Shown: piece by piece, positions 1 to 64,000 of the stretch
Numbering within the stretch: the first letter of the stretch is position 1
How the letters are laid out: every line of letters starts with the position of its first letter
Assembly (NCBI GenBank): GCA_038400315.1
Contig: CP151667.1
Location: 3,793,174-3,857,173, forward strand
Origin: Isosphaeraceae bacterium EP7
GTDB lineage: Bacteria > Planctomycetota > Planctomycetia > Isosphaerales > Isosphaeraceae
DNA: 64,000 nt
Direction of reading: 5' to 3'
The notes under the pieces: generated by a model
Databases searched by the model: none
Seen by the model: only the letters and a program-made list of their open reading frames with translations
What the model was told of the DNA's origin: nothing
Made by a program: the position numbers and the translations under genes

Positions 1-3
1 TCC

Positions 4-32
4 AACCCCGGCCCGCAATGGCTGGGGTTTTT
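4..32 (+). terminator. Rho-independent terminator of a gene left of the window
   Basis: A hairpin pairs positions 4-13 with 20-29 around a short loop and runs directly into five Ts (28-32). This is a standard intrinsic terminator for a plus-strand transcript whose gene lies outside the window. Confidence 0.7.
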
Positions 33-226
33 CGTTGCGCGGCGTCTTGCCGGGATAAGCCGGCTGCGGTCGTGCCGTCAAGGTGGCCGAGATCGGACAC
101 CTGGTGAGAACTCCTTGTCCGAGGCCGTTTCGTCGGGCGAACACCCGGCATTCGTCTCGACGTCGAGGCGGAGACGCTGGATCGAAAAAAGTGGCAACGC
201 GTCGGTTGAGATGGGCGGGGTACGCC

Positions 227-265
227 ATCGAGTGCGCACGCGTGGACCTCGCGTGCGCACTCGAT
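227..265. terminator. Perfect 16-bp inverted repeat, probable terminator
   Basis: Positions 227-242 are the exact reverse complement of 250-265, with a 7-nt loop (243-249). It lies 22 bp beyond the stop of the minus-strand DUF1559 gene, where a terminator would sit. No T-tract follows on the minus strand, so the termination mechanism is inferred. The rest of 33-287 shows nothing else convincing. Confidence 0.6.
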
Positions 266-287
266 GTGCCCGGCGGAGGGCCGGGTG

Positions 288-1337
288 TCAGTACGAGTCG
301 GAGCTGATGATTTCACCCCCGTTCCGGGTCGAGAGTGCCTGGAAGACGCCGTATCTCTGGCCGTTCAGGTTGTAGGTCGGGTTGACGAACTCGATGGCCC
401 TCGGGTTCCACGAGTTGACGGTGTCCTTGATGAACTTGACCGAGCCGTCGCAGAAGGCGAAGTTCGCCCCTCCTGGGTGGAAGCTCGCCGTCGTGACCGC
501 AAAATTCGACTGGCGAACCACCAGCTTCGGCAGGAGCGCGGCCTGGACGTCCGACGAGAAATAGTTCGGGGGGAAGAAGCTCGAATAGGTCGTATCGCCG
601 TAGTCTCCGGAGGTCCACCAGTTGATGCCATACAGTGTCCCGGTCGAGCCCGCGGCGATCTTGCCGTGAGCGTGTTCGCCGTAGAGCATGGTGTTGCTGG
701 TGCCGTCGGTGATCGATTGGAGGCTGACCGGCCCGACGAGGGCGGGGCCGCCGACCTCGGAGAAGGTCCCCTGCATCTGGGCCATGTACGGCCCGCCGTT
801 GCCCCCGTGGAAGGCGTCGTAGATCAGCGGGCCCATGTTGCCGGCATAGCTGCTGTACGTCATGGGGATGGGGCTGCCGTCCCAGCCGTCGTCGGGTTGG
901 CCGGGGTAGCGGAGGCCGATGACCCCCACGTCGCTCGGGCACCAGAGTGCGCTCAGGCCGATGCCGTTCACGGTGCTGTTCTGGTAGGTGTAGATCATGA
1001 TCGAGCAATTCAGGGCGTTGAAGATGGCCCCCTGCTCGATGTATTGCGTGAGCGCCACGAAATGGCCGAAGTTCTGGTTCTGCAAGGCCCCGTCGATCGT
1101 GCGGCCCTGGTGGTCGCCCATCGGAAACGTCTGATTGGCCGACTCGTAGTTCATGGCGGCCAGGCCGAGCTGCTTCAGGTTGTTGACGCACTGGACCCGC
1201 CGAGCCGCCTCGCGGGCCGACTGGACCGCTGGCAGTAGAAGGGCGATCAGGACGGCGATGATGGAGATGACGACGAGCAGCTCGATCAGGGTGAAGCCCC
1301 GACGCATGCCCGGACGCAGACGCAGAGATTTCATCAT
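288..1337 (-). CDS. DUF1559 protein with prepilin-type N-terminus
   Basis: 349 residues. The N-terminus has a basic stretch followed by the type IV prepilin motif [10 protein letters not shown], a cleavage/methylation site, and about 20 hydrophobic residues ending in the family signature [14 protein letters not shown]. The C-terminal part has the DUF1559 hallmark [18 protein letters not shown]. This family is massively expanded in planctomycetes and is thought to form secreted or surface pseudopilin-like proteins; the molecular role is unknown. I chose the ATG at 1337 because GGGAG lies 5 bp upstream; a TTG at 1361 would extend it by eight residues. A small lipoprotein gene lies just upstream on the same strand. 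Confidence 0.92.
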
Positions 1338-1395
1338 GAGATCTCCCGGAACAAGGGACAAGGAAGACGCCCGAAAGGCGGCCGACGGGCCGACT

Positions 1396-1665
1396 TCATT
1401 GGCCCGCCTTCTGCTTCTGTCGATAGTCTCTCAGCTCTCGCGCACTCATCGTCCCCTTGGAGGCCTTCCCCGGCTTGGCACTCCCGGCGATCGAGTCCGG
1501 CGGTGGTGCGTTGACGGTATACGTGGTGGACGGATCGCCCGGCTTGACCTTGGGCACATTGGCCTCGCCGCACCCCGAAATGCCGACGACACCAAACCCG
1601 ATGACGACCAAGGCCGCCGCGAGGGGACCGCGATTTGATCCCGGAACCCGAGCCATCGATTTCAT
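1396..1665 (-). CDS. Small lipoprotein, hypothetical
   Basis: 89 residues. A basic N-terminus and hydrophobic segment end in the lipobox ISGC (Cys32), so the mature protein should be lipidated and membrane-anchored. The rest is low-complexity, with Pro/Gly/Lys in the middle and a charged Arg/Lys/Gln tail. It lies 58 bp upstream of the DUF1559 gene on the same strand and is probably co-transcribed; pairing of small lipoproteins with DUF1559 genes recurs at 17.2-18.8 kb. The start at 1665 has GAGG 8 bp upstream. No function can be assigned. Confidence 0.75.
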
Positions 1666-2247
1666 GCCTGACCTCGCCTTCCCGAAGACGTGGACACCCG
1701 CCGCCGCATGGGGCCCCGTCGCGTGGAGTGGGCGTCTGCCCGGTGCAGTTCGAAGGCGAGCGGGAACCAACCCCGTCGAGGCGGCGGGCTCCAGCTTGCT
1801 GGGGGAAGTCACCGACGGTTCGAACAGACGCCGACCGGATGGGACGCTTGAGAGTGTCGAAATGATGGGGATGAACGTCGCGAATGGGGCGGGGAGGCGC
1901 TCCCAGTCCATGCGGGCCGGAATCGGCCCAGAGAGATTCGAAGAGTAACCCGAATCGATCGCTGTACGCAATGAGTGATCTGTCGATCTTCTCAAGTTCT
2001 TCTCCGGGGGCTGGGCGCGAGTGATCGGCGGTTGAAGGGAACAAGCCGGAACTTTCACATGATGATCCTGGTAACAAAGTTGCGTCTTGAAGCTGCCGTT
2101 CCGTAATTTTGCGGCATGCCTCGCCGTCGCCGGAAGTCGGAGCGACGGGCTCGCGGCGGGAGCGTATCGTGGAGTCTCGACGGGGCGTCCTCTCGGCCTC
2201 GGCCCCGGTGTCGCGCCAGGCTCGCGTGGCGAATAGGGATAAGATCC
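1666..2247. other. Divergent intergenic region
   Basis: 582 bp between the minus-strand lipoprotein gene and the plus-strand FG-GAP gene. It must hold both promoters. I see no convincing -35/-10 pair, repeat or RNA, only a modestly AT-richer stretch near 2040-2115. Confidence 0.5.
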
Positions 2248-5154
2248 ATGGAACGATCGATGCCGCTCGGCCGTCGCGGAGTAGCCTGGCTGGTGGGCGC
2301 GTCGGCCGTCGCCGCACTGGTCGGCCTCGGGCTTTGGGTCGAGTTCCGCCCCTTGCCCACCTGGAAGGCGATCCGGGAGGCGTCCGGGCGGCGGCGATGG
2401 GCCGAGGCGGAATCGATGCTCGGGCGCTGGCTGCGATCGAGGCCGGATGACGGCGACGCCTGGATGCTGATGGCCGGCGCGATCCGGGAGCAGGGGCGAG
2501 AATCCGAGGTGGCCGGTGCCCTGGCGAAGGTCGGGCCGACGTCCAGGGCGTGGGGGCGGGCGCAGTCCATGCTCGGCGAGATCGCGCTGCAGGATCGGGA
2601 CGCCGCGGCGGCGGAGCGCGCGTTCCGCAACTCTGCCGGCCGGAGCCCCGAGGTGCTCGCCCCGTCCCAGCGGCTCGTCTATCTCCTCAGCCTCCAGCAG
2701 CGGCCCGCCGAGGCCCGAGACGTGCTCTGGGGGATGTATCGGACGACCCTCGACCCTCGCCAGCTGGCCGACTTGGTCCTCGCGTTGGAGGCCCCCGAGG
2801 CCGACCTCAGGGGGCTTGAAGGCGAGGTGAAGCCGTTCCTGGACAGGACCCCGGCCGACCCCTGGTTGCGGCGGGTCTGGGGGCTGATCATGCTCCAGAA
2901 GGGCCGGCCGGCCGAGGCCCTCCCGCACCTGCAAGCCGCGGCGGCGGCCTTCGAGGACGACCCGGGGGGGCGGTTCGCCCTGGCCGAGTGCCGCAGGATG
3001 CTGGGCTCGCCCGAGGTCGATCCGGCCCTGCTGGGCCCCGAGCCCCTCGGTACCTCCGACCGGGCCCGCTGGTGGCTGCTGCGGGCCCGGCTGGACGAGG
3101 CCAGGGGCCGGCCGGCGGATGCGGAGGCCGATCTGACGCATGTCCTCGAGATCGATGCTGGGCACCGCGAGGCCCATTACCGATTGGGCCAGCTCCTGCG
3201 CAGGTCGGGCGACGCGGACCGGGCCGCCGGGCACATCCGGCGAGCCGACGAGCTTCAGGAACGAGACAAGACGCTCAGACTTGAACATGCCAGGCTCCGA
3301 CGTGAGGGTTTCAGCCGGGACGCTTGCCTCCATCTGGGGACGCTCTGCCGCGAGGCCGGCTTGCCCGACGAGGCCCGGGCCTGGTTCGAGCAAGGGACGC
3401 GGTTCGGCCCGGATCGGCCCGACCTCCGTGCCGCCGCGAGCCTGGTGCCCGCGGGCTCGGGAGCCAGGACCAGAGAGCCCGCCCGCCCGGTGCTCGCCTC
3501 GCGCCCGACCCTCCCGCCTCCCTCGCCGCCCGCGCCGGCCCATGCCGGTGGCATCCCTCGGTTCGAGGACGTCGCACGCACGGCGGGCATCGACTCTCGG
3601 TACGACTGCGGGGCGGGCCGGTCGCTCTCGATCGCGGACACCATCGGCGGGGGCGTCGGCCTGATTGACTATGACGGTGACGGCTGGCTCGACATCTATT
3701 TCGTGAACGGCGGGCCGCTGACGGCGGATCTGCGGTCGGCCTCGGGGGCGAACAGGCTCTATCGGAACCGGGGGGATGGGACGTTCGAGGACGTGACGGC
3801 CCGCGCGGGCGTGGCCGGGTCGGCCTACGGGATGGGCTGCGCCGTGGGCGATTACGACGGCGACGGGCACGACGACCTGTTCGTCACCGGGCTGGGCCGG
3901 ACGATCCTCTACCGGAACCGGGGGGATAGAACCTTCGAGGACGCGACGGCCAGGGCGGGCGTCGGCTCGCCCCGCTGGACCACCGCGGCGGGCTTCGCCG
4001 ACCTGGACGACGACGGCGATCTCGACCTTGTCGCGATCACCTATGTGGAATTGAATGTCAAGGCAGAGTCGCAGTGCCGCGACGAGTTCGGGCTTCCCAT
4101 CCATTGCTCGCCCCAGCGCTATCGGGCGGAGCCCGACCAGCTTTTCCGCAACAACGGCGACGGGACGTTCAGCGACGTGAGCCGGGAGGCGGGGCTGGAG
4201 GTGCCCGACGGGCGTGGGCTGGGGCTGGCGATCGCCGACCTCGACGGGGATGGCCGGCTCGACTTGTTCGTGGCCAATGACACGTCGCCCAACTTCCTGT
4301 TCCTCAACAAGGGGGGGCTGCGCTTCGAGGAGCAGGGGATGGCGTCGGGGGTCGCCTTCGACGGCGCGGGCCGGGCGACGGCCAGCATGGGGGTCGTCGC
4401 CGACGACCTCAACGGCGACGGACTCATCGACCTGTTCCACACCAACTTGATTAACGAGGGAAGCATCCTCCGAAGCAACCTGGGCGGGGGGCAGTTCATG
4501 GACGCGACCCTGTCGGCCGGGCTGTCGGCCCCCAGCCGCCCCAAGACCGGCTTCGCCGCCGCCGCGCTCGACGCCGACAATGACGGCCGGCTCGACCTGT
4601 TCGTGGCCAACGGACACATCGACGACCGGCCGAAGATTCAGACCCCGATGGCCCAGACGCCCCAGCTCTTCCTGGGGCGTGACGGCGGCCGGTTCGAGGT
4701 GATGGACCCCGCCGGCGACCGCTACTTTTCGCGACCCGTCGTCGGCCGGGGAGCGGCCGCCGGCGACCTGGACAATGACGGCCGGGTCGACCTGGTGGTG
4801 GTCCACCGCGACGAGCCCGCGGCCGTGCTGCACAACCGGACCCCGGGCGGCCACTGGCTGGGTGTCCGCCTGGTCGGGGCGAAGAACGGCCGCTCGCCGG
4901 TCGGGGCCAGGGTCCGCATCCGGACCCCCGCCGGAGACCAGATGCGCTGGCAGACGGGCGGCACGGGCTACCTGTCGGCCCACGACTCGCGACTCTGGTT
5001 CGGGCTCGGCTCGGCCCCGGCCGTGGAACACCTGGAAGTGCGCTGGCCCTCCGGGAAGGTCGAGTCCTGGCCCGACCTCCCGGCCGACCAGATCCTCGAA
5101 ATCAAGGAAGGCAATCCGCCTCGCCCCATGACGGCGAGCCGGCCCTCCCGATAG
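2248..5154 (+). CDS. TPR / FG-GAP (VCBS) / ASPIC-UnbV protein, CRTAC1-like
   Basis: 968 residues. One membrane segment (about residues 10-30) is followed by an Ala/Arg/Leu-rich helical region with TPR-like repeats to about residue 400, a Pro/Ala linker, then a seven-bladed FG-GAP propeller (about 434-867). Each blade carries a calcium-loop motif such as DYDGDGWLDI, DLDGDGRLDLFV or DADNDGRLDLFV. The C-terminus is an ASPIC/UnbV domain (about 871-957). Such proteins are membrane-anchored and extracytoplasmic, and are probably adhesive or protein-binding. ATG 2248 has AGGGA 8 bp upstream and starts just before the anchor; the open frame reaches back to 2116. It appears to be a single-gene unit. 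Confidence 0.9.
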   Translation: MERSMPLGRRGVAWLVGASAVAALVGLGLWVEFRPLPTWKAIREASGRRRWAEAESMLGRWLRSRPDDGDAWMLMAGAIREQGRESEVAGALAKVGPTSRAWGRAQSMLGEIALQDRDAAAAERAFRNSAGRSPEVLAPSQRLVYLLSLQQRPAEARDVLWGMYRTTLDPRQLADLVLALEAPEADLRGLEGEVKPFLDRTPADPWLRRVWGLIMLQKGRPAEALPHLQAAAAAFEDDPGGRFALAECRRMLGSPEVDPALLGPEPLGTSDRARWWLLRARLDEARGRPADAEADLTHVLEIDAGHREAHYRLGQLLRRSGDADRAAGHIRRADELQERDKTLRLEHARLRREGFSRDACLHLGTLCREAGLPDEARAWFEQGTRFGPDRPDLRAAASLVPAGSGARTREPARPVLASRPTLPPPSPPAPAHAGGIPRFEDVARTAGIDSRYDCGAGRSLSIADTIGGGVGLIDYDGDGWLDIYFVNGGPLTADLRSASGANRLYRNRGDGTFEDVTARAGVAGSAYGMGCAVGDYDGDGHDDLFVTGLGRTILYRNRGDRTFEDATARAGVGSPRWTTAAGFADLDDDGDLDLVAITYVELNVKAESQCRDEFGLPIHCSPQRYRAEPDQLFRNNGDGTFSDVSREAGLEVPDGRGLGLAIADLDGDGRLDLFVANDTSPNFLFLNKGGLRFEEQGMASGVAFDGAGRATASMGVVADDLNGDGLIDLFHTNLINEGSILRSNLGGGQFMDATLSAGLSAPSRPKTGFAAAALDADNDGRLDLFVANGHIDDRPKIQTPMAQTPQLFLGRDGGRFEVMDPAGDRYFSRPVVGRGAAAGDLDNDGRVDLVVVHRDEPAAVLHNRTPGGHWLGVRLVGAKNGRSPVGARVRIRTPAGDQMRWQTGGTGYLSAHDSRLWFGLGSAPAVEHLEVRWPSGKVESWPDLPADQILEIKEGNPPRPMTASRPSR

Positions 5155-5335
5155 GCCAGGAGGATCCGAGGGGATTGCGGGCGTACGACCCGCCTCGTCC
5201 CGGCCTTTGACGGGGTGCCTGGGAACGAGCCGCGCGTGCCGTTCCTGTTCGCGGGGTTCGAGCCGCGCTCGCGTTGCTCCGTCTTGTCAAAGAGTGGGCC
5301 GTGTGGGGTTGGCTCTGGGGGCCTTGAAGTCTCGA

Positions 5336-6493
5336 TCAGGACGGGGATTGTGCCTCGTAGGCGCGGTGCGCCCGGCCTGACGGGACGGCCTGGAGGTGGT
5401 GGTCGGGAGCGGGTGCCGGGGACGTGGGTTGCGGGGCGGGGTCGGTGGCGGTCTTGACCTGGGAGGCGAGGCGGGCGGCCAGGCCGAAGGGGTCGATCCA
5501 GGTGGAGTCGGAGGCGTTGGTCGGGTCGAGGTGGGTTCGTTCTGCGCCGGCGGAGTGGCTTCGTTCTGCGGTGGTTTCGGGGCTGTACTGGTGGGGGGCG
5601 GGGAAGGTCTCGACGCGGATGCGGGAGTTGCCCTTCCAGGCCGGCTCGGAGTCGTCCCACTTGGGGTTGGGGGCCTGGGCATTGGGGCGTGACTGACCCT
5701 TCTGCATCAGGGCGAGCGCCCAGCGCATCCGGCGGAAGCTGGCGGTCTCGTAGCGGCGGAGCAGGACCAGGGTCTTGTCGTCTACGGTGGAGAGGCCCAT
5801 GGTCGCGGCCTCGCGGTGGTCGGCCTCGATGTCGTCGAGGGTCTCCTGCTTGCGGAGCCAGAGGCGTTCGAGCTGGTCGTCGACAAGCTCCTGGAGGTGG
5901 TCCAGGGGGTTGACGCCCTCGGCGGCCTCGGTCGGCGGGTTCAGGTCGCGGAGGTCGGCGGCGATGCCCATCAGGTCGAGGGCCATCGTCTGCTGGGCGT
6001 CGGTCCAGGTGCCCGTCTTGTCGAGGGCGTGGCCCAGGGCGCGCCAGCGGTCGATCATCCAGTCGCAGCCGGGGGCGGTCGCCGCGAGCCTGGCGGCGAC
6101 CTCGTCGGGCCGGCCCGGCAGCGAACGGCCGAGCTTGGCGGCGTCGGCCTTGCGCTCGTCGGCCCAGCAGGTGGTGGCGCGGCGGGCGCGAGTGTCGCGG
6201 ACGAGCCGTTCTTCGATCCGGCAGCGCTCGATACGCAGCGATTCGACGGCGATGGTCTCGACCAGGCACATCTCGAAGGCGTTGACCGGCCGCAGCGACG
6301 AGTTCCACTGCTCGGCGCGATCCCGGGCGGCCTGGGTCTCGCCCTCGGGGACGACGACGGTGGCCGCGAGCCCGTGGATCAGGCTATTCCGGCGGGACTT
6401 TTCCTTTCCCTCGGCCGTCTTCGGCCCGGTGCTGCGCATGGCATTGCGGCGGTTGGCGTCGATGCGTTTCTGGCTGACTTCGATGGTGTCCAT
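5336..6493 (-). CDS. Hypothetical protein with NAxxSTGPKTxEGK N-terminal motif
   Basis: 385 residues. Residues about 10-42 carry RIDANRRNAMRSTGPKTAEG and then SRRNSLIHGL, an N-terminal signature I recognise from many uncharacterised proteins of planctomycetes and other bacteria. The middle is Arg/Ala/Glu-rich and helical, with Trp-containing stretches, and the C-terminal 100 residues are Pro/Ser/Thr-rich and probably disordered. There is no signal peptide or membrane segment, so it is probably cytoplasmic. The ATG at 6493 begins exactly at this conserved N-terminus, which decides it against the longer open frame to 6709. The function is unknown; the basic N-terminus would be compatible with nucleic-acid binding, but that is speculation. 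Confidence 0.8.
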   Translation of the reverse strand: MDTIEVSQKRIDANRRNAMRSTGPKTAEGKEKSRRNSLIHGLAATVVVPEGETQAARDRAEQWNSSLRPVNAFEMCLVETIAVESLRIERCRIEERLVRDTRARRATTCWADERKADAAKLGRSLPGRPDEVAARLAATAPGCDWMIDRWRALGHALDKTGTWTDAQQTMALDLMGIAADLRDLNPPTEAAEGVNPLDHLQELVDDQLERLWLRKQETLDDIEADHREAATMGLSTVDDKTLVLLRRYETASFRRMRWALALMQKGQSRPNAQAPNPKWDDSEPAWKGNSRIRVETFPAPHQYSPETTAERSHSAGAERTHLDPTNASDSTWIDPFGLAARLASQVKTATDPAPQPTSPAPAPDHHLQAVPSGRAHRAYEAQSPS

Positions 6494-6764
6494 GGTGCGG
6501 CGTCGCTTCCGGGTGGGTGATTCAAAGGGTGTCGCCGGCGCTGGCGTGGCCCGTCCCGCGCGACGTCGCGCGAGATGGGCCTCCTTTGAATACCATCCGA
6601 AAAAACGGCCGTTTGGTTCTGTGAAAATCGGAAAAGCGAGGAAATCGTTCCTGGCCGGGCCGGCTTGTCGGGTGAACGGGCGGGACCGGCGTGGGACGTC
6701 TCGGGTCACGACGAGACTTCAGAGGGGTAAGGAGGGATGCGCCCGGAAGAGTCGGTTCCTTGCG

Positions 6765-7082
6765 TTACTGACCGTCTGGTGGCTGGGAAGCCGGGTAGAT
6801 GGCGTCCAGCATGGCGGCATAGTCCGGGCCGCCCTCCGGGAACCGCTCTCGATAACGAGCTAGGACCGCCCGCAGGCCGCAGACCGACCAAGTGCCCCAA
6901 CCGTACATCGTCAGGGGCAGGTTGTGGAGCGCATTGGCCAACTCGTGGACCTGCTCGGGCCGATGGTGGACGCCCCGCAACTCGACGAACACCGCGTAGA
7001 GCAATTCGCAGAGCTGTCGCCGCTGATTCTCATCCGGCAGAGGGTCGCCCTGGCCCACCGAGTCTTCCCCAGGTCCGCCCAT
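6765..7082 (-). CDS. Small hypothetical protein (ALHNLP motif)
   Basis: 105 residues, soluble, predicted helical. It contains the run ELANALHNLPLTMYGWGTWS and ends in a Tyr-rich helix (YRERFPEGGPDYAAMLDAIY). The LADAFHNLP-type motif recurs in short planctomycete proteins of unknown function, which is my main reason for believing it coding. It is the first of three consecutive minus-strand genes, with about 270 bp to the next. No function can be inferred. Confidence 0.65.
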   Translation of the reverse strand: MGGPGEDSVGQGDPLPDENQRRQLCELLYAVFVELRGVHHRPEQVHELANALHNLPLTMYGWGTWSVCGLRAVLARYRERFPEGGPDYAAMLDAIYPASQPPDGQ

Positions 7083-7207
7083 CGGGCCCGACCGCCGATG
7101 GCACCAAGGACGTTACCAAAATCAGTGAGACGAGACACATCGGAGCTGTCTTCCTCAACAAGAACTTGGCCGTCTGAAGATCAATAGGCCAGTCGAGGCT
7201 GGCCTGC

Positions 7208-7243
7208 GGATCAGCCGGATCAGCCGGATCAGCTGGATCAGCG
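7208..7243. repeat. Four tandem copies of a 9-bp unit
   Basis: The unit ggatcagcc is repeated four times, the last two copies with one base changed each. It overlaps the stop codon region of the PEP-CTERM gene. It is probably replication slippage with no evident function. Confidence 0.8.
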
Positions 7244-7813
7244 GGCGGCGACCTTGCGGCGGCGGCGGATGGTGAAGCCGGCGAGGCCGACCAGGCCCGT
7301 GCCCATCGAGACCATGGCGGCGGGCTCGGGCACCGGGGCGAAGGTGAAGTTCAGGGCCAGCCGGTCGCCGTCATTGTAGCTCTGGCCGCTGAAGTTGATC
7401 AGGAGCTGCGTGTCGGTGAAGGAAACCTGGCCGGCGGAGAAGCCCGGCAGGGTCGTGCTGCCGTCGACGGTGACCCCGGTGATGCCCAGCGTGCCGGCCG
7501 ACAGCAGGTTGAAGATGATCCCGTTGAACGGCCGGTTTTGCAGGGTCGGGTCGGGGAGCGACGTGTTGAAGTCGATGGTCAGGGTGTTGGCGCTGAAATC
7601 GACCGGCAGGAACGTGACGTCCTCGATGTTTCCCGTCGTCTCGACCCCCGCGCCGACGACGAACGTCGAGGGGGTGAACGATCCATTCGGGTAGACGGTC
7701 GAGGTGTCGGGGAAGTAATAGGCGGCGTCGAGCGAGACGCCGGTGAAGTCGGCCTGGGCGGCAGGGACGAAGGCAAGGGCGGCGAGCATGATCAGGGGGG
7801 CGTGAAGACGCAT
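7238..7813 (-). CDS. PEP-CTERM sorting-domain protein
   Basis: 191 residues. A Sec signal peptide (cleavage near AQA, residue 21) leads into a beta-rich domain with many Thr, Asn, Phe and Gly residues. The C-terminus is a classic PEP-CTERM tail: PEPAAMVSMGTGLVGLAGF, then RRRRK. This is the recognition tail for an exosortase, so the protein is exported, processed and delivered to the envelope or extracellular matrix. The start has AAGGAG 8 bp upstream, and a near-consensus sigma-70 promoter lies about 85 bp upstream. No exosortase gene is in the window. Confidence 0.9.
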   Translation of the reverse strand: MRLHAPLIMLAALAFVPAAQADFTGVSLDAAYYFPDTSTVYPNGSFTPSTFVVGAGVETTGNIEDVTFLPVDFSANTLTIDFNTSLPDPTLQNRPFNGIIFNLLSAGTLGITGVTVDGSTTLPGFSAGQVSFTDTQLLINFSGQSYNDGDRLALNFTFAPVPEPAAMVSMGTGLVGLAGFTIRRRRKVAAR

Positions 7814-7897
7814 CGATGGCTCCTTGATTTCTCTGGATTCGTGACCCGAGAAGGGAGCTTAGCCCCCGACGCCGGAGGCTTACAATCGGCCGATGCC

Positions 7898-7926
7898 ATT
7901 AATAAACGTAGGATGTTATGAGTCAA
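7898..7926 (-). promoter_or_regulatory. Sigma-70-type promoter of the PEP-CTERM gene
   Basis: On the minus strand TTGACT (7926-7921) and ATTAAT (7903-7898) are separated by exactly 17 bp. This is a near-consensus housekeeping promoter in an otherwise GC-rich region, and it gives a 5' UTR of about 80 nt before the start at 7813. Confidence 0.65.
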
Positions 7927-8213
7927 CAATTGCGTTGCGGCGATGCGTCATCGGCCGAATCTGTTGGCGTATTTCGAGACTCGGACGCCCTTTATGACGA
8001 AACGCCCGCGACGGTGTGTCACCATGTGGTCGCGGCGCAGTGGGGTCGAGGCTGATGCGACGGGCGACGATCAACGGGGGCATCGGCCGGATCGTCGAAC
8101 CCGGCCAGTGGTGAGGAGGGCTCGCCTCCTTGGTTCGTCCCGGCGGTCCGCTTACGATGACGGCCTGCGTCGTGGGCCCGGGTGTCGGCCGAATGTTCGA
8201 GGGGTCGATTGAA
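7927..8213. other. Intergenic region
   Basis: Together with 7814-7926 this is a 400-bp gap between divergent genes. Beyond the promoter listed separately it holds only a 45-codon open frame from 7918 that I do not consider supported. Confidence 0.5.
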
Positions 8214-8522
8214 ATGGTGAAGGTTGATCAGTTGATTCGGGGCATCCGCCGAGAAAGCCAGCTCGCCCTGGGCCTCGGCACCCTCATGTTCCTGCTCGTC
8301 GGCGCCGGGAACCTCATCTCGCGCTTCCAGGGCCAGGCGACCATCGAACCGAATGACAGGGCGTCCATCATCGGCCTCACGTCCCTGGGATTCCTCGGCA
8401 TGGCCTACGGCCTGCTCACGGCCCGCATGGCCGGGATTGCCGAGGCGCTCGCGGCGGAAGCTCGGGCCGTTCCCGGATCGGACACGATCGGTCGAGAAGC
8501 CGGCGCCGAGGGGGCGGACTGA
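8214..8522 (+). CDS. Small two-helix membrane protein, hypothetical
   Basis: 102 residues. Two hydrophobic segments (about 20-35 and 52-70) are joined by a polar loop, with a charged Ala/Glu-rich cytoplasmic-like tail ending GREAGAEGAD. GAGGGG lies 9 bp before ATG 8214; an upstream in-frame ATG at 8193 is the alternative. The family is not recognised. The last 30 codons have a diverged second copy at about 9983-10074, so this segment of the chromosome has been duplicated and partly lost. Confidence 0.7.
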   Translation: MVKVDQLIRGIRRESQLALGLGTLMFLLVGAGNLISRFQGQATIEPNDRASIIGLTSLGFLGMAYGLLTARMAGIAEALAAEARAVPGSDTIGREAGAEGAD

Positions 8523-8629
8523 GCACGCCCCGCTCGGGGTGTGAGGCCATGTCGTCAACGCCATCGCCTCGGTCGGGTAGGGCGCGACGACTCGGGGCGC
8601 CGGGTGCTCGACAGAGATCGGGGGGCTTC

Positions 8630-9064
8630 ATGTTCGAGTTCCACGGCTGGGCGACGATCCGCATTTCCGATCGCGAGTCGGAGTTCGAATCCATCGGGCG
8701 CGGGCCGATGGTCGACGCCATCAAGCGAGTCCGGGCGGCCCTCAACGAAGCCCACGACGAATTTTCGGCGTTCGACCTGCGGTCAGCAGGCAATGGGTTG
8801 GTCGTCCTCTCCGTGCATGGCCTCCGCAACCATCGGTATAAGCCGGTCATCGAGCTCTTTCGGTGGGTCGCAACCGAGCTGCCCGACTCCTACGGCCTTC
8901 TGTACGTCCACGACGACGAGGACGGCGGCAGAGGCTCCGATTACACCAACGAGTTTCGGGTGTGGCGGATGGCTCGGGGTAAGCTTGAGGAACATGCCGA
9001 CACGCTCCTGTCTCCATACTTCCCGACGGTCGAGCTCCCCGAAACGTTCGACGACTCCGCTTGA
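8630..9064 (+). CDS. Imm7-type immunity protein
   Basis: 144 residues, soluble. The N-terminus MFEFHGWATIRI and the later segments GLLYVHDDED and NEFRVWRMARGKLEEH match my knowledge of the Imm7 immunity family, which neutralises cognate polymorphic-toxin effectors. ATG 8630 starts exactly at this conserved N-terminus, with a G-run just upstream; the longer open frame from 8549 adds an unlikely Arg-rich leader. No toxin gene is adjacent, so it is an orphan immunity gene. The only hint of a delivery protein is the RHS remnant near 17 kb. Family assignment is from recall of motifs. Confidence 0.7.
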   Translation: MFEFHGWATIRISDRESEFESIGRGPMVDAIKRVRAALNEAHDEFSAFDLRSAGNGLVVLSVHGLRNHRYKPVIELFRWVATELPDSYGLLYVHDDEDGGRGSDYTNEFRVWRMARGKLEEHADTLLSPYFPTVELPETFDDSA

Positions 9065-9393
9065 GCTTGTCACCGGGACGCCAAGCTGCGATCCCCGATC
9101 GCGCGGCCGAATCACGCTTCAATGGTTGTGATTTGCCGTCGAGCCCACGGCCGGTGGACGCAGACTTCCGGGAGAGTAAGGTCGTCATTCACACCCACGG
9201 GTCGGGCGGGCAAGGGCCGGGTTGAGGTGGTTCGAGGGGAGTTTCCCGGGCGGATCACGATGAATCCGAGCACCAGAAGGCCAAGCCCCTGTTCAGCGAC
9301 CAACTCTGGGCACTCAAGGCCATCTCCATTAAACTTACGTCAAATCGAAGTTGGTACGCCTTGTGTGGCGGCGAGACATTAAAGGATAGGAGC
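9065..9393. other. Intergenic region
   Basis: 329 bp between the Imm7 gene and the following membrane protein, lower in GC than its surroundings toward 9320-9390. No clear promoter, terminator or RNA was seen. Confidence 0.5.
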
Positions 9394-9960
9394 ATGCGAA
9401 TTCCGCGATTTCGGTTTACCTGGGCGGGGGTCCTGTCACTCTTGCTGGCAGCTCTATTCGCGTTCTGCATCTTGGCTTACTTGTTAATAAATCCCCGCGA
9501 TTGGGTCGAAACCGCGATCGTGGGCCTACCGGCGGATACACGATTCGTGTGCCTCGTCGCCGATGGACCACGGGGGCCGAGCGCGATGGATTGGTATCGT
9601 TTCAAGTTATTCCCCGTCTCGATCCACCCCAACGGAGATACATGGAGCTACTTAGATTCCAGTGACCTCTCTGACGTCGACCGTCCGCTTCGACGGGCTG
9701 TCGGGTGGAGGGCGTCCTTTCGGGTGGGAATCCTGCGGGGGGCGGAGGATGGCCGATGGCAGATCGCCTGGTTCGACCCACCGAAGGGCGAATTGCGGGA
9801 CCGATCGGTCATCCTCGGTGGAGGGCACTGGGCGGCTCGGTGGCATGATGCGGATGAAATTCAGGAGATGCCACGAAGCCTGCTGTCCTCTATGGGATTC
9901 GATTACGCCCTCGGGCAACTTCCAGAACGCGATGGTTTAAATGCACCTGTTCGCCCTTGA
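9394..9960 (+). CDS. Hypothetical single-pass membrane protein
   Basis: 188 residues. One N-terminal membrane segment (about residues 10-32) precedes an extracytoplasmic-like domain rich in Trp, Arg and Asp, with repeated W-containing motifs (GDTWSYLD, GRWQIAWFDPP, GGHWAARWHD). The start at 9394 is well supported by AGGATAGGAG directly upstream. Codon use at the 5' end is less GC-rich than its neighbours, which may mean recent acquisition. No family is recognised. Confidence 0.7.
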   Translation: MRIPRFRFTWAGVLSLLLAALFAFCILAYLLINPRDWVETAIVGLPADTRFVCLVADGPRGPSAMDWYRFKLFPVSIHPNGDTWSYLDSSDLSDVDRPLRRAVGWRASFRVGILRGAEDGRWQIAWFDPPKGELRDRSVILGGGHWAARWHDADEIQEMPRSLLSSMGFDYALGQLPERDGLNAPVRP

Positions 9961-9982
9961 CGTCTGAAGTAGGAACGAGATG

Positions 9983-10074
9983 AAGCTCTCGCCGAGGAGA
10001 TCGCTGCGGAGGTCCGGGCCGTTCCAGGATCGGCCGCGAACGTGCGAGAAGCGGCTGACCAGGGGGCGGACTGA
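9983..10074 (+). pseudogene. Remnant copy of the 3' end of the 8214-8522 gene
   Basis: One frame reads EALAEEIAAEVRAVPGS and ends REAADQGAD before a TGA. This closely parallels the tail of the 102-residue membrane protein (EALAAEARAVPGS and REAGAEGAD before TGA). No matching 5' part is present. It is a leftover of a tandem duplication or a deleted paralogue. Confidence 0.6.
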
Positions 10075-10083
10075 TCAAGGCCA

Positions 10084-10518
10084 TCAGATCACGTCCGCCC
10101 GCCAGGCGATCGAGCAGATGATGCCGACGGTGACGCATGCCGCGACCGGGGCAAGCATGGGGGGCGGCCCCCATCCTCCGAAGACGAAGATCCACGCGGC
10201 TATGGTGAAGATGACCCCGGAAATGGCACCCACCGGGATGGTCCAGGCCAGGGAGAGGAAGAGCGGGGCCGATCGCAGGAGGTGGGCGAGGAGGGCCAGG
10301 GGGCCGAGGGCGAAGAGGGAGGAGGCGGATCCCCAGGCGAGGAGGAAGGTTGCGGTCATCGGCAGGGGTTCTCCGCCGCTGGTGATGCCCGCGGAGATGA
10401 AGGTGCCGAGGATGAGGGCGGCCGGGATGCCGAGGAGACGGCGACGTCTCGACGGTTCTCCGACCCGGCCGATGGGTGGACTTGGTTGAGCCTCCGGAAC
10501 TGGTCGCGGCTCGTTCAT
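10084..10518 (-). CDS. Hypothetical four-helix membrane protein
   Basis: 144 residues. A Pro/Arg-rich cytoplasmic N-terminus of about 28 residues is followed by four hydrophobic segments, the last ending IICSIAWRADVI. No catalytic or binding motif and no recognised family. It lies on the same strand as, and downstream of, the cytochrome gene beyond a strong hairpin in the other direction, so it is probably independently transcribed. Confidence 0.65.
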   Translation of the reverse strand: MNEPRPVPEAQPSPPIGRVGEPSRRRRLLGIPAALILGTFISAGITSGGEPLPMTATFLLAWGSASSLFALGPLALLAHLLRSAPLFLSLAWTIPVGAISGVIFTIAAWIFVFGGWGPPPMLAPVAACVTVGIICSIAWRADVI

Positions 10519-10557
10519 CGTTCAGCCTCAGTGTCGATCGCATGGGGAGGCTGGACA

Positions 10558-10593
10558 GGCGGCCGACCTTCCTGGATCGGAAGGTCGGCCGCC
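10558..10593. terminator. Perfect 15-bp inverted repeat, probable terminator
   Basis: Positions 10558-10572 pair exactly with 10579-10593 across a 6-nt loop. It lies 21 bp past the stop of the minus-strand cytochrome gene. No T-tract follows. Confidence 0.6.
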
Positions 10594-10613
10594 GTGCATG
10601 CGTTGAGGGTCGA

Positions 10614-13583
10614 TCAGGGGCGGGCGACTTGCTGGCGGGTTCCCAGGTAGGCGAAGAGGTCGAGGAGCTCGCGGTCGGTGAGCTTGTCGAGGAGGCCTTC
10701 GGGCATCATGGATTCGTTGGTGTGCTTCTCGGCCTCGATGTCCTGGACGGGGATGACGAGGCGGTCGTTGGCGGTGCGGAGGACGAGGCCCTCGGGGGTC
10801 CGGTTGCGGACGAGGCCGGAGAGGACCCTGCCGTCGACGGTGGAGAGGGTGGTGACGCGGTAGTCTGCCGCGACCGAGGCGCTGGGGTCGAGGACGTTCT
10901 CGAGGATGTAGTCGGCCCGGCCGCGGTCGGAGCCGGTGAGGTCGGGGCCGACGTCGGCCCCGGTGTCGTAGAGGGTGTGGCAGGAGGCGCAGAGGCGGTC
11001 GAAGGCGACCCGGCCGCGGGCGGGGCTGGACGTTTCCAGGCGCACGGGGGTGAGGATGCCTTGATAGCGGGCGATGAGGCTGGCCTTCTCGCCCGAGGTG
11101 GCCCGCAAGGTGCCCCAGACCTCCGCGAGGCGATCGGCGATGCGTTTGTCGCCCAGGGTGAGGAGCTGGCGCGCGGTGGTGGCGGTGACGTCGGCTCGGG
11201 GGACGGTCCCGGCTTCGAGGGCGTCGATGAGGGCCAGGGCGTAGTCGGGACGGGTGGACAGGGTGGAGACGGCGTCGAGGCGCTCGGCGGGGGTCAGCTC
11301 GGGGTAGCGTCCGAGGATGGCCTTCGCGGTGCCCGGGTCGTCGAACGCGGCGAGGGCACGCAGGGCCGACGGGCGTAGGGCGGGGTCGGCGAGCTGGACT
11401 TGCAGGTCGGGGGCGAGGCCCGCGGGCCGGCCTTCGACGAGCGCGGTCAGGGCGGCGATCCGCCGAGGGGCGTCGGCCTTGGGGTCGGCCATCAGGGCTC
11501 GCAGGGACCTGTCAGCACCCGGGGCGTTGAACTTGAGGGAGAGGACGAGCGCGAGGTCGCGGACGGCCGGGGACGGGTCGGCGGCCAGGGCCTCGGCGAC
11601 GGCCGGCCAGGCGGCGGGCAGGGGGGCCGACTTGCGGGGCCTGAGGGCCTCGTGCAGCCCTTCCAGGAGCGGGCCGCGGACCGTGGCGTCGGCCGGAAGG
11701 AGCAGGGGGACGACCGCGGCGAGGCCGGCCTCGGGCTGGTCGGAGACGATCCGGCGGGTGAGGTACTGGCGGACGATCGGGATCTTGATCCGGGGGAGCA
11801 GCGCCGCGGCGCGGCCGCGATCGGCCGTGACGAGGGGCTCGACGGCGTACCAGATCATCAGCGGGAGGTCGGCGTCGGCGGCGTCCTCGGCGCGTCCGAC
11901 GAGGGGCTCGACGACGGCCCAGCGGTCGGCCGACGGGATGCGCTGGGCGGCCGAGGCGATGGCCAGCCGGACCCAGGCGGAGGGCTCATTGCCGGCCATC
12001 GCGACGAAGCGGGCGAGGGCCGCGGGGGAGGGAGCGCCGGCATCCACCAGCAGGCGGATGGCCCATCCACGCAGGTATTCGCTCTCATGCGAGAGCAGGC
12101 CCAGCAGCAGGGCTTCGTCGGCGCCGCCGGTGGCGTTGAGGGCCCAGAGGGCGCGGAGCTTCTGGGGGGCGGCGGGCGCGCCGTTCAGGAGCGTGCGGAG
12201 GGCGTCATGCACGGCCGTCATGGAGTGGCCGGCGGCGGCCCGTTCCTGGAGGATCCGGCGGGATTGGCGGACGAACCAGTCGTTGCGGTGGCCCTGGAGG
12301 GCGACGAGCGCGGCGTCGGGCAGGGTGTTCAGGTTGCCTTTGAAGGGCTTGGTCTGGCCGTAGCTGATCTTGAAGATCCGGCCGTTCTCGCGGTGCGAGC
12401 CGTCGGCGTCGGTCTCGTGGCACTCGCCGGTGTCGCTCCAGTCGGCCATGTAGACACCGCCGTCGGGCCCGTAGGTCAGCTCGATGCCGCGGAACCAGGG
12501 GTCGTTGACGGTGAGGAAGTCCTTGCCGTGGCGTGCGACGTAGCCCGAGCCCTTGCGCTCAAGGATGTCGTTATTCACGCGCTTGCCATGGAGGTTGCAG
12601 GTGAAGACGCCGTTGCGATAGACGTCGGGCCAGTTGTCGCCCAGGTAGAGCATGGCGCCGACGTGTGCGTGGCCGCCGCCGGCCTCGCCGTGCTTGCCCT
12701 CGCCGCCGCGCGAGTCGGTCCAGTTGCCGCCGGCCCAGTGGATGTGGTCGGCGCAGGTGCTCATCAGGCCGTAGCTGTTGGTGTTCTCGTCGTCGCCGAA
12801 CATGCGCTGGAAGCGGGCTCCGGGGACGACCCGGTAGAGGTGCGGGGTGACGCAGTTGGTGATGAAGGCCTCGCCCAGGTCGTCGAAGTCGAGGCCCCAG
12901 GGGTTGGTGGTGCCGCGCGAGACGACCTCGAAGATCCCCTTCGTGGGGTGGAACCGCCAGACGGCGGCGCTGACGGGGATGCGCTTGTCGTCGGAGGTGC
13001 CGGGGACGCCGACCTTGGAAATCGAGAGGATGCCGTTCATGCCCCAGAGCCAGCCGTCGGGGGCCCAGGACAGGCCGTTGACGAAGTTGTGCTGGGCCTT
13101 CTCGCCCGCCCAGCCGTCGAGCTTGACGATGGGGGGTCCGTCGGGGGCGTCGTCGCCGTTGGCGTCGGGGATGAAGAGCAGCTCGGGGGCGGCGGTGATC
13201 CAGACGCCGCCGAAGCCGAGGGCGACGCTGGAGAGGTTGGTGGCGCCTTCCCAGAAGACCTTGCGGGAGTCGTGCCGGCCGTCGCCGTCGGTATCCTCGA
13301 AGATGACGATCCGATCCTTGCCCTTGGGCCCGCCGCGGAAGGCGGGGTAGGAGAAGCACTCGGCGACCCAGAGGCGGCCCTTGGCGTCGATGTCGAAGCT
13401 GATGGGCTGGACGACGTCGGGCTCGCCGGCGAAGAGGCTGGCGTTGAAGCCCTGGGGCAGCTTGATGCTCGCCGCGGACTGGGCCACGGGGACGGGCGCC
13501 TTGGGGTCGGGCTCGGCGGCGTGGGCGTGGGCGCCGGCGGCGAGGAGCAGGGCGGTCAGCATGCGGGATCTGCGAGAGGTCAT
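10614..13583 (-). CDS. PVC-type membrane-bound dehydrogenase with HEAT repeats and cytochrome c domain
   Basis: 989 residues, exported (signal peptide to about residue 22). A six-bladed propeller of the 'putative membrane-bound dehydrogenase' type (TIGR02604-like) spans about 35-420 and carries DTDGDGRHD and GPDGGVYMADW motifs. Helical HEAT-like repeats fill about 430-830. A haem-binding domain of the Pirellula/Verrucomicrobium type (TIGR02603-like) has CASCH at about 866 and continues through GPDLTG to the C-terminus. Family knowledge suggests periplasmic oxidation of sugars or other organics with electrons passed to haem; the substrate is unknown. It is probably monocistronic, with a hairpin terminator downstream. 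Confidence 0.9.
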   Translation of the reverse strand: MTSRRSRMLTALLLAAGAHAHAAEPDPKAPVPVAQSAASIKLPQGFNASLFAGEPDVVQPISFDIDAKGRLWVAECFSYPAFRGGPKGKDRIVIFEDTDGDGRHDSRKVFWEGATNLSSVALGFGGVWITAAPELLFIPDANGDDAPDGPPIVKLDGWAGEKAQHNFVNGLSWAPDGWLWGMNGILSISKVGVPGTSDDKRIPVSAAVWRFHPTKGIFEVVSRGTTNPWGLDFDDLGEAFITNCVTPHLYRVVPGARFQRMFGDDENTNSYGLMSTCADHIHWAGGNWTDSRGGEGKHGEAGGGHAHVGAMLYLGDNWPDVYRNGVFTCNLHGKRVNNDILERKGSGYVARHGKDFLTVNDPWFRGIELTYGPDGGVYMADWSDTGECHETDADGSHRENGRIFKISYGQTKPFKGNLNTLPDAALVALQGHRNDWFVRQSRRILQERAAAGHSMTAVHDALRTLLNGAPAAPQKLRALWALNATGGADEALLLGLLSHESEYLRGWAIRLLVDAGAPSPAALARFVAMAGNEPSAWVRLAIASAAQRIPSADRWAVVEPLVGRAEDAADADLPLMIWYAVEPLVTADRGRAAALLPRIKIPIVRQYLTRRIVSDQPEAGLAAVVPLLLPADATVRGPLLEGLHEALRPRKSAPLPAAWPAVAEALAADPSPAVRDLALVLSLKFNAPGADRSLRALMADPKADAPRRIAALTALVEGRPAGLAPDLQVQLADPALRPSALRALAAFDDPGTAKAILGRYPELTPAERLDAVSTLSTRPDYALALIDALEAGTVPRADVTATTARQLLTLGDKRIADRLAEVWGTLRATSGEKASLIARYQGILTPVRLETSSPARGRVAFDRLCASCHTLYDTGADVGPDLTGSDRGRADYILENVLDPSASVAADYRVTTLSTVDGRVLSGLVRNRTPEGLVLRTANDRLVIPVQDIEAEKHTNESMMPEGLLDKLTDRELLDLFAYLGTRQQVARP

Positions 13584-13638
13584 CGTCGATGGGTTCCGGA
13601 GGGAGAGCGGCCGGGGGAGAGGCCCGGGCGGGGTCAGG

Positions 13639-14655
13639 TCAGTTGAAGTCGGCGTCGAGGACGATCCGGTAGCGGGCCTTGCCGGCTTCCAGGTGGGCGA
13701 AGGCGTCGTTGATCCGGCTCATGGGGAAGTGCTCGACCTGGGGCGCCACCTTGTGCCGGGCGGCGAAGCTGAGCATGTCGGCGATGCCCACGGGCGGGCC
13801 GGTGGGGGAGCCCGAGACCTGCTTCTGGGCGCCGATGAGGTCGTTTGCCACGACGGGGATCGGCTCCATGACGGCGCCGACGACGTGCATCCGCCCGTTG
13901 GGCGCGAGCGTGCTCATCAAGGCATGCCAGTCGAGCGTGACGTTGACGGTGATGAGGAGGAGGTCGAGCGAGCCGGCCAGGGCGCGGATGGCGGCGGGGT
14001 CTCGGCTGGAGACGACGTGATCGGCGCCGAAGGCGCGGGCCTCGTCGAACTTCGACTCGCTGGAGGTGAAGGCGGTGACCTCGCAGCCCCAGGCCGAGGC
14101 GAACTTCAGGCCCATGTGACCGAGGCCGCCGATGCCGACCACGCCGACGCGCGAGGTGGGCTTGATGCCGTGCGTGGCCAGCGGCGAGAAGACCGTGATC
14201 CCGCCGCAGAGCAGTGGGCCGGCCGAGCTGAGGTCCAGGCCGTCGGGCAGGGGGATGGTCCAGGCCCAGTGCGCCCGGACACGCTCGGCGAACCCGCCGT
14301 GGTGGCCGACGATGGTGGCGACCGCCTTGGCGCAGAGGTGCTGGTCGCCCGAGAGGCACTGGCGGCAGTGCATGCACGTCTCGGCGTTCCAGCCGACGCC
14401 CACGCGGTCGCCGACCTTCAGGCCCTTGGCGTACTCGCCCAGCGCCACGACGCGGCCGATGACCTCGTGGCCGCCGACGAACGGGTAAACGCTGATCCCC
14501 CAGTCATTGTTCAGGATCGAGAGGTCGGAGTGGCAGAGGCCGCCGTATTCGACGGCGATCTCGGCCTCCTCGGGGCCGAGCGGCCCGGGGTCGTACTGGT
14601 ACGGGACGAACGGGCCCTTGGCCTCGTGGGCGGCCCAGGCGCGGATGGTTGCCAT
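13639..14655 (-). CDS. Zinc-dependent NAD(P) alcohol dehydrogenase (CAD/YahK-like)
   Basis: 338 residues, the usual family length. GroES-like domain first: catalytic zinc ligands Cys41 (CHSD), His63 (GGHE) and Cys150; structural zinc ligands Cys94, 97, 100 and 108. The nucleotide-binding Rossmann motif GIGGLG is at about 174-179. This fits the cinnamyl-alcohol-dehydrogenase-like branch that reduces aldehydes broadly using NADPH. ATG 14655 begins the conserved N-terminus; the frame stays open to 15156 but antisense to the neighbouring gene. It is divergent from the TPP enzyme across about 200 bp, so the two may share regulation of aldehyde/pyruvate metabolism (inference). Confidence 0.92.
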   Translation of the reverse strand: MATIRAWAAHEAKGPFVPYQYDPGPLGPEEAEIAVEYGGLCHSDLSILNNDWGISVYPFVGGHEVIGRVVALGEYAKGLKVGDRVGVGWNAETCMHCRQCLSGDQHLCAKAVATIVGHHGGFAERVRAHWAWTIPLPDGLDLSSAGPLLCGGITVFSPLATHGIKPTSRVGVVGIGGLGHMGLKFASAWGCEVTAFTSSESKFDEARAFGADHVVSSRDPAAIRALAGSLDLLLITVNVTLDWHALMSTLAPNGRMHVVGAVMEPIPVVANDLIGAQKQVSGSPTGPPVGIADMLSFAARHKVAPQVEHFPMSRINDAFAHLEAGKARYRIVLDADFN

Positions 14656-14857
14656 GGATGTCGGGGGTCCGGGTTCCGAGTTCGGGCGGTCTGGTTTCCC
14701 GCTGAGAGCGTACCGTGCGGGGGCGACCCCGCCAACACGCGACCCGCCCGGTCGTGGGATCGGGCACGGGAGATGCGTGCTGGCGCATCGGGCGGGCCGC
14801 CGATCGCCGTGGTCGGGCGGGCCCGGTCGCCGGGGGGCGATTTTGGGGGTCCGAGGG
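14656..14857. promoter_or_regulatory. Divergent promoter region, ADH / TPP enzyme
   Basis: 202 bp separate the two divergent starts and must contain both promoters. No consensus boxes are evident. Confidence 0.4.
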
Positions 14858-16606
14858 ATGGCCAAGACGACCGGGGACGTGCTTTTCGAACGGCTGCTGG
14901 CGTGGGGCGTCGACACCGTCTTCGGCCTGCCGGGCGACGGCATCAACGGGTTCATGGAGGCCCTGCGGGTCCTCGAAGGGAAGATCAGGTTCGTCCAGGT
15001 GCGGCACGAGGAGGGGGCCGCGTTCATGGCGTGCGGCCACGCCAAGTTCACGGGCCGGCTGGGGGTCTGCATCGCCACGTCGGGCCCGGGGGCCATCCAC
15101 CTGCTCAATGGGCTGTACGACGCCAAGATGGACGGCGCGCCGGTGCTGGCGATCACGGGACAGACGTATCACGACCTGATGGGCATGCGGTACCAGCAGG
15201 AGGTGAACCTGCTGGGCCTGTTCACCGATGTGACGGTCTTCAACCAGCAGGTCAACGGGCCGAAGCATGCGCGAGGGCTTGTCGATGCCGCATGCCGGGC
15301 GGCGCTCGGCGCCCGCGGCGTGGCGCACCTGAACTGTCCCAATGACTGGCAGGACCTGACCGACGAGGCGGCCTCCGAGATGAACGTCGCCGGCCACACG
15401 TCGGCCGCCTGGACCCCGCCCATCGCGGTGCCCCAGCGAGAGTCGTTGGAGTCGGCCGCCGCGCTGCTGAACTCGGGCAAGAAGACGGTGATCCTCGTCG
15501 GCCAGGGGGCCCTGGGCGCGGGCGACGACGTGGAGGCGGCGGCCGAGCGGCTGGGCGCCCCGATCGTGAAGGCCCTGCTGGGCAAGGCGGTCGTCCCGGA
15601 TGACTCGCCGTTCTGCACCGGTGGGCTCGGCCTGCTGGGGACGCTCCCCTCTGAGCTGGCGATGGAGGAGACGGATAGCCTGCTGATGATCGGGACCAAC
15701 TTCCCTTATCTGAACTTCCTGCCCGCCCCCGGACGGGCGAAGGCCGTGCAGCTCGACCGCGACCCGACGAGGCTGGGCCTGCGCTACCCCATCGACATCG
15801 GCCTGACCGGCGACGCCGGCGCGACCCTGCGCGAGCTCGTCCCGATGCTGCAACGTCGAGCCGATCGCGCGTTCCTGGAGAAGGCGCAATCGAGGATGGT
15901 CGAGTGGCGCGACCTGATGCGGACGCAGTCGAGCCGCGATGACGTGCCGCTGAAGCCGCAGGTGGTGGCCCGGCACGTCAGCGAGCGATTGGCCGACGAC
16001 GCGATCGTGACGACCGACTCGGGGACGATCACGACCTGGGCGGCCCGCCACATCGACCTGCGGCGCGGGATGAAGTTCTCGTGCTCGGGCAACCTGTCGA
16101 CCATGGGCCCGGCCCTGCCCTACGCCAACGCGGCGCAGATGGCCCACCCCGAGCGGCAGGTGGTCGCCTTCGTGGGCGATGGCGGGTTCAGCATGCTGAT
16201 GTGCGAATTCTTGACGGCCGTGAAGTATGGGCTGCCGATCAAGGTCATCGTCATCCGCAACGACACGCTGGGCCAGATCAAGTGGGAGCAGATGGTCTTC
16301 CTGGGCAACCCGGAATACGGCTGCGAGCTCCAGGGCATGGACTTTGTCAAGTTCGCCGAGGCCTGCGGCGGCGTGGGCTTCCGGTGCGAGACGCCCGGCG
16401 AGGTCGGCCCGGCGATCGAGGCGGCGTTCGCGTCCCGCAAGCCTGCTCTCGTCGAGGCGGTGGTCGACCCGTTCGAGCCGCCGATGCCCGCGCGCGTCGG
16501 GGTCAAGCAGGTGATGCGCCTGGCCGAGTCGCTGGCCAGGGGCGAGCCGCGCGGGGGGAAGATCGCCGTGACCCTGTTCCGCGACAAGATCAAGGAACTG
16601 TTCTGA
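14858..16606 (+). CDS. Thiamine pyrophosphate enzyme, pyruvate oxidase/dehydrogenase (PoxB)-like
   Basis: 582 residues. It has the three-domain POX/ALS fold: PYR domain with the cofactor-activating Glu at 51 (RHEEGAAF), central domain (about 190-330), and PP domain with the TPP/Mg motif GDGGF at about 439 and its partner Asn about 28 residues on (VIVIRND). Overall similarity is to pyruvate:quinone oxidoreductase (PoxB), which decarboxylates pyruvate to acetate and CO2; acetolactate-synthase-like activity cannot be excluded. ATG 14858 precedes the conserved DVLFERLLAWGV; the open frame runs back to 14507 only by antisense overlap. A small membrane gene followed at 16638 but is now broken. Confidence 0.9.
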   Translation: MAKTTGDVLFERLLAWGVDTVFGLPGDGINGFMEALRVLEGKIRFVQVRHEEGAAFMACGHAKFTGRLGVCIATSGPGAIHLLNGLYDAKMDGAPVLAITGQTYHDLMGMRYQQEVNLLGLFTDVTVFNQQVNGPKHARGLVDAACRAALGARGVAHLNCPNDWQDLTDEAASEMNVAGHTSAAWTPPIAVPQRESLESAAALLNSGKKTVILVGQGALGAGDDVEAAAERLGAPIVKALLGKAVVPDDSPFCTGGLGLLGTLPSELAMEETDSLLMIGTNFPYLNFLPAPGRAKAVQLDRDPTRLGLRYPIDIGLTGDAGATLRELVPMLQRRADRAFLEKAQSRMVEWRDLMRTQSSRDDVPLKPQVVARHVSERLADDAIVTTDSGTITTWAARHIDLRRGMKFSCSGNLSTMGPALPYANAAQMAHPERQVVAFVGDGGFSMLMCEFLTAVKYGLPIKVIVIRNDTLGQIKWEQMVFLGNPEYGCELQGMDFVKFAEACGGVGFRCETPGEVGPAIEAAFASRKPALVEAVVDPFEPPMPARVGVKQVMRLAESLARGEPRGGKIAVTLFRDKIKELF

Positions 16607-16637
16607 CTCGATCCGAAACTCGAAGACGACCGGGGGG

Positions 16638-16757
16638 ATGCCAACGCCGAGCGGCGAGACGCCGATGGGACGACTGGCGGACGGGGCGATCGCCGGCCTG
16701 GCGAGCGCGGCGGCGATGCAGGGCCCGAAGGCCCTGATCCCCAGGGCCGCCGCACGA
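16638..16757 (+). pseudogene. 5' fragment of a split small membrane protein gene
   Basis: With a GGGGGG ribosome-binding run just upstream and 31 bp after the TPP gene, ATG 16638 opens a 39-codon frame. It reads MPTPSGETPMGRLADGAIAG and then a hydrophobic stretch to QGPKALIP before a stop. The hydrophobic N-terminus stops where a first membrane helix would end. A matching C-terminal part with helix and GLM motifs lies at about 20790-21172, so I read the two as halves of one YagU/DUF1440-like gene. The family link is from motif resemblance only. Confidence 0.45.
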
Positions 16758-16879
16758 TGAAGTGCTGGATTCGTGGCGAGTTGGCGCAACCATCGGGGCC
16801 CCACGCCACGCCCTCATTGCCGCTCACGGGCGTGTTCGCCGACCTGCTCGACCCCCGTCGCGACACCCGCAACATGCTC

Positions 16880-17065
16880 CACGACTTGACCGACATCGTG
16901 GTTCGAGTCAGGATCCCCGACCCCCAACGACTGGTCCTGGTTGTCATAGGACCAGGTCACGGTCCGCGCCGTGCCGCCCGAGGCCGTCATCTAGCGCTCG
17001 TTGAATTGATGTCCGTCCGAATCGTAGGCAAAAATGACCCGCCAGTGCAGGACCCCCCTCAAGGG
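16880..17065 (-). pseudogene. RHS-repeat remnant
   Basis: One minus-strand frame reads LHWRVIFAYDSDGHQFNER, a TAG stop, then MTASGGTARTVTWSYDNQDQ. The YDxDG ... WSYDNxxx spacing is that of RHS/YD repeats, which form the shells of polymorphic toxins. No start, core or C-terminal toxin is present and the frame is interrupted. The surrounding 16760-17238 shows nothing else. Confidence 0.5.
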
Positions 17066-17238
17066 CCAGACGGGCGGTTCGGTGGATGACTGCCGGGGTG
17101 ATCGTGCAATGACTCCGGCGCATGGCGGGATCTCCTGCTCAAGTTCTTTTCAAGCCCGAGTTTGGGATCCCCCATGCGCCTCGTCACCCTCTCTTTGAAA
17201 GTGCCGTGCCGGTCGCTGTTCCAGTGACGGCTGCCAAC

Positions 17239-17652
17239 TCAATCGAGGCGTAACGGTTCGAGTGTGGTGGCCGACGAACCGACGGTCACCTTCGGGGCGG
17301 TGTCCGGGTTCGCGTACTTTCCCTTCCAGACATCAAACTCAGTGTCCAGCCCCCGTTTATCGGCTCCCGTTCGCAACAACTCGAACGTGACCGCATATTC
17401 GCCCGGCGGCGCCCCGTCCACGGGGGCCGCGGTGCTCAATAGGAACCGGCCGTCCTTGCCGGTCACCCCGTTCGGGGTGAAGTCCATGTCGAATTTCGGG
17501 TGGAGTGTCACCTTCACTCCTTCGGCCGGCTTGCCCTTGAACAGCACCGTGCCGGACGTCGGCACGGTCCAAGGGGCCGAGATACCTCCCCCGCCGCACC
17601 CGACCACCGCCGCGCATACGAGGGCGACCATCACGACGCGGTTAGTATTCAC
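17239..17652 (-). CDS. Lipoprotein with carboxypeptidase-regulatory-like domain
   Basis: 137 residues. A lipoprotein signal ends at VVGC (Cys19), followed by a Gly run and one beta-sandwich domain: SGTVLFKGKPAEGVKVTLHP, then GKDGRF and PPGEYAVTF. This is the small transthyretin-like lipoprotein typically encoded after DUF1559 genes in planctomycetes. The GTG start at 17652 overlaps the DUF1559 stop by 11 bp, so the two are translationally coupled. Its paralogue is the damaged ORF at 18989-19684. It is likely anchored in the envelope, partnering the DUF1559 pseudopilin; the role is unknown. Confidence 0.85.
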   Translation of the reverse strand: MNTNRVVMVALVCAAVVGCGGGGISAPWTVPTSGTVLFKGKPAEGVKVTLHPKFDMDFTPNGVTGKDGRFLLSTAAPVDGAPPGEYAVTFELLRTGADKRGLDTEFDVWKGKYANPDTAPKVTVGSSATTLEPLRLD

Positions 17653-18757
17653 CGATCACCTCGCCGCCGTTGCGGCTCCCGAGCGCCTTGTAGGTGGTCA
17701 TGTTGATGGTCTGTTTGATGAACTTCACGCTCCCGTCGCAGAGCAGGAAGTTGCAACCGCCGGGGTGCATACTGCGGAACGAGTAGATCGGACTCTTGTA
17801 AAGAATGTCTTGCAGGGCGGCCGGGTCCGTGATGCTCCGGCTGTAGTACGGGCCGGTCAGTGTGTTCATCGGCACGGTGGTGCGGCCCTCGCTGTAGTAG
17901 TCGCCGCCGCTGGACCCCCAGGCGATCGGGCCGCCCGACTGCACCGGCGTGCTGCCGATGGACACGCTGTTCACCGTCGTCGTGGTGTACCCCTTGAGGA
18001 TGTTGTGCATCTCGCCGGCGGCGATCGTGTTGGACAGTCCGTCGGTGATGCTCTGGAAATTGATCCTGTACGTGCCGTCGGGCTGCCACCAGGTCGGGTC
18101 GGCGATGTGCTTGGCCGCCAGGGCCTGGCCGGTGGCGTAATCCAGGCCGGCGTCCATCCTCGAGATGAACACCCCGTCGGAGGGCGTGAACCCGTACGCC
18201 TGCCCCGGTTTGCAGATGTCGCCAGCCTGGGCGGGGGAGCGGACGTCGCAATTGCCGCGGCTCCACCCGTAGCTCGCGTAGTCGGCGAACACCGGGTTGA
18301 GTGGTGGCGGCATGGACGGGCACAGGAAGACCTTCAACGGGGCGCTGGCCAGTTGGGCGTTGGTCAGGCCGCCGGACACCGGGGGGACGGTGGAGGTCGC
18401 GGCGCGGTTGAGATTGAACTGGTTGTAGAGGTTGCCTTGTTCGAGGTGCGGCAGCAGCTCGAAGGCCACCGGGTAGTGGCGAAAGCGGTAATAGATGTTC
18501 TGCATGCCCGGGTTGGTGTCCTCGGCGCCGCCGCCGCAGAAGCTCATGTTCGGTAGTGTCAGCTGGGTGTCGTGGAAGGAATGAACGGCGAGGCCCATCT
18601 GCTTAAGGTTGTTCACGCATTGCATCCGTCGGGAGGCCTCACGCGCGGACTGGACGGCCGGAAGCAGCAGCCCGATGAGCACCGCGATGATGGTGATGAC
18701 CACCAGCAACTCGATCAGCGTGAAGCCAAACCGGCGTCGTCGAAGGGACCTCGTCAT
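17642..18757 (-). CDS. DUF1559 protein with prepilin-type N-terminus
   Basis: 371 residues. Prepilin motif [19 protein letters not shown] at about 11-29 is followed by [17 protein letters not shown]. The C-terminal signature is [19 protein letters not shown]. It has the same architecture as the protein at 288-1337 but a different central domain with extra Cys residues (FCGGGAED, NCDVRS, GDICKPG). It is the first gene of a two-gene unit with the overlapping lipoprotein. It lies in the patchwork segment that splits a membrane gene, yet appears intact. Confidence 0.92.
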   Translation of the reverse strand: MTRSLRRRRFGFTLIELLVVITIIAVLIGLLLPAVQSAREASRRMQCVNNLKQMGLAVHSFHDTQLTLPNMSFCGGGAEDTNPGMQNIYYRFRHYPVAFELLPHLEQGNLYNQFNLNRAATSTVPPVSGGLTNAQLASAPLKVFLCPSMPPPLNPVFADYASYGWSRGNCDVRSPAQAGDICKPGQAYGFTPSDGVFISRMDAGLDYATGQALAAKHIADPTWWQPDGTYRINFQSITDGLSNTIAAGEMHNILKGYTTTTVNSVSIGSTPVQSGGPIAWGSSGGDYYSEGRTTVPMNTLTGPYYSRSITDPAALQDILYKSPIYSFRSMHPGGCNFLLCDGSVKFIKQTINMTTYKALGSRNGGEVIGEY

Positions 18758-18844
18758 GCAAGCACCTTTCTACGGTAAGGGATGAAGCCAAACTGCGATC
18801 GGTCGAACTCGGGGGCATCGGATTCGTCGGTCATCGCCAGCTTC

Positions 18845-19176
18845 GTCGCGTCGGCCCTGCAGCCTTTCCTGCGCTCGGCGGAATGAATCCAGATCGAACG
18901 GCTTCGACAGGGGGGCGACCGTCGCCCCGAAGCGGTTCACCAACGGACCCAGAACGTAGGCGGTCACCAGGAAGCACGACAACGCCGACTACCGCTCGCG
19001 TAGCCGGAGCAGGACGGTGGCCCCGTCGAGGACCGGCATGCGGACATCGAGGAACGCGGCGCCCTGGGAACCTTGGCCTCGGCCCGGGCCGGCGCGGCGG
19101 TCACGACGGCGGTGAAGAGCCCCCACGCCTCGCGTGAGAAGCAGATGGCCTCCTCGTCGTCGGCGATCAGGACCAA
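18845..19176 (-). pseudogene. Broken response-regulator receiver domain
   Basis: Pieces of one REC domain lie in order on the minus strand. One frame gives VLIADDEEAI (acidic pocket) near 19170-19140. After a frameshift another gives AFLDVRMPVLDG (phospho-acceptor Asp) near 19060-19025. A TAG stop at 18989-18991 follows, and the same frame then gives LVTAY (switch Thr) and LSKPFDLD (conserved Lys) near 18970-18890. All the functional landmarks are present but in two frames with a stop. No output domain is visible. It is a decayed gene unless the sequence contains errors. Confidence 0.75.
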
Positions 19177-19684
19177 GGGCGCGCGGCGGTGGTTCGGGGA
19201 GCATGGCCGGCCTGTCGCTTTCCCTGGGTGTCACGCATCCGCGGCAAGGACCAACCACCGCCCGGAGCGGCACCTCGTTCGTGCCGGGACCGACGGTGAC
19301 GTGCCAAGGGGACTTGGCCGAGTCGGCGTAGCGCCCCTTGAATCGGTCGTGCGTCACAACATCCGCGCACTCGTCCCGCGGCTGCGAGTCGTCTGGCCAG
19401 ACGACGGTGACGGCGTACTCGCCGGCGGGGGCTCCGTCGCCGGCCGCGTAGGTCGTCAGTCGGTAGGTGCCGTCCGGGCCGGTGCTCGCGACGGGCAGGG
19501 CCGCCTGCGAGCCAGCCTGGTCGAGCGGGTGGAAGGCGACCATCGCGTTCACCGCCGGCTGCCCGCTGACCGTGAGCGTTCCCACGACGGGATAGACGGC
19601 TGCCTCACGGGGGCCGCCGCAGCCGACCAGGCAGGAGAGGAAGACGGCGTGGACCGACCCGGCGTCAAGGAATACGCGGCGCAT
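18989..19684 (-). CDS. Carboxypeptidase-regulatory-like lipoprotein, 3' end fused to a response-regulator remnant
   Basis: 231 residues as an open frame. Residues 1-22 are a lipoprotein signal ending LVGC; about 30-150 form a transthyretin-like domain (VGTLTVSGQPAVNAMVAF, GPDGTYRL, APAGEYAVTVVWPD, FKGRYADS) paralogous to the lipoprotein at 17239-17652. Where that paralogue stops after its last strand, this frame runs on through low-complexity Arg-rich sequence into the phospho-acceptor part of a REC domain. The lipoprotein gene has probably lost its stop by recombination. The first 150 residues could still make a normal lipoprotein; the tail is unlikely to fold. Confidence 0.55.
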   Translation of the reverse strand: MRRVFLDAGSVHAVFLSCLVGCGGPREAAVYPVVGTLTVSGQPAVNAMVAFHPLDQAGSQAALPVASTGPDGTYRLTTYAAGDGAPAGEYAVTVVWPDDSQPRDECADVVTHDRFKGRYADSAKSPWHVTVGPGTNEVPLRAVVGPCRGCVTPRESDRPAMLPEPPPRALGPDRRRRGGHLLLTRGVGALHRRRDRRAGPGRGQGSQGAAFLDVRMPVLDGATVLLRLRER

Positions 19685-20064
19685 CGGCGTAATACCTCGG
19701 TTGGACATGACTTCATGGCAACCCCCGTGTCGTTGCGGCAAGCGGGATGAGATTGAGCGGAAAGGCTCCGTCTGCATCTCACTCACTGCTGAGGCCGGCA
19801 GTTGCCTGGCGGTCGGGCATTGCAACCATGATGCCAAGCCGTTTCATGCGGTTTTCGCCGTCGATTCGCGTGCGCGTCGCTTCGCGGGTGGTCAAACCTT
19901 GTCCACTGGTGGTCAAACCTTGCTCACTGATGTTGATGCGGTCGCCACTGCTGGCCAGACGAGAAGAGTCACGCGGGAATTGCCGGTTGGACGGCAAATA
20001 GGGCGAGTGTTCTGAATCGGAAATCCGTCCAATCACCTCGCGCCCTGGCCGTTCGGCCCGCAAA
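19685..20064. other. Intergenic region between lipoprotein and transposase remnant
   Basis: 380 bp without a supported gene. It contains the 21-bp tandem duplication listed separately and AT-richer stretches than its surroundings. It probably includes lost 5' parts of the transposase element. Confidence 0.5.
19888..19929. repeat. Two tandem copies of a 21-bp sequence
   Basis: Positions 19888-19908 and 19909-19929 match except for two bases; each begins gtggtcaaaccttg. They lie just upstream of the transposase remnant. They could be a duplication scar or a binding-site pair. Confidence 0.7.
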
Positions 20065-20733
20065 GTGGGCACTGCGAGCGTCACCGACGGCTCGAACGAG
20101 GTCGTGGCGATCCTCGAACTGCTCCGCACGCTCGACCTGGCCGGGGCACTCGTGACGATCGGCGCCGCCGGCTGCCAGGTCGAGAACGCACGGATCATCC
20201 GCGAGCGGAAAGGGCACGATTTGCTGGCCGTGAAGGACAACCAGCCCGCGCTGCGGGCGACGGTCGAGGCGGTGTTCGATCGGGCGTGCGAGGCCAATTT
20301 CGAGGGGGAACGCTGCGACGGCCAGGCCTCGGTCGAGGACGGCCACAACCGGAATGAGGAACGTGACGTGAGCGTGGTCCGCGCCCCGGAGGACCTGCCT
20401 TCGGAGTGGCCGGACGTGGCGGCGGTGGTGCAGGTCAACGGCGAACGCGAGGTCGGCGGTGTTCGGACGACGACCGGCCACGACGACCTCAGCAGCGATC
20501 GGAGGACGGGGGCGGAGTTCGCCGGTTGGGTCCGGGAACACTGGGGGATCGAGACCGGCCTGCACTGGGTGCTCGACGTGGGGTTCCGCGAGGATCGCAG
20601 CCGGATCCGGGCGAAGCACGCCGGGGCGAACCTGGCGCTGATCCGTCGCGTGGCGGTACCGCTGCTGAGGCGTGCGCCGGGCTGAGGGAGTGGGGTGATG
20701 ACGCGCCTCAAGGCCGAATGGGATGACAACTCT
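20065..20733 (+). mobile_element. ISAs1-family transposase remnant
   Basis: The 206-codon frame (to the TGA at 20683-20685) matches the C-terminal half of ISAs1 transposases. It has TDGSNEV, VTIGAAGCQ, KDNQPALRATVE, the terminal motif HWGIETGLHWVLDV, and FREDRSRIRAKHAGANLALI. Family proteins are about 370 residues; the N-terminal half is absent. The catalytic Asp of the usual TIDAMGCQ motif is Gly here. Past the TGA the same frame resumes with RLKAEWDDN, the usual C-terminal sequence, and stops at 20733. It is truncated, catalytically dead and nonsense-interrupted. Inverted-repeat ends were not identified with confidence. Confidence 0.85.
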
Positions 20734-20745
20734 TGACTGCAAGTC

Positions 20746-20764
20746 ATGCAGGGAATCCCTGCAT
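20746..20764. repeat. 19-bp palindrome at the edge of the transposase remnant
   Basis: Nine bases on each side of a single central base are exact complements. It lies 13 bp beyond the end of the transposase frame, where an insertion-sequence end or a fused pair of ends could be. Confidence 0.6.
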
Positions 20765-20789
20765 CGAGAGTGCGGTCGCCCTGCCCTTG

Positions 20790-21172
20790 ATCCCCGGCTC
20801 GCGGCCGTCGATGCAGAATCCCGGCGGATACTTGGTCGAGGAGGCGGAGCGGGGCATCCCGCTTTCCGCCCGCAGGCAGATTTCCGAGGTGCTGGAGGCG
20901 GCCTCGGCCGCGGCGCTGACGTTCGGCTTCGGCGGGACGGCCGGGGCAATCGACGCTGCGGCACGCCCGGCGTTGGGTAAGAGTGTGCGCGATGGAGCAA
21001 TCCTGGGCGCAGCGACCTGGGGCGTGGGCGATCTCGGTTGGCTGCCCGCGTTGGGCCTGATGAAGCCGGTCAGCCGCCAGGAGCCCCGGGAGGTGATCGT
21101 CCCGCTGGTCGAGCACGAGTCGACACGGTCGCCGTCGATCGGGCGCTCGCGAAGGTCCGCCGCGGATCTTGA
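20790..21172 (+). pseudogene. 3' fragment of the split small membrane protein gene
   Basis: The frame reads PGGYLVEEAERGIPLSARRQ, a hydrophobic segment with GFGGTAGAIDAA, then DGAILGAATWGVGDLGWLPA, LGLMKP and EVIVPLVEH. That helix, GxxxGAxxW, LPxLGL and terminal-His pattern resembles YagU/DUF1440-type inner-membrane proteins. After VEH a frameshift moves to another frame reading VDTVAVDRALAKVRRGS, then a TGA at 21170, a natural-looking end. No start codon or first helix is present; those are at 16638-16757. It was disrupted by the intervening 4 kb and has since decayed. Confidence 0.45.
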
Positions 21173-21181
21173 CCGGGAAAC

Positions 21182-21218
21182 GACGAGGGGCCGGGGTTTG
21201 AAGCCCCGGCCCCTCGTC
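21182..21218. terminator. Perfect 15-bp inverted repeat, probable terminator
   Basis: Positions 21182-21196 pair exactly with 21204-21218 around a 7-nt loop, 32 bp beyond the stop of the minus-strand DUF2171 gene. A short T-rich run (GTTTC) follows on that strand. Confidence 0.65.
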
Positions 21219-21249
21219 AGTCAGGATGATCAGCGATCGGACCTGAGAA

Positions 21250-21684
21250 TCAGGCGACTTGCCACTGGGCCTTGGCCTCGCTGGAGGTCTTGTTCAGGTG
21301 GACGTGGGAGTCGACCCGGGCGACCCAGCTGGCGGGGATGATGTGGTGCAGGCCATCGGCGTCGTCGTTCTTGGTGAGCTTGATCGAGGAGCCCTGGACG
21401 TGGTCCACGCGGCCGATCTTGGTGCCGCAGGACGCGATGACGTCCATGTGCTCGGTGATGTCGGCGACGGTGCCGGCGGGGCCGTGCTCGCTGTAGACTT
21501 CCTTGGCCTTGTTCTCGACCTTCTGGGCGGTCTCGGAGAGGGTGTTGGCGGCCTCGTGGGTCTTCTCCTTGGCCCAGTCGGCGGCCTTCTCGGCCCCCTC
21601 GCTGATGGTGTGTCCGGCCTTGGTGGCGGCCTCGGAGATCGAGTGGCCGGCCGCTTCGAGCTTGTCCTTGATGGAATCCGCCAT
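21250..21684 (-). CDS. DUF2171 protein with amphipathic LEA-like N-terminus
   Basis: 144 residues, no signal peptide. Residues 1-66 are Ala/Lys/Glu-rich helices with a repeating pattern (EAATKAGHTISEGAEKAADW), reminiscent of YtxH/LEA or CsbD-type stress proteins. Residues about 75-135 form a DUF2171 domain: EHMDVIASCGTKIGRVDHVQ and IIPASWVARVDSHVHLNK. DUF2171 proteins are small PRC-barrel-like proteins of unknown function. ATG 21684 has GGCGAGGAG upstream. A sigma-54-like element at 21760-21775 and a hairpin terminator frame it as a single-gene transcript, suggesting stress- or nutrient-controlled expression (inference). Confidence 0.85.
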   Translation of the reverse strand: MADSIKDKLEAAGHSISEAATKAGHTISEGAEKAADWAKEKTHEAANTLSETAQKVENKAKEVYSEHGPAGTVADITEHMDVIASCGTKIGRVDHVQGSSIKLTKNDDADGLHHIIPASWVARVDSHVHLNKTSSEAKAQWQVA

Positions 21685-21759
21685 GGGGAAACTCCTCGCC
21701 TGCCAGGTCCAACGGTTCCGTCGCCGCAGGTTGCGGGACGCGGTTGACCCATCTGGGAA

Positions 21760-21775
21760 AGCAAAGGGCGTGCCC
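21760..21775 (-). promoter_or_regulatory. Sigma-54 (-24/-12) promoter candidate
   Basis: On the minus strand the sequence reads GGGCACG, four bases, TTGCT. This matches the RpoN consensus TGGCACG-N4-TTGCW except for the first base, with the invariant GG and GC exactly 12 bp apart. It would start transcription about 65 nt before the DUF2171 gene. Confidence 0.5.
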
Positions 21776-21800
21776 AACGCGGGGGTGGGTGGGCCCGAGG

Positions 21801-23084
21801 TCAGCCCCGGCCGGGCGTCGGCTCGTTGATGGTGATGTGGCCGACGAGGCGTTCGATGGCGTCGGCCGCGCGGTCCATGGGGCGGAAGTCGTCGGCGAAT
21901 TTGGCGGAGACGGCCCGGCAGTGGGCGGCGATCTCGGTGGATTCCAGCAGCGGCCGCAGCTCGCGGGCCACGGCAGGGCCGCGGAACTTGGCCGGCGGCA
22001 GCGATCGGGCGACGCCGAGCCTGCGCATCCGGGCGGCGTTGTCGAACTGGTCGTGGCCCAGCGGCATCACCAGTTGGGGCACGCCGGCGGCCATGCCCTG
22101 CGCCGCGGTGCCGATCCCGCCGTGGTGCACCAGGGCCGCGACCCGAGGGAGCAACTGGCTGAACGGGGCATAGTCGACGTGACGGACGCCGGGGGGGAGG
22201 TTTTCGGGGACCTGCTCGGCGTGTCGGGTGAGCAGCAGCCCCCGGCGGTTGAGCAGGGTGCAGGCCTCGACGGCGGCCTCGAAGAAAGGACGCCCGTGGA
22301 TGTTGGCCGAGCCGGGCGTGAACGCGATCGGCGGCGAGCCCGAGGCGAGGAAGTCGACCAGGTCGGGCGTCATGGGGGAGACCTCGCGCTCGTCGAAGAG
22401 CGGGAATCCGCAGAGCATGATCTTGGACGGCCAGTCGCGCTGGGGGGGGGCGTACCAGGCGGGGAAGAAGCCGAGCGCGAGGTCGGGCGAGCTGAGCCAG
22501 GTGCGGAAGACATCGCGCACCGGGGCCAGGCCCAGCTCGGCACGATAGGCATTCAGGCCCGGCTCGATATTCGGCGCGATGGCCTTGCTGAAGAGGAAGT
22601 CGAAGAACCGCCGACGGAACCAGATCGGCCACCATCGGGGGGTCTCGAAGCCCGGATAGACCGGGGGCTCCAGATTGCTGTGCAGGACGGCCGGCTGGAG
22701 GTGGACCGTGACCATGGGCATCCCGGTCGTCTCGGCGGCCAGCCGTGCGACCACGGCCAGGGTGCCGCCGACGACCACCGTCTCCCCGGGGACGTGCATC
22801 TGCTGGATGAGCGGCAAGGCCTGCCGGGCATGCTCCACGGCGAGTTTCGCGATGATGGGGAAGGAGCGCCTGGGGTGCCAGAGATCGGCGTCGCGCATCG
22901 TCTCCTGGAAGAGGCCGGGCTCCCCCAGCGGGATCGCGTCGATGCCGAGGCTGCCCATCAGCGGCATGAAATACTCGCTGATCAGGAACGTGACCCGATG
23001 CCCGCGAGATCGCAGGGTCCTGGCCAGCCCGAGGAACGGATGGACGTCGCCGTGGCTTCCGAACGGGACCAGCAGGGCATGCAT
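21801..23084 (-). CDS. GT1-family (UGT-like) glycosyltransferase
   Basis: 427 residues, GT-B fold. The N-terminal domain begins LLVPFGSHGDVHPFLGLA, the acceptor-side signature of MurG/UGT-type enzymes such as sterol or macrolide glycosyltransferases. The C-terminal nucleotide-sugar site reads HHGGIGTAAQGMAAGVPQLV, then MPLGHDQFDNAARM. It transfers a sugar from a UDP- or dTDP-sugar to a lipid or small-molecule acceptor; the acceptor is unknown. It is cytoplasmic and probably membrane-associated. It is a stand-alone gene on the minus strand, divergent from the LRR gene, and may belong with the glycan genes at 25-28.7 kb (inference). Confidence 0.88.
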   Translation of the reverse strand: MHALLVPFGSHGDVHPFLGLARTLRSRGHRVTFLISEYFMPLMGSLGIDAIPLGEPGLFQETMRDADLWHPRRSFPIIAKLAVEHARQALPLIQQMHVPGETVVVGGTLAVVARLAAETTGMPMVTVHLQPAVLHSNLEPPVYPGFETPRWWPIWFRRRFFDFLFSKAIAPNIEPGLNAYRAELGLAPVRDVFRTWLSSPDLALGFFPAWYAPPQRDWPSKIMLCGFPLFDEREVSPMTPDLVDFLASGSPPIAFTPGSANIHGRPFFEAAVEACTLLNRRGLLLTRHAEQVPENLPPGVRHVDYAPFSQLLPRVAALVHHGGIGTAAQGMAAGVPQLVMPLGHDQFDNAARMRRLGVARSLPPAKFRGPAVARELRPLLESTEIAAHCRAVSAKFADDFRPMDRAADAIERLVGHITINEPTPGRG

Positions 23085-23239
23085 CGGACTCGGCCTCTTT
23101 GGTGCACGGCTTCGTGGACGTTTTCACGATACCATGCGGCCGGCCCGGGGACGATGCGGGGAACGGCCTGGCCGATTCCGACGAGGGAGCCTTGCCTTGA
23201 GAACTCGACCTCGGGCCGCCCCGGTGCGATGCTGGCGGC

Positions 23240-24460
23240 ATGGCCATCCCGACGAGTCGACTCTGGAGGAACCGGCCACGCATCGGCGTGACCGGGCTCA
23301 TGGTTTCTGTGCTGGTCGTCGGCGGCGGCCTGGGCTGGCTGGTCCGCGACGCCCGCGAGCAGGGCGAGGCGATCGAGGCGATCCGCCGAGCCGGCGGGCG
23401 TGTCCTCTATCGCTGGGAAGTTGTGGACGGCAAGTGGAATCGCGACGGTGCCCCCCGGTGGCCGAGATGGGCGGTCGATCGGGTCGGGGTCGACCTGCTG
23501 GGAAGCGTCGTCCATGCCTACCTCGGGCCCGGATGCAACGATGCGGACCTGGCGCACGCGGCGAGGCTCGGCCGCCTCGAGGAGCTGGACCTGCCCGGCT
23601 CCGCGGTGACCGACGCCGGGCTCGCACAGATCGGGCGACTGCCGCGGCTCCGCGTCCTGAGCCTCGACGACACATCAATCACCGACGCGACACTGGCCCA
23701 CCTGAGCGGGCGAGCTAGCCTGGAAATTCTCCGGCTGGAACGCACGCGGGTGACCGACGCGGGGCTCGCGCACCTGGCGGGCCTGTCCGGGCTCCGGCAG
23801 TTGCGACTCGACGGGACGTCGGTCGGCGATGCGGGCATTGCGTCCCTGGCCGGGCTCGCCCGCCTGGAAGAACTGACCCTGAGCAAGACGAGGGTCGGCG
23901 ACGACGGCCTGTCTCACCTCGCGCGCCTGGCCCGGCTTCGGGTCTTGAACCTGGCCGAGACGAGCGTCTCCGACGCGGGGCCCGCGCGACTGGCGGGGCT
24001 GCCCTTGCTCGAGGTCCTGTTCCTCAACGGCACGAACGTCGCCGACGCTGGCGTGGCCGGCCTGGGGCGAATGACGGGGCTGCGGAAGCTCTACCTCTCC
24101 TCGACCAAGGTCTCCGACGTCGGGCTCGCGAGCCTGGCCGGGCTCGTCGGATTGGAAGGACTTTATCTGACGGCGACGCCCGTGGGCGATGGGGGGCTGG
24201 CGAGCCTCAAGGGCCTGTTGGGCCTCCGGCATCTCCACCTGAACGGCACCGGGATCAGCGACGCCGGCCTCGTGCACCTTGGAGGGCTGACCCGCCTCGA
24301 GGAACTGTGGCTGGACAACACCGCGATCGGCGACGCCGGCCTGCGGCCCCTGAAGCGACTCGCCCGGCTCAAGCTTCTCCAGCTCCACGACTCGAAGGTC
24401 ACGGAGGAGGGGATGGCGGAGATCCAGGGGGCGATCCCGGGCGTTCGGTTCTTTCCCTGA
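23240..24460 (+). CDS. Leucine-rich-repeat (RNI-like) membrane-anchored protein
   Basis: 406 residues. A single N-terminal membrane segment (about 15-33) is followed by a short charged linker and at least a dozen 24-residue repeats of the form LxxLxxLxLxxTxVxDAGLAxLA. These are the RNI/internalin-like LRR variety common in planctomycetes. The solenoid would lie outside the cytoplasmic membrane and serve in protein binding. The ATG at 23240 precedes the anchor directly. No enzymatic domain is present and no operon partner is evident. Confidence 0.88.
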   Translation: MAIPTSRLWRNRPRIGVTGLMVSVLVVGGGLGWLVRDAREQGEAIEAIRRAGGRVLYRWEVVDGKWNRDGAPRWPRWAVDRVGVDLLGSVVHAYLGPGCNDADLAHAARLGRLEELDLPGSAVTDAGLAQIGRLPRLRVLSLDDTSITDATLAHLSGRASLEILRLERTRVTDAGLAHLAGLSGLRQLRLDGTSVGDAGIASLAGLARLEELTLSKTRVGDDGLSHLARLARLRVLNLAETSVSDAGPARLAGLPLLEVLFLNGTNVADAGVAGLGRMTGLRKLYLSSTKVSDVGLASLAGLVGLEGLYLTATPVGDGGLASLKGLLGLRHLHLNGTGISDAGLVHLGGLTRLEELWLDNTAIGDAGLRPLKRLARLKLLQLHDSKVTEEGMAEIQGAIPGVRFFP

Positions 24461-24485
24461 GAGCGGACCCTGGTCCGAGAACGTG

Positions 24486-24590
24486 TCCGCCTGGGCGGCG
24501 ACGTGGCCGTCGAGGAAGCGATATGTCGGTTGAGGAATCCGACCTGGTCGTCGGGCTCCTTGATCTTCGCATCCTGGGCGTCGACCTCGT
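24486..24590 (-). pseudogene. Displaced copy of the 28-residue coiled-coil repeat segment
   Basis: About 105 bp match 26388-26490 at roughly 90% identity, including the peptide AQDAK-IK and DDQVGFLN-HIA. A single-base deletion near 24520 shifts the frame. It is not expressed as part of any gene here; it is a duplication remnant about 1.9 kb from its source. Confidence 0.8.
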
Positions 24591-24836
24591 GTGAGATTTC
24601 ACGAGACCACAAGCCTGGGTCGGGCGGCGACGGCCTGCGTCGCAGGTGCGGAGACGTGGGCGAGCGGCCCGACGATGCCGCATCGACGAGCCATCGAGGG
24701 TCCGCGGATCCATCTCGCCCCGGCATCACTCGCCGCGCGAGAACACGTCCGTGCCGCTTTGTTAAGTTCGGCCTAGACGAGCGCGATGCCTTGTTTGGCG
24801 TCGCGATCGGCTCTCACTGCAAATCTTGGTGGATTT

Positions 24837-24842
24837 TATAAT
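24837..24842 (+). promoter_or_regulatory. TATAAT -10 box, candidate promoter
   Basis: An exact TATAAT in AT-rich context upstream of the methyltransferase gene, giving a leader of about 170 nt. The -35 region (tcactg or cactgc) is weak, so the call is tentative. Confidence 0.35.
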
Positions 24843-25022
24843 TGTCGTGTACGTTGGTCTGTCGAACTCAGTATCCCATTCTAAGCCCGCCCCTCTGCCC
24901 GGCCGGTGGCGGCCGGCGGTTCCAACGAAGTTCGGGGTACGAGGGGGGGGCGCGAGGGCGAGGGCTCGACGCGCCAGGGTGGGTACACCTCTGTCATTTC
25001 ATGTTATTCGAAGGTGTTGTCG

Positions 25023-25841
25023 ATGAAGATGAGCACCGCCAAGAGTCTGATCAAGGACATCATCTGGAAGGTCGACACGCCGCTGACGCGTGGCGCCGTC
25101 CGGGGGGCCTGCGCCACCGGCCTGCTGAGCCCCGTCTATGCGGCCTATTACAAGGTCGGCAGCCCGAGGGAGATCCTCGCCGGGCCGTTCGCCGGGATGA
25201 GCTATTTCCCGGTCTCGGCCGGCAGCGCCTGGCTGCCGAAGATCCTGGGCACCTACGAGAGTGAGCTGCACGGGCCGGTCGAGGAGGCCTGCCGCCAGTC
25301 GCCCGACCTCGTCGTCGACATCGGCTCGGCCGAGGGCTATTACGCGGTGGGGCTCGCCCGCATGCTCCCCGCCGTTCGCGTTTACTGCTTTGACACCGAC
25401 GCGCGGGCCAACACCTGCATGATGCGAAACGCGAGGATGAACGGGGTGGAAGGCCGGATCGTGCCGGGCGGTTTCTGCACCCCCGAACGGCTGGAGGCCC
25501 TGCTGGCGGTGGCCGAGTCGCCTTTGCTGATCTGCGACTGCGAAGGGGGCGAGACCGAGCTGCTCGACCTCGACCGGGCGCCTTCGCTGAGGCGGGCGAC
25601 GGTGCTCGTCGAGGTGCACGACTTCTTCGACAGCGACAAGATCGGCCGCCTGATCCGCGGGCGTTTCGCCGGGTCGCACGACATCGAGCGGGTGCCGATC
25701 GTGGCCCGGAAACCCGAGGAGATGCCGGCCGAATGCCTGGCCAAACTCACGGTTGCCGAGGCCCAGGCCGCCCTGTCCGAGGCACGTCCCCCGGCCAGCG
25801 GTTGGCTCGTCCTGAGGCCCAAGGGACGGGCGCAGGGCTGA
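25023..25841 (+). CDS. SAM-dependent methyltransferase, FkbM-like
   Basis: 272 residues. SAM-binding motif I is LVVDIGSAEGYYAVGLA at about 97-113, followed by an acidic motif (VYCFDTDARA) and LLICDCEGGETELL, the acid-rich motif seen in FkbM-type O-methyltransferases. It is probably a methyltransferase acting on a sugar or glycan. ATG 25023 is favoured because the conserved part starts soon after; the upstream open frame to 24906 is low-complexity. It converges with the methyltransferase/GT fusion gene, only 16 bp separating the two stops, and both probably serve surface-polysaccharide synthesis (inference). Confidence 0.8.
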   Translation: MKMSTAKSLIKDIIWKVDTPLTRGAVRGACATGLLSPVYAAYYKVGSPREILAGPFAGMSYFPVSAGSAWLPKILGTYESELHGPVEEACRQSPDLVVDIGSAEGYYAVGLARMLPAVRVYCFDTDARANTCMMRNARMNGVEGRIVPGGFCTPERLEALLAVAESPLLICDCEGGETELLDLDRAPSLRRATVLVEVHDFFDSDKIGRLIRGRFAGSHDIERVPIVARKPEEMPAECLAKLTVAEAQAALSEARPPASGWLVLRPKGRAQG

Positions 25842-25857
25842 GGCTGCCCATCAAAGG

Positions 25858-28656
25858 TCAGGGGCGGAGCTTGCGCTGGATCTTGCGGGCTTTGGTGAGG
25901 GATTTCTTGGTCCAGGTGGAGAGGCGGGGGTAGCGGACGGAGAAGTGGCGGATCCGGCGGGCCAGGCCGATGGTGAGGGGGCCGAGGTCGGCGACCGGGG
26001 CGAGACGCTCCTGGGTGGCGTGGAGGCGTGCCCGGGTGTCGTCGAGCCGCGAGTGGGCCGAGTCGAGGCGGACGCGGGCGTGGATCAGGCCGGAGCGTGC
26101 CTCGTTGAGCCGCTCGAGCAGGCGGTCGCCGCGCGCCTCGGCGGCGACGACGCGGGCACGGGCGGCGGCCAGCTCGGCGACCGTGTCTTGCAGGCTGGAC
26201 GCGGTGGCCAGGCGGCCCTCGTGCTCGGCGGAGAGCGCGGCCTCGGTGCGGCGCAGGTGGCCTTCGAGGGCCGCCGAGTAGGCCTGGGACGCGTCGAGCC
26301 GGCCGGAGAGGGCCGTGGCGTGGGCCGTCGCGGCCTCGTAGTGCCTGGTCAGCTCGCGCGACTGGTCTTCCAGCGTGATGATCTTGCCCGCCTGGGCGGC
26401 GACGTGGCCGTCGAGGAAGGCGATATGTCCGTTCAAGAATCCGACCTGGTCGTCGAGCCCCTTGACCTTCGCGTCCTGGGCGGCGACGTGGCCGTTGAGC
26501 AGGGTGATGTGCCCGTTGAGGAAGACGGTCTCGTCGTCGAGCCCCTTGAGCCTGGCATCCTGGGCGGCGACGTGGCCGTTGAGCAGGGTGATGTGGCCGT
26601 TGAGGAATTCGACCTGGTCGTCGAGCCCCTTGATCCGCGCGTCTTGCGCGGTGACGTGGCCGCTGAGGAAGTCGAACTGGTGGCGGCCGCCTGGGGTGTA
26701 GTGGTCGGCGAATTGCTCGGAGAGGCGGCGGGCCAGGACGAATCCGTGGTCGGACCAGGGAGAGGGGGCGGGCGCCTCATTCAGGGCGTCGTCGATGGCC
26801 CCGAGGGTCCGGGCGAGGCCGACGCCCAGGAGGTCGGGGCGGTAATAGTGGTCGCGGAAGCGGGCATGCCGGTCGAGGGCGGCCTCGCGGTTGGCGGGGT
26901 CGAGCAGGCGGTCGACCTCGGCCCCGAACCCGGCGAGCGGGACGGGCTCGACGCCGACGTAAGCGTTGGGGTTCGCGGTGTCGAAGACGGCGAACGGCTT
27001 GCCGGCCAGCGCGGCCTCCAGCGCGACGGTCGACAGGGTGCCGACGACGGCGTCCGAGGCGCGGACGAGGGCGGGAGTATCCAGGCCACCGAAGAGGCAG
27101 GCGAACTCGTCGAGCACCTTGACGTTGGCCGGGAGCCCTTCGAGCATCGTGGCGTCGACGTCGTGAACCGGGTGGAGCTTGCAGAGGAAGAGGACGTCGG
27201 GGCGGGCGGAGGCGGCCTCGACGAGCGCGGGCAGGAATGCGGCGCCGGCGGCGTGCCTGGGCCAGTGTAGGTTCGTGGCCACCAGCACCGTCCGCCGATA
27301 GGCCCCGGCCCAGTCGCCCAGCAGGTCGGCCGCGCTGATGGCGTCGTCGCCATATGCGTCGAACTTGGCGCAGCCGGTCTCCAGGAACCGGGTCGGGCCG
27401 ACGAGTGCCTCGGTCACGGCCGAGCCGTCGGGGGCCCTGGTCTCGCGGAGGAAGGACTCGCGGCAGTCGGCCGACCAGGAGAGGACGTGGTCGCAGGCGA
27501 ACGCGACCGGCGTGTCGAAGTCGGTGTGGGGCCAGATCCCGTGCTGGAGCTGGAAAGTCCGGAAGCCCGAACCCTTCGCGGCCAGCACGAAGGCGGCGTT
27601 GAGCATGTGGCCGTCGTTGGCCGTCGACTCGGTCGCCACGATCAGCGCCCGGCGCGTGCCCGGCATCTCGGCCCAGTCCACGTCCCTGACCGAAGAGACC
27701 TCGACGACGCGGAGGCCGCGCGACTTGAGGTAGGCGAGCATCGCCCTGTGCCGCAGGTCCTCGATGCCGCGCAGGGCGCCCGAGCGGACGAGCACCGTGA
27801 CCGAGCCGCGGTCGAGGGCGTCCCAGTAGGGGCGGTAGTGGTGGAAGTCCTGATAGTGACCGATCAGGAAGCAGAGATGCGTCCCCGGCGCGACGGGGGA
27901 CTCGACGGCCGGCGGGATCAGGAGGATCGACGCGAAGGCCGAGGCCAGGGCGGCGCGGTCGACGGGCCCCGAGGGGGCGTCGGCCTTGCGGCGGAGGAGC
28001 ATGTAGAAGGGCTCGGTGCCGTGGGAGTCGCCGAACGGGTCGATCTTGCGCCAGAGATTCAGGGCGCGGCACGACTCGGTGTCGGGATAGTCCTGATGCC
28101 CGGCGATCTCGGCGACCCCGTCGTGGGGGACGACCTCGAAGCCGGCGGCGTCGAAGAGTCTGCGCCAGGTGCGCGGGGGGATGACGGTGGCGTGGTAGAG
28201 GTTGTCTCGGCTGGAGGGCCGGGTGCTGACGGAGACGAGCATCCAGCGGCCGGCCAGGTCGGCGAGGTTCGCCAGGGCGGCGGCCATGCCGGGGCGGCCG
28301 ATGTGCTCGAGCACGTCGAGGCAGGACGTCAGGTGTTGGGCGTCGCCGAGTTCCAGCCTGGAGGCGATCTCGGGGAGCAGTGCATGCGCCGGGGCGGGGT
28401 CGGCGCCGATGAGGTTGAAGGGGAGGACGCCCGCCTCGTCGTCGCCGCGCAGGTCGAGCGCCAGGCCCCGGAGGCCCAGGGGCCGGACTCGGCGGACGAG
28501 CTCGCCGTTACCCGACCCGACGTCGACGAGGCCGGCGCAGCCGAGCTCGGCGGCGAGGGCGGCCAGGCGTTCGTGGAAGCAGGCGCGGAACGACGTGGCA
28601 CCGGCGTCGTGGCCGAAGTAGTCGTGCGCGTACAGGCCTTCGTAATCGATGTCCAT
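25858..28656 (-). CDS. Methyltransferase / GT-B transferase / coiled-coil fusion protein
   Basis: 932 residues. About 1-230: class I methyltransferase with LVDVGSGNGELVRRV and a DVLEHIG motif. About 260-590: a GT-B-like domain resembling CDP-glycerol glycerophosphotransferases and related capsule enzymes, with FQLQHGIWPH, CKLHPVHD and DAVVGTLSTVALEAALAGKP. About 640-900: a long coiled coil with three 28-residue repeats (each with GLDD and FLNGHI), then Ala/Arg-rich heptads and a basic tail. It plausibly modifies and elongates a surface glycan, with the coiled coil acting as ruler or scaffold, as in some O-antigen chain-length enzymes (inference). ATG 28656 begins the conserved YEGLYAHDYFGHD; the frame is open to 29148. 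Confidence 0.8.
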   Translation of the reverse strand: MDIDYEGLYAHDYFGHDAGATSFRACFHERLAALAAELGCAGLVDVGSGNGELVRRVRPLGLRGLALDLRGDDEAGVLPFNLIGADPAPAHALLPEIASRLELGDAQHLTSCLDVLEHIGRPGMAAALANLADLAGRWMLVSVSTRPSSRDNLYHATVIPPRTWRRLFDAAGFEVVPHDGVAEIAGHQDYPDTESCRALNLWRKIDPFGDSHGTEPFYMLLRRKADAPSGPVDRAALASAFASILLIPPAVESPVAPGTHLCFLIGHYQDFHHYRPYWDALDRGSVTVLVRSGALRGIEDLRHRAMLAYLKSRGLRVVEVSSVRDVDWAEMPGTRRALIVATESTANDGHMLNAAFVLAAKGSGFRTFQLQHGIWPHTDFDTPVAFACDHVLSWSADCRESFLRETRAPDGSAVTEALVGPTRFLETGCAKFDAYGDDAISAADLLGDWAGAYRRTVLVATNLHWPRHAAGAAFLPALVEAASARPDVLFLCKLHPVHDVDATMLEGLPANVKVLDEFACLFGGLDTPALVRASDAVVGTLSTVALEAALAGKPFAVFDTANPNAYVGVEPVPLAGFGAEVDRLLDPANREAALDRHARFRDHYYRPDLLGVGLARTLGAIDDALNEAPAPSPWSDHGFVLARRLSEQFADHYTPGGRHQFDFLSGHVTAQDARIKGLDDQVEFLNGHITLLNGHVAAQDARLKGLDDETVFLNGHITLLNGHVAAQDAKVKGLDDQVGFLNGHIAFLDGHVAAQAGKIITLEDQSRELTRHYEAATAHATALSGRLDASQAYSAALEGHLRRTEAALSAEHEGRLATASSLQDTVAELAAARARVVAAEARGDRLLERLNEARSGLIHARVRLDSAHSRLDDTRARLHATQERLAPVADLGPLTIGLARRIRHFSVRYPRLSTWTKKSLTKARKIQRKLRP
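26398..26664. repeat. Three tandem 84-bp coding repeats
   Basis: Three direct 84-bp copies plus a partial fourth encode 28-residue (four-heptad) units of the coiled coil: HVAAQDARLKGLDD followed by xxxFLNGHITLLNG. The units are highly similar at the DNA level, so recent expansion or gene conversion is likely. Confidence 0.85.
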
Positions 28657-29179
28657 CGCTCGACCGCCCCTCGTCTGCGTCGCCGGGCGGACCCGGCCCA
28701 TGCTTCCTTGCCGACGCCCCTGGACCGCCATGTCGAGGGCCGACTCCGTCTTCCCGGCCCCGGCTCCCGGCCGCCGCATCCGGCACGATGCGGCGTGAGC
28801 CTCTGGCGTTGGGCCGTCGTCGCGATCGTCGGGTGAGCGACGCTCTTGCAGCTTGCAGCGTGCCTCCCGTCCCGGGGCGCGCGCCGGTTTTGAGGGGCGC
28901 GGGACCTGATTCGGCCGGCCGGCTTGCGGGCGGGATTTCCCCTGGCCGCGGGCCGTCCGGTTTCGGCGAGTGAGCAGATACCAGATCGACGGCGAGGGGT
29001 CCACCCGAATCGAGGGCCGGGGGGCCCCGGCGGTGCCGGGTTGAATCCGACCCGGAGGGCCCCGACAATGGGGCGAACGCGGCCGATTTCGGGCACATTC
29101 CGCGCCCCTCAAGGGGCGTCCGGCCCGACTCCCCCCGCCACCGCCCACATTCCACCCAACGAGATCGCAAGGATCCTCT
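28657..29179. other. Divergent intergenic region
   Basis: 523 bp of very GC-rich DNA between the methyltransferase fusion gene and the large cytochrome fusion gene. It must contain both promoters. Short GC-rich inverted repeats occur around 29015-29060, but no consensus boxes were seen. Confidence 0.5.
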
Positions 29180-32100
29180 ATGGACGTCCAACGTCGAACA
29201 CGGCCGCGCCCTGGCCGCGCCGGCTCGTTCCTGATATCGGGCCTGACACTCGTCGGCCTGGCCCTCGCGGCCGGGTCGCACGCGTCGGCGGCCCCCCCCG
29301 CGCTCGCGGTTCAGAAGGGAGACCACATCGCCTTCATCGGCAACACCGTGGTCGACCGGATGCAGCACGACGGCTGGCTGGAGACGCTGCTCCAGGCCCG
29401 GTTCCCCGGCGATGAGCTGGTCATCCGCAACATGGGCTTCTCGGCCGACGAGCTGACCATCCGACTGCGGTCGAAGGACTTCGGCACGCCCGACGAGTGG
29501 CTGGCCCGCACCAAGTCCGACGTGGTCTTCGCCTTCTTCGGCTCGAACGAAGCGTACGGCGACCCGGCGACGTATCGCCAGGATCTCGACGCCTTCGTCA
29601 AGCATACGCTCGCCCAGGCGTATGCCGGGAAGGGGGCGCCGCGGCTGGTCCTGTTCTCGCCCATCGCGCACGAGGGGGCCAAGGGCCGGCCGCTGCCCGA
29701 CGGCGCGGCGCACAATGCCCTGCTGGAGAAGGTGACCGCCGCGACGGCCGAAGTGGCCAAGGCCAACGGCGTCGCGTATGTCGACCTGTATCACCCGTCG
29801 CTCAAGCTGTTCGCCGAGTCGGCCGAGCCGCTGACGATCAACGGGATCCACCCCAATGAGGAGGGGAACCGGCAACTGGCGAAGGTCATCGACGGCGCCC
29901 TCTTCGGCGAGCCCGCCCCGGCGGTCGACGCCAAGGCGCTGGACGCGATCAGGGCGGCGGTCCTGGAGAAGAACCACTACTGGTTCAACCGCTACCGGGT
30001 GGTCGACGGCTACTCGACCTACGGCGGCCGGGCCGACCTGAAGTTCACCGACGGCCAGACCAATCGCGTCGTCATGGACCGCGAGCTGGAAGTGCTCGAC
30101 CTGATGACGGCCAACCGCGACAAGGCGGTCTGGGCGGCGGCCAACGGCAAGACGCTGGCCGTCGACGACTCGAACACGCCGCCGTTCATCCCGGTGAAGA
30201 CCAACAAGCCGGGCGAAGGCCCCAACGGCGAGCACATCTTCCTGGATGGCGACGCGGCCATCGGCAAGATGACGGTTGGCAAAGACTTCAACATCAACCT
30301 GTTCGCCTCGGAGAAGCAGTTCCCCGACCTGGCCAAGCCGGTGCAGATGTCGTTCGACCCCGCCGGCCGCCTGTGGGTGGCCGTCTGGCCGACGTACCCT
30401 CACTGGAAGCCCAAGGAGTCGATGAATGACAAGATCATCATCCTTGAGGACACCGACGGCGACGGCCGGGCCGACAAGCAGACGACCTTCGCCGACGGGC
30501 TGCATTGCCCCACCGGCTTCGAGTTCGTCCCCGGCGGCGTGCTGGTGGCCCAGCAGCCCGACCTGATGCTGCTGAAGGACACGAACGGCGACGACAAGGC
30601 CGACGTCCGGACCCGCGTGCTGCACGGGCTCGACTCGGCAGACACCCACCACGCGGCCAACAGCTTCAGGCTCGACCCGGGCGGGTCGGTCTACTTCCAG
30701 GAGGGGACCTTCCACCACACCCAGGTCGAGACCCCCTACGGCCCGCCCGTCCGCTGCGTCAATGCGGGTGTTTATCGCTATGAGCCCCGCACCCAGAAGT
30801 TCGAGGTCTACGTCTCCTACGGGTTCGCCAACCCCCACGGGCACTCGTTCGACCGCTGGGGCCAGGACTTCATCACCGACGGCACCGGCGCGGTGAACTA
30901 CTTCGCCGCGGCCTTCTCGGGGCACGTCGACTATCCCCGCAAGCACCCCGGTATGAAGCCATTCTTCCCCCAGCGCACGCGGCCCTGCCCGGGCACCGAG
31001 ATCGTCTCCAGCAAGCACTTCCCCGACGAGATGCAGGGCAACTACCTGGTCGGCAACGTGATCGGGTTCCAGGGGATCTTGAACTACAAGATGCGCGACG
31101 AGGAGTCGGGCTTCGGCGCCGAGGAGGTCGAGCCGATCGTCTCGTCGAGCGACCCGAACTTCCGCCCGTCCGACCTGGAGATGGGCCCCGACGGGGCGCT
31201 CTACTTCCTGGACTGGCAGAACCCGATCATCGGCCACATGCAGCACAACCTCCGCGACCCGGGCCGCGACCGGATTCACGGCCGGATCTACCGGGTGACG
31301 GCCAAGGGACGCCCGCTGTCCATCAGCCCGAAGATCGCCGGCGAGCCGCTGCCGAAGCTGTTCGACCTGCTGAAGGAGACCGAAGACCGGGTCCGCTACC
31401 GGGTGAAGCTGGAGATCGGCGACCGCAAGACCGAGGACGTGCTGGCCGCGCTCGGGCCGTGGGTCGCGGGCCTGGACAAGGCCGACCCCGACTACGAGCA
31501 CAACCTGCTGGAGGCCCTCTGGGTCAAGCAGAACCACGACTCGGTGGATGTTGACCTGTTGAAGCAGCTGCTGGCGGCCCGCGACTACCGGGCCCGCGCC
31601 GCGGCCACGCGCGTGCTCTGCTACTGGCGCGACCGCGTGCCGGGCGCCCTGGGCCTGCTGAAGACCCTGGCCGCCGATGCCTACCCGAGGGTGAGGCTGG
31701 AAGCCGTGCGGGCCGCGAGCTTCTTCACCTCGCCCGAGGCGATCGAGGTGGCCTTGATCTCGGCCGAGCAGCCGTCGGATTATTACCTCGATTACGTCCG
31801 CGCCGAGACCCTCAAGACGCTGGAGCCCTACTGGCGCAAGGCGCTCGCCGAAGGCCGGCCGGTCGAGTTCAGCAGCGAGGCGGGGGCCCGGTTCTTCCTG
31901 AAGGGAGTGGGCACCGACGACCTCCTGAAGATGAAGCGATCGGTGGCCGTCGCCTCCGAGATCCTGCTGAGAGGCGGGGTCGACACGGCAACCCGCGGGC
32001 AGGCTCTGGCCGACCTGGCGAAGGCCCGTGGAGTGAGCCGCGTCCATGCGTTGATCGAGTCATTGAAGGCCCGCGACGGCCTGGAGCCGAACGCCAGGTC

Positions 32101-34171
32101 GGCCAGCCTGGCCGAGCTGGCCGGGCTGCTGACCGACGTGCCGCAGGCCGATCTGGCTGGCGTGCGCAAGGATCTTGAAGGGCTGGCGACGGGCGCCGCC
32201 CGCCCCGACACGCGTCAGCTCGGCTTCGCCGCGCTGGTCGACGCCGATGGCTCGGCCGAGGCGGCCTGGACGCTGGCGACGAAGTCGGCGTCCGCGCTCC
32301 GCGAGTTTCTCGCCGCGATCCCCCTGGTGCGTGACGCCAAGGTGCGCGAGTCGCTCTACCCGCGAGTCGAGGGGCTCTTGAAGGCCCTGCCCGCCCCCTT
32401 GGCCTCGACGAACGCCGGCAAGGGAGTCGTCGGTCGATATGTCCGGGTCGAGCTTCCGGGGCCGCGTCGGACCCTGACGCTGGCCGAGGTCGAAGTGATC
32501 AGCGACGGCCGGAACGTCGCGCGATCGGGCAAGGCGAGCCAGAAGAACACGGCCAACGGCGGCGTGGCCGCCCGCGCGATCGACGGCAAGACGTCCGGTG
32601 CCTACAACGACAACGGCCAGACGCACTCCGAGGAGGGGACTGACTCCCCCTGGTGGGAGGTCGACCTGGGCGCGGACGTGCCGATCGACTCGATCGTCAT
32701 CCACAACCGCGTGGATGGGGAACTCGGCCGGCGGCTACTCGGGTACACGCTCAAGGTGCTCGACTCAGGGCGCAAGCTCGCCTTCGAGAAGGCGGGCCAG
32801 CCGGCCCCCGAGCCGAAGGCGACCCTGACCCTGGAGGGGAATGCCGGAGACGTGGTGAGACGGGCCGCGATGCTGGCCCTGACGTCAATCCCTGGTCATG
32901 AGGAGCGGACCTTCCGTTCGCTCTCCGCGCTGGCCCGAGCCGGGGTCGACCGCGACGCCGCCGTGCTGGCGCTCGGCCGTCTGCCCAAGGCGACCTGGCC
33001 GAAGGACGAGGCGGGCCCGCTGCTCGACTCGCTGGCAGCCGCCCTGGCGGCCCTGCCCGCCGCCGACAGGACCACGCCGCAGGCCCTGGAAGCCCTGCAA
33101 CTGGGCGACCAGCTCACGGGCCTGCTGCCCAAGGACGCCGCCCGCGCCGCCCGAGCCAGGCTGGGCGCGCTGGGGGTGCGGATCATCAAGATCGGCACTG
33201 TCTACGAGCAGATGCGGTACGACCTGGATACCATCGCGGTGCAGGCCGGCAAGCCGGTGCAGATCGTCTTCGCCAACATCGACGCCATGCCGCACAACTT
33301 CGTCGTCGTGCAGCCCGGCTCGCTGGAAACCGTCGGCCAGCTGGGCGAGGCGCAGGCCACCCAGCCCGATGCCGTCGCCCGGCAATATGTCCCCGTCAGC
33401 GACAAGATCCTGATCTCCAGCCGGATGATCCAGCAGGGAGAGTCGCAGAAGCTCGACTTCAAGGCGCCCGAGACGCCCGGCGTCTATCCGTACGTCTGCA
33501 CCTATCCGGGCCACTGGCGGCGGATGTTCGGCGCGATGCGGGTGGTGGAGAACCTGGATGACTACCTCGCCGACCCCGAGGGCTACCTGGCCGCCAACCC
33601 CCTGGCGGTGAAGGATGAGCTGCTGAAGCTGAGCACGACCCGCAAGGAGTGGACCTATGAGGAGCTGGCCGCGGCGGTGACCCCGGTCGCGCACGGCCGT
33701 TCGTTCACGGTGGCCAAGCAGGTCTTCCGCAAGTCGAGCTGCGTGTCATGCCACCAGCTTGGCGGCGAAGGGGTGCCCATCGGCCCCGACCTGACCAAGC
33801 TCGATGCCAAGCTGACGCCTGCCGACCTGCTCAAGAGCATGCTGGAGCCCTCGGCCAAGATCGACGACGCGTATGCCCAGTTCCTCTTCGACACCGAGTC
33901 GGGCCAACTCGTCAGCGGCCTGGTCGTCGAGGAGACCGCCGACGCGTTCAAGGTCGTCGAGAACCCGCTGGCCAAGGCGACCCCCCTGGTCGTCAAGAAG
34001 TCGGACGTGGTGGCACGCAAGCGGCTCAACACGTCGATCATGCCCAAGGGGCTGCTCGACACACTGAACCGCGAGGAGATCCTCGACCTGATCGCCTACA
34101 TCGTGGCCAAGGGCGACAAGGCCCACCCGCTCTTCAAGGGGGGCCACGAGGGCCACGGCAACGCCCACTGA
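29180..34171 (+). CDS. SGNH hydrolase / PVC dehydrogenase / HEAT / F5-8C / cupredoxin / cytochrome c fusion
   Basis: 1663 residues, exported (signal segment about 17-38). About 45-255: SGNH-like hydrolase (FIGNTVVDR, FFGSNEAYGD, NGIHPNEEGN). About 355-720: six-bladed dehydrogenase domain (DTDGDGRADK, DTNGDDKADV, GPDGALYFLDWQNP). About 730-1080: HEAT-like helices. About 1086-1217: discoidin/F5-8 type C domain. About 1335-1460: plastocyanin/azurin-like domain with copper ligands His (MPHNF, about 1371) and Cys-His-Met (YVCTYPGHWRRMFG, about 1438-1450). The C-terminus is a haem-binding domain with CVSCH at about 1519. It is probably a periplasmic oxidoreductase acting on carbohydrate, passing electrons via copper and haem; the substrate is unknown. 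AAGGA precedes ATG 29180. Confidence 0.88.
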   Translation: MDVQRRTRPRPGRAGSFLISGLTLVGLALAAGSHASAAPPALAVQKGDHIAFIGNTVVDRMQHDGWLETLLQARFPGDELVIRNMGFSADELTIRLRSKDFGTPDEWLARTKSDVVFAFFGSNEAYGDPATYRQDLDAFVKHTLAQAYAGKGAPRLVLFSPIAHEGAKGRPLPDGAAHNALLEKVTAATAEVAKANGVAYVDLYHPSLKLFAESAEPLTINGIHPNEEGNRQLAKVIDGALFGEPAPAVDAKALDAIRAAVLEKNHYWFNRYRVVDGYSTYGGRADLKFTDGQTNRVVMDRELEVLDLMTANRDKAVWAAANGKTLAVDDSNTPPFIPVKTNKPGEGPNGEHIFLDGDAAIGKMTVGKDFNINLFASEKQFPDLAKPVQMSFDPAGRLWVAVWPTYPHWKPKESMNDKIIILEDTDGDGRADKQTTFADGLHCPTGFEFVPGGVLVAQQPDLMLLKDTNGDDKADVRTRVLHGLDSADTHHAANSFRLDPGGSVYFQEGTFHHTQVETPYGPPVRCVNAGVYRYEPRTQKFEVYVSYGFANPHGHSFDRWGQDFITDGTGAVNYFAAAFSGHVDYPRKHPGMKPFFPQRTRPCPGTEIVSSKHFPDEMQGNYLVGNVIGFQGILNYKMRDEESGFGAEEVEPIVSSSDPNFRPSDLEMGPDGALYFLDWQNPIIGHMQHNLRDPGRDRIHGRIYRVTAKGRPLSISPKIAGEPLPKLFDLLKETEDRVRYRVKLEIGDRKTEDVLAALGPWVAGLDKADPDYEHNLLEALWVKQNHDSVDVDLLKQLLAARDYRARAAATRVLCYWRDRVPGALGLLKTLAADAYPRVRLEAVRAASFFTSPEAIEVALISAEQPSDYYLDYVRAETLKTLEPYWRKALAEGRPVEFSSEAGARFFLKGVGTDDLLKMKRSVAVASEILLRGGVDTATRGQALADLAKARGVSRVHALIESLKARDGLEPNARSASLAELAGLLTDVPQADLAGVRKDLEGLATGAARPDTRQLGFAALVDADGSAEAAWTLATKSASALREFLAAIPLVRDAKVRESLYPRVEGLLKALPAPLASTNAGKGVVGRYVRVELPGPRRTLTLAEVEVISDGRNVARSGKASQKNTANGGVAARAIDGKTSGAYNDNGQTHSEEGTDSPWWEVDLGADVPIDSIVIHNRVDGELGRRLLGYTLKVLDSGRKLAFEKAGQPAPEPKATLTLEGNAGDVVRRAAMLALTSIPGHEERTFRSLSALARAGVDRDAAVLALGRLPKATWPKDEAGPLLDSLAAALAALPAADRTTPQALEALQLGDQLTGLLPKDAARAARARLGALGVRIIKIGTVYEQMRYDLDTIAVQAGKPVQIVFANIDAMPHNFVVVQPGSLETVGQLGEAQATQPDAVARQYVPVSDKILISSRMIQQGESQKLDFKAPETPGVYPYVCTYPGHWRRMFGAMRVVENLDDYLADPEGYLAANPLAVKDELLKLSTTRKEWTYEELAAAVTPVAHGRSFTVAKQVFRKSSCVSCHQLGGEGVPIGPDLTKLDAKLTPADLLKSMLEPSAKIDDAYAQFLFDTESGQLVSGLVVEETADAFKVVENPLAKATPLVVKKSDVVARKRLNTSIMPKGLLDTLNREEILDLIAYIVAKGDKAHPLFKGGHEGHGNAH

Positions 34172-34199
34172 TGGGCTGATCGACGAGCCTTTTTTTGCC

Positions 34200-34238
34200 G
34201 ACGCCCCGCCTTCCTCGGACCCGAGGAGGCGGGGCGTC
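34200..34238 (+). terminator. Long hairpin terminator
   Basis: An 18-bp stem with one bulged T pairs 34200-34218 with 34221-34238 across a 2-nt loop. It follows the 1663-residue gene by 28 bp; a run of seven Ts lies before it (34191-34197) rather than after. Confidence 0.6.
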
Positions 34239-34282
34239 TGTGCGTCACGGACGTTCAAGGATCAAGGAAGGATGTCGACTCG

Positions 34283-34726
34283 ATGCGTTGGCTGTTCTCG
34301 GCGGTGGCCTTGATCTCTGGGGCGGCGCTGGCGGTTCAGGTGGGGATGAATAGCGAGCTGCGGGTGCGGATCGGCCACCCCCTGATCGCGGCCCTCTTCT
34401 CGTTCCTGGTCGGCACGGCGGGCCTCGTCACTTACCTGGCGATCGCCAGGCCGGGCTGGCCGACGGGCGAGCGGATGGCGGCGGTTCCCTGGTGGGGCTG
34501 GATGGGCGGCATGGTGGGGGCCTGCTACGTGGCCACGGGCGCGGCCTATGCGAACCGCCTGGGCGCGGCGTCGTGGCTGGCGCTGGTGGTGACCGGCCAG
34601 GTCCTCGCGTCGGTGGCCCTCGACCATTTCGGCTTGGTCGGCTTCCCGGTTCATCAGGCTGGATTGATGCGACTGGTGGGCGTCGCATTGCTGCTTGCGG
34701 GGGTGGTGATCGTCCTGCGATCGTGA
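34283..34726 (+). CDS. DMT-superfamily transporter, YdcZ (DUF606) type
   Basis: 147 residues with four to five membrane helices. It has SAVALISGAALAVQVGMNSE, PLIAALFSFLVGTAGL, WMGGMVGACYVATGAAY and a final VGVALLLAGVVIVL. This is the half-length DUF606/YdcZ transporter arrangement; such proteins work as dimers and are of unknown substrate. It is located in the cytoplasmic membrane and appears monocistronic after the hairpin. Confidence 0.85.
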   Translation: MRWLFSAVALISGAALAVQVGMNSELRVRIGHPLIAALFSFLVGTAGLVTYLAIARPGWPTGERMAAVPWWGWMGGMVGACYVATGAAYANRLGAASWLALVVTGQVLASVALDHFGLVGFPVHQAGLMRLVGVALLLAGVVIVLRS

Positions 34727-34830
34727 GCGGAGGGGGCGGATTCCGGGAGAATCGTGCAAGACGCGGCGTGCGCCAGCGAATACCCTACGGGCCGAACGTC
34801 GTTACGGACGCGCCGATCGGACCGTTCGAT

Positions 34831-34846
34831 TGGCACTCGCTTTGCA
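34831..34846 (+). promoter_or_regulatory. Sigma-54 (-24/-12) promoter
   Basis: TGGCAC, five bases, TTGCA: an excellent match to the RpoN consensus with the invariant GG (34832-34833) and GC (34844-34845) exactly 12 bp apart. It predicts a transcript start near 34858, about 60 nt before the lipoprotein start at 34920. Confidence 0.65.
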
Positions 34847-34919
34847 CAACTCTCCTGCGTCGGACATCCGAACCGGACGAGAACGCTCGATCCGGTTGAA
34901 CCCCCAAGGAACACGATCG

Positions 34920-35123
34920 ATGACCAATCGCACCAACTCCGCCCTCGCCCTCTCGTCCCTGCTCCTCGGCACCGTGCTTTGCTTCACGGGATGCGAGAAG
35001 GGGCCCGCCGAGAAGATGGGCGAGAAGGTCGACAATGCGGCCCAGGACGCCAAGGACATCGTCGTGCCCCCCGGCCCCGTCGAGAAGGTCGGCCGCGAGG
35101 TCGATCGCACCGTCAATCCGTGA
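34920..35123 (+). CDS. Small lipoprotein, hypothetical
   Basis: 67 residues. The lipoprotein signal ends at FTGC (about Cys24). The mature part is charged, EKMGEKVDNAAQDAKD, then PGPVEKVGREVDR: an amphipathic helix broken by a Pro-rich linker. Similar short lipoproteins occur in other planctomycetes; the function is unknown. ATG 34920 has AAGGA upstream. The sigma-54 promoter upstream implies control by an enhancer-binding regulator, consistent with an envelope-stress or nutrient-response role (inference). Confidence 0.75.
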   Translation: MTNRTNSALALSSLLLGTVLCFTGCEKGPAEKMGEKVDNAAQDAKDIVVPPGPVEKVGREVDRTVNP

Positions 35124-35163
35124 CATCCTGGCTTCGTGAAGCCAACGAAGCGCCAAATCAATC

Positions 35164-35207
35164 CGCCAACGCCCGGCCACCCCTTCCTGGGGCGCCGGGC
35201 GTTGGCG
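35164..35207. terminator. Bidirectional hairpin terminator
   Basis: A perfect 14-bp stem (35164-35177 with 35194-35207) with further internal pairing. It sits between the convergent stops of the lipoprotein gene and the sirtuin gene. Confidence 0.65.
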
Positions 35208-35221
35208 TTGATGACGCTGGT

Positions 35222-35938
35222 TCAAGGGAATTCGAGCAGCGCCGGGAGGATCTCGCCGGCCTTGCCGTACAGGCTCAGGTTGCTGTCATCGGAGGCGGGC
35301 GTCGGTTCGAGATTCACCTCGATGACCCGGCCGCGTGCCTTGCGAATCATGCCGGCCGCCGGATGGACCACGGCGCTGGTGCCGACGACCAGGAGGAGGT
35401 CGCTCTCCCTGACGGAGTCCAGGGCGGCTTCCCAGAGGTCCGACGGCAGCGACTCGCCGAACCAGACGACGGCGGGCCGCATCAGGCCATCGCAGGCGTC
35501 GCAGCGGGGGAGTGCGGGCAGGACGATGCCGGCGGCGTCGACGGTCTCGAGGCAGTCGATGCAGCGGATCTGCTCGATGGAGCCGTGGATCTCCAGCAGG
35601 TTGCGGCTGCCGGCCCTGCGGTGCAGGCCGTCGACGTTCTGGGTCACCAAGGTGAAGGCCGGGACGCGGGCTTCGAGCCTGGCGAGGGCGTGGTGCGCCG
35701 GGTTGGGTAACGCCCCGGCGACGATCGACCGCCGCCAGTTGTAGAACTCCCAGACCAGGTAAGGGTCGGCGGCGAAGGCCTCGGGAGTGGCCAGGGCGAA
35801 CGGGTCGCGGCCACGCCAGAGTCCGTCGGGGCCTCGGAACGTGGGGATTCCGCTCTCGGCGGAAACCCCCGCGCCGGTCAGCACGACGACGCGCCTGGCC
35901 TCGGCGATCCAGGAGGCGGCCAGCGTCCGGTCATCCAT
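35222..35938 (-). CDS. cobB: NAD-dependent protein deacylase, sirtuin (CobB/SIRT5-like)
   Basis: 238 residues. NAD-binding motifs GAGVSAESGIPTFRG (22-36) and TQNVDGLH (99-106), catalytic His118 (EIHGS), and a zinc site Cys126, 129, 146 and 149. Tyr66 and Arg69 (FYNWRR) match the Tyr-x-x-Arg pair that makes class III sirtuins prefer succinyl- or malonyl-lysine, so desuccinylase activity is likely besides deacetylation. It lies directly downstream of the oxidase operon on the same strand (18 bp from the CPNCK gene) and may be co-transcribed with it. Confidence 0.93.
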   Translation of the reverse strand: MDDRTLAASWIAEARRVVVLTGAGVSAESGIPTFRGPDGLWRGRDPFALATPEAFAADPYLVWEFYNWRRSIVAGALPNPAHHALARLEARVPAFTLVTQNVDGLHRRAGSRNLLEIHGSIEQIRCIDCLETVDAAGIVLPALPRCDACDGLMRPAVVWFGESLPSDLWEAALDSVRESDLLLVVGTSAVVHPAAGMIRKARGRVIEVNLEPTPASDDSNLSLYGKAGEILPALLEFP

Positions 35939-35956
35939 GAGTGAGGCCCGTGCCTG

Positions 35957-36205
35957 TCAGAATTCGGGCAAAGCCCCGCGTTTCACTGCGCGGACGACCA
36001 TCAGGGTGCCGGTGCCCAGTAGGCCGAAGGGCATCGCGATCATGAACAGGATGCTCCAGAAATAGCCCGTCTTGAGGCTCTCTCCGTTGCCCTGGGCGGC
36101 GATCGCTTCCTTGCAGTTGGGGCAGGCCGAGGCGTCGCCAACCCACACCAGCAGCAGGAGCAGGGCGAACGCGAGGATCGGGAGGAATCGGCGGGCCTGT
36201 CGCAT
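35957..36205 (-). CDS. Small membrane protein with CPNCK motif
   Basis: 82 residues. An N-terminal hydrophobic segment resembling a signal peptide ends before ACPNCKEA (Cys-x-x-Cys); a second membrane segment (about 50-70) follows. ATG 36205 is preferred to the longer frame. Such proteins recur at the end of planctomycete cytochrome oxidase operons; the CxxC on the outer face could bind copper or serve redox assembly (inference). Confidence 0.75.
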   Translation of the reverse strand: MRQARRFLPILAFALLLLLVWVGDASACPNCKEAIAAQGNGESLKTGYFWSILFMIAMPFGLLGTGTLMVVRAVKRGALPEF

Positions 36206-36280
36206 CGGGTCTCTCCTGCGGGCGATTCGCGTCGATTCCATTGTAGGCCGAGGCGGATCCCAGGTCGAGGCGGGGGTCGT

Positions 36281-37369
36281 TCAGAGGCCGGTCGCCACGG
36301 GCATCTGGTAGAGCATCCAGTAGATGATGACGCCCGTCACCGAGACGTAAAGCCAGATGGGGAATGTGACCGCGGCGATTCGCGCGTGCTGCTCGAACTT
36401 GCGCTGGATGGCCCGGACCAGGGTCATCGTGACCAGGGGGACGACGCCGAAGGTGGCCAGGACCGTGTGAGACAGCAGGATCGTGAAGTAGGCCGTGCGG
36501 ACGGGGCCGACGCCGAGGAATTTCACGCTGCCGACCTGGTAGTGGTAGACGAGGTAGCAGGCCAGGAAGACAGCCGAGACGGCGACGGCGGCGGTCATGC
36601 AGGCGGCGTGCCCGCGCCAGCGACCAATCCGGATGAGCAGCCAGGCGACGACCAGGAGCACGGCGCAGGTGCCGTTGAGCGTCGCGTTGATCGCCGGCAG
36701 GCGTCGGACCCAGGGGGCAACTTCACGCGCATCCTCCGGGCGATCGAGCGTGCGGGCCCGCGTGACGAGGTCCCGCAGGGCCTCGGCATCGGAGGCGGGG
36801 AAGGTGCCGACGACCTTGTTGCCGACATCCACCAAGGCCAGGCGGTCGGAGTGCGAGACGGCCTCGGCCCCCTCCTTGCGGTCGGCCTCGGAGGACGCCT
36901 GGACCCCGAGGCGGAAGCCCTTGAGGATCAGTTTGTAGACGTCGTCGGCAGGCCCGGTGAGGAACCACCAGAGGTCGGGGTCGGCCGAGAACGATGAGGC
37001 GTAGCGGGCCAGGACGTCGGGGGTGTCGTGGTCGGGGTCGACACTGATGCTGACGAGCTTGACGCCGGTGCCCCCGAGCTGACCTTGCAGCCCCTTCATG
37101 GTGGCCGTGATGCGGGGGCAGGAGTTGGGGCAACGGGTGAAGATGAACGAGGCGATCCAGACCGAGGGGGCGAGGTCGGCCTCGGTGATGACGCGTCCGG
37201 ATCGCTCGGTGAGGCGGAAGGGGCCGAGTTCGAACTCGTGGCCGGTCAGGTCGCGCGAGGCGGGCGGGGGCGGGCCCGCCTTGTGGGTGAATGTCGCGGC
37301 GAGCAGTCCGCTGATGAGGATCGTGCCGGCGACGATCGAGAGGCCGAGGCGGTAGGAGCGAGCATTCAC
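36281..37369 (-). CDS. SCO1/SenC copper chaperone fused to DUF420 membrane domain
   Basis: 362 residues with a GTG start. A membrane anchor (about 8-28) is followed by a SCO thioredoxin-fold domain with copper ligands Cys80 and Cys84 (RCPNSCP) and His173 (SHSDRL). From about 220 there are five membrane helices of the DUF420 (CtaM/YozB-like) type with VYHYQVGSVKF and SHTVLATFGVV. Both functions are tied to assembly of haem-copper oxidases: SCO delivers copper to the CuA site and DUF420 proteins are needed for oxidase maturation in Gram-positives. Here they are one polypeptide, at the end of the oxidase operon. Confidence 0.9.
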   Translation of the reverse strand: MNARSYRLGLSIVAGTILISGLLAATFTHKAGPPPPASRDLTGHEFELGPFRLTERSGRVITEADLAPSVWIASFIFTRCPNSCPRITATMKGLQGQLGGTGVKLVSISVDPDHDTPDVLARYASSFSADPDLWWFLTGPADDVYKLILKGFRLGVQASSEADRKEGAEAVSHSDRLALVDVGNKVVGTFPASDAEALRDLVTRARTLDRPEDAREVAPWVRRLPAINATLNGTCAVLLVVAWLLIRIGRWRGHAACMTAAVAVSAVFLACYLVYHYQVGSVKFLGVGPVRTAYFTILLSHTVLATFGVVPLVTMTLVRAIQRKFEQHARIAAVTFPIWLYVSVTGVIIYWMLYQMPVATGL

Positions 37370-37447
37370 GGCGAGTGATGTCCTGACATGTGGCGGGGCC
37401 CCCGGCCGTTCAAATGGGCCGAAGGCCGTCGCTTGGCTGCCGATGGT

Positions 37448-37876
37448 TCAGTGGCCGACTCGGCCCGGGCTGGTGCTGGAACCGACCCCGGGGGCGACCG
37501 GCGCCGCGACGGCGGCCTTGTCGTCGTCGGCCGTGGAGTAGTCGCTGACGTAGTGGATGGCCATGTCCGGGTAGAGGCCGCACATCAGGACCATCGCCAG
37601 GAAGCCGGCGGGGACGAGCATGTAGTAGACCCACTTCCCCTCGAACTTCAGATGCATGAAGAAGATGCCGACGAGCCCGGCCTTCACCGTGGCGAGCGTC
37701 ATCAGGCCGAAGACGAGCAGGGTGAAGTGGTCGGCGAAGACCTTGGCGTAGAAGTATTCGAGGATCGTGAAGACCAGCAGCGCACCGAAAACGCGCAGGT
37801 ACGTGCCGATGTGCGACTCTTGTTCTTCGGCGGACTCGGTCTCTTGATTGTGCGCCGTCGCGTCGAGCTGGGCCAT
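37448..37876 (-). CDS. ctaF: Cytochrome c oxidase subunit IV
   Basis: 142 residues with three membrane helices: YLRVFGALLVFTILEYFYAK, a second with VKAGLVGIFFMHLKFE, and MLVPAGFLAMVLMCGLYPDM. The MHLKFE segment is the signature of prokaryotic COX4. The C-terminal tail is Ala/Asp/Pro-rich and probably cytoplasmic. It stabilises the oxidase complex in the cytoplasmic membrane. Lies 42 bp after ctaE in the operon. Confidence 0.9.
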   Translation of the reverse strand: MAQLDATAHNQETESAEEQESHIGTYLRVFGALLVFTILEYFYAKVFADHFTLLVFGLMTLATVKAGLVGIFFMHLKFEGKWVYYMLVPAGFLAMVLMCGLYPDMAIHYVSDYSTADDDKAAVAAPVAPGVGSSTSPGRVGH

Positions 37877-37918
37877 CGAGGGGTTCTCCGGTGGGATACG
37901 TCGGGCGCCCGGCCCGGG

Positions 37919-38659
<741 letters not shown>

Positions 38660-38789
38660 CGTGGAGAGTCCTCGGAGGGAGACGGGCGCCCGCCTGCTTC
38701 GGCGAGGGGGCGCGACGTTCGGTCACTTCGCTGCGGGCGGCCGGGGCCGGCATCGGCCGCCCGGGGTCGTCTTCGATCGGGTCTTCGGC

Positions 38790-39734
38790 TCACGCGGGCG
38801 ACGGATTCAGCAGCAACAGCAGCAGGATCGCGGGCAGGTAGAGGAACGACGTATAGAGCAGCCGCCTGGCCGAGGCGTCATTGACGTCCATCCAGAATCG
38901 GGTGGCCTGCGTCAGATAGTAGAGGCCCAGGCCAAAGGCCCCGGCGAAATACCAGGGGCCGGCCATGCCGACGGTGCAGGGGAGCAGGCTCGCCGGGACC
39001 AGGGCCAGGGCGTGCGCCATGGCCTGTCGCCCGGTGATCTTCCCCTCGGGGTCGACGTTGGGCAGCATCAGGTGGCCCCCCCGGGCGTAGTCGGCCCGAT
39101 GGATCCAGGCGATCGCCAGGAAGTGGGGGAACTGCCAGAGGAAGACGATGAAGAAGAGCGCCCAGGCCTCGATGCCCACCCGGCCCGTGGCCGCCGCCCA
39201 GCCGATGACCGGCGGCAGAGCGCCCGGAATGGCGCCGATGGCCGTGTTCAGCGTGGTGATCGGCTTGAGCGGCGTGTAGGCGAAGACATACAGGACGAAG
39301 GTGAGCAGGGCCAGCCAGGCCGCGGGCTGGCGGGTGGCAAGCACAAGGATGGCCAGCCCGGCAAGCGCGAGCGCGGTGCCCAACGCTGCGGCCTCCAGAG
39401 GCGCGATCTTGCCGGCGGGTAGGGGACGCTTGGCGGTCCGCCGCATCAAGGCGTCGCGGTCGCGCTCCAGGTACTGGTTCCAGGCGCTGGCACCGGCGGC
39501 GACCATGCCGGTTCCCACAAGTGCCGCCAGCAGCGGGAGGCCCGAGACGCGACCCACGGTTTTGGCGCCGAGCATGAAGCCGGCCGCCACGGTGACGAGC
39601 ACCATCGTCACGAGCCGCAGCTTGGTCAGCACGGTATACGACTGGAGCCGGGCGGCCAGCCATTCGCGGCCGCCGGTCGCCAGGCCTGGATCGGCCAGGA
39701 TTCCGGCCGGGTCGACGGGTGTTGCGGTCTTCAC
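38790..39734 (-). CDS. ctaB: Protoheme IX farnesyltransferase (haem O synthase)
   Basis: 314 residues, UbiA-type prenyltransferase with about nine helices. The first Asp-rich motif is NQYLERDRDALMRRT. It farnesylates haem B to haem O in the membrane. The GTG start at 39734 overlaps the ctaA stop by 4 bp (GTGA), indicating translational coupling; the open frame extends to 39944 but only by antisense reading. Adjacent ctaA completes haem A synthesis. Confidence 0.92.
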   Translation of the reverse strand: MKTATPVDPAGILADPGLATGGREWLAARLQSYTVLTKLRLVTMVLVTVAAGFMLGAKTVGRVSGLPLLAALVGTGMVAAGASAWNQYLERDRDALMRRTAKRPLPAGKIAPLEAAALGTALALAGLAILVLATRQPAAWLALLTFVLYVFAYTPLKPITTLNTAIGAIPGALPPVIGWAAATGRVGIEAWALFFIVFLWQFPHFLAIAWIHRADYARGGHLMLPNVDPEGKITGRQAMAHALALVPASLLPCTVGMAGPWYFAGAFGLGLYYLTQATRFWMDVNDASARRLLYTSFLYLPAILLLLLLNPSPA

Positions 39735-40717
39735 GCCATCGCCTCCTGGGGCGCGACGGATCGCGAGGGGGAGGACGTGGACATTGCGGGAAGGCTCGAC
39801 GTCGTCAGGTGGCGGGCCGCCCGGAGGGCCAGGACCAGCGACACGCCCAGCAACAGCGCGGCGTTCGATTGGTGCCCGGTCCTGAGCATCGCCTGATAGG
39901 TGGTGACCACCCGCTGAATGCCGTCGAAAGGCCTGAGCGTCCACCAGGCGCCGATTCCCAGAAGCACTTGCAAAGACACCGACGCGATCAGGAGCCGCGA
40001 GGCAGGGGCAAGCTCCGGGCAGGCGGCCCGATTGCGAAGCACCAGGATGGCCACCGCGACGGCGGCCGGGGCGACCAGTGCCGCGAGCGTTGCGTGGACG
40101 ACGAGGCCAGCCCCATAGTGCCTCAGCCAGGCGCCGGCGACGACCTGGGCATAGACCAGGGCGACCAGGCTCGCCGTGATGATCCGGAGCCTGGACGGGT
40201 CAGGCCTGGGGGCGCCGGCCTCGATCCAGCGGCGGCCGGTCAGCACGAAGAGGGCGACGAGCAGGGCGAAGAAAGCCTGGCCGGTGCAGCCGTGGACGGC
40301 CGCCAGCGTCGTGGACATCCAGCGCACCCGGAGGCCGCCAAGGATTCCCTGGCCGACGACCGCCGCCAGGGTCAGCCAGCCCATTGCCTTCATCCAGGGC
40401 CGTTGATCGCTCCACTGGAAGTAGATGGCCAGCACGATCGTCAGCAGGCCGACGGCGGCGCCGTAGAGCCGGTGGGAGTGCTCGATGAACACTCCCCAGG
40501 CCGAGTTCCAGAAGTCGTAAACGAACATATTGATGCCGAACGTCGTCGGCCAGTCGGGCACGGCCAGGCCCACGCGGTAGGTGGTCACGGTGCCGCCGAC
40601 GAGGAGCAGCGGGAACGTGAGCAGCGCCGCGAGGGCGGCGACCCAGTTCGGGCCGCGACGATATCCGGTCGTGGTTCGGGCCGCCCGGATCGGGTCAGCC
40701 TGCGGGCTGGGGTTCAT
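39731..40717 (-). CDS. ctaA: Haem A synthase
   Basis: 328 residues, eight membrane helices. It has GLAVPDWPTTFG near the N-terminus and conserved His residues as expected: EHSHRLYG, LAAVHGCTGQAFFA, VVHATLAAL and RTGHQSNAALLL. CtaA oxidises the C8 methyl of haem O to give haem A for the aa3-type oxidase. ATG 40717 begins the protein; the frame continues open to 42454 antisense to ctaD. It is separated from ctaD by a hairpin and coupled to ctaB by stop/start overlap. Confidence 0.92.
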   Translation of the reverse strand: MNPSPQADPIRAARTTTGYRRGPNWVAALAALLTFPLLLVGGTVTTYRVGLAVPDWPTTFGINMFVYDFWNSAWGVFIEHSHRLYGAAVGLLTIVLAIYFQWSDQRPWMKAMGWLTLAAVVGQGILGGLRVRWMSTTLAAVHGCTGQAFFALLVALFVLTGRRWIEAGAPRPDPSRLRIITASLVALVYAQVVAGAWLRHYGAGLVVHATLAALVAPAAVAVAILVLRNRAACPELAPASRLLIASVSLQVLLGIGAWWTLRPFDGIQRVVTTYQAMLRTGHQSNAALLLGVSLVLALRAARHLTTSSLPAMSTSSPSRSVAPQEAMA

Positions 40718-40782
40718 CGACGCCTGCCGGGTGCCTTTGGGGCGGTCTGGGCGGCAAAGCCGCGTGATGGGAAGCGGGCCAA

Positions 40783-40817
40783 GGCGACGGCCCCGAGCTT
40801 GTCGCGGGGCCGTCGCC
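40783..40817 (-). terminator. 13-bp hairpin between ctaD and ctaA
   Basis: Positions 40783-40795 pair perfectly with 40805-40817 across a 9-nt loop, 23 bp past the ctaD stop. Without a T-tract it could be a partial terminator or an mRNA-stabilising end that raises ctaD over ctaA/ctaB levels. Confidence 0.5.
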
Positions 40818-40839
40818 GTCGGCGGACGATCGGGGCGGG

Positions 40840-42678
40840 TCAGGCCATGACCGGGTCGAGCGGGGGTGCATCGGCCGGCATGGGCTCGGTCTGGGGCAGG
40901 AAGTCGGCGGCGGCACCCGGCACGCTGAACTCGTAGGCCGGGTGGTAGACCGTCGGCAGGGTCTCGAAGTTGTAGTACGGAGGGGGCGACGTGGTGGTCC
41001 ACTCCAGCGAGTTGGCCTTCCAGGGGTTCGGCCCCGCCTTCTCGCCGCCGACCAGGCTGTAGAAGAAGTTCCAGGCGAAGATGATCTGGCTCAGGCCCAG
41101 GGCGAACGCGCTGTAGGTCATGAACTTGTTCATGCCCGTGATCCCGGCGTTGTTCAGGTAGCCGTAGATCAGGGGGTCGGCGATGCGCCTGGGGTGGCCG
41201 TGCATGCCGACGATGTGCATCAGGAAGAACGTGCCGTTGAAGAAGATGAACGACAGCAAGAAGTGGATCTTGCCCAGCCGTTCGTCCATCAGGCGGCCGA
41301 ACATCTTCGGGTACCAGTAATAGATGGCCGCGAAGACGCCGAAGGTGCTGCCGCCGAAGAGCACGTAGTGGATATGCGCCACGATGAAGTAGGTGTCGTG
41401 GATGTGCATGTCGACCGGGGTGGCGGCCATGAAGATGCCCGACAGCCCGCCGATGATGAACATGGCCACGAACGCGATGGCGTTGAGCATGGCGGTGGTG
41501 AACTGCACCCGCCCGCCCCACATCGTGCCCAGCCAGTTGAAGACCTTGATGGCCGAGGGGAGCGCGATCATCATCGTCGAGAGCATGAACGTGGCGCCCA
41601 ACGCGGGGTTCATGCCCGACTGGAACATGTGGTGGCCCCAGACGATGAAGCCCAGCCCGGCGATGGCCGCCGTGGCGAAGACCATCGGCTTGTAGCCGAA
41701 GAGGGGCTTGCGCGAGAAGGTGGAGATGATGTCGGAAACCATCCCCATCGCCGGCAAGATCATGATGTAGACGGCCGGGTGCGAATAGAACCAGAAGAGG
41801 TGCTGCCAGAGGATCGTCTGGCCGCCGCCGACCTTCTCGGGGCCGTTGCCCACCACCCAGTTGGCCGGGCTGAAGAAGTTGGTGCCGATGGTCCGGTCGA
41901 GCAGCTGCATGACCAGGGCCGAGGTCAGCACCGGCAGGGCGAAGGCCTGTAAGAGCGCCGTGATGAACAGGGCCCAGACGGTCATCGGCATCCGGAACAT
42001 CCGCATGCCCGGCGAGCGGAGCATGATGATGGTCGTGATGTAGTTGATCGAGCCCATCAGCGACGAGATGCCGGCGAAGAGCAGCCCGACCAGCCACCAG
42101 GTCTGGCCGCTGAGCGACCCGACCGTCGACTGGAGGAACGACGAGAGCGGCGGGTACGACGTCCAGCCCGCCTCGGCCGAGCCCCCCTCGACGACGAACG
42201 AGTTGAGGATCGCCACGAAGGAGAAGGGCATGGCCCAGTAGGAGAACATGTTCAGCTTGGGGAAGGCCATGTCCCGCGCGCCGATCATCAGCGGGATCAG
42301 GTAGTTGCCGAAGGCCCCCGAGAGGATCGGCACGATCACGAAGAAGATCATCACCGTGCCGTGCATGGTGAAGAGCTTGTTGTAGAACTCGGGCGGCATC
42401 CGGTAGCCCTGGTTGGCCCAGAGCGTCTGGCTCAGGATGGGCATGGGCGACCACGGCCAGGCGAGCTGCCAGCGGATGGCCATCGCCATCAGGCCGCCGA
42501 GGACGAAGAAGATCAGGCTGGAGAAGAGGAACTGGATGCCGATGACCTTGTGGTCCTCGGAGAACACATAACGCCTGAGGAAGTTGGTCGGCTGCGCGTG
42601 GATGTGGTCGTGGCCGTGGTCGTCAGACCCGTGCCCGTGGCCGTTCCCGTGCGCGTCGGCGGTATGGGTGGTGCTCAT
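40840..42678 (-). CDS. ctaD: Cytochrome c oxidase subunit I, A2-type
   Basis: 612 residues, at least 12 helices. Haem and CuB ligands are visible: HGTVMIFF (low-spin haem His), YSHPAVYI (CuB His with the cross-linked Tyr later), WGHHMF, and HDTYFIVAHIHYVLFG with the haem a3/a ligands. The YSHP motif lacks the Glu of A1-type enzymes and has the Tyr-Ser pair of A2-type haem-copper oxidases. It couples O2 reduction to proton pumping. The N-terminal 25 residues are His/Gly/Asp-rich, possibly metal-binding. It starts 10 bp after ctaC. Confidence 0.95.
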   Translation of the reverse strand: MSTTHTADAHGNGHGHGSDDHGHDHIHAQPTNFLRRYVFSEDHKVIGIQFLFSSLIFFVLGGLMAMAIRWQLAWPWSPMPILSQTLWANQGYRMPPEFYNKLFTMHGTVMIFFVIVPILSGAFGNYLIPLMIGARDMAFPKLNMFSYWAMPFSFVAILNSFVVEGGSAEAGWTSYPPLSSFLQSTVGSLSGQTWWLVGLLFAGISSLMGSINYITTIIMLRSPGMRMFRMPMTVWALFITALLQAFALPVLTSALVMQLLDRTIGTNFFSPANWVVGNGPEKVGGGQTILWQHLFWFYSHPAVYIMILPAMGMVSDIISTFSRKPLFGYKPMVFATAAIAGLGFIVWGHHMFQSGMNPALGATFMLSTMMIALPSAIKVFNWLGTMWGGRVQFTTAMLNAIAFVAMFIIGGLSGIFMAATPVDMHIHDTYFIVAHIHYVLFGGSTFGVFAAIYYWYPKMFGRLMDERLGKIHFLLSFIFFNGTFFLMHIVGMHGHPRRIADPLIYGYLNNAGITGMNKFMTYSAFALGLSQIIFAWNFFYSLVGGEKAGPNPWKANSLEWTTTSPPPYYNFETLPTVYHPAYEFSVPGAAADFLPQTEPMPADAPPLDPVMA

Positions 42679-42688
42679 GGCTCGGAGG

Positions 42689-43492
42689 TCATCTCCCCTG
42701 GGGTCCGACGGCGGCGACCGTGTCCCGGTTCTGTTCGTTCAGGGCGCGACCCATCCACTCGTCGAAGTCCGACTGAGAGCCGTGGACGGTGACATTGCCG
42801 CGCATCTTGTAGTGGCCCCAGCCGCAGAGCTCGGCGCAGACGAGCTCGTACTTGCCCTGGGTGTCGGCGTCGAACCAGACGGGGATCGTCAGGCCGGGGA
42901 CTGCGTCTTGCTTGATGCGGAGCGCCGGCAGGAAGAACGAGTGGATGACGTCGGAGGCCTTCAGGTAGATCAGCGACTGCTTCCCCTTGACGAAGTGCAG
43001 GTCGTTGACAAGCTGGAGGTCGTCGCCGGTGTTCAGCACGCCGTCGGGGCCGGGGTACCGCATCACCCACTGGAACTGGCGGCCGGTGATCTCGGCCAGG
43101 GGCTGGATCTTGGGGGCCGACGACCGGAACTTGATGTCGGCCCAGGTGCCCATCTGGTACAGCGCGATGAAGACGAGGATGGCCGCCGGGACGATCGTCC
43201 AGATGACCTCCAATCGCTGGCTACCGTGGAAGTATTGCGCGACCCGGCCCGGGGCGTCGGCGAATCGCCAGGTGGCCCAGACCAGGGCGATCTGGGTGCC
43301 GATGAAGACGACGCCGGTGATGACCAGGATCAGGATATAGAGGCTGTCGATGCGCCGGCCGATGGACGAGACCGACGTCAGGCCCCCCTCGGGGCCCGCG
43401 GGGAGCCACCAGTCGGGGTCGAACGGCGAGTAGACGAAGCTGCCGACGGCGAAGACTGCGGCCGCGGCGAAGAGGAGGGGCCAGTAACGCAC
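42689..43492 (-). CDS. ctaC: Cytochrome c oxidase subunit II
   Basis: 267 residues, GTG start. Two membrane helices (about 51-75 and 95-112) are followed by a periplasmic cupredoxin with the complete CuA site: His184, Cys219, Glu221, Cys223, His227, Met230. It receives electrons from cytochrome c, probably the product of the upstream gene. It lacks a fused cytochrome c domain, unlike caa3-type subunits. First membrane subunit gene of the operon. Confidence 0.95.
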   Translation of the reverse strand: MRYWPLLFAAAAVFAVGSFVYSPFDPDWWLPAGPEGGLTSVSSIGRRIDSLYILILVITGVVFIGTQIALVWATWRFADAPGRVAQYFHGSQRLEVIWTIVPAAILVFIALYQMGTWADIKFRSSAPKIQPLAEITGRQFQWVMRYPGPDGVLNTGDDLQLVNDLHFVKGKQSLIYLKASDVIHSFFLPALRIKQDAVPGLTIPVWFDADTQGKYELVCAELCGWGHYKMRGNVTVHGSQSDFDEWMGRALNEQNRDTVAAVGPQGR

Positions 43493-43570
43493 GAGGGACG
43501 CTCCCAGGGATTCTCAAGGCGAAGAGTGCGTGTGTCCGTGCCGCCCGCAGAGGCCTTCATGCCGACCTTC

Positions 43571-43610
43571 GCCGCCGACCGGGGCGGGGCAAGGCCGCGG
43601 TCGGGGCGGC
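43571..43610 (-). other. Hairpin between cytochrome c gene and ctaC
   Basis: An imperfect stem (43571-43581 with 43598-43610) lies in the 129-bp gap between ctaC and the cytochrome c stop. It may affect processing of the operon mRNA. Confidence 0.4.
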
Positions 43611-43621
43611 AGGCCGTTTGA

Positions 43622-44995
43622 TCAACGCCTGACCGCGACCCGGGGGTCTTCGGCCGGCGCCGGGCTCGTCGTCGGCGAGGCGGCGTGAGCCGGGGCCGCC
43701 GCGGGGACGGCCGCGGGCGTGCCGGGCAGGGTCGCCCCCTTCAGCAACGTCGGGTCATAGGGCAGGGCGAGGACGAAGTTGACCAGGTCCCAGATCTGAT
43801 CCGGCTTGATCAACCCCAGGTGGGCCGGCATCTTGGCGCCATTGATCCCCTTGGCCAGCCGCCAGTAGAGATCCAGGGGGCGTCGGCCGCCCTTGTAAAC
43901 GCCCCGGGTGAGGTTGGCCGGCCGCAGCGGGTCGCCCCACTCGTCGACCGACGCCTTCCAGAGTTCCTTCTGCTTGTCGGTGAGGGCCTCGACTCGGGTC
44001 GGCATCCCACTGGGGTCGCCCCGGAAGACGACCTGCGTGAAGGTCGCCTCGTCGATGAAGCTGGGGCCATTGCCGCGCCCCTGGGCGCCGTGGCAGCCGG
44101 CGCACTCGACCTTGTTGCCGGTCTTGTTCAGGCCCAGGAACAGCTCGCGGCCGCGGGCGATGCTCTCGGGGGTGCTGGGCGGACGCGGGGTCTCGGGGGT
44201 GACGACCTGCGAGTCGGCGGCCTTCCACTTGGCGAAGACGCTTTGCGCGATCTCGACGGCGACCGTGTCGGAGATCGCCTCGTCGGCGGTCTCCTCATCG
44301 GCCACTCCAGCCTCGGCGATCAGGCCCAGCTCGGTCTCGCCCCGCATGCTCAGGAAGAGCAGGTAATCGATAACCTGCTCGGTCTGACGATTGCTCATCA
44401 GGGCCTCGAAGGCGGGCATCGAGGTGCCGTGCAGGCCGTACTTGAGGGTCTTCCGCAGGTCTTCGCGGGTCGGCTTGGCGCCGGTGGGAGTCGAGGTGAA
44501 CTTGAAGAGGCCCTTGCGATAATCGCGGGGGCGGGGGAAGAGGAACGACGCGGTCGGGCCGTTGCCGGCGCCGTCGACGCCGTGGCAGTGCAGGCAGTGC
44601 TTGCGGTAGAGGGCATAGCCCCCTTCCTGCGGCTCTCCCAGCAGCTTGCCGGTCGACTTGCTGGCCATGTACTGGCCCGACGCCTCGTCGACCCGGGGCA
44701 GGGCGATGGGCCGGACCTCGGTGCGGTCCCCCTCTCCTTGCTGGATCAGGTTGGTCAGGTGGACGCCGCCGTCGGGGAGGCCGGAGCCGGCGGGGACCTT
44801 GATCTGCTGCGGCGTGGGGCCGTACAGATTGGCCATCGCCCGGGTTACCGCGGCCTGGAGCTTGGGCTTGTCCTTGAGGTCAATGCCCAGCTGCGCGTTC
44901 TCGGTGTAGCCGATCGGGCCGGCATGGAACGAGTCGCCGCAACCGGCCAGGGTGAGCGAGCCGACGACCACGACGAGACGAAACCGCGATGTCAC
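43622..44995 (-). CDS. Dihaem cytochrome c lipoprotein
   Basis: 457 residues. The lipobox LAGC places lipidated Cys at 19. Two cytochrome c domains carry CLHCH (about residue 144) and CAGCH (about 300), each with a distal Met-containing segment (GTSMPAFE; AKMPAHLG). A Pro/Ala/Ser-rich tail follows. I chose GTG 44995 because AGGAGG lies 9 bp upstream; a GTG at 45022 is less well placed. It is the first gene of the oxidase operon, so it probably shuttles electrons from a quinol-oxidising complex (not in the window) to CtaC. Confidence 0.88.
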   Translation of the reverse strand: MTSRFRLVVVVGSLTLAGCGDSFHAGPIGYTENAQLGIDLKDKPKLQAAVTRAMANLYGPTPQQIKVPAGSGLPDGGVHLTNLIQQGEGDRTEVRPIALPRVDEASGQYMASKSTGKLLGEPQEGGYALYRKHCLHCHGVDGAGNGPTASFLFPRPRDYRKGLFKFTSTPTGAKPTREDLRKTLKYGLHGTSMPAFEALMSNRQTEQVIDYLLFLSMRGETELGLIAEAGVADEETADEAISDTVAVEIAQSVFAKWKAADSQVVTPETPRPPSTPESIARGRELFLGLNKTGNKVECAGCHGAQGRGNGPSFIDEATFTQVVFRGDPSGMPTRVEALTDKQKELWKASVDEWGDPLRPANLTRGVYKGGRRPLDLYWRLAKGINGAKMPAHLGLIKPDQIWDLVNFVLALPYDPTLLKGATLPGTPAAVPAAAPAHAASPTTSPAPAEDPRVAVRR

Positions 44996-45355
44996 GCGAC
45001 GATCCTCCTGGCGCGAGGCCACGGCTCATCGTCTCCCGGGACGGGCAACGCCCCGCGACGCCCCTGCAACATGGCAGGGCGGCGGGGCGGACGTCCGGGG
45101 TGTCAATGAGGACGGACCCACGCCCACTTGACTCGGTCTGGCGCCTAAAGGCTGATCGTGGAGCGGATTCTGCTTGTTCGAGGGGAAGGCGGCGCTTCAT
45201 CGGGACGAGGCCGCCATTCAACTCCCGGGTAATGGTACTAGTGGACTCAGGCCCCTACAAGGCCGCCCGAAATTTCGTTGTGTTCGTTCTTTCCGAAAAT
45301 TTCGAACAACCGCGACGACTCCACGTGGGCGGGATGGCTCGATTCGTCCGCCGCG
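44996..45355. other. Divergent intergenic region, oxidase operon / CPBP gene
   Basis: 360 bp holding the oxidase operon promoter and that of the CPBP gene. The only structure seen is a pair of palindromes at 45269-45304, listed separately. A TTGACA on the minus strand at 45106-45101 has no matching -10. Confidence 0.5.
45269..45304. promoter_or_regulatory. Paired AT-rich palindromes, candidate operator
   Basis: CGAAATTTCG (45269-45278) and CGAAAATTTCG (45294-45304) are near-identical palindromes about 25 bp apart centre to centre, AT-rich in GC-rich DNA and between divergent genes. They could be a binding site for a dimeric regulator of the oxidase operon. Confidence 0.35.
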
Positions 45356-46204
45356 ATGGTCGATGAAAATCCGGTGCGCACGAAAACGACGAATGCCATC
45401 CCCCGATCTCCCCGGACGCGGCCAAGGTCGCGGTTCGGATATGACCACCGATGGTGGGGCGAGGCCCCCCCGCCGGCGGCCGTCGACTCGTCGTACTGGT
45501 CGGCCACCCGCAGGCCGATCCCCTGCCTCCTCTTCATCTTGCCCGCGCTGTTGGCCTATGAGCTTGGCGTCGCCTGGCTGGGCGGGGGCTCGGGCACAAT
45601 CCGGGCGGGGGCCGATTCTTGGATGCGGCACGCGCTGGGCGTCCTGGGCCTGACTGATCGATGGCTCCCGCCGCTGGGCCTGGTGCTGGCGCTCGTCGGC
45701 TGGCAGGCGGTCGACCGCCGCGACTGGAAGTTCTCGCCCATGCTCTTGCCGGGCATGGCCGCGGAGAGCCTGCTCCTGGCCGTGGCCCTGATCGGCCTGA
45801 GCCGCGTTGTCGACCTGGGGTTTACCCAGATGGACGGGCCCGAGGTCCTGGCTGCGGGCCTGGCGCATCCGGCGGCCCCCCTGGTCGGGTTCCTGGGGGC
45901 GGGGCTCTATGAGGAGGCCCTCTTCCGCCTGGCACTCGTCCCCTTGATTTACGGGGCCGCGCGGCTGATCCTTTTGCCGGGGGTCATCGCCGGCACGCTG
46001 GCGATCAGCGGCTCGGCCCTGCTGTTCTCGCTGGCCCATCATGCGGGGGCGCCCGGCGAGTCGTTCACCTGGTTCGCATTCATCTTCCGCTGGCTGGCCG
46101 GGGTCTACTTCGCCTGGGTGTTCGTGGCCCGCGGGTTCGGCGTGGCCGTCGGCACGCATACTGCTTACGACGTGATCGTTGGCTGGTTCGGCTGGCACTT
46201 CTAG
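45356..46204 (+). CDS. CPBP (Abi/CAAX) family intramembrane protease
   Basis: 282 residues. A soluble N-terminus of about 55 residues leads to YWSATRRPIPCLLF and about seven membrane helices. The protease motifs are present: EEALFR (Glu-Glu and Arg), LLFSLAHHAG (His), and GVAVGTHTAYDV (His). Family members are Rce1-type intramembrane glutamic proteases involved in processing or in bacteriocin/stress functions. The start is uncertain: ATG 45356 or a TTG further upstream. Divergent from the oxidase operon; overlaps nothing. Confidence 0.85.
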   Translation: MVDENPVRTKTTNAIPRSPRTRPRSRFGYDHRWWGEAPPPAAVDSSYWSATRRPIPCLLFILPALLAYELGVAWLGGGSGTIRAGADSWMRHALGVLGLTDRWLPPLGLVLALVGWQAVDRRDWKFSPMLLPGMAAESLLLAVALIGLSRVVDLGFTQMDGPEVLAAGLAHPAAPLVGFLGAGLYEEALFRLALVPLIYGAARLILLPGVIAGTLAISGSALLFSLAHHAGAPGESFTWFAFIFRWLAGVYFAWVFVARGFGVAVGTHTAYDVIVGWFGWHF

Positions 46205-46228
46205 CGTGACTGGCAACGGAGACGGCGA

Positions 46229-47134
46229 GTGCGATTCATCCACCTATCCGATGTTCACGTCTGGCGTTACGCCTGGAAGCCCTGGAAGCTGTTCAGCAAA
46301 CGCGCCGTCGGCATGATCGAGCTGGTTTCGGGCCGCGCCGGTCGGTTCCGCCTGGAACGTCTCGAAGAGGTCGTCGCGCGGATCGAGGCGCTCAACGCCG
46401 ACCATGTGCTGATCACCGGCGACCTGACCACTACGGCGCTGCGGCACGAGTTCCACGTCGCCAGGGCCGCCCTCGAGCCGCTGCTGGTCGACCCCGAGCG
46501 TGCCACGGTGATCCCCGGGAACCATGATCGGTACACCTGGGGTTCGGTGCGGTCCAAGGAGTTCGAGACGCACTTCGGCGAGTTCGCCCCCAGGTCGACG
46601 TTCCCCTGGCTGCGCCGGCTCGACGAGCGCACGGCCATCCTGGGGCTTGATCCGACGCGTTCTCACCTCTCGGCCACCGGCCGGCTCCCTGAGAAGCAAT
46701 TCGCGGAGGCCAGGGCGCTGCTGGCCGACGAAGCGAACCGGCCCGAGCGGCTGATCGTGGCGTGCCACTATCCGCTGGAGGCCCCGACCTTCTGGGCCGG
46801 TGAACTGGCCAAGAAGCGGATGAAGAACGCGCCCGAGGTGGAGGCCTGGCTCGCCGGCCTGGGGCCTCACCTCTATTGCTGCGGCCACGTCCACGCAGCC
46901 TGGGCGTTCCGACCCCGGGCCGTCCCCGAACAGCTCTGCCTCAACGCCGGGGCGCCCTTGATGCACGACAAGATCGGGACAAGGCCGCCGGGGTTCCTGG
47001 AAGTCGAGCTGCACGAAGGGATCGTGAGCGTGCTGCATCACGCCTGGGTGGAGAACGACCGCTGGGAAGTGCGGCCGATGCACCAGGATCCGGCATTCTT
47101 CGACGTCGGCGAGCGGGCCGCCGGCACCGCCTGA
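46229..47134 (+). CDS. Calcineurin-like metallophosphoesterase
   Basis: 301 residues, GTG start with GGAGA 6 bp upstream. It has the five metal-binding blocks: FIHLSDVHV (DxH), LITGDLTT (GD), IPGNHDRY (GNHD), VACHYPLE (H), and CCGHVHAAW (GHxH). Related enzymes hydrolyse cyclic nucleotides, UDP-sugars or phospholipids; the substrate cannot be fixed. It is soluble. It follows the CPBP gene by 24 bp and is probably in the same operon; the two stops converge on the ATP synthase operon end. Confidence 0.9.
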   Translation: MRFIHLSDVHVWRYAWKPWKLFSKRAVGMIELVSGRAGRFRLERLEEVVARIEALNADHVLITGDLTTTALRHEFHVARAALEPLLVDPERATVIPGNHDRYTWGSVRSKEFETHFGEFAPRSTFPWLRRLDERTAILGLDPTRSHLSATGRLPEKQFAEARALLADEANRPERLIVACHYPLEAPTFWAGELAKKRMKNAPEVEAWLAGLGPHLYCCGHVHAAWAFRPRAVPEQLCLNAGAPLMHDKIGTRPPGFLEVELHEGIVSVLHHAWVENDRWEVRPMHQDPAFFDVGERAAGTA

Positions 47135-47182
47135 CGCGGTGAGACGGCGGCCCTGCCGGCTTGTTTTAGGAGCGGTCCGGTC

Positions 47183-47620
47183 TTACTTGGTGGCGACGTG
47201 GACGAGGGCCCGGGCCCGGCCGATGGCCCGCTCGCGGTCGTCCTGTTCGAGGTCGCCGACGGCCCGGATGGCCTGCGCCTTGGCGAGCTCGGCCTTGGCC
47301 GCGCCGGCTTCGATGGCGGCGGCCGGGATGGCTCGGCTGGTCAGGACGGTCACGACGTCGTCGCGGACCTGGACGAAGCCGCGGTCGACGAAGTAGCGGC
47401 GGACCTGGTCGCCGACCTTGGTCCGCAGCTCGCCATAGCCGAGCCGGCCGATGACGGGGGAGCGTCCGGGCAGGATGCCCAGTTCCCCGTCGTGCAGGGG
47501 GACGGCGACGAAGTCGACCATCTCGTCGATGATGGTCTTCTCGGGCGTGACGACCAGGCATTGGATGCGGTCGCCCGGCTTCTTTCCGGCGTGGGCCTCG
47601 GCGAAATCGGCCGTGGACAT
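47183..47620 (-). CDS. atpC: ATP synthase subunit epsilon
   Basis: 145 residues. It has the N-terminal beta-sandwich (VPLHDGELGILPGRSPVIGR) and the C-terminal two-helix region of the epsilon subunit, which joins F1 to the c-ring and inhibits ATP hydrolysis. Last gene of the operon, 136 bp after atpD. It ends 48 bp from the convergent phosphoesterase stop. Confidence 0.93.
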   Translation of the reverse strand: MSTADFAEAHAGKKPGDRIQCLVVTPEKTIIDEMVDFVAVPLHDGELGILPGRSPVIGRLGYGELRTKVGDQVRRYFVDRGFVQVRDDVVTVLTSRAIPAAAIEAGAAKAELAKAQAIRAVGDLEQDDRERAIGRARALVHVATK

Positions 47621-47756
47621 GGTCGGGGCGCCTTCTTCTCTCGAGGGGGCGATGCGGTCTCGGGCGAGCCGTCAGTGCGTGGGCGACGATCGACGCGCCG
47701 CGCGGCCGGTTAAATGGCCCGCGCGACGCGTTGGGTTCGATTCGCTTCGTCTGGCC

Positions 47757-49319
<1,563 letters not shown>

Positions 49320-50240
49320 TTATTCGAGGGCCGCGGCGGCTCCGATGATCTCGGCCAACTCGCCGGTGATCTGGGCCTGGCGGGCCCGGTTGTAGAGCAT
49401 GGTGAGCGACTTGACCATCGAGTCGGCGTTCTCGGTCGCCCCCCGCATGGCGACCATCCGGGCGATCTGCTCGCTGACGGCCGCGTCGAGGAAGCACTTG
49501 AACAGCCGGACCTTGAACGAGACGGGGACGATCTCTTCGAGGATCGAGCGGGCGTCGGGCTCGAACTCGTAGGGAACGCGCCTGGCGGCCGGCGTCTCGG
49601 CCTTCGCCGCGAAGGCGGCGGAGTGGCGGATCGGGGCGGGGGTCTCGGCGACTTCAACGGCGGTCATCGGCAGCAGTGTGGTGACGACGGCCTGCTGCCT
49701 GGACGCGTTGATGAACTTGGTGTAGACGACCTGGAGCCGGTCGATCTGGCCGCGGACGTAGAGGCCGATGTAACGCTCGGCGATCGCGTCGATCTCCTCG
49801 AACTGCGGCTTGTCGTCGAACTGGGTGAACGACGCGTCGGTGGGGATTCCGCGGAACCGGAAGTAGGAGATCCCGCGCTTACCGGCGACTTCCACCGAGG
49901 TGGAGACGCCCTCGGCCTGCTCGTCGAAATAGGTGCGAGTGGCGGCGCGGATCACGTTGCCGTTGTATCCGCCGGCCAGCCCGCGGTTGGAGGTGAGCAC
50001 CAGGATCAGCGACCGCTTGACCTCGGCCCTGGGCTCGAGCAAGGGGTGGCTGACGTTCTGCGCCGTCGCTCCCAGGTCGGCCACCAGCTCGGCGATCTTG
50101 CGAGTGTAGGCCTCGGCCTCGGTGGCGCGATCCAGCGCCTTCTTGAATCGGGCGGTGGCGATCAGCTCCATCGTCCGGGTGATCTTGCGGATGTTCTGCA
50201 CCGACTTGCGGCGCTTGATGATCGCGCGGGCCTTGGCCAT
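49320..50240 (-). CDS. atpG: ATP synthase subunit gamma
   Basis: 306 residues. N-terminal helix IKRRKSVQNIRKITRTMELI and C-terminal helix (RGATENADSMVKSLTMLYNRAR) form the rotor shaft; the Rossmann-like middle is longer than in E. coli (286). A Pro/Ala insertion occurs around residue 200. Separated from atpA by a long hairpin. Confidence 0.94.
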   Translation of the reverse strand: MAKARAIIKRRKSVQNIRKITRTMELIATARFKKALDRATEAEAYTRKIAELVADLGATAQNVSHPLLEPRAEVKRSLILVLTSNRGLAGGYNGNVIRAATRTYFDEQAEGVSTSVEVAGKRGISYFRFRGIPTDASFTQFDDKPQFEEIDAIAERYIGLYVRGQIDRLQVVYTKFINASRQQAVVTTLLPMTAVEVAETPAPIRHSAAFAAKAETPAARRVPYEFEPDARSILEEIVPVSFKVRLFKCFLDAAVSEQIARMVAMRGATENADSMVKSLTMLYNRARQAQITGELAEIIGAAAALE

Positions 50241-50287
50241 CGGGGGATCTCGCGTGGAGCTGCGTCGGAGCGTCCGGGTTCGGTGCG

Positions 50288-50325
50288 GCCCTCTTCCCGC
50301 CGCGCGGGCGCGGCGGGAAGAGGGC
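50288..50325 (-). other. 17-bp perfect intercistronic hairpin, atpA-atpG
   Basis: Positions 50288-50304 are the exact complement of 50309-50325 around a 4-nt loop, in the 112-bp gap between the atpA stop and atpG start. It is strong enough to protect or terminate atpA mRNA; no T-tract. Confidence 0.6.
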
Positions 50326-50352
50326 TCGGGGGGCCGCGTCTCGTCTCTTGGG

Positions 50353-52059
50353 TCAGACCGCCGCGACGGCGGCGGTCTTCACCAGGACGGCAGTGGGGCG
50401 GAAGGCTGCCTTGAACTCGTTCAGGGCGGCCTTCAGCTCCGAGATGATCTGGTCGTTGAACTTCTTCTCCTTGAGCAGTTGCTCGCGGAGCGCGGGCTTG
50501 GCGTCGCGGACGAAATGGAGGAACTCCCGTTCGAACCGCTGGACGTCCTTGATCGGGACTTCGTCGAGGAAGCCCTCCGAGCCGGCGTAGATGCTCATCG
50601 CCTGGTCGACGGCGTTGAGCGGCTGGTACTGCGGCTGCTTCAGCAGCTCGACCATGCGGTAGCCGCGGTCGAGCTGGAGCTGCGTGGCCTTGTCCAGCTC
50701 GGTACCGAGCTGCGCGAAGGCTTCCAGCTCGCGGAATGCGGCCAGGTCGAGGCGGAGGCCGCCGGCGACCTTGCGCATCGCGCCGATCTGGGCCTTGCCG
50801 CCCACGCGTGAGACGCTGATGCCGACGTCGATGGCCGGGCGGACGCCGGCGAAGAAGAGGTCGGGCTGGAGGTAGATCTGGCCGTCGGTGATCGAGATGA
50901 CGTTGGTGGGGATGTAGGCCGAGACCTCACCCTCAAGCGTCTCGATGATCGGCAGCGCGGTGAGCGAGCCGCCTGAATTGGTCGTCTTGACGACCTTGTG
51001 GCCCTGCGAGAAGTGCTCCTTCAGCGCATGGGCCGCCTCTTCGGCGCCAGGCACGCCGATGTAGACCTTGCCGTCGACACCCGCCGAATCTTCGATCAGG
51101 GCCTTGGGGTCGTGCGACTCGGGCACGATGACGTACTTGTTGGCCAGCTTGGCCGAACGCTCGAGCAGGCGGCTGTGGGCGTAGAAGACGTCGCCGGGGT
51201 AGGCTTCGCGGCCCGGCGGGCGGCGGAGCAGCAGCGACAGCTCGCGGTAGGCGACGGCCTGCTTGGAGAGGTCGTCGTACACAACGAGGGTGGCGCCCCC
51301 CTTCTCGTACATGAAGTACTCGGCCATGGCGCAGCCGGCGTAGGGGGCCAGGTACTGCAACGGGGCCGGGTCGCTGGCGCCTGAGGCGACGACGATGGTG
51401 TAGTCCATCGCGCCGTTCTGGCGAAGGACTTCCACGAGCGCGGCGGTCGTCGATTCCTTCTGGGCGACGGCGACGTACACGCAGATGACGCCGGTCCCCT
51501 TCTGGTTGAGGATGGCGTCGATGGCGATTGCGGTCTTGCCGGTCTTGCGGTCGCCGATGATGAGCTGACGCTGGCCGCGGCCGATGGGCGTCATCGCATC
51601 GACGGCCTTCAGGCCGGTCTGCATCGGCTCGTCGACGGGCTGCCGGGCGGCAATGCCCGGGGCGATCGACTCGACCAGGCGGCTGTGCTCGGTGACGATC
51701 GGACCCTTGTTGTCGATCGGCGCGCCGAGCGGGTTGACCACCCGGCCGACCATCGCCTCGCCGACCGGGACGCGCAGCAGCTCGCCGGTGGCGGTGACCG
51801 TCTCGCCCTCGCGGATGCCCGTGAAGTCGCCCAGGATGATGACGCCGACGCTCGACTCTTCGAGGTTCAGTGCCACGCCCTTGACGCCGTTGGCGAAGGA
51901 GACCATCTCGCCGGTCATGACGCCCGAGAGCCCGTGGATGCGGGCGATGCCGTCGCCGACCTCGAGGACCCGGCCGACTTCGGACCGCGCGACGCCGGCC
52001 TCGAACTGCTCGATCTCACGCTGAATGACTGAAGTGATCTCGTCGGCTCGAAATTTCAT
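50353..52059 (-). CDS. atpA: ATP synthase subunit alpha
   Basis: 568 residues, longer than the usual 500-515. P-loop GDRKTGKT; the non-catalytic nucleotide site and arginine-finger segment [10 protein letters not shown] are intact. The C-terminal extension ends [18 protein letters not shown]. Its start overlaps the atpH stop by 44 bp, so translation is coupled. Non-catalytic F1 subunit. Confidence 0.97.
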
Positions 52060-52651
52060 GCGTCTTCCCTTCGATCAGGCCCTGCCTGAGTTTCTCAAGT
52101 CGACTTTTGACCGAGGCGTCGTAGACGTCGTCGCCGACCTGGATCACCAGGCCGCCGATCAGCGAGGGGTCGACGGCCAGGCTCAGCACGGGTGTGGCGC
52201 CCAGCATCGCGGCCAGCCGGTCATACAAGGCCGACTGCTGCGACTCGTCCAGCGCGACGGCCGAGCGGATCGAGACCGGGCGGCGATTGAGCCGGCCGTC
52301 GAGGATCGCCCTGGCCTTGCGCGAGACGGGGCCGAGCAGGTCCAGCCGGCCGTGCTGGTTGAGCACCCGGAGGAACCTGGTCAGTGTGTCCGAGGCGCGA
52401 CCGCCGAACGTCTCCGACAGGATCCGGTCCTTGTCGCTCGTCGACAGGGCCGGTGAGCTGAGCATGGAGGCGAACCGGCGGTTGGCCACGAAGATGTCGG
52501 CCACCAGCTCGTCGAGCTCGTCGAGCAGCGCCGAGGCGTCATCCCCGTTCTGCGCGACGTTGACCAGGGCCTCGGCGTAGTTGCGTGTCAGCTCGGGCGC
52601 CGCATCGTCGAGGATGGTGCGGTGGTAGACCTCGGGGGCGGTCTCGGTCAT
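52016..52651 (-). CDS. atpH: ATP synthase subunit delta
   Basis: 211 residues, helical N-terminus ([11 protein letters not shown]) and a C-terminal domain with [19 protein letters not shown], then [21 protein letters not shown], the family signature. Joins F1 to the peripheral stalk. Starts inside the atpF stop (ATGA, 4-bp overlap). Confidence 0.93.
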
Positions 52652-53361
52652 GAGTGGCCCCCATGGCCGTTGGCTGCGGGCAGCTCATTCGTGGCCATCT
52701 CGACGAGCCGGCGATGGTCGTCGTCGCCGATCGACCGGGAGAGGACCTTGCCGGCGACCGAGACGGCCAGGTCGGCGGTCTTGGTCCAGATCTGGTCGAG
52801 GGCCTCGTCGCGGGCCGTGCTGATGTCGCGCTGGGCACGGACCTTGGACGCCTCGGCCTCGGCCTGGGCCTTCTGGACGATGTCGTTGGCGACGACCTCG
52901 GCCTCCTGGCGGGCCTTGACGAGGATGGCCTGGTGCTGCTGGGCAACCTGGTCCATGAGCCGCTTGTGCTCGAGGAGCAGCTGCTCGCTGGCGTTGCGGG
53001 CCTTTTCGGTGTCCAGCAGGACGTGTTCGAGGTGCTCCTCGCGCTGGTGCATGGCGGTCATCAGCGGCTTCCAGGCGAACTTGCCGAGGACGGCGAGCAG
53101 GCCGAGGAAGACGACGGCGGTCCAGACGGCCAGCGGGAGCTGCACGGCGAGGATATTGGGCGACTTGGCCTCGGCGGCGGCGGCGTGTTCGGCGACGGCG
53201 GTGTGGGCCGTGGCCTCGGCGTGGGCGACCTCGTCGGAGGCGTGCTTGGCGATCGCGGCCGGCGAGTGCCCGTCGGCGGCCTGCGCCCGGGCCGGTCGGG
53301 CCGGCGCCAGGGCCACGCCGAGCAGCATCAGCGCGAGCGCCAGGTTCGAGAGCCGGGACAT
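52648..53361 (-). CDS. atpF: ATP synthase subunit b, with signal-like N-terminus
   Basis: 237 residues. An N-terminal hydrophobic, signal-peptide-like segment (to about 27, ending AQA) precedes an Ala/His-rich stretch. The normal b-subunit anchor LPLAVWTAVVFLGLLAVLGK then leads into the long stalk helix with coiled-coil heptads. The extra N-terminal part makes it longer than E. coli b (156). The MSRLSN start at 53361 is chosen; the open frame reaches 53421. Confidence 0.9.
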   Translation of the reverse strand: MSRLSNLALALMLLGVALAPARPARAQAADGHSPAAIAKHASDEVAHAEATAHTAVAEHAAAAEAKSPNILAVQLPLAVWTAVVFLGLLAVLGKFAWKPLMTAMHQREEHLEHVLLDTEKARNASEQLLLEHKRLMDQVAQQHQAILVKARQEAEVVANDIVQKAQAEAEASKVRAQRDISTARDEALDQIWTKTADLAVSVAGKVLSRSIGDDDHRRLVEMATNELPAANGHGGHS

Positions 53362-53479
53362 GGGAGGAGACCTCGTGAGGCGAGACCGGTCGGGCTTGGG
53401 TTCGACGCGACGGGCGGACACGGGATTGCACCCCGGGCCGCCCCGGCACGCCGCGACGCGGAGTGACGAGGGCCTGGGC

Positions 53480-53513
53480 GGGCGGGCCGGTTCGAGACGA
53501 GGGCGGCCCGCCC
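53480..53513 (-). other. 10-bp hairpin between atpE and atpF
   Basis: Positions 53480-53489 pair with 53504-53513, 15 bp after the atpE stop. It may shield the highly expressed atpE message. Confidence 0.45.
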
Positions 53514-53527
53514 TTGGTGGCCCGGGA

Positions 53528-53845
53528 TCAACCGGCCAGGATGAAGCCGATGATGATCAGGGCGAAGAACGTGACGCCTTCGATCAGCGCGGCCGAGATG
53601 ATCATGGCCGTCTGGATGTTGGAGGCGGTCTCGGGCTGGCGGGCCATGCTCTCGACGGCCGCCTTGGTCAGGCCGCCGATGCCGGCCGCGGCGCCGATGA
53701 TGACCAGGCCGACGGCCAGGGCGCGGAGGTCGGAGAACGGATACGCGACCACGGCGGCGGTGCCGGCGGTGGCCTGGGCCATGACCTGGGCCTGCATCAA
53801 GGCGAGGGAGACGATGGCGAGGGCGGCGGTCTTCACGAGTTTCAT
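53528..53845 (-). CDS. atpE: ATP synthase subunit c, with N-terminal extension
   Basis: 105 residues, against about 80 usually. The extra N-terminus resembles a signal peptide (to about 24, ending VMAQA). Two membrane helices flank the loop ARQP (68-71); the ion-binding carboxylate is Glu89 (AALIEGVTFFAL). The Na+-type Gln in helix 1 is replaced (GIGGLT), so proton coupling is likely (inference). Confidence 0.94.
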   Translation of the reverse strand: MKLVKTAALAIVSLALMQAQVMAQATAGTAAVVAYPFSDLRALAVGLVIIGAAAGIGGLTKAAVESMARQPETASNIQTAMIISAALIEGVTFFALIIIGFILAG

Positions 53846-54014
53846 CGCGGACGAAGCTCCACAGGTCAGGGTGCTGCCGGGTGCGGCGGGCCGATCGATG
53901 GTCCGCCGGGGTGGGGTGAGGGAGCGTCCCTCGCCCGGTTTCAGGGGCCGAGGCGGGCATGGGGCTGTTGCGTCGGACCGATCCCGACGGCCTTCGCCCA
54001 CCCGCCGGGATCGA

Positions 54015-54821
54015 TCAGTGCGGGTGCACCGCCGAGCCGATGAACAACGCCGACAGGAAGGTGAAGATGTAGGCCTGGAGGAACGCGACGAAGAGTTCGA
54101 GCAGGCTCAGGGCCACCGAGCCGACGATGCTCGCCGGCATCACCACCGCGAACAGATTGCTGTGCTCCACCACCAGGATGAAGCCCAGGATGACCGCCAG
54201 CACGATGTGCCCGGCCATCATGTTGGCGAAGAGCCTGACGGCCAGCACGATGTGCCGGATGAACAGGCCCGCCACCTCGATCAGGAACATCAGGCCCCAG
54301 AGCGGCGGCTTGAGCAGGGCCGGGACGTCCAGGTGCGGCACGATGCCGACCCAGAAGCCGACGGGCCCCATCGCCCGGCTGCCCGCCAGGATCACGGTGC
54401 CCAGCGTCATGACGGCCAGCACGGCCGTGACGTTGATATTGCCCGTGGCCGACGCCCCGCCGGGGACCATGCCCAGCAGGTTGCAAGTCAGGACGAAGAA
54501 GAAGAGCGTCCAGAGATACGGGACGTACTTGTCGGCGTCGTGGCCGCCGATGGCCGGCCTGGCCACCTGGTCCCGCACGAACAGGAGCAGCGTCTCGAAG
54601 AGATTCTTGATCGGCCCCCGGGTCACCGGCGACCGCGCGATATGACGCGCCAGCGGGATGACGATGAGGGCGATGAGCACCGCCGCCAGCAGTTCCATCA
54701 CCATGAACCGGGTGATCTGCAGGCCGAGGACATTCGGGAGTTGGATGTCCCAGAACGGCAGCTCGATCGAGTTATGGTCGATGACGTGGTCGAGCGGGTT
54801 GTGGCTGTGACCTTCGGCCAT
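54015..54821 (-). CDS. atpB: ATP synthase subunit a
   Basis: 268 residues, about six helices. The essential Arg sits in AVRLFANMMAGHIVL; the last helix is QAYIFTFLSALFIGSAV. Forms the proton half-channels facing the c-ring. ATG 54821 follows the frame; it lies 97 bp after atpZ. Proximal gene order B-E-F-H-A-G-D-C is canonical. Confidence 0.95.
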   Translation of the reverse strand: MAEGHSHNPLDHVIDHNSIELPFWDIQLPNVLGLQITRFMVMELLAAVLIALIVIPLARHIARSPVTRGPIKNLFETLLLFVRDQVARPAIGGHDADKYVPYLWTLFFFVLTCNLLGMVPGGASATGNINVTAVLAVMTLGTVILAGSRAMGPVGFWVGIVPHLDVPALLKPPLWGLMFLIEVAGLFIRHIVLAVRLFANMMAGHIVLAVILGFILVVEHSNLFAVVMPASIVGSVALSLLELFVAFLQAYIFTFLSALFIGSAVHPH

Positions 54822-54918
54822 GAGAGGGGGCGTCCCGGTTGGATCCATGGTCGGCGGAGAGTTCGACGCCCTGCGTCGAGCGTCGGCTTCGGAGGTTGTG
54901 TCTGGTGCCCGTCGAAGG

Positions 54919-55161
54919 TCAGGCCGGCCGGTCGTCGGCTCCGGGCCCGATCCCAGTCTTGGCGATCTTGAGCAGATGGGCCATGCCGACGGCAAAGCCG
55001 AGGGCGAAACCGACGAGCACGCCCCAGGGCTTAATGCCCAGCCACCGGTCCAGAGCGACGCCGGCCAGGGCCGGGAGACTGAACTCCAGCCCGATCGTGG
55101 TCACCCGGGAGGCCCAGTCCATGCCGACAGACAAGGACGAGCGGCGGATCGGTTCCGGCAT
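54919..55161 (-). CDS. atpZ: AtpZ/AtpI-family ATP synthase accessory protein
   Basis: About 80 residues (start at ATG 55161 or 55170). Two helices with LEFSLPALAGVALDRWLGIK, then GFALGFAVGMAHLLKIAK, the AtpZ/AtpI pattern. Thought to help c-ring assembly or Mg2+/Ca2+ supply. First gene of the operon. Confidence 0.85.
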   Translation of the reverse strand: MPEPIRRSSLSVGMDWASRVTTIGLEFSLPALAGVALDRWLGIKPWGVLVGFALGFAVGMAHLLKIAKTGIGPGADDRPA

Positions 55162-55293
55162 GTCAATCATCCTTCCCCCTCAGCCCCGGACGGACGCCCC
55201 GCGGCCAGCCTGCGGCCCGAGGGGCCGCGGCGAGTCGGAGGGGTCGGCACTCTGCGTGATCCGCGGGGGGAGAGTCTGCCTCGATGAAAGAGG

Positions 55294-55322
55294 TTTTACC
55301 CGTCGCGTCCAGGGGCTGTCAA
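55294..55322 (-). promoter_or_regulatory. Promoter of the ATP synthase operon
   Basis: On the minus strand a perfect TTGACA (55322-55317) is followed after 17 bp by GTAAAA (55299-55294), or after 18 bp by TAAAAC. A 5' UTR of about 125 nt to atpZ would result. Confidence 0.55.
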
Positions 55323-55488
55323 CACCCTGGAAGATTCTTCGAGAAATTTTTCACAATGTCGAGGTCGTGGCGATAAGCCTTGGGGATTCCGCCGGTTTGG
55401 TCGAGGTCGAATCGGGCATGCGGGGGGTGTCTGAGCGTTGCAACGGGGCGGATCTGTCCGAAGTCGGACACCCTCAGGTGTTTCGTGC

Positions 55489-55517
55489 TTGACAATTCAT
55501 CCGAAGTTTGATATCTC
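55489..55517 (+). promoter_or_regulatory. Consensus sigma-70 promoter
   Basis: TTGACA (55489-55494), 17 bp, TATCTC (55512-55517), the best -35 in the region. It predicts transcription from about 55524 and, with the terminator below, a short transcript of about 150 nt. Confidence 0.6.
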
Positions 55518-55523
55518 CAAGCA

Positions 55524-55672
55524 GGCTGGTAGTACGGCGTTAGCTTGACGATTCGTGACCCAAGGCCGACATGGGGTCGAGATGATTCCACCCGCTTGTT
55601 GGATCACCACGGTTTGCCCCGACTGAGGCGGCGTCCTCCGCGACATGCGGTGGGGACGGCCGCCTTTTTTGT
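55524..55672 (+). ncRNA. Candidate small RNA or attenuated leader
   Basis: A consensus promoter and a strong intrinsic terminator enclose about 150 nt with no open frame and no ribosome-binding site. It could be an independent small RNA or a 5' leader that attenuates the DUF4912 gene. I do not recognise 6S, SRP, tmRNA or a named riboswitch. Confidence 0.45.
55626..55670 (+). terminator. Rho-independent terminator
   Basis: AGGCGGC (55626-55632) pairs with GCCGCCT (55659-55665) and the stem continues with GTCC/GGAC past a bulged G. Six Ts follow (55665-55670). Confidence 0.75.
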
Positions 55673-55867
55673 TGGCTTCGATCTTCGATCGCCGGGGGTA
55701 TTTGCGTGCGAATCGTCGGCGACCGGCCTCTCCTCAAGGAGTGGTCGGCCGCGCAGTCCGGGAGGCAGGGAGTTTTCCGGATCGGCCCACTCATGGAGGA
55801 ATCCCCGAGTCCTCGGATCGCCCGCGGCTGAACGCGCGAGCCGCCGGCGGTGACGGAGTGGTCCCGC

Positions 55868-56941
55868 ATGACCGTCGAATCTTTGAAGGACAGTAACAAG
55901 AAGGTCCTGGCCCGGATGGCCAAGGACCAGGGGATCGTCGGATGGCACGCGATGCGTAAGGATCAATTGATCCGTGCGCTCAGCCTGCCGCCGTCGGCGT
56001 CGCGCATCGAAGGAAGTAAACCGGCCGATCGCGAGAAGCCGAAGCCCAAGGCGGCTTCGTCCACGCGCCGACCCGCTGCGTCGCAGGCGACCTCGCTGGC
56101 GACCCGGCCCCTGGCGGTCTTCCCCCCCAGGGCGCTGGACCATGCCGCCGTGAAGGATCGGATCGTGGCGATGGTCCGCGACCCGTACTGGCTCCACGTC
56201 CACTGGGAGCTGAGCCGGTCAACCCTGGCTCGGGCGCAGGCCGCCCTGGGGCAGGATTGGCATGGCGCCCGGCCAATCCTGCGCGTCTTCGACGTGACCA
56301 GCGAGGACACCACCAGCGCCAGCGAGCGGCACCTCCGGGACATCGAGATCCACGGCGGGGTCAACAACTGGTACATCGACGTGACGACGCCGCCCCGGTC
56401 CTTCCGGATCGACATCGGCTACCTGTCGAGGCGCGGCAAGTTCTTCGTCCTGGCCCGGTCCAACGTGGTGAGCACCCCCAAGGCGGGCGTGACCGACCAC
56501 CTGGATGAGAACTGGGCGAGCGTCCAGGAGCAGTTCCAGAAGATCTACAACCAGTCGGGCGGGCCCAACGGCTCGGGGGTCTCCAACGACCTTCGCGAGC
56601 TGTTCGAGGAACGCCTGCGACGTCCCATGTACAACCCGTCTGTGCAGGGCCTGGGCACGGCCGGCCTGCTGCTCTCCCGTGGCTTCCACTTTGAACTGGA
56701 TGCCGAGCTGATCGTCTACGGCTCGACGGAGCCGACGGCCCGCGTCACCTTGCAGGGCGAGCACGTCCCTGTGCGTCCCGACGGCACGTTCACCGTCCGT
56801 TTCAGCATGCCCGACGCACGCCAGATTATCCCTGCCGTGGCGACGAGCGTGGACGGGGTCGAGGAGCGGACGATCGTCCTGGCCGTCGAGCGTAACACGA
56901 AGGAACTCGAGCCGATGATCCACGACGGCAATGAGGCCTGA
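55868..56941 (+). CDS. DUF4912 protein with SAP/Rho-N-like N-terminus
   Basis: 357 residues, no signal. About 1-45: a Rho-N/SAP-like helical motif (VLARMAKDQGIVGWHAMRKD) that may bind nucleic acid. A Lys/Pro/Ala linker follows. About 100-350: DUF4912 domain with RIVAMVRDPYWLHVHWELSR, NNWYIDVTTPPRSFRIDIGY and a beta-sandwich end. DUF4912 proteins are widespread in planctomycetes, some near glycan genes; the function is unknown. ATG 55868 is preferred over 55850. Confidence 0.85.
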   Translation: MTVESLKDSNKKVLARMAKDQGIVGWHAMRKDQLIRALSLPPSASRIEGSKPADREKPKPKAASSTRRPAASQATSLATRPLAVFPPRALDHAAVKDRIVAMVRDPYWLHVHWELSRSTLARAQAALGQDWHGARPILRVFDVTSEDTTSASERHLRDIEIHGGVNNWYIDVTTPPRSFRIDIGYLSRRGKFFVLARSNVVSTPKAGVTDHLDENWASVQEQFQKIYNQSGGPNGSGVSNDLRELFEERLRRPMYNPSVQGLGTAGLLLSRGFHFELDAELIVYGSTEPTARVTLQGEHVPVRPDGTFTVRFSMPDARQIIPAVATSVDGVEERTIVLAVERNTKELEPMIHDGNEA

Positions 56942-56995
56942 GAGGGACTCTCGCCGCGGCCTGTCCGCTTGCCCACATCCGATGACCTTCCGCGA

Positions 56996-57034
56996 CGCCG
57001 CGCGGCCCGCCCTTGGAGGACGGGCCGCGCGGCG
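56996..57034 (+). terminator. Perfect 14-bp inverted repeat, probable terminator
   Basis: Positions 56996-57009 pair exactly with 57021-57034 (11-nt loop), 54 bp after the DUF4912 stop. No T-tract. Confidence 0.6.
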
Positions 57035-57159
57035 CCGTGCGTTGTCGGTTGTCCCGCCGTCGATTCCCGCCTACACTTCCAGGGTGAATGCGGCGGCCCA
57101 CGCCGGCCCGCCCGATCGAGGCGACCGGCCGGCCTCGCTCGCACTTCGGAGGGATCGCC

Positions 57160-57936
57160 TTGAGCAAAGACATCAGCACGATCCTATCCGCCTGGGAATT
57201 CGACCCCGACGAGATGCCGGTGCGGATCGTGGCCGGCGACGACGGCCGGGATAAGATCCAGACGCGGGTGGATCTGGGGCTGCTCCAGATGGAACTCGAC
57301 GGTCGCCCCGACGGTGGCCGGCCCGAGGGCAAGGAGTCGCTGCTCGACGCCCTGGAGGCACGGGTTGCCGAGGCCACCAGCAGCGGCTCGGTCACCGACT
57401 TCGAGCTTGATGCTCCCGAGTGCGCCGCCTTGATGCGCGAGGGGGTCCAGTACTACCAGCGTTATCTGGCCGCGTTCCACCTGGAGCGGTACGACCTGGT
57501 GGCCCGCGACACGGCGCGCAACCTGAGGCTCTTCGAGTTCGTCAGGCGCCACGCCACCCGGCCTTTCGACAAGCTCCAGTTCGACCAGTATCGGCCTTAC
57601 GTCACGATGATGCACGCGCGAGCCAAGGCCCTGCAGGCGTTGGCCTTGAACGACCACGCCGAGGCGATCGGTGCCGTCGACGCGGGCATCGCGGCCATCC
57701 GCGTGTTCCTGGAAGAGTACGACCAGGCGACCCGCGAGGCCGACTGCATGGAGTTGGGGTTCCTGCTCCGCTGGCGCCGCGAGCTTGAGCGTGACCGCCC
57801 GGTCGGCCCCCTCCAGCGTCTAGAGCAGCAGCTGGCAGTGGCCGTCGAGCTGGAAGACTTCGAAGAGGCCGCCTTGGTCCGCGACCAGCTCAGGCGTCTA
57901 CGAGGCGAAGGCGTGGCCCCCGGCCAGCCTGCCTGA
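57160..57936 (+). CDS. UvrB/UvrC-motif (UVR) protein
   Basis: 258 residues, soluble and mostly helical. The C-terminal about 40 residues contain a UVR motif (LEQQLAVAVELEDFEEAALV, then RDQLRRL), as found in UvrB, UvrC and McsA, where it mediates protein contacts. The N-terminal region (ILSAWEFDPDEMPVRIVAGD) recurs in planctomycete proteins of unknown role. The start is TTG 57160, decided by GGAGGG 7 bp upstream; no ATG fits. Repair or regulatory function not established. Confidence 0.8.
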   Translation: MSKDISTILSAWEFDPDEMPVRIVAGDDGRDKIQTRVDLGLLQMELDGRPDGGRPEGKESLLDALEARVAEATSSGSVTDFELDAPECAALMREGVQYYQRYLAAFHLERYDLVARDTARNLRLFEFVRRHATRPFDKLQFDQYRPYVTMMHARAKALQALALNDHAEAIGAVDAGIAAIRVFLEEYDQATREADCMELGFLLRWRRELERDRPVGPLQRLEQQLAVAVELEDFEEAALVRDQLRRLRGEGVAPGQPA

Positions 57937-58147
57937 TCGCTCGCGAGCCATGAGACCGGCCGCCGTCTCGCCCCCGACCTCCCGGTCGGGGCTGGGATGG
58001 TGGCTGCGCGCCGAGTAGACTCGAAACCAAGCCGATCCTCTCCCCTTCGGCCCTCCTCCCCCGAGGACTCGACGACGGGCCTCCCGCCGTTCGTGTCCCT
58101 CCCCGCTTCGCCTGCCCGCCTTCCACCACCCCGAGGTCCACCCTCCC

Positions 58148-59497
58148 ATGAGTAGTCATGCGCAACGCACACGCCGGCGTTTCCTGGGCGAACTCGGCCT
58201 CGGCCTTGGCGCCGGCCTGACGCTGCCCGGCCTGGCGACGCCCCTGAAGGCCGCGGCCCCCGGCTCGCGCCTGAAGGTTGCGGCGGTGATCACCGAGCTC
58301 ACCTATCGCAGCCATGCCCACGTGATCCTGGAAAACTTCCTGGAGCCTTATCTCTTCAACGGCAAGAAGACCGAGTCGGGCATGGACGTGGTGGCGTTGT
58401 ACGTCGACCAGTTCCCCGCCAAGGAGATGTCGCGCGAGGTCTCTCGCGAGTACAAAATCCCGATCTATCCGACCATCGCTGAGGCCCTGAAGTGCGGTGG
58501 CAAGTCGCTGGCCGTCGACGCAGTGCTCTCCATCGGCGAGCACGGCACGTATCCGGTCAACGCCAAGGGGCAGATGGAATATCCCCGCAAGCGGTTCTTC
58601 GACGCCATCGCCGCCGTCATCGAGGAGTCGGGCAGGCCGGTCCCCGTCTTCAATGACAAGCACCTGTCGTATCGGTATGACTGGGCGAAGGAGATGTACG
58701 ACACCGCCGTGCGGCTGAAGATCCCCTTCATGGCGGGAAGTTCGGTGCCGCTGGCCGAGAGGCGGCCGCCGCTGTCCCTTCCCGCGGGGGCGAAATGGCT
58801 GGGCGCCGTCTCGGTGCACGGCGGCGGCGTGGAGTCGTACGGCTTCCACGGGCTCGAAGTCCTGCAATCGATGACCGAGTCTCGCAAGGGGGGGGAGACC
58901 GGCGTCTCCGAGGTCGCGCTCCTTACCGACGACGCACTCTGGAAGGCGGCCGACGACGGCCTTTGGTCGACCGAGCTGGCCGACGCCGCGATGGTCGCCG
59001 AGCTGGGCCCGGGCACGCCCACCATCCGCGAGCTGGTCAAGACGAAGGACTTCGCCTCGCACAAGTCCCAAGGACTGCTCGTCACCTATCGGGACGGCCT
59101 GCGCGGGATCGTCCTGCGGCTGGGCTCCAGCGCGACCCGCTGGAATTTCGCCTGCCAACTGGAAGGCGAGACGGCGCCGCGGGCGACCCAGTTCAACGTC
59201 GGCCCCTGGCAGAACCGGAACCTCTTCCGGGCGCTGTCGCACGCGATTCAGGCCCACTTCCGCGATGGCAATGCGCCCTACCCGGTCGAGCGCACGCTGC
59301 TGACGACCGGCCTGCTCGACGCCGCGATGGACTCGATGATCGCCGGCGGCAAGCCGATCGCCACGCCCCAGCTCGATGTCGGCTACAAGGCGATCAACTT
59401 CGACGCCTACCGCGAGATGGGCGAGACCTGGAAGATCATCAACGATCAGACCCCCGAGCCCAAGGGATTCGACACCAGCTCGCGCTCCCGCTCCTAG
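58148..59497 (+). CDS. Tat-exported Gfo/Idh-like hypothetical protein
   Basis: 449 residues. Twin-arginine signal at the N-terminus (TRRRFLGELGLGLGAGLTLP, cleavage near AAA). The mature protein begins LKVAAVITELTYRSHAH, with segments such as LSIGEHGTYPVN and KHLSYRYDWAKEMYD that suggest a Gfo/Idh-type Rossmann-like fold, but no clear GxGxxG. Widespread in planctomycetes as a hypothetical protein. Tat export implies folding, perhaps with cofactor, before transport. It lies 125 bp before the TlpA gene on the same strand. Confidence 0.8.
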   Translation: MSSHAQRTRRRFLGELGLGLGAGLTLPGLATPLKAAAPGSRLKVAAVITELTYRSHAHVILENFLEPYLFNGKKTESGMDVVALYVDQFPAKEMSREVSREYKIPIYPTIAEALKCGGKSLAVDAVLSIGEHGTYPVNAKGQMEYPRKRFFDAIAAVIEESGRPVPVFNDKHLSYRYDWAKEMYDTAVRLKIPFMAGSSVPLAERRPPLSLPAGAKWLGAVSVHGGGVESYGFHGLEVLQSMTESRKGGETGVSEVALLTDDALWKAADDGLWSTELADAAMVAELGPGTPTIRELVKTKDFASHKSQGLLVTYRDGLRGIVLRLGSSATRWNFACQLEGETAPRATQFNVGPWQNRNLFRALSHAIQAHFRDGNAPYPVERTLLTTGLLDAAMDSMIAGGKPIATPQLDVGYKAINFDAYREMGETWKIINDQTPEPKGFDTSSRSRS

Positions 59498-59622
59498 TCT
59501 CTGCACCCGTTGCGGCCCGGATGGCGCGGGATTACCGTGGAATCGCCGTGACATCTGTCGTGCGTGCCGCCCATCGAATCGTTCGGTGGGGCACGCCGGC
59601 CTCGGGCATGTGAGACCCTCCC

Positions 59623-60732
59623 ATGCGTCAACACCTCGTCCGTCTCGCCGCGCTCATCGCGTGGGCCGCCCCGGTTGTCGCCTCGGCCGGCGAGATCCTC
59701 AACGTCGGCGACCCGGCGCCCCCGTTGACCGTCTCGAAGTGGGTCAAGGGTGAGAAGTTCGACACGTTCGAGCCCGGCAAGACGTACGTCGTCGAGTTCT
59801 GGGCGACCTGGTGCGGTCCCTGCCGGGCGAGCATCCCGCACGTCACCGAGCTGGCCCACAAGTACAAGGAGAAGGGCGTCCGATTCGTGGGCGTCGACGT
59901 CTGGGAGAATGACACCGACCTGGTCGAGCCCTTCCTCAAGGAGATGGGCGACAAGATGGACTACGGCGTCGCGCTCGACGCCGTGGCTGAGAAGAGCGAG
60001 CCCAACGAAGGGGGGATGGCCAAAGGGTGGCTGAAGGCAGCCGAGGAGAACGGGATTCCCACCTCGTTCATCATCAATGACGGCAAGATCGCCTGGATCG
60101 GCCACCCGATGGAGATGGACAAGCCCCTGGAGAAGATCGTCGCAGGCGACTGGGATGCCGCCCGCGTGGGCAAGGAACGCCTGGCCGAGAAGACCAAGGA
60201 ACGCAAGTTGAGTGGCGTCCGCCGCAAGGTCTTCACCGCCTACCAGCAGAAGGACTACAAGGGAACGCTCGCGGCGATCGAGGAAGGGACCAGCGGCGAC
60301 GCCGAGCTGGCCAAGGAGTTCGGCTGGGTGAAGTTCGCCGCCCTGGGCCAGAGCGGCGAGATCGAGCCGGCCCTGACCCTGGGCAACGAGTTGTTCGAGA
60401 CTTACAAGGATAATGCCCCCTACCTGAACAACCTCGCCTGGGTCCTGGTCGACCCCAAGCGGACGGGCGATCTCGATCCCAAGCTGGCCGAGCTGGCGCT
60501 GAAGATCGCCCGGCGTTCGACCGAGGTCTCCAAGGACGACCCGGCTAACCTCGATACTCTGGCCGCCGCCCAGTTCCGCAACGGCGACGCCGAGGGGGCC
60601 CTGGCCACCGAGGAGAAGGCGCTGAAGCTCGCCCAGGAGTCGATCAAGGACAAGGATAACCCGGTCCTGAAGCAGTTCGCCGAGACCCTGGAGACGTACC
60701 GCAAGGCCGCGTCCAAGAAGGGCGAGAAGTGA
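59623..60732 (+). CDS. TlpA-type thioredoxin-like protein with TPR-like C-terminus
   Basis: 369 residues. Signal peptide to about 22; TlpA/ResA-like thioredoxin domain (about 25-175) with active-site WCGPC at 63-67 and cis-Pro segment GIPTSFI. About 190-365: helical repeats resembling TPRs (YLNNLAWVLVDP; ANLDTLAAAQFRNGDAEGAL). A periplasmic disulphide reductase or redox partner is likely; substrate unknown. Single gene ending in an intrinsic terminator. Confidence 0.9.
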   Translation: MRQHLVRLAALIAWAAPVVASAGEILNVGDPAPPLTVSKWVKGEKFDTFEPGKTYVVEFWATWCGPCRASIPHVTELAHKYKEKGVRFVGVDVWENDTDLVEPFLKEMGDKMDYGVALDAVAEKSEPNEGGMAKGWLKAAEENGIPTSFIINDGKIAWIGHPMEMDKPLEKIVAGDWDAARVGKERLAEKTKERKLSGVRRKVFTAYQQKDYKGTLAAIEEGTSGDAELAKEFGWVKFAALGQSGEIEPALTLGNELFETYKDNAPYLNNLAWVLVDPKRTGDLDPKLAELALKIARRSTEVSKDDPANLDTLAAAQFRNGDAEGALATEEKALKLAQESIKDKDNPVLKQFAETLETYRKAASKKGEK

Positions 60733-60777
60733 TCGCACCCGGCGGGTCTACCCCCTCGCCGATCGGTTGACCCGTGG

Positions 60778-60824
60778 TTCCCCGGGGCGGTTTTCCCAGG
60801 CCGTCCCGGGGAATGCGTTTTTTG
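60778..60824 (+). terminator. Rho-independent terminator
   Basis: TTCCCCGGG (60778-60786) pairs with CCCGGGGAA (60805-60813), followed by a six-T run about 5 bp later (60818-60823). Terminates the TlpA gene. Confidence 0.7.
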
Positions 60825-60867
60825 CGTGCTTGACCCTGGCTTTCGGACGATTCGCGGAGAGGAACCC

Positions 60868-61932
60868 ATGAATCCTGCCTTGATGATGATCGTCGCATGG
60901 GCCACGCTCGTCGGCGCGGTCGGGGCCGCTGAGCCTGCTCGCCGGGTGTCGAAGGCCGAGGGGCTGCCGCGCAAGGTCATCGTCGGCACGGCGATCTTCC
61001 GATCGAGCGGGCCCGCCGGCGACGCCGGGCAAGAAAAACGGATGGCCGCGCTGGTGGATCTGGTCGACACAATGGCCCGGAAGGCGGAGCAGTCCTATCC
61101 TGGGCGCGGGCTCGACCTGGTCATCCTTCCCGAGACCGCGGCGACGGCGAGCGGAGGCCCCGCCTCGACGCGGTCGATCCGGCTGGTAGGGCCCGTGCGC
61201 GAGGCCTTCGGGGCTCTGGCACGCAAGTATTCGACCTATCTGGTTGCCACGATGGATCTGGTCGAGGATACGCCGGCGGGAACCACCTATTCGAATTCGG
61301 CCGTGCTGTTCGACCGCAAGGGCGAGGTCGCGGGCATCTATCGCAAGGTGCACCCGGTCGCCTGGGTCGGGGTCGACAATCTGGAAGGGGGGATCACGCC
61401 GGGCCGCGAGTTCCCGGTGTTCGAGTGCGACTTCGGCAAGCTCGGCATCCAGATCTGCTGGGACATGGTTTACGAGGATGGCTGGAAGGCCCTGGCCGAG
61501 AAGGGGGCCGAGATCGTCGTCTGGCCGACCGCCTCGCCCTCCACCAAGCAGCCCGCGTCGAGGGCGGGGACCCATCGGTATTACATCGTCTCGAGCACCT
61601 ACCGCGAGGACGCGACCGTCTTCGAGCCGACCGGGATGGTCGCCGCGCAGATCGAGTCGCCCGAGACCGTTCTCGTCAAAGAACTGGATCTGAGCCACGC
61701 CTTGCTCGGCTGGTCGGCCGGATTGAACGACGGCAAGGCCCTGACCGAGAAGTATGGCGACCGGGTCGGCTACCACTACGACCGCCGCGAGGACATCGGC
61801 CTGTTCTGGTCGAACGACCCACAAACCTCGATCGGCACCATGATCAAGAGCCTGGGTCTGGAAGAGATCGACGCCCAGATCGCGAGGAACGGCCGGTTGC
61901 AAGACGCGGCGCGGGGCGGCCCTCCGCGTTGA
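60868..61932 (+). CDS. Exported carbon-nitrogen hydrolase (nitrilase superfamily)
   Basis: 354 residues with an N-terminal signal peptide (to about 21). The catalytic triad is Glu89 (LPETAA), Lys160 (YRKVHP) and Cys197 (QICWDMVYE). It hydrolyses a C-N bond in an amide, carbamoyl compound or nitrile; the substrate is unknown, and secretion is unusual for the family. ATG 60868 with GGAGAGG upstream is favoured over 60826. Confidence 0.9.
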   Translation: MNPALMMIVAWATLVGAVGAAEPARRVSKAEGLPRKVIVGTAIFRSSGPAGDAGQEKRMAALVDLVDTMARKAEQSYPGRGLDLVILPETAATASGGPASTRSIRLVGPVREAFGALARKYSTYLVATMDLVEDTPAGTTYSNSAVLFDRKGEVAGIYRKVHPVAWVGVDNLEGGITPGREFPVFECDFGKLGIQICWDMVYEDGWKALAEKGAEIVVWPTASPSTKQPASRAGTHRYYIVSSTYREDATVFEPTGMVAAQIESPETVLVKELDLSHALLGWSAGLNDGKALTEKYGDRVGYHYDRREDIGLFWSNDPQTSIGTMIKSLGLEEIDAQIARNGRLQDAARGGPPR

Positions 61933-62135
61933 GCGTCAGCCCGCTCTCCGGAGCAAGGAGACGATCCTAACCGGGACGGCGAACGGGAAGAATCGATGGC
62001 CAGGAGTGTCGCGACGTCGACCGATCGTGCACCCTGTCGGGGCAGCTTCGCGATCAGGATCAGGGCGATCGCGAAGGCCCCGAGGAAGGCGACGAGGCGC
62101 CCGCATCCACCGGGCAGGGTGGATCGGAGTATCAT
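61776..62135 (-). CDS. Possible small membrane protein, antisense overlap with the nitrilase gene
   Basis: 119 codons from ATG 62135, 8 bp after the SGNH hydrolase stop. Residues 13-30 are a clear hydrophobic segment (LVAFLGAFAIALILIAKLP); the rest is Arg/Ser-rich and its last third lies antisense to the nitrilase 3' end. The first 65 codons look coding-like; the tail does not. It may be a real short gene with a lost stop, or chance. Confidence 0.3.
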   Translation of the reverse strand: MILRSTLPGGCGRLVAFLGAFAIALILIAKLPRQGARSVDVATLLAIDSSRSPSRLGSSPCSGERADAQRGGPPRAASCNRPFLAIWASISSRPRLLIMVPIEVCGSFDQNRPMSSRRS

Positions 62136-62143
62136 GATTTCAC

Positions 62144-63250
62144 TCAGCGTCGTCGGATTTCGAATCGCCAGCGAGTCTTGCCGATCTCTTCGAGCCGACG
62201 ACCTTCCCAGAGATCCCTGGCGAGTGCGGTCCACGGGGCTTCCTGGCCGTCGTCGAGCAGGAGGGTGTTCAGGTTCAGGCCGTCGGACAGGGTCTCGGCA
62301 GGGACGACGCCGATCTGCCGTCCTTCGCAGCGGATCTCGTAGTTGCCGGGAGACAACCCTTCGACTTGAAGGAGGTAGCGTGAGTGGGCTTCGAGCGGCG
62401 CCGAGTGGCGAGGGGGGAGCGGCCCGGGGGGGAGGAGGGGCAGGACCTCGTCGATACGCGTGAATGCGAGGACACCGTCTTTCGACTCGGCCGCCTCGAT
62501 GGCGCAATGCACGGTGGCAACGACCCTGCCATCGGCCGAGATGGCGGCTTCACTGCGGGCCAGGGGGAGGTTCAGGCGGTCGAAGAACAGGAAGCCCCAG
62601 GCGACGTAGGCGGGGTCGGTCAGGTGGATCTTGTCCTTGAGGATCGAGTAGGACGGGTTGATCTTCTGGTTGGCCAGTTGCAGGGTTTCGAGCGGGTGGT
62701 GGATGTCGACGACCGGCCAGCCGCGGAGGCGGCCCTGCTCGAGCATCGTCTCGGCATAGAGGGTCCGCTTCTTCGCCGCGGAGACGCCCGACTTGCGCGT
62801 GTCGGCGGCCTGCGGGGTGACCAGGATCACGCGGGCGCCCGCCGCCCTGGCCTTATCGATGCACTTGCCCATCGTTTCCAGATAGTTGGCCAGACCCGCG
62901 CGGCCGGCCCCGGCGTCATTGCCTCCGTAGTTGAAGACGACGAGCGTGGGGGGGAAGGCGTTCAGCCAGGCGTCGAGGTTGGCCAGCCCGGTGGCGAAGG
63001 TCCCCCCGCCGGTGCTGAACTTCTTGAATTCCAGCTTCAGCGAAGGGTGCCGCGTGCGCAGGAGGAACTCGACGGTCCGGGGCCAGACGCCGATGTTGGT
63101 CGAGGAACTGCCGATCCAGGCCACGCGATCGCCCGCCTTGACGGCGGCGGGCGGCGTAGGCGCGTCCTGAGCGACGGATGTGGCGGGCCGGGCGAGCAGC
63201 AGGGCGAGCAGGCCGGTAAGCTGCAACACGATGCGAAACTTGATGATCAC
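62144..63250 (-). CDS. SGNH/GDSL-type hydrolase
   Basis: 368 residues, GTG start, signal peptide to about 28. Block I WIGSSST has the catalytic Ser; block III GGND and block V DKIHLTD (Asp-x-x-His) are present. A C-terminal beta-rich domain follows from about 230. It is probably an exported esterase acting on acylated polysaccharide. It is the same fold class as the N-terminal domain of the 29180 protein. Confidence 0.88.
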   Translation of the reverse strand: MIIKFRIVLQLTGLLALLLARPATSVAQDAPTPPAAVKAGDRVAWIGSSSTNIGVWPRTVEFLLRTRHPSLKLEFKKFSTGGGTFATGLANLDAWLNAFPPTLVVFNYGGNDAGAGRAGLANYLETMGKCIDKARAAGARVILVTPQAADTRKSGVSAAKKRTLYAETMLEQGRLRGWPVVDIHHPLETLQLANQKINPSYSILKDKIHLTDPAYVAWGFLFFDRLNLPLARSEAAISADGRVVATVHCAIEAAESKDGVLAFTRIDEVLPLLPPGPLPPRHSAPLEAHSRYLLQVEGLSPGNYEIRCEGRQIGVVPAETLSDGLNLNTLLLDDGQEAPWTALARDLWEGRRLEEIGKTRWRFEIRRR

Positions 63251-63303
63251 TGGGCGGATCCTGTCGCTCGGAGAACGCGATGGTTATGCAACGGGGATAC
63301 GGT

Positions 63304-63657
63304 TCAGAACCAGAAGAGGCCGTTGGCGAGCATTGAATTGAGACATGAGAGTAACCCGGCCACGACGAGGGTGCCGATCGCCAGGCGGCGTCCTTTCGAC
63401 AGAAGCAGGGCGACGAGTCCCAGGATGGAAACCGTGGCCAGCCCCATCGCCGAAAATCCGACCCAATCCGGCTGTCGGTGCACCGCCGGGATGACGCCAA
63501 CCAGCAGGCCCGGCAGAATCGGCCACATCTTGATCCAGTGGAGGCGGTAGGCGTCCAGCGGGTGCGACGTGAAGGCCAGCCAGGCGTAGGGGGCGTAGAG
63601 GCAGAGCAGGGCGGTAAAGATGCGCGGGGCGAGGCGATCGAATGCCCCGGGATTCAT
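63304..63657 (-). CDS. Hypothetical four-helix membrane protein
   Basis: 117 residues with four hydrophobic segments. It has SHPLDAYRLHWIKMWPILPG and a C-terminus SCLNSMLANGLFWF. A start at 63669 (MLDTMNPG) is also possible. The family is not recognised. Confidence 0.7.
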   Translation of the reverse strand: MNPGAFDRLAPRIFTALLCLYAPYAWLAFTSHPLDAYRLHWIKMWPILPGLLVGVIPAVHRQPDWVGFSAMGLATVSILGLVALLLSKGRRLAIGTLVVAGLLSCLNSMLANGLFWF

Positions 63658-63675
63658 GGTGTCGAGCATCCTCCG

Positions 63676-63714
63676 AGTCGGCCGGCCCCGCACTTAGTGG
63701 GAGGCCGGCCGACT
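63676..63714. terminator. Perfect 12-bp inverted repeat, probable terminator
   Basis: Positions 63676-63687 pair exactly with 63703-63714, 16 bp beyond the stop of the right-edge gene on the minus strand. Confidence 0.6.
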
Positions 63715-63729
63715 GGATGGTTGTCCGGG

Positions 63730-64000
63730 TCAGCTCACCTTGCGGAGCTTGCTGACGCGGCCGGTGGTGACCCATTCGGTGACGAAGATGTTGCCGTCGC
63801 GGTCGAAACAGGCGTCGTGCGGGTGGACGAACTTGCCCGGCATCCAGGTCGAGGCGTCGCCGCGGATCTTGAACTTCTTGACCTCGGCGAGCCAGGCGGG
63901 GTCGTCGCCCAGGTGGACGATGACCTTGTTGTCCTTGTCGAAGAGGGAGACGCGTGCGTGAAGGTCGGGGACGAGGAGCACATCCCCTCGGATGTCGAGG
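63730..64000 (-). CDS. NHL-repeat propeller protein, 5' part outside window
   Basis: The last 89 residues of a gene that continues beyond the right edge. HPHDACFDRDGNIFVTEWVT is a typical NHL blade and LVPDLHARVSLFD part of another. Homologous planctomycete proteins are exported six-bladed propellers of the peptidylglycine-monooxygenase-like type. Function not determinable from this part. Confidence 0.75.
   Translation of the reverse strand, partial: LDIRGDVLLVPDLHARVSLFDKDNKVIVHLGDDPAWLAEVKKFKIRGDASTWMPGKFVHPHDACFDRDGNIFVTEWVTTGRVSKLRKVS

Follow-up and report, generated by a model that had tools for sequence, protein, structure and literature searches.

A planctomycete protein joining a methyltransferase, a GT-B-like domain and a long predicted coiled coil with 84-bp repeats

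The window, a stretch of 64,000 nucleotides from Isosphaeraceae bacterium EP7, contains on its minus strand a gene (25858..28656) that encodes a 932-residue protein from an ATG at 28656. The open reading frame shows a coding-type codon composition with a GC3 of 0.91. The frame is open upstream as far as a GTG at 29148; the exact start of the protein is unproven because homology to its only strong homologue, L018, starts only near residue 36. The gene lies on the chromosome and is present in one copy in the 7.2-Mb source genome. Its product is ordered as a methyltransferase domain, a GT-B-type transferase domain, a coiled coil and a basic tail, with the coil C-terminal to both enzyme domains. 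The initial annotation had placed a methyltransferase, a GT-B transferase and a long coiled coil in one protein; matches to Methyltransf_23 and NF046086 and a heptad test agree with this, the GT-B assignment coming from sequence only.

The gene converges on an FkbM-like methyltransferase gene (24906..25841, plus strand; NCBIfam fkbM_fam, E=4.5e-7, below cut-off), and the two stop codons are 16 bases apart. Other neighbours encode an EryCIII/UDPGT-like glycosyltransferase (21801-23084, minus strand), a leucine-rich repeat protein, a transposase fragment with a DDE transposase match (20065-20685, plus strand) and a 1663-residue protein combining a GDSL hydrolase, DUF7133, HEAT repeats, F5/8-type C, cupredoxin and cytochrome c domains (29180-34171, plus strand). 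Neither a recognised polymerase nor an ABC exporter was present among the neighbouring genes scanned, and no glycan cluster was found around the gene. Rfam elements were absent between positions 20 and 30 kb in the window, and scans for promoters and terminators gave no useful signal. A glycan cluster does occur elsewhere in the same genome (G000), at about 6.2-32 kb of the 70-kb contig C2 (L099, L100), a contig that is probably a plasmid; it contains an ABC-2 permease, a Wzt_C ATPase, several glycosyltransferases, an O-antigen-ligase-like protein and a formyltransferase.

The N-terminal SAM-dependent methyltransferase domain spans residues about 1-225 (27982..28656, minus strand) and was delimited by its Methyltransf_23 match and by alignment to L018. 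The Pfam match covers residues 25-176 with E=1.3e-5 and 25.4 bits, below the gathering cut-off of 27. The domain retains the SAM-binding glycine motif LVDVGSGNG, an acidic ALDLR and an LDVLEHI motif, and these motifs make its membership of the wider class I SAM methyltransferase superfamily likely despite the sub-cut-off score.

The GT-B-type transferase domain follows at residues about 231-630 (26767..27966, minus strand) and contains the motifs QLQHGIWPH, KLHPVHD and STVALEAALAGKPFA. A Pfam scan of this region gave no match. The NCBIfam model NF046086 (BFO_1060 glycosyltransferase) matched with E=3.5e-7 and 29.7 bits, compared to a cut-off of 200, and Capsule_synth (PF05159) was absent from the matches listed for the protein; against the homologue L018, Capsule_synth gave E=0.009 and 15.9 bits with a gathering cut-off of 20. 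In both of these families the nucleotide-binding half carries HP and STxxLEA motifs that are shared with our domain, although the domain scores under the curated cut-offs, and by these scores it is only a distant relative of the BFO_1060 glycosyltransferases. It is 40% identical to the corresponding domain of the homologue in genome G426, which belongs to another planctomycete family, and the HP, STxxLEA and QHG motifs are kept between the two families. When a profile built from these two sequences was compared by hhalign to two other planctomycete glycosyltransferase sets, whose members match DUF6716, Epimerase_2 and Capsule_synth, the probability was 97-98% over about 250 columns. Since all of these matches are at superfamily level, the assignment to a GT-B-type transferase holds at that level. 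An AlphaFold model of residues 231-645, made without an alignment, had a pLDDT of 44 and was unusable, so the fold is read from the primary structure; Foldseek matches of this model were discarded as meaningless. A PDB sequence search with the whole protein returned fibrous coils only, and one with the two-row GT profile returned no matches.

The coiled-coil stalk was located by the heptad test and by single-sequence AlphaFold at residues about 656-884 (26005..26691, minus strand). Among the heptad a and d positions of residues 655-765, 81% are I, L, M, V or F, compared to 31% overall, and none of 2000 shuffles reached as high a value. The model of residues 640-932 contains an unbroken helix of 229 residues (about 656-884) with a pLDDT mostly of 81-93; as a single continuous helix with a rise of 0.1485 nm per residue, the stalk would be about 34 nm long. 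Matches to SMC, SlyX and tape-measure proteins were set aside as ordinary coiled-coil cross-matches.

Within the stalk lies a tandem array with a period of 84 bp (3.4 copies, 82% matches, score 367). On the minus strand, 28-residue units of four heptads each begin with unit 1 (residues 666-693; 26578..26661) and continue with unit 2 (residues 694-721; 26494..26577) and unit 3 (residues 722-749; 26410..26493). A degenerate unit 4 (residues 750-777; 26326..26409) resembles them in its first part only and has 51-58% DNA identity to them. The array described in the initial annotation is thus real, but the near-identity claimed for its units is not: units 1-3 are alike at 67-71 of 84 bases (80-85% identity) and at 20-23 of 28 residues (71-82% identity), and their longest common exact runs are 18-24 bases. 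A detached and frameshifted remnant of the repeat (24490..24585, minus strand), which matches part of the array at 91% identity over 97 bp, is located outside the gene, 1.7 kb from the array and between the leucine-rich repeat gene and the methyltransferase gene. Its sequence suggests a past rearrangement of the array or of a second copy. No second allele of the gene was found in the collections searched.

A search of several hundred planctomycete genomes returned one strong homologue, L018:763-3450, in a genome (G426) of another family of the same class; no relatives were detected in the genome contig collection, viral contigs, plasmids or phages. The homologue is 35% identical over residues 36-628 and is composed of methyltransferase-like and GT domains followed by a second methyltransferase (Methyltransf_24, E=6.9e-9), without a coil. 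Neither the glycine motif nor the acidic residue nor the DVLEHI motif survives in its N-terminal methyltransferase, and the GT domain looks intact; one methyltransferase has apparently been replaced by another. The genes around it, judged by eye from their translations, include membrane glycosyltransferase-like genes, a GT4-like gene and a coiled-coil protein, and a DUF4214 gene was confirmed. As the methyltransferase-GT pair is shared by the two proteins, we take it as the conserved core. The coil and tail are specific to the lineage of the window protein, the homologue having a second methyltransferase instead, and the coil is most simply explained as an addition in that lineage.

The protein ends in a basic tail at residues about 885-932 (25861..26004, minus strand), a LGPxxxGxARRxRxxSxRxPRL module searched for with profile A4; the last 55 residues define it, with the consensus LGPxxxGxARRLRxxSxRxPRL. 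In the AlphaFold model it forms two short helices after the coil. The tail has a net charge of +13; in amphipathicity its last helix exceeds 97% of shuffles (shuffle fraction 0.026), and the first helix is not significantly amphipathic (shuffle fraction 0.34). Because amphipathicity varies, we put forward membrane binding by the tail just as a proposal. The profile matched 16 of the 45 genomes of the family at E<=0.01 and is nearly confined to it: at E<=1e-4, one outside genome was matched among the 248 of the class.

In the proteins read, the tail forms the C terminus of methyltransferases that fall into at least two types, FkbM (PF05050) and Methyltransf_11; a Pfam scan of six tail-bearing proteins left one without a match. 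These siblings share the tail with the window protein and many also have a coil before it, but they are without the GT domain, belong to other methyltransferase families and have shorter coils. The stretch before the tail is nearly absent in L071 and extends to long coils in others, and several siblings have little or no coil. Three genomes of one genus (G030, G482 and G017) encode orthologous FkbM methyltransferases with the same tail (L064, L065 and L067). One of the three has exactly one additional heptad in its coil: the 89%-identical orthologues are set apart there by seven residues, and the extra heptad is a copy of an IDGxR heptad. The coil of another tail-bearing FkbM methyltransferase (L072:1352-1487, genome G014) contains a 42-bp tandem repeat of 3.2 copies at 96%; no close orthologue of it was found within its genus. 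The one-heptad indel and the 42-bp repeat therefore indicate that coil length changes in heptad steps in the tail-bearing set. It is these sibling sequences, and not the window gene itself, that best support a changeable coil length. No glycan cluster was common to five tail-gene neighbourhoods; by eye, GT-like or ABC-transporter-like genes were close by in two of the five.

Coiled-coil rulers have been described in a few O-antigen systems of proteobacteria; how planctomycetes assemble their surface glycans is poorly known. In the described rulers, polymerase and terminator are located at opposite ends of the coil, either in one chain (WbbB, O7 ORF6) or in two (WbdD with WbdA) (PMC11231755). 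WbdD of E. coli O9a/O8, a methyltransferase-kinase chain terminator with a coiled-coil ruler, shares with our protein an N-terminal methyltransferase, a second enzyme domain and a long coil, and its C-terminal helical segment, proposed to dock, is resembled by the basic helical C terminus here. The second domain is a kinase in WbdD and GT-B-like in our protein, and no kinase was found. In WbdD the catalytic domains stand about 20 nm off the membrane, compared to about 34 nm predicted for the present coil (PMC5082667). Unlike WbdD, the window protein is without a linked polymerase or exporter and its closest homologue has no coil. The initial annotation had likened the protein to O-antigen chain terminators; the broad plan does resemble WbdD, but here the coil follows both the methyltransferase and the GT. 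The union of all parts in one chain, which it pointed out, already exists in two K. pneumoniae proteins, WbbB of O12 and ORF6 of O7, where termination enzymes, GT modules and a coil occupy a single polypeptide. The polymerase GTs of these two are near the C terminus, far from the N-terminal terminator, whereas nothing enzymatic lies beyond the coil of our protein (PMC11231755). WsaE of the Geobacillus stearothermophilus S-layer glycan is another methyltransferase-GT fusion capping a glycan, with an N-terminal methyltransferase fused to GT domains and methylation as the cap; it differs in having two GT domains and in being encoded in a slg cluster adjoining wzm/wzt, and the passages on it drawn on here mention no coil (PMC2943079). 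The heptad test and AlphaFold place in our protein a long coil after the methyltransferase domain, as in WbdD and WbbB. A counterpart of the polymerase at the far end of their coils was found neither in the chain, where the GT lies beside the methyltransferase, nor among the neighbours scanned, though an unlinked partner may exist. The architecture is uncommon, and we regard it as a variant of the WbdD/WbbB-type layout and not as a separate category.

The reading that we favour, and that we judge about as likely as not, is a glycan-tailoring head, formed by the methyltransferase and GT domains, that an oligomeric coiled-coil spacer holds away from a docking site. Such a protein would be cytoplasmic and docked to the membrane or to a complex; its GT-B domain would transfer either a sugar or a sugar-phosphate, and methylation of the product or the acceptor would fall to the methyltransferase beside it. 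We infer these activities and substrates, as we do the oligomerisation, docking and spacing: the chains would oligomerise via the coil, which would keep the pair of enzyme domains some 34 nm away from the site where the basic tail docks and would act as a spacer altered in length in heptad steps. As other methyltransferases of the family carry the tail too, it most probably attaches to the membrane or to a shared partner in glycan assembly. In favour of this reading are the methyltransferase and GT signals with the retained SAM motifs, conservation of the methyltransferase-GT pair across planctomycete families, the GT-like genes near L018, the coil, the shared tail with its charge and amphipathic last helix, and the one-heptad difference between orthologues; the methyltransferase and GT scores below curated cut-offs, the lack of a GT-B structure, the first tail helix without significant amphipathicity and the lack of a glycan cluster count against it. 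Because the closest homologue has no coil, the coil could also have arisen recently and make no difference to function. The likelihoods given here and below are our judgements and overlap in part; the exact chemistry of the GT domain is an independent question.

A true chain terminator, in which the methyltransferase, alone or together with the GT, caps a growing glycan and the coil sets chain length as in WbdD, with the 84-bp repeats tuning it, seems unlikely to us. The plan of N-terminal catalytic modules, extended coil and C-terminal membrane or recruitment region is that of WbdD (PMC11231755; PMC5082667), the repeats amount to whole heptads, and the genome does encode a Wzt that has the C-terminal carbohydrate-binding domain required by such systems. 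That Wzt is unlinked to the gene, however, its locus being on the probable plasmid C2, and the absence of a kinase, the coil-less closest homologue and the several tail-bearing methyltransferases with little or no coil also speak against measurement of a chain. The initial annotation had set the coil as a ruler between a polymerase and a terminator, a reading that is only partly supported, both enzyme domains lying on one side and no polymerase or exporter being adjacent. With both enzymes at the same stalk end, a ruler role is possible but unproven; the tail could recruit a separate membrane-proximal polymerase.

The same variation in the coil can be read differently. We would assign a rather low probability to the coil being mainly an oligomerisation scaffold that multimerises the enzymes and binds partners, its length being neutral and drifting by duplication. 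The wide range of coil lengths among tail-bearing siblings, the coil-less homologue, and the diverged repeats with a detached remnant nearby would all fit such drift, but the repeats strictly keep the heptad frame and hydrophobic a and d positions; the integrity of the helix appears to be selected for this reason, and selection on its length may be absent. It is also improbable, in our estimate, that the GT-like domain has no activity or is a different enzyme of the superfamily, such as a polyol-phosphate transferase or an epimerase-like protein. Its matches are at superfamily level, some of them to sequences that also match Epimerase_2, it has no confident fold, and domain decay does occur in this methyltransferase-GT family, as the N-terminal methyltransferase of L018 has lost its motifs. 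On the other side are the HP, STxxLEA and QHG motifs conserved between the two families and the fact that the best-scoring named family (NF046086) is a glycosyltransferase.

Beyond the single protein, we tentatively suggest, while doubting it as a whole, that the family has modular glycan-tailoring methyltransferases with one shared C-terminal docking tail and heptad-quantised coiled-coil spacers of differing length. Repeat duplication would make the spacer longer or shorter, each enzyme would be set at a particular distance from an assembly site that they share, and the window protein, with the longest coil seen plus a GT-B domain, would be one of the set. If this is true, different methyltransferases with the same tail and differing coils, of which one contains 84-bp tandem repeats and another 42-bp ones, would offer a natural range of lengths with which to ask if the coil determines product length or serves only as a tether. 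The interest lies more in the tail common to these proteins and in coils that change by heptads than in the one protein itself.

In two further genomes, GT-B-like proteins were observed that have a terminal coiled coil as well (L045 in G766 and L046 in G778). L045 ends in a basic tail, and the combination of GT, coil and basic tail therefore recurs outside the family.

Follow-up and report, generated by a model that had tools for sequence, protein, structure and literature searches.

A predicted translation-gated attenuator and a candidate CsrA-controlled 5' UTR in front of the DUF4912 gene of Isosphaeraceae

Does the short transcription unit in front of a planctomycete DUF4912 gene make a free-standing small RNA, or is it a leader that attenuates the gene behind it? 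The question was raised by a 64,000-nt stretch of DNA (the window) from a 7.2-Mb genome whose nearest relatives are Isosphaeraceae (Planctomycetes). The original prediction had described a promoter and an intrinsic terminator enclosing about 150 nt with no coding frame, divergent from the atp operon, and had allowed either reading. The segment lies between atpI and the DUF4912 gene (Table 1); atpI is the divergent gene, as described, and the atpI/DUF4912 divergence is common to many loci, some of them outside Isosphaeraceae. A UVR-motif gene (57088-57936 of the window) follows DUF4912 here and in many loci, and the two are probably in one operon. The N-terminus of the DUF4912 protein is a helical part with a weak Rho_N match that falls below the cut-off. 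The structure model of the protein has a mean pLDDT of 74.7 and a pTM of 0.44, and its predicted beta domains resemble only fibronectin-III folds, which is uninformative on function; a literature search on DUF4912 returned work on a plant only. The reading that we favour, and consider moderately probable from comparative sequence evidence, is a translation-gated attenuator at the front of the DUF4912 mRNA, followed by a predicted CsrA-controlled 5' UTR that hides the Shine-Dalgarno sequence.

Table 1. Coordinates of the genes and of the predicted regulatory features (positions in the window)
Feature	Position	Strand	Basis or remark
atpI	54919-55170	minus	PF09527; divergent from DUF4912
Extended -10 promoter, TTGACA-17-(TG)A-TATCTC	55489-55517	plus	Sequence; same motif in 37/37 Isosphaeraceae loci
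Leader (attenuator) RNA	55524-55670	plus	Promoter-to-terminator span; start at about 55524 predicted
G-rich Shine-Dalgarno of leader ORF	55573-55576	plus	Near-invariant GGG across the 35 rows of alignment A2
Leader ORF	55582-55626	plus	14 codons and UGA; stop abuts terminator hairpin; AUG preceded by GGGG
Intrinsic terminator	55627-55670	plus	GC-rich hairpin 55627-55664 and six Ts 55665-55670; 10 of 13 pairs changed on both sides
P1 hairpin, ANGGA loop 55767-55771, predicted CsrA site 1	55756-55782	plus	Alignment, covariation, RNAalifold
P2 5' strand CCACUC, complementary to DUF4912 Shine-Dalgarno	55787-55792	plus	Covariation, RNAalifold
Predicted CsrA site 2, CAUGGAGG (CANGGANG)	55792-55799	plus	Invariant motif
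P3 hairpin just 5' of Shine-Dalgarno	55817-55851	plus	Place kept, sequence variable
P2 3' strand GAGUGG, part of Shine-Dalgarno GGAGUGG	55856-55861	plus	Alignment, covariation
DUF4912 gene, predicted regulated gene	55868-56941	plus	357 aa; PF16258, E 4.2e-36

A nucleotide search with the 201-nt region across 59 relatives gave no match except itself, so we gathered loci for comparison through the DUF4912 protein. Out of 105 upstream regions 83 distinct ones were kept, and the main Isosphaeraceae set comprises 37 distinct loci. The leader alignment A2 holds 35 of these 37 rows; L010, in which the ORF passes right through the hairpin, and L051, which has no clear ORF, were set aside. L028 and L033 were scanned for promoter and terminator and left uncounted. 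Four genomes of the same family do not have the full layout, namely G005 (L040), G022 (L126), G065 (L043) and G020 (L124), and G010 and G032 gave no DUF4912 match. At the L124 locus, the same-family DUF4912 gene lacks the promoter, the attenuator and the CsrA element; a different long hairpin is found upstream of the gene there.

The promoter is as originally described, with TTGACA (55489-55494) and TATCTC (55512-55517) separated by a 17-nt spacer, and a TG (55509-55510) stands one base before the -10 hexamer. All 37 loci carry TTGAC(A/G)-17/18-TGN-TA or a close form 347-499 nt upstream of the DUF4912 ATG, and in 35 of them this promoter outperforms shuffled sequence at p<0.05. Only 0.02 matches to TTGACR-N14/15-TGNTA would be expected in the window, which has one. 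The 7.2-Mb genome as a whole has 12, no more and no fewer than for a reversed-pattern control, so the argument for the promoter is its conservation and not its rarity. A generic sigma-70 scan omitted this promoter because its -10 box ends in C.

The terminator, with its hairpin and six Ts, likewise stands, and both signals are genuine and conserved. The structural conservation between species on which the original prediction depended was found in the terminator stem, where 89% of cells are paired across the 35 leaders and double-change cells number 85, versus 30.3 in shuffled alignments (0 of 500 shuffles); it was not found before the terminator, where the alignment of leaders predicts no structure for the family. 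In 30 of the 37 loci the homologous hairpin satisfied an automatic rule, so that an intrinsic terminator stands between promoter and gene as in an attenuator; the rule failed or took another hairpin in L010, L015, L024, L051, L099, L104 and L106. In the terminators that were missed the T tract is often degenerate, and some leaders have a poor U tract. The fold of the whole leader RNA has no excess stability over shuffled sequences (z -0.71), and a search of Rfam gave nothing at the gathering score and only chance matches at E>1. A terminated RNA of about 150 nt should exist as a product of the leader. Inspection by eye showed no ANGGA repeats in the leader, and a CsrA sponge was rejected on this ground. 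Terminator-like hairpins are also seen in the 5' region of L027, L028 and L033, and inspection by eye of L028 and L033 revealed no matching leader ORF.

Two parts of the region are absent from the original prediction, a leader ORF and a second structured element at 55756-55870. The latter lies in the 5' UTR of DUF4912, where the 37 main loci carry P1, the CCACUC anti-Shine-Dalgarno strand, CANGGANG and P3 before the gene. RNAalifold, unaided, recovered the core of P1 and the anti-Shine-Dalgarno pairing. For P1 and P2 together, 91.9% of cells are paired, a value that becomes 25-54% when the pairing is slid, and double-change cells number 21 versus 5.1 after shuffling (0 of 500 shuffles). With a covariance model of the element, 32 of 37 same-family genomes each gave a single strong match, which lies at DUF4912 and not at any other gene; G005, G010, G020, G022 and G032 gave none. 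Nor was a copy found in the 22 genomes from other families (best E 0.005). The element is absent from Rfam. A fluoride-riboswitch or preQ1-like pseudoknot was considered and dropped, the loop being ANGGA and CCACUC matching the Shine-Dalgarno sequence. The more distant planctomycete loci L027, L028 and L033 keep GGAGUGG in the last 27 nt before the ATG and do not keep the CCACUC partner.

The invariant letters of the second element match the positions of CsrA/RsmE sites given in the portion of PMC7652899 that deals with them, which lists the SELEX consensus RUACARGGAUGU and 6-nt ANGGAN loops in RsmE sites, with short stems favoured in SELEX. Three GGA are invariant in the 37 rows, one in a hairpin loop and one at the Shine-Dalgarno sequence, as in CsrA targets. 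The P1 loop is not an ANGGAN hexaloop: it reads ANGGA, 5 nt in most rows, and sits on a long stem, and site 2 reads CANGGANG but has no hairpin of its own. CANGGANG is found between -110 and -5 in 37 of 37 loci versus a shuffled mean of 2.2, in 12 of 31 other planctomycete loci versus a shuffled mean of 1.1 (maximum 3), and upstream of atpI in 0 of 37. The gene csrA is present in all 59 relatives searched, with 2-17 copies each, and the genome under study has seven. We take the DUF4912 5' UTR to be a predicted CsrA target, with moderate confidence that applies only jointly with the attenuator reading.

The second element could instead be a riboswitch for an unknown ligand or be bound by a protein other than CsrA, for example DUF4912 itself. 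A helix that hides the Shine-Dalgarno sequence, a single strong copy per genome that is always at DUF4912, and the sub-threshold Rho_N match at the N-terminus of the protein would all suit such a role. We regard it as unlikely, about one chance among several, since the conserved letters are those of the CsrA motif and CANGGANG is kept in other planctomycetes; moreover, L043 and L126 have two CANGGANG-type copies each, those of L126 being AACAUGGAUGUU and CAUGGAUG.

The other missing part, the leader ORF, overturns the statement that the 150 nt contain no coding frame, being conserved in its start, its frame and the place of its stop. Between promoter and terminator, conservation is highest at a GGG and at the ATG that follows within a few bases. 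The ORF ranges from 8 to 24 codons across the 35 leaders, with its AUG behind a G-rich Shine-Dalgarno sequence, and in every one of the 35 the ATG frame stops from -13 to +28 nt of the first base of the hairpin; no stop falls past the hairpin, and about half lie 11-28 nt inside it. The other two frames stop within this interval in 6 and 12 of the 35 leaders, and run past in 16 and 19. By leader shuffling the chance of a stop in the interval, which was set after the data were seen, is 0.27 per leader, and the joint chance is about 1e-20 if all leaders are independent and about 1e-8 with one leader for each of 15 clades grouped by hand. Thus, in the 35 aligned leaders of 37, the end of a leader ORF whose translation is predicted overlaps the terminator, as in an attenuator.

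From the terminator to DUF4912, none of the 37 loci has a sigma-70-like promoter that outperforms shuffled sequence; a promoter of another type may lie after the terminator. Three loci from a sister genus within the family (L040, L043 and L126) have TTGACA-18-TGNTA at a distance of 220-252 nt upstream of the DUF4912 ATG, and in L040 and L043 a search for a terminator between the two gave none. The comparison suggests that DUF4912 is the gene which this promoter serves, with leader ORF and terminator as an added module. A stand-alone regulatory RNA of about 150 nt, acting on other RNAs independently of DUF4912, would account for the strong promoter, the terminator and the lack of a long ORF, and its terminated product is expected under any reading. 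We consider it improbable: the 5' part is poorly conserved and has no conserved structure, the parts that are best conserved are a Shine-Dalgarno sequence, an AUG and a stop position, and DUF4912 would be left without another sigma-70-like promoter. Of the two original readings, the attenuating leader is therefore the one borne out, by the lack of a later promoter in 37 of 37 loci, the frame signature in 35 of 35 leaders and the sister genus, and the small RNA is retained only as a by-product.

A functional micropeptide, encoded by a mini-mRNA with its terminator right behind the stop, would explain the AUG with Shine-Dalgarno sequence and the open frame in all 35 aligned leaders, and the 10-codon ORF is identical in L018 and L021. 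We compared substitutions in 13 hand-picked pairs of close relatives, summing only pairs less than 35% different, and found 20, 31 and 22 changes at codon positions 1, 2 and 3 of the leader ORF, versus 14, 4 and 76 in the first 35 codons of DUF4912 in the same pairs. Such even changes, the variable ORF length, and the stops that lie within the hairpin, where a plain mRNA would have its end damaged by its own ribosomes, make a micropeptide slightly less credible still than the small RNA. The placement of the stops together with the even changes argues that what is conserved is an open frame ending at the terminator, while the peptide is free to vary. A classical amino-acid-sensing leader (trp/his-type) or an arrest-peptide leader would also combine a leader ORF with a terminator upstream of a gene, and is the least probable of the alternatives, as no regulatory codon run is kept between species (by eye), no peptide is conserved, and no conserved alternative, mutually exclusive antiterminator was found.

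In the E. coli experiments covered by the relevant part of PMC4824070, termination was about 90% with a stop codon 28 bp ahead of a terminator and less than 10% once the stop had been moved to 5 bp, the effect of stop position was abolished without translation, and 10-15 nt or more of free RNA was needed for termination. All 35 leader stops lie at or inside the free-RNA limit taken from that part of the paper, and from this we infer that a translated leader would lead to read-through and an untranslated one to termination.

The predicted course of events is as follows. RNA polymerase would start about 7 nt past the extended -10 box, and the first 100 nt or so of the leader would supply a ribosome-binding site followed by a very short ORF, of which the encoded peptide is immaterial and the stop codon is held at the foot or in the 5' half of the intrinsic terminator. 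A ribosome close behind would cover the 5' arm of the hairpin, and the polymerase would proceed into DUF4912; with no ribosome close by, the hairpin would form and an RNA of about 150 nt would be released. The read-through mRNA would then come under a second control in the DUF4912 5' UTR, where the CCACUC/GAGUGG helix would hide the Shine-Dalgarno sequence and CsrA, at the two predicted sites that flank it, would repress or tune translation. The promoter, the covariation of the terminator, the frame-specific placement of the stop, the unconserved peptide, the pairing that would hide the Shine-Dalgarno sequence and the conservation of CANGGANG can be read from the aligned loci; read-through upon translation, the sign of the response, the binding of CsrA and the condition sensed are our deductions from them. 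This condition would most simply be ribosome loading, that is, the growth state.

Transcription and translation have been reported as separated in Gemmata obscuriglobus, to an extent called unclear in the part of PMC6212462 that treats it, and the compartment view of planctomycetes is disputed (PMC6554331). Attenuation of the predicted kind needs ribosomes near RNA polymerase; if it is true, transcription and translation would be coupled in these planctomycetes, and the strict conservation of the leader would be genetic evidence for this coupling. That Isosphaeraceae regulate DUF4912 by a switch that responds to ribosome occupancy and not to the peptide, superimposed on CsrA control and needing ribosomes close behind RNA polymerase on the chromosome, is a tentative conclusion that we rate a little below an even chance. 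The leader would offer a simple genetic assay for coupling in a phylum with reported separation. An unmapped intergenic stretch thereby becomes a testable two-step control region, with a regulatory handle on DUF4912 and a concrete candidate CsrA target in a host with multiplied csrA. Our literature search found no study of a planctomycete CsrA target, and DUF4912, if the prediction is true, would to our knowledge be the first one known.

In ampC and pyrBI of E. coli, a leader ORF runs to the terminator, and a ribosome translating it keeps the intrinsic terminator from acting; the peptide sequence is unimportant in attenuators of this type, and pyrBI has a U-rich pause region. The DUF4912 leader resembles them in its proposed block of an intrinsic terminator by a ribosome and in its content-free peptide, but it belongs to a different phylum and gene and is followed by a second, CsrA-like control, and its ORF is longer than that of ampC and variable. 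It appears to follow the same rule of stop-codon-to-hairpin distance as the system in the relevant part of PMC4824070, which is an engineered reporter, whereas the leader here is natural and conserved. The second element shares with the CsrA/RsmA-repressed glgC and psl, as far as they are described in the portion of PMC7652899 concerned, a GGA in a hairpin loop, a second site nearby and a GGA in the Shine-Dalgarno sequence, and with psl also a helix between Shine-Dalgarno and anti-Shine-Dalgarno sequences. Unlike glgC and psl, it has predicted sites only, a pentaloop on a long stem, an upstream attenuator and a planctomycete host with many csrA copies. Attenuators and CsrA control are each of a known kind, and it is their combination, the host and the free peptide that make the DUF4912 region a variant.
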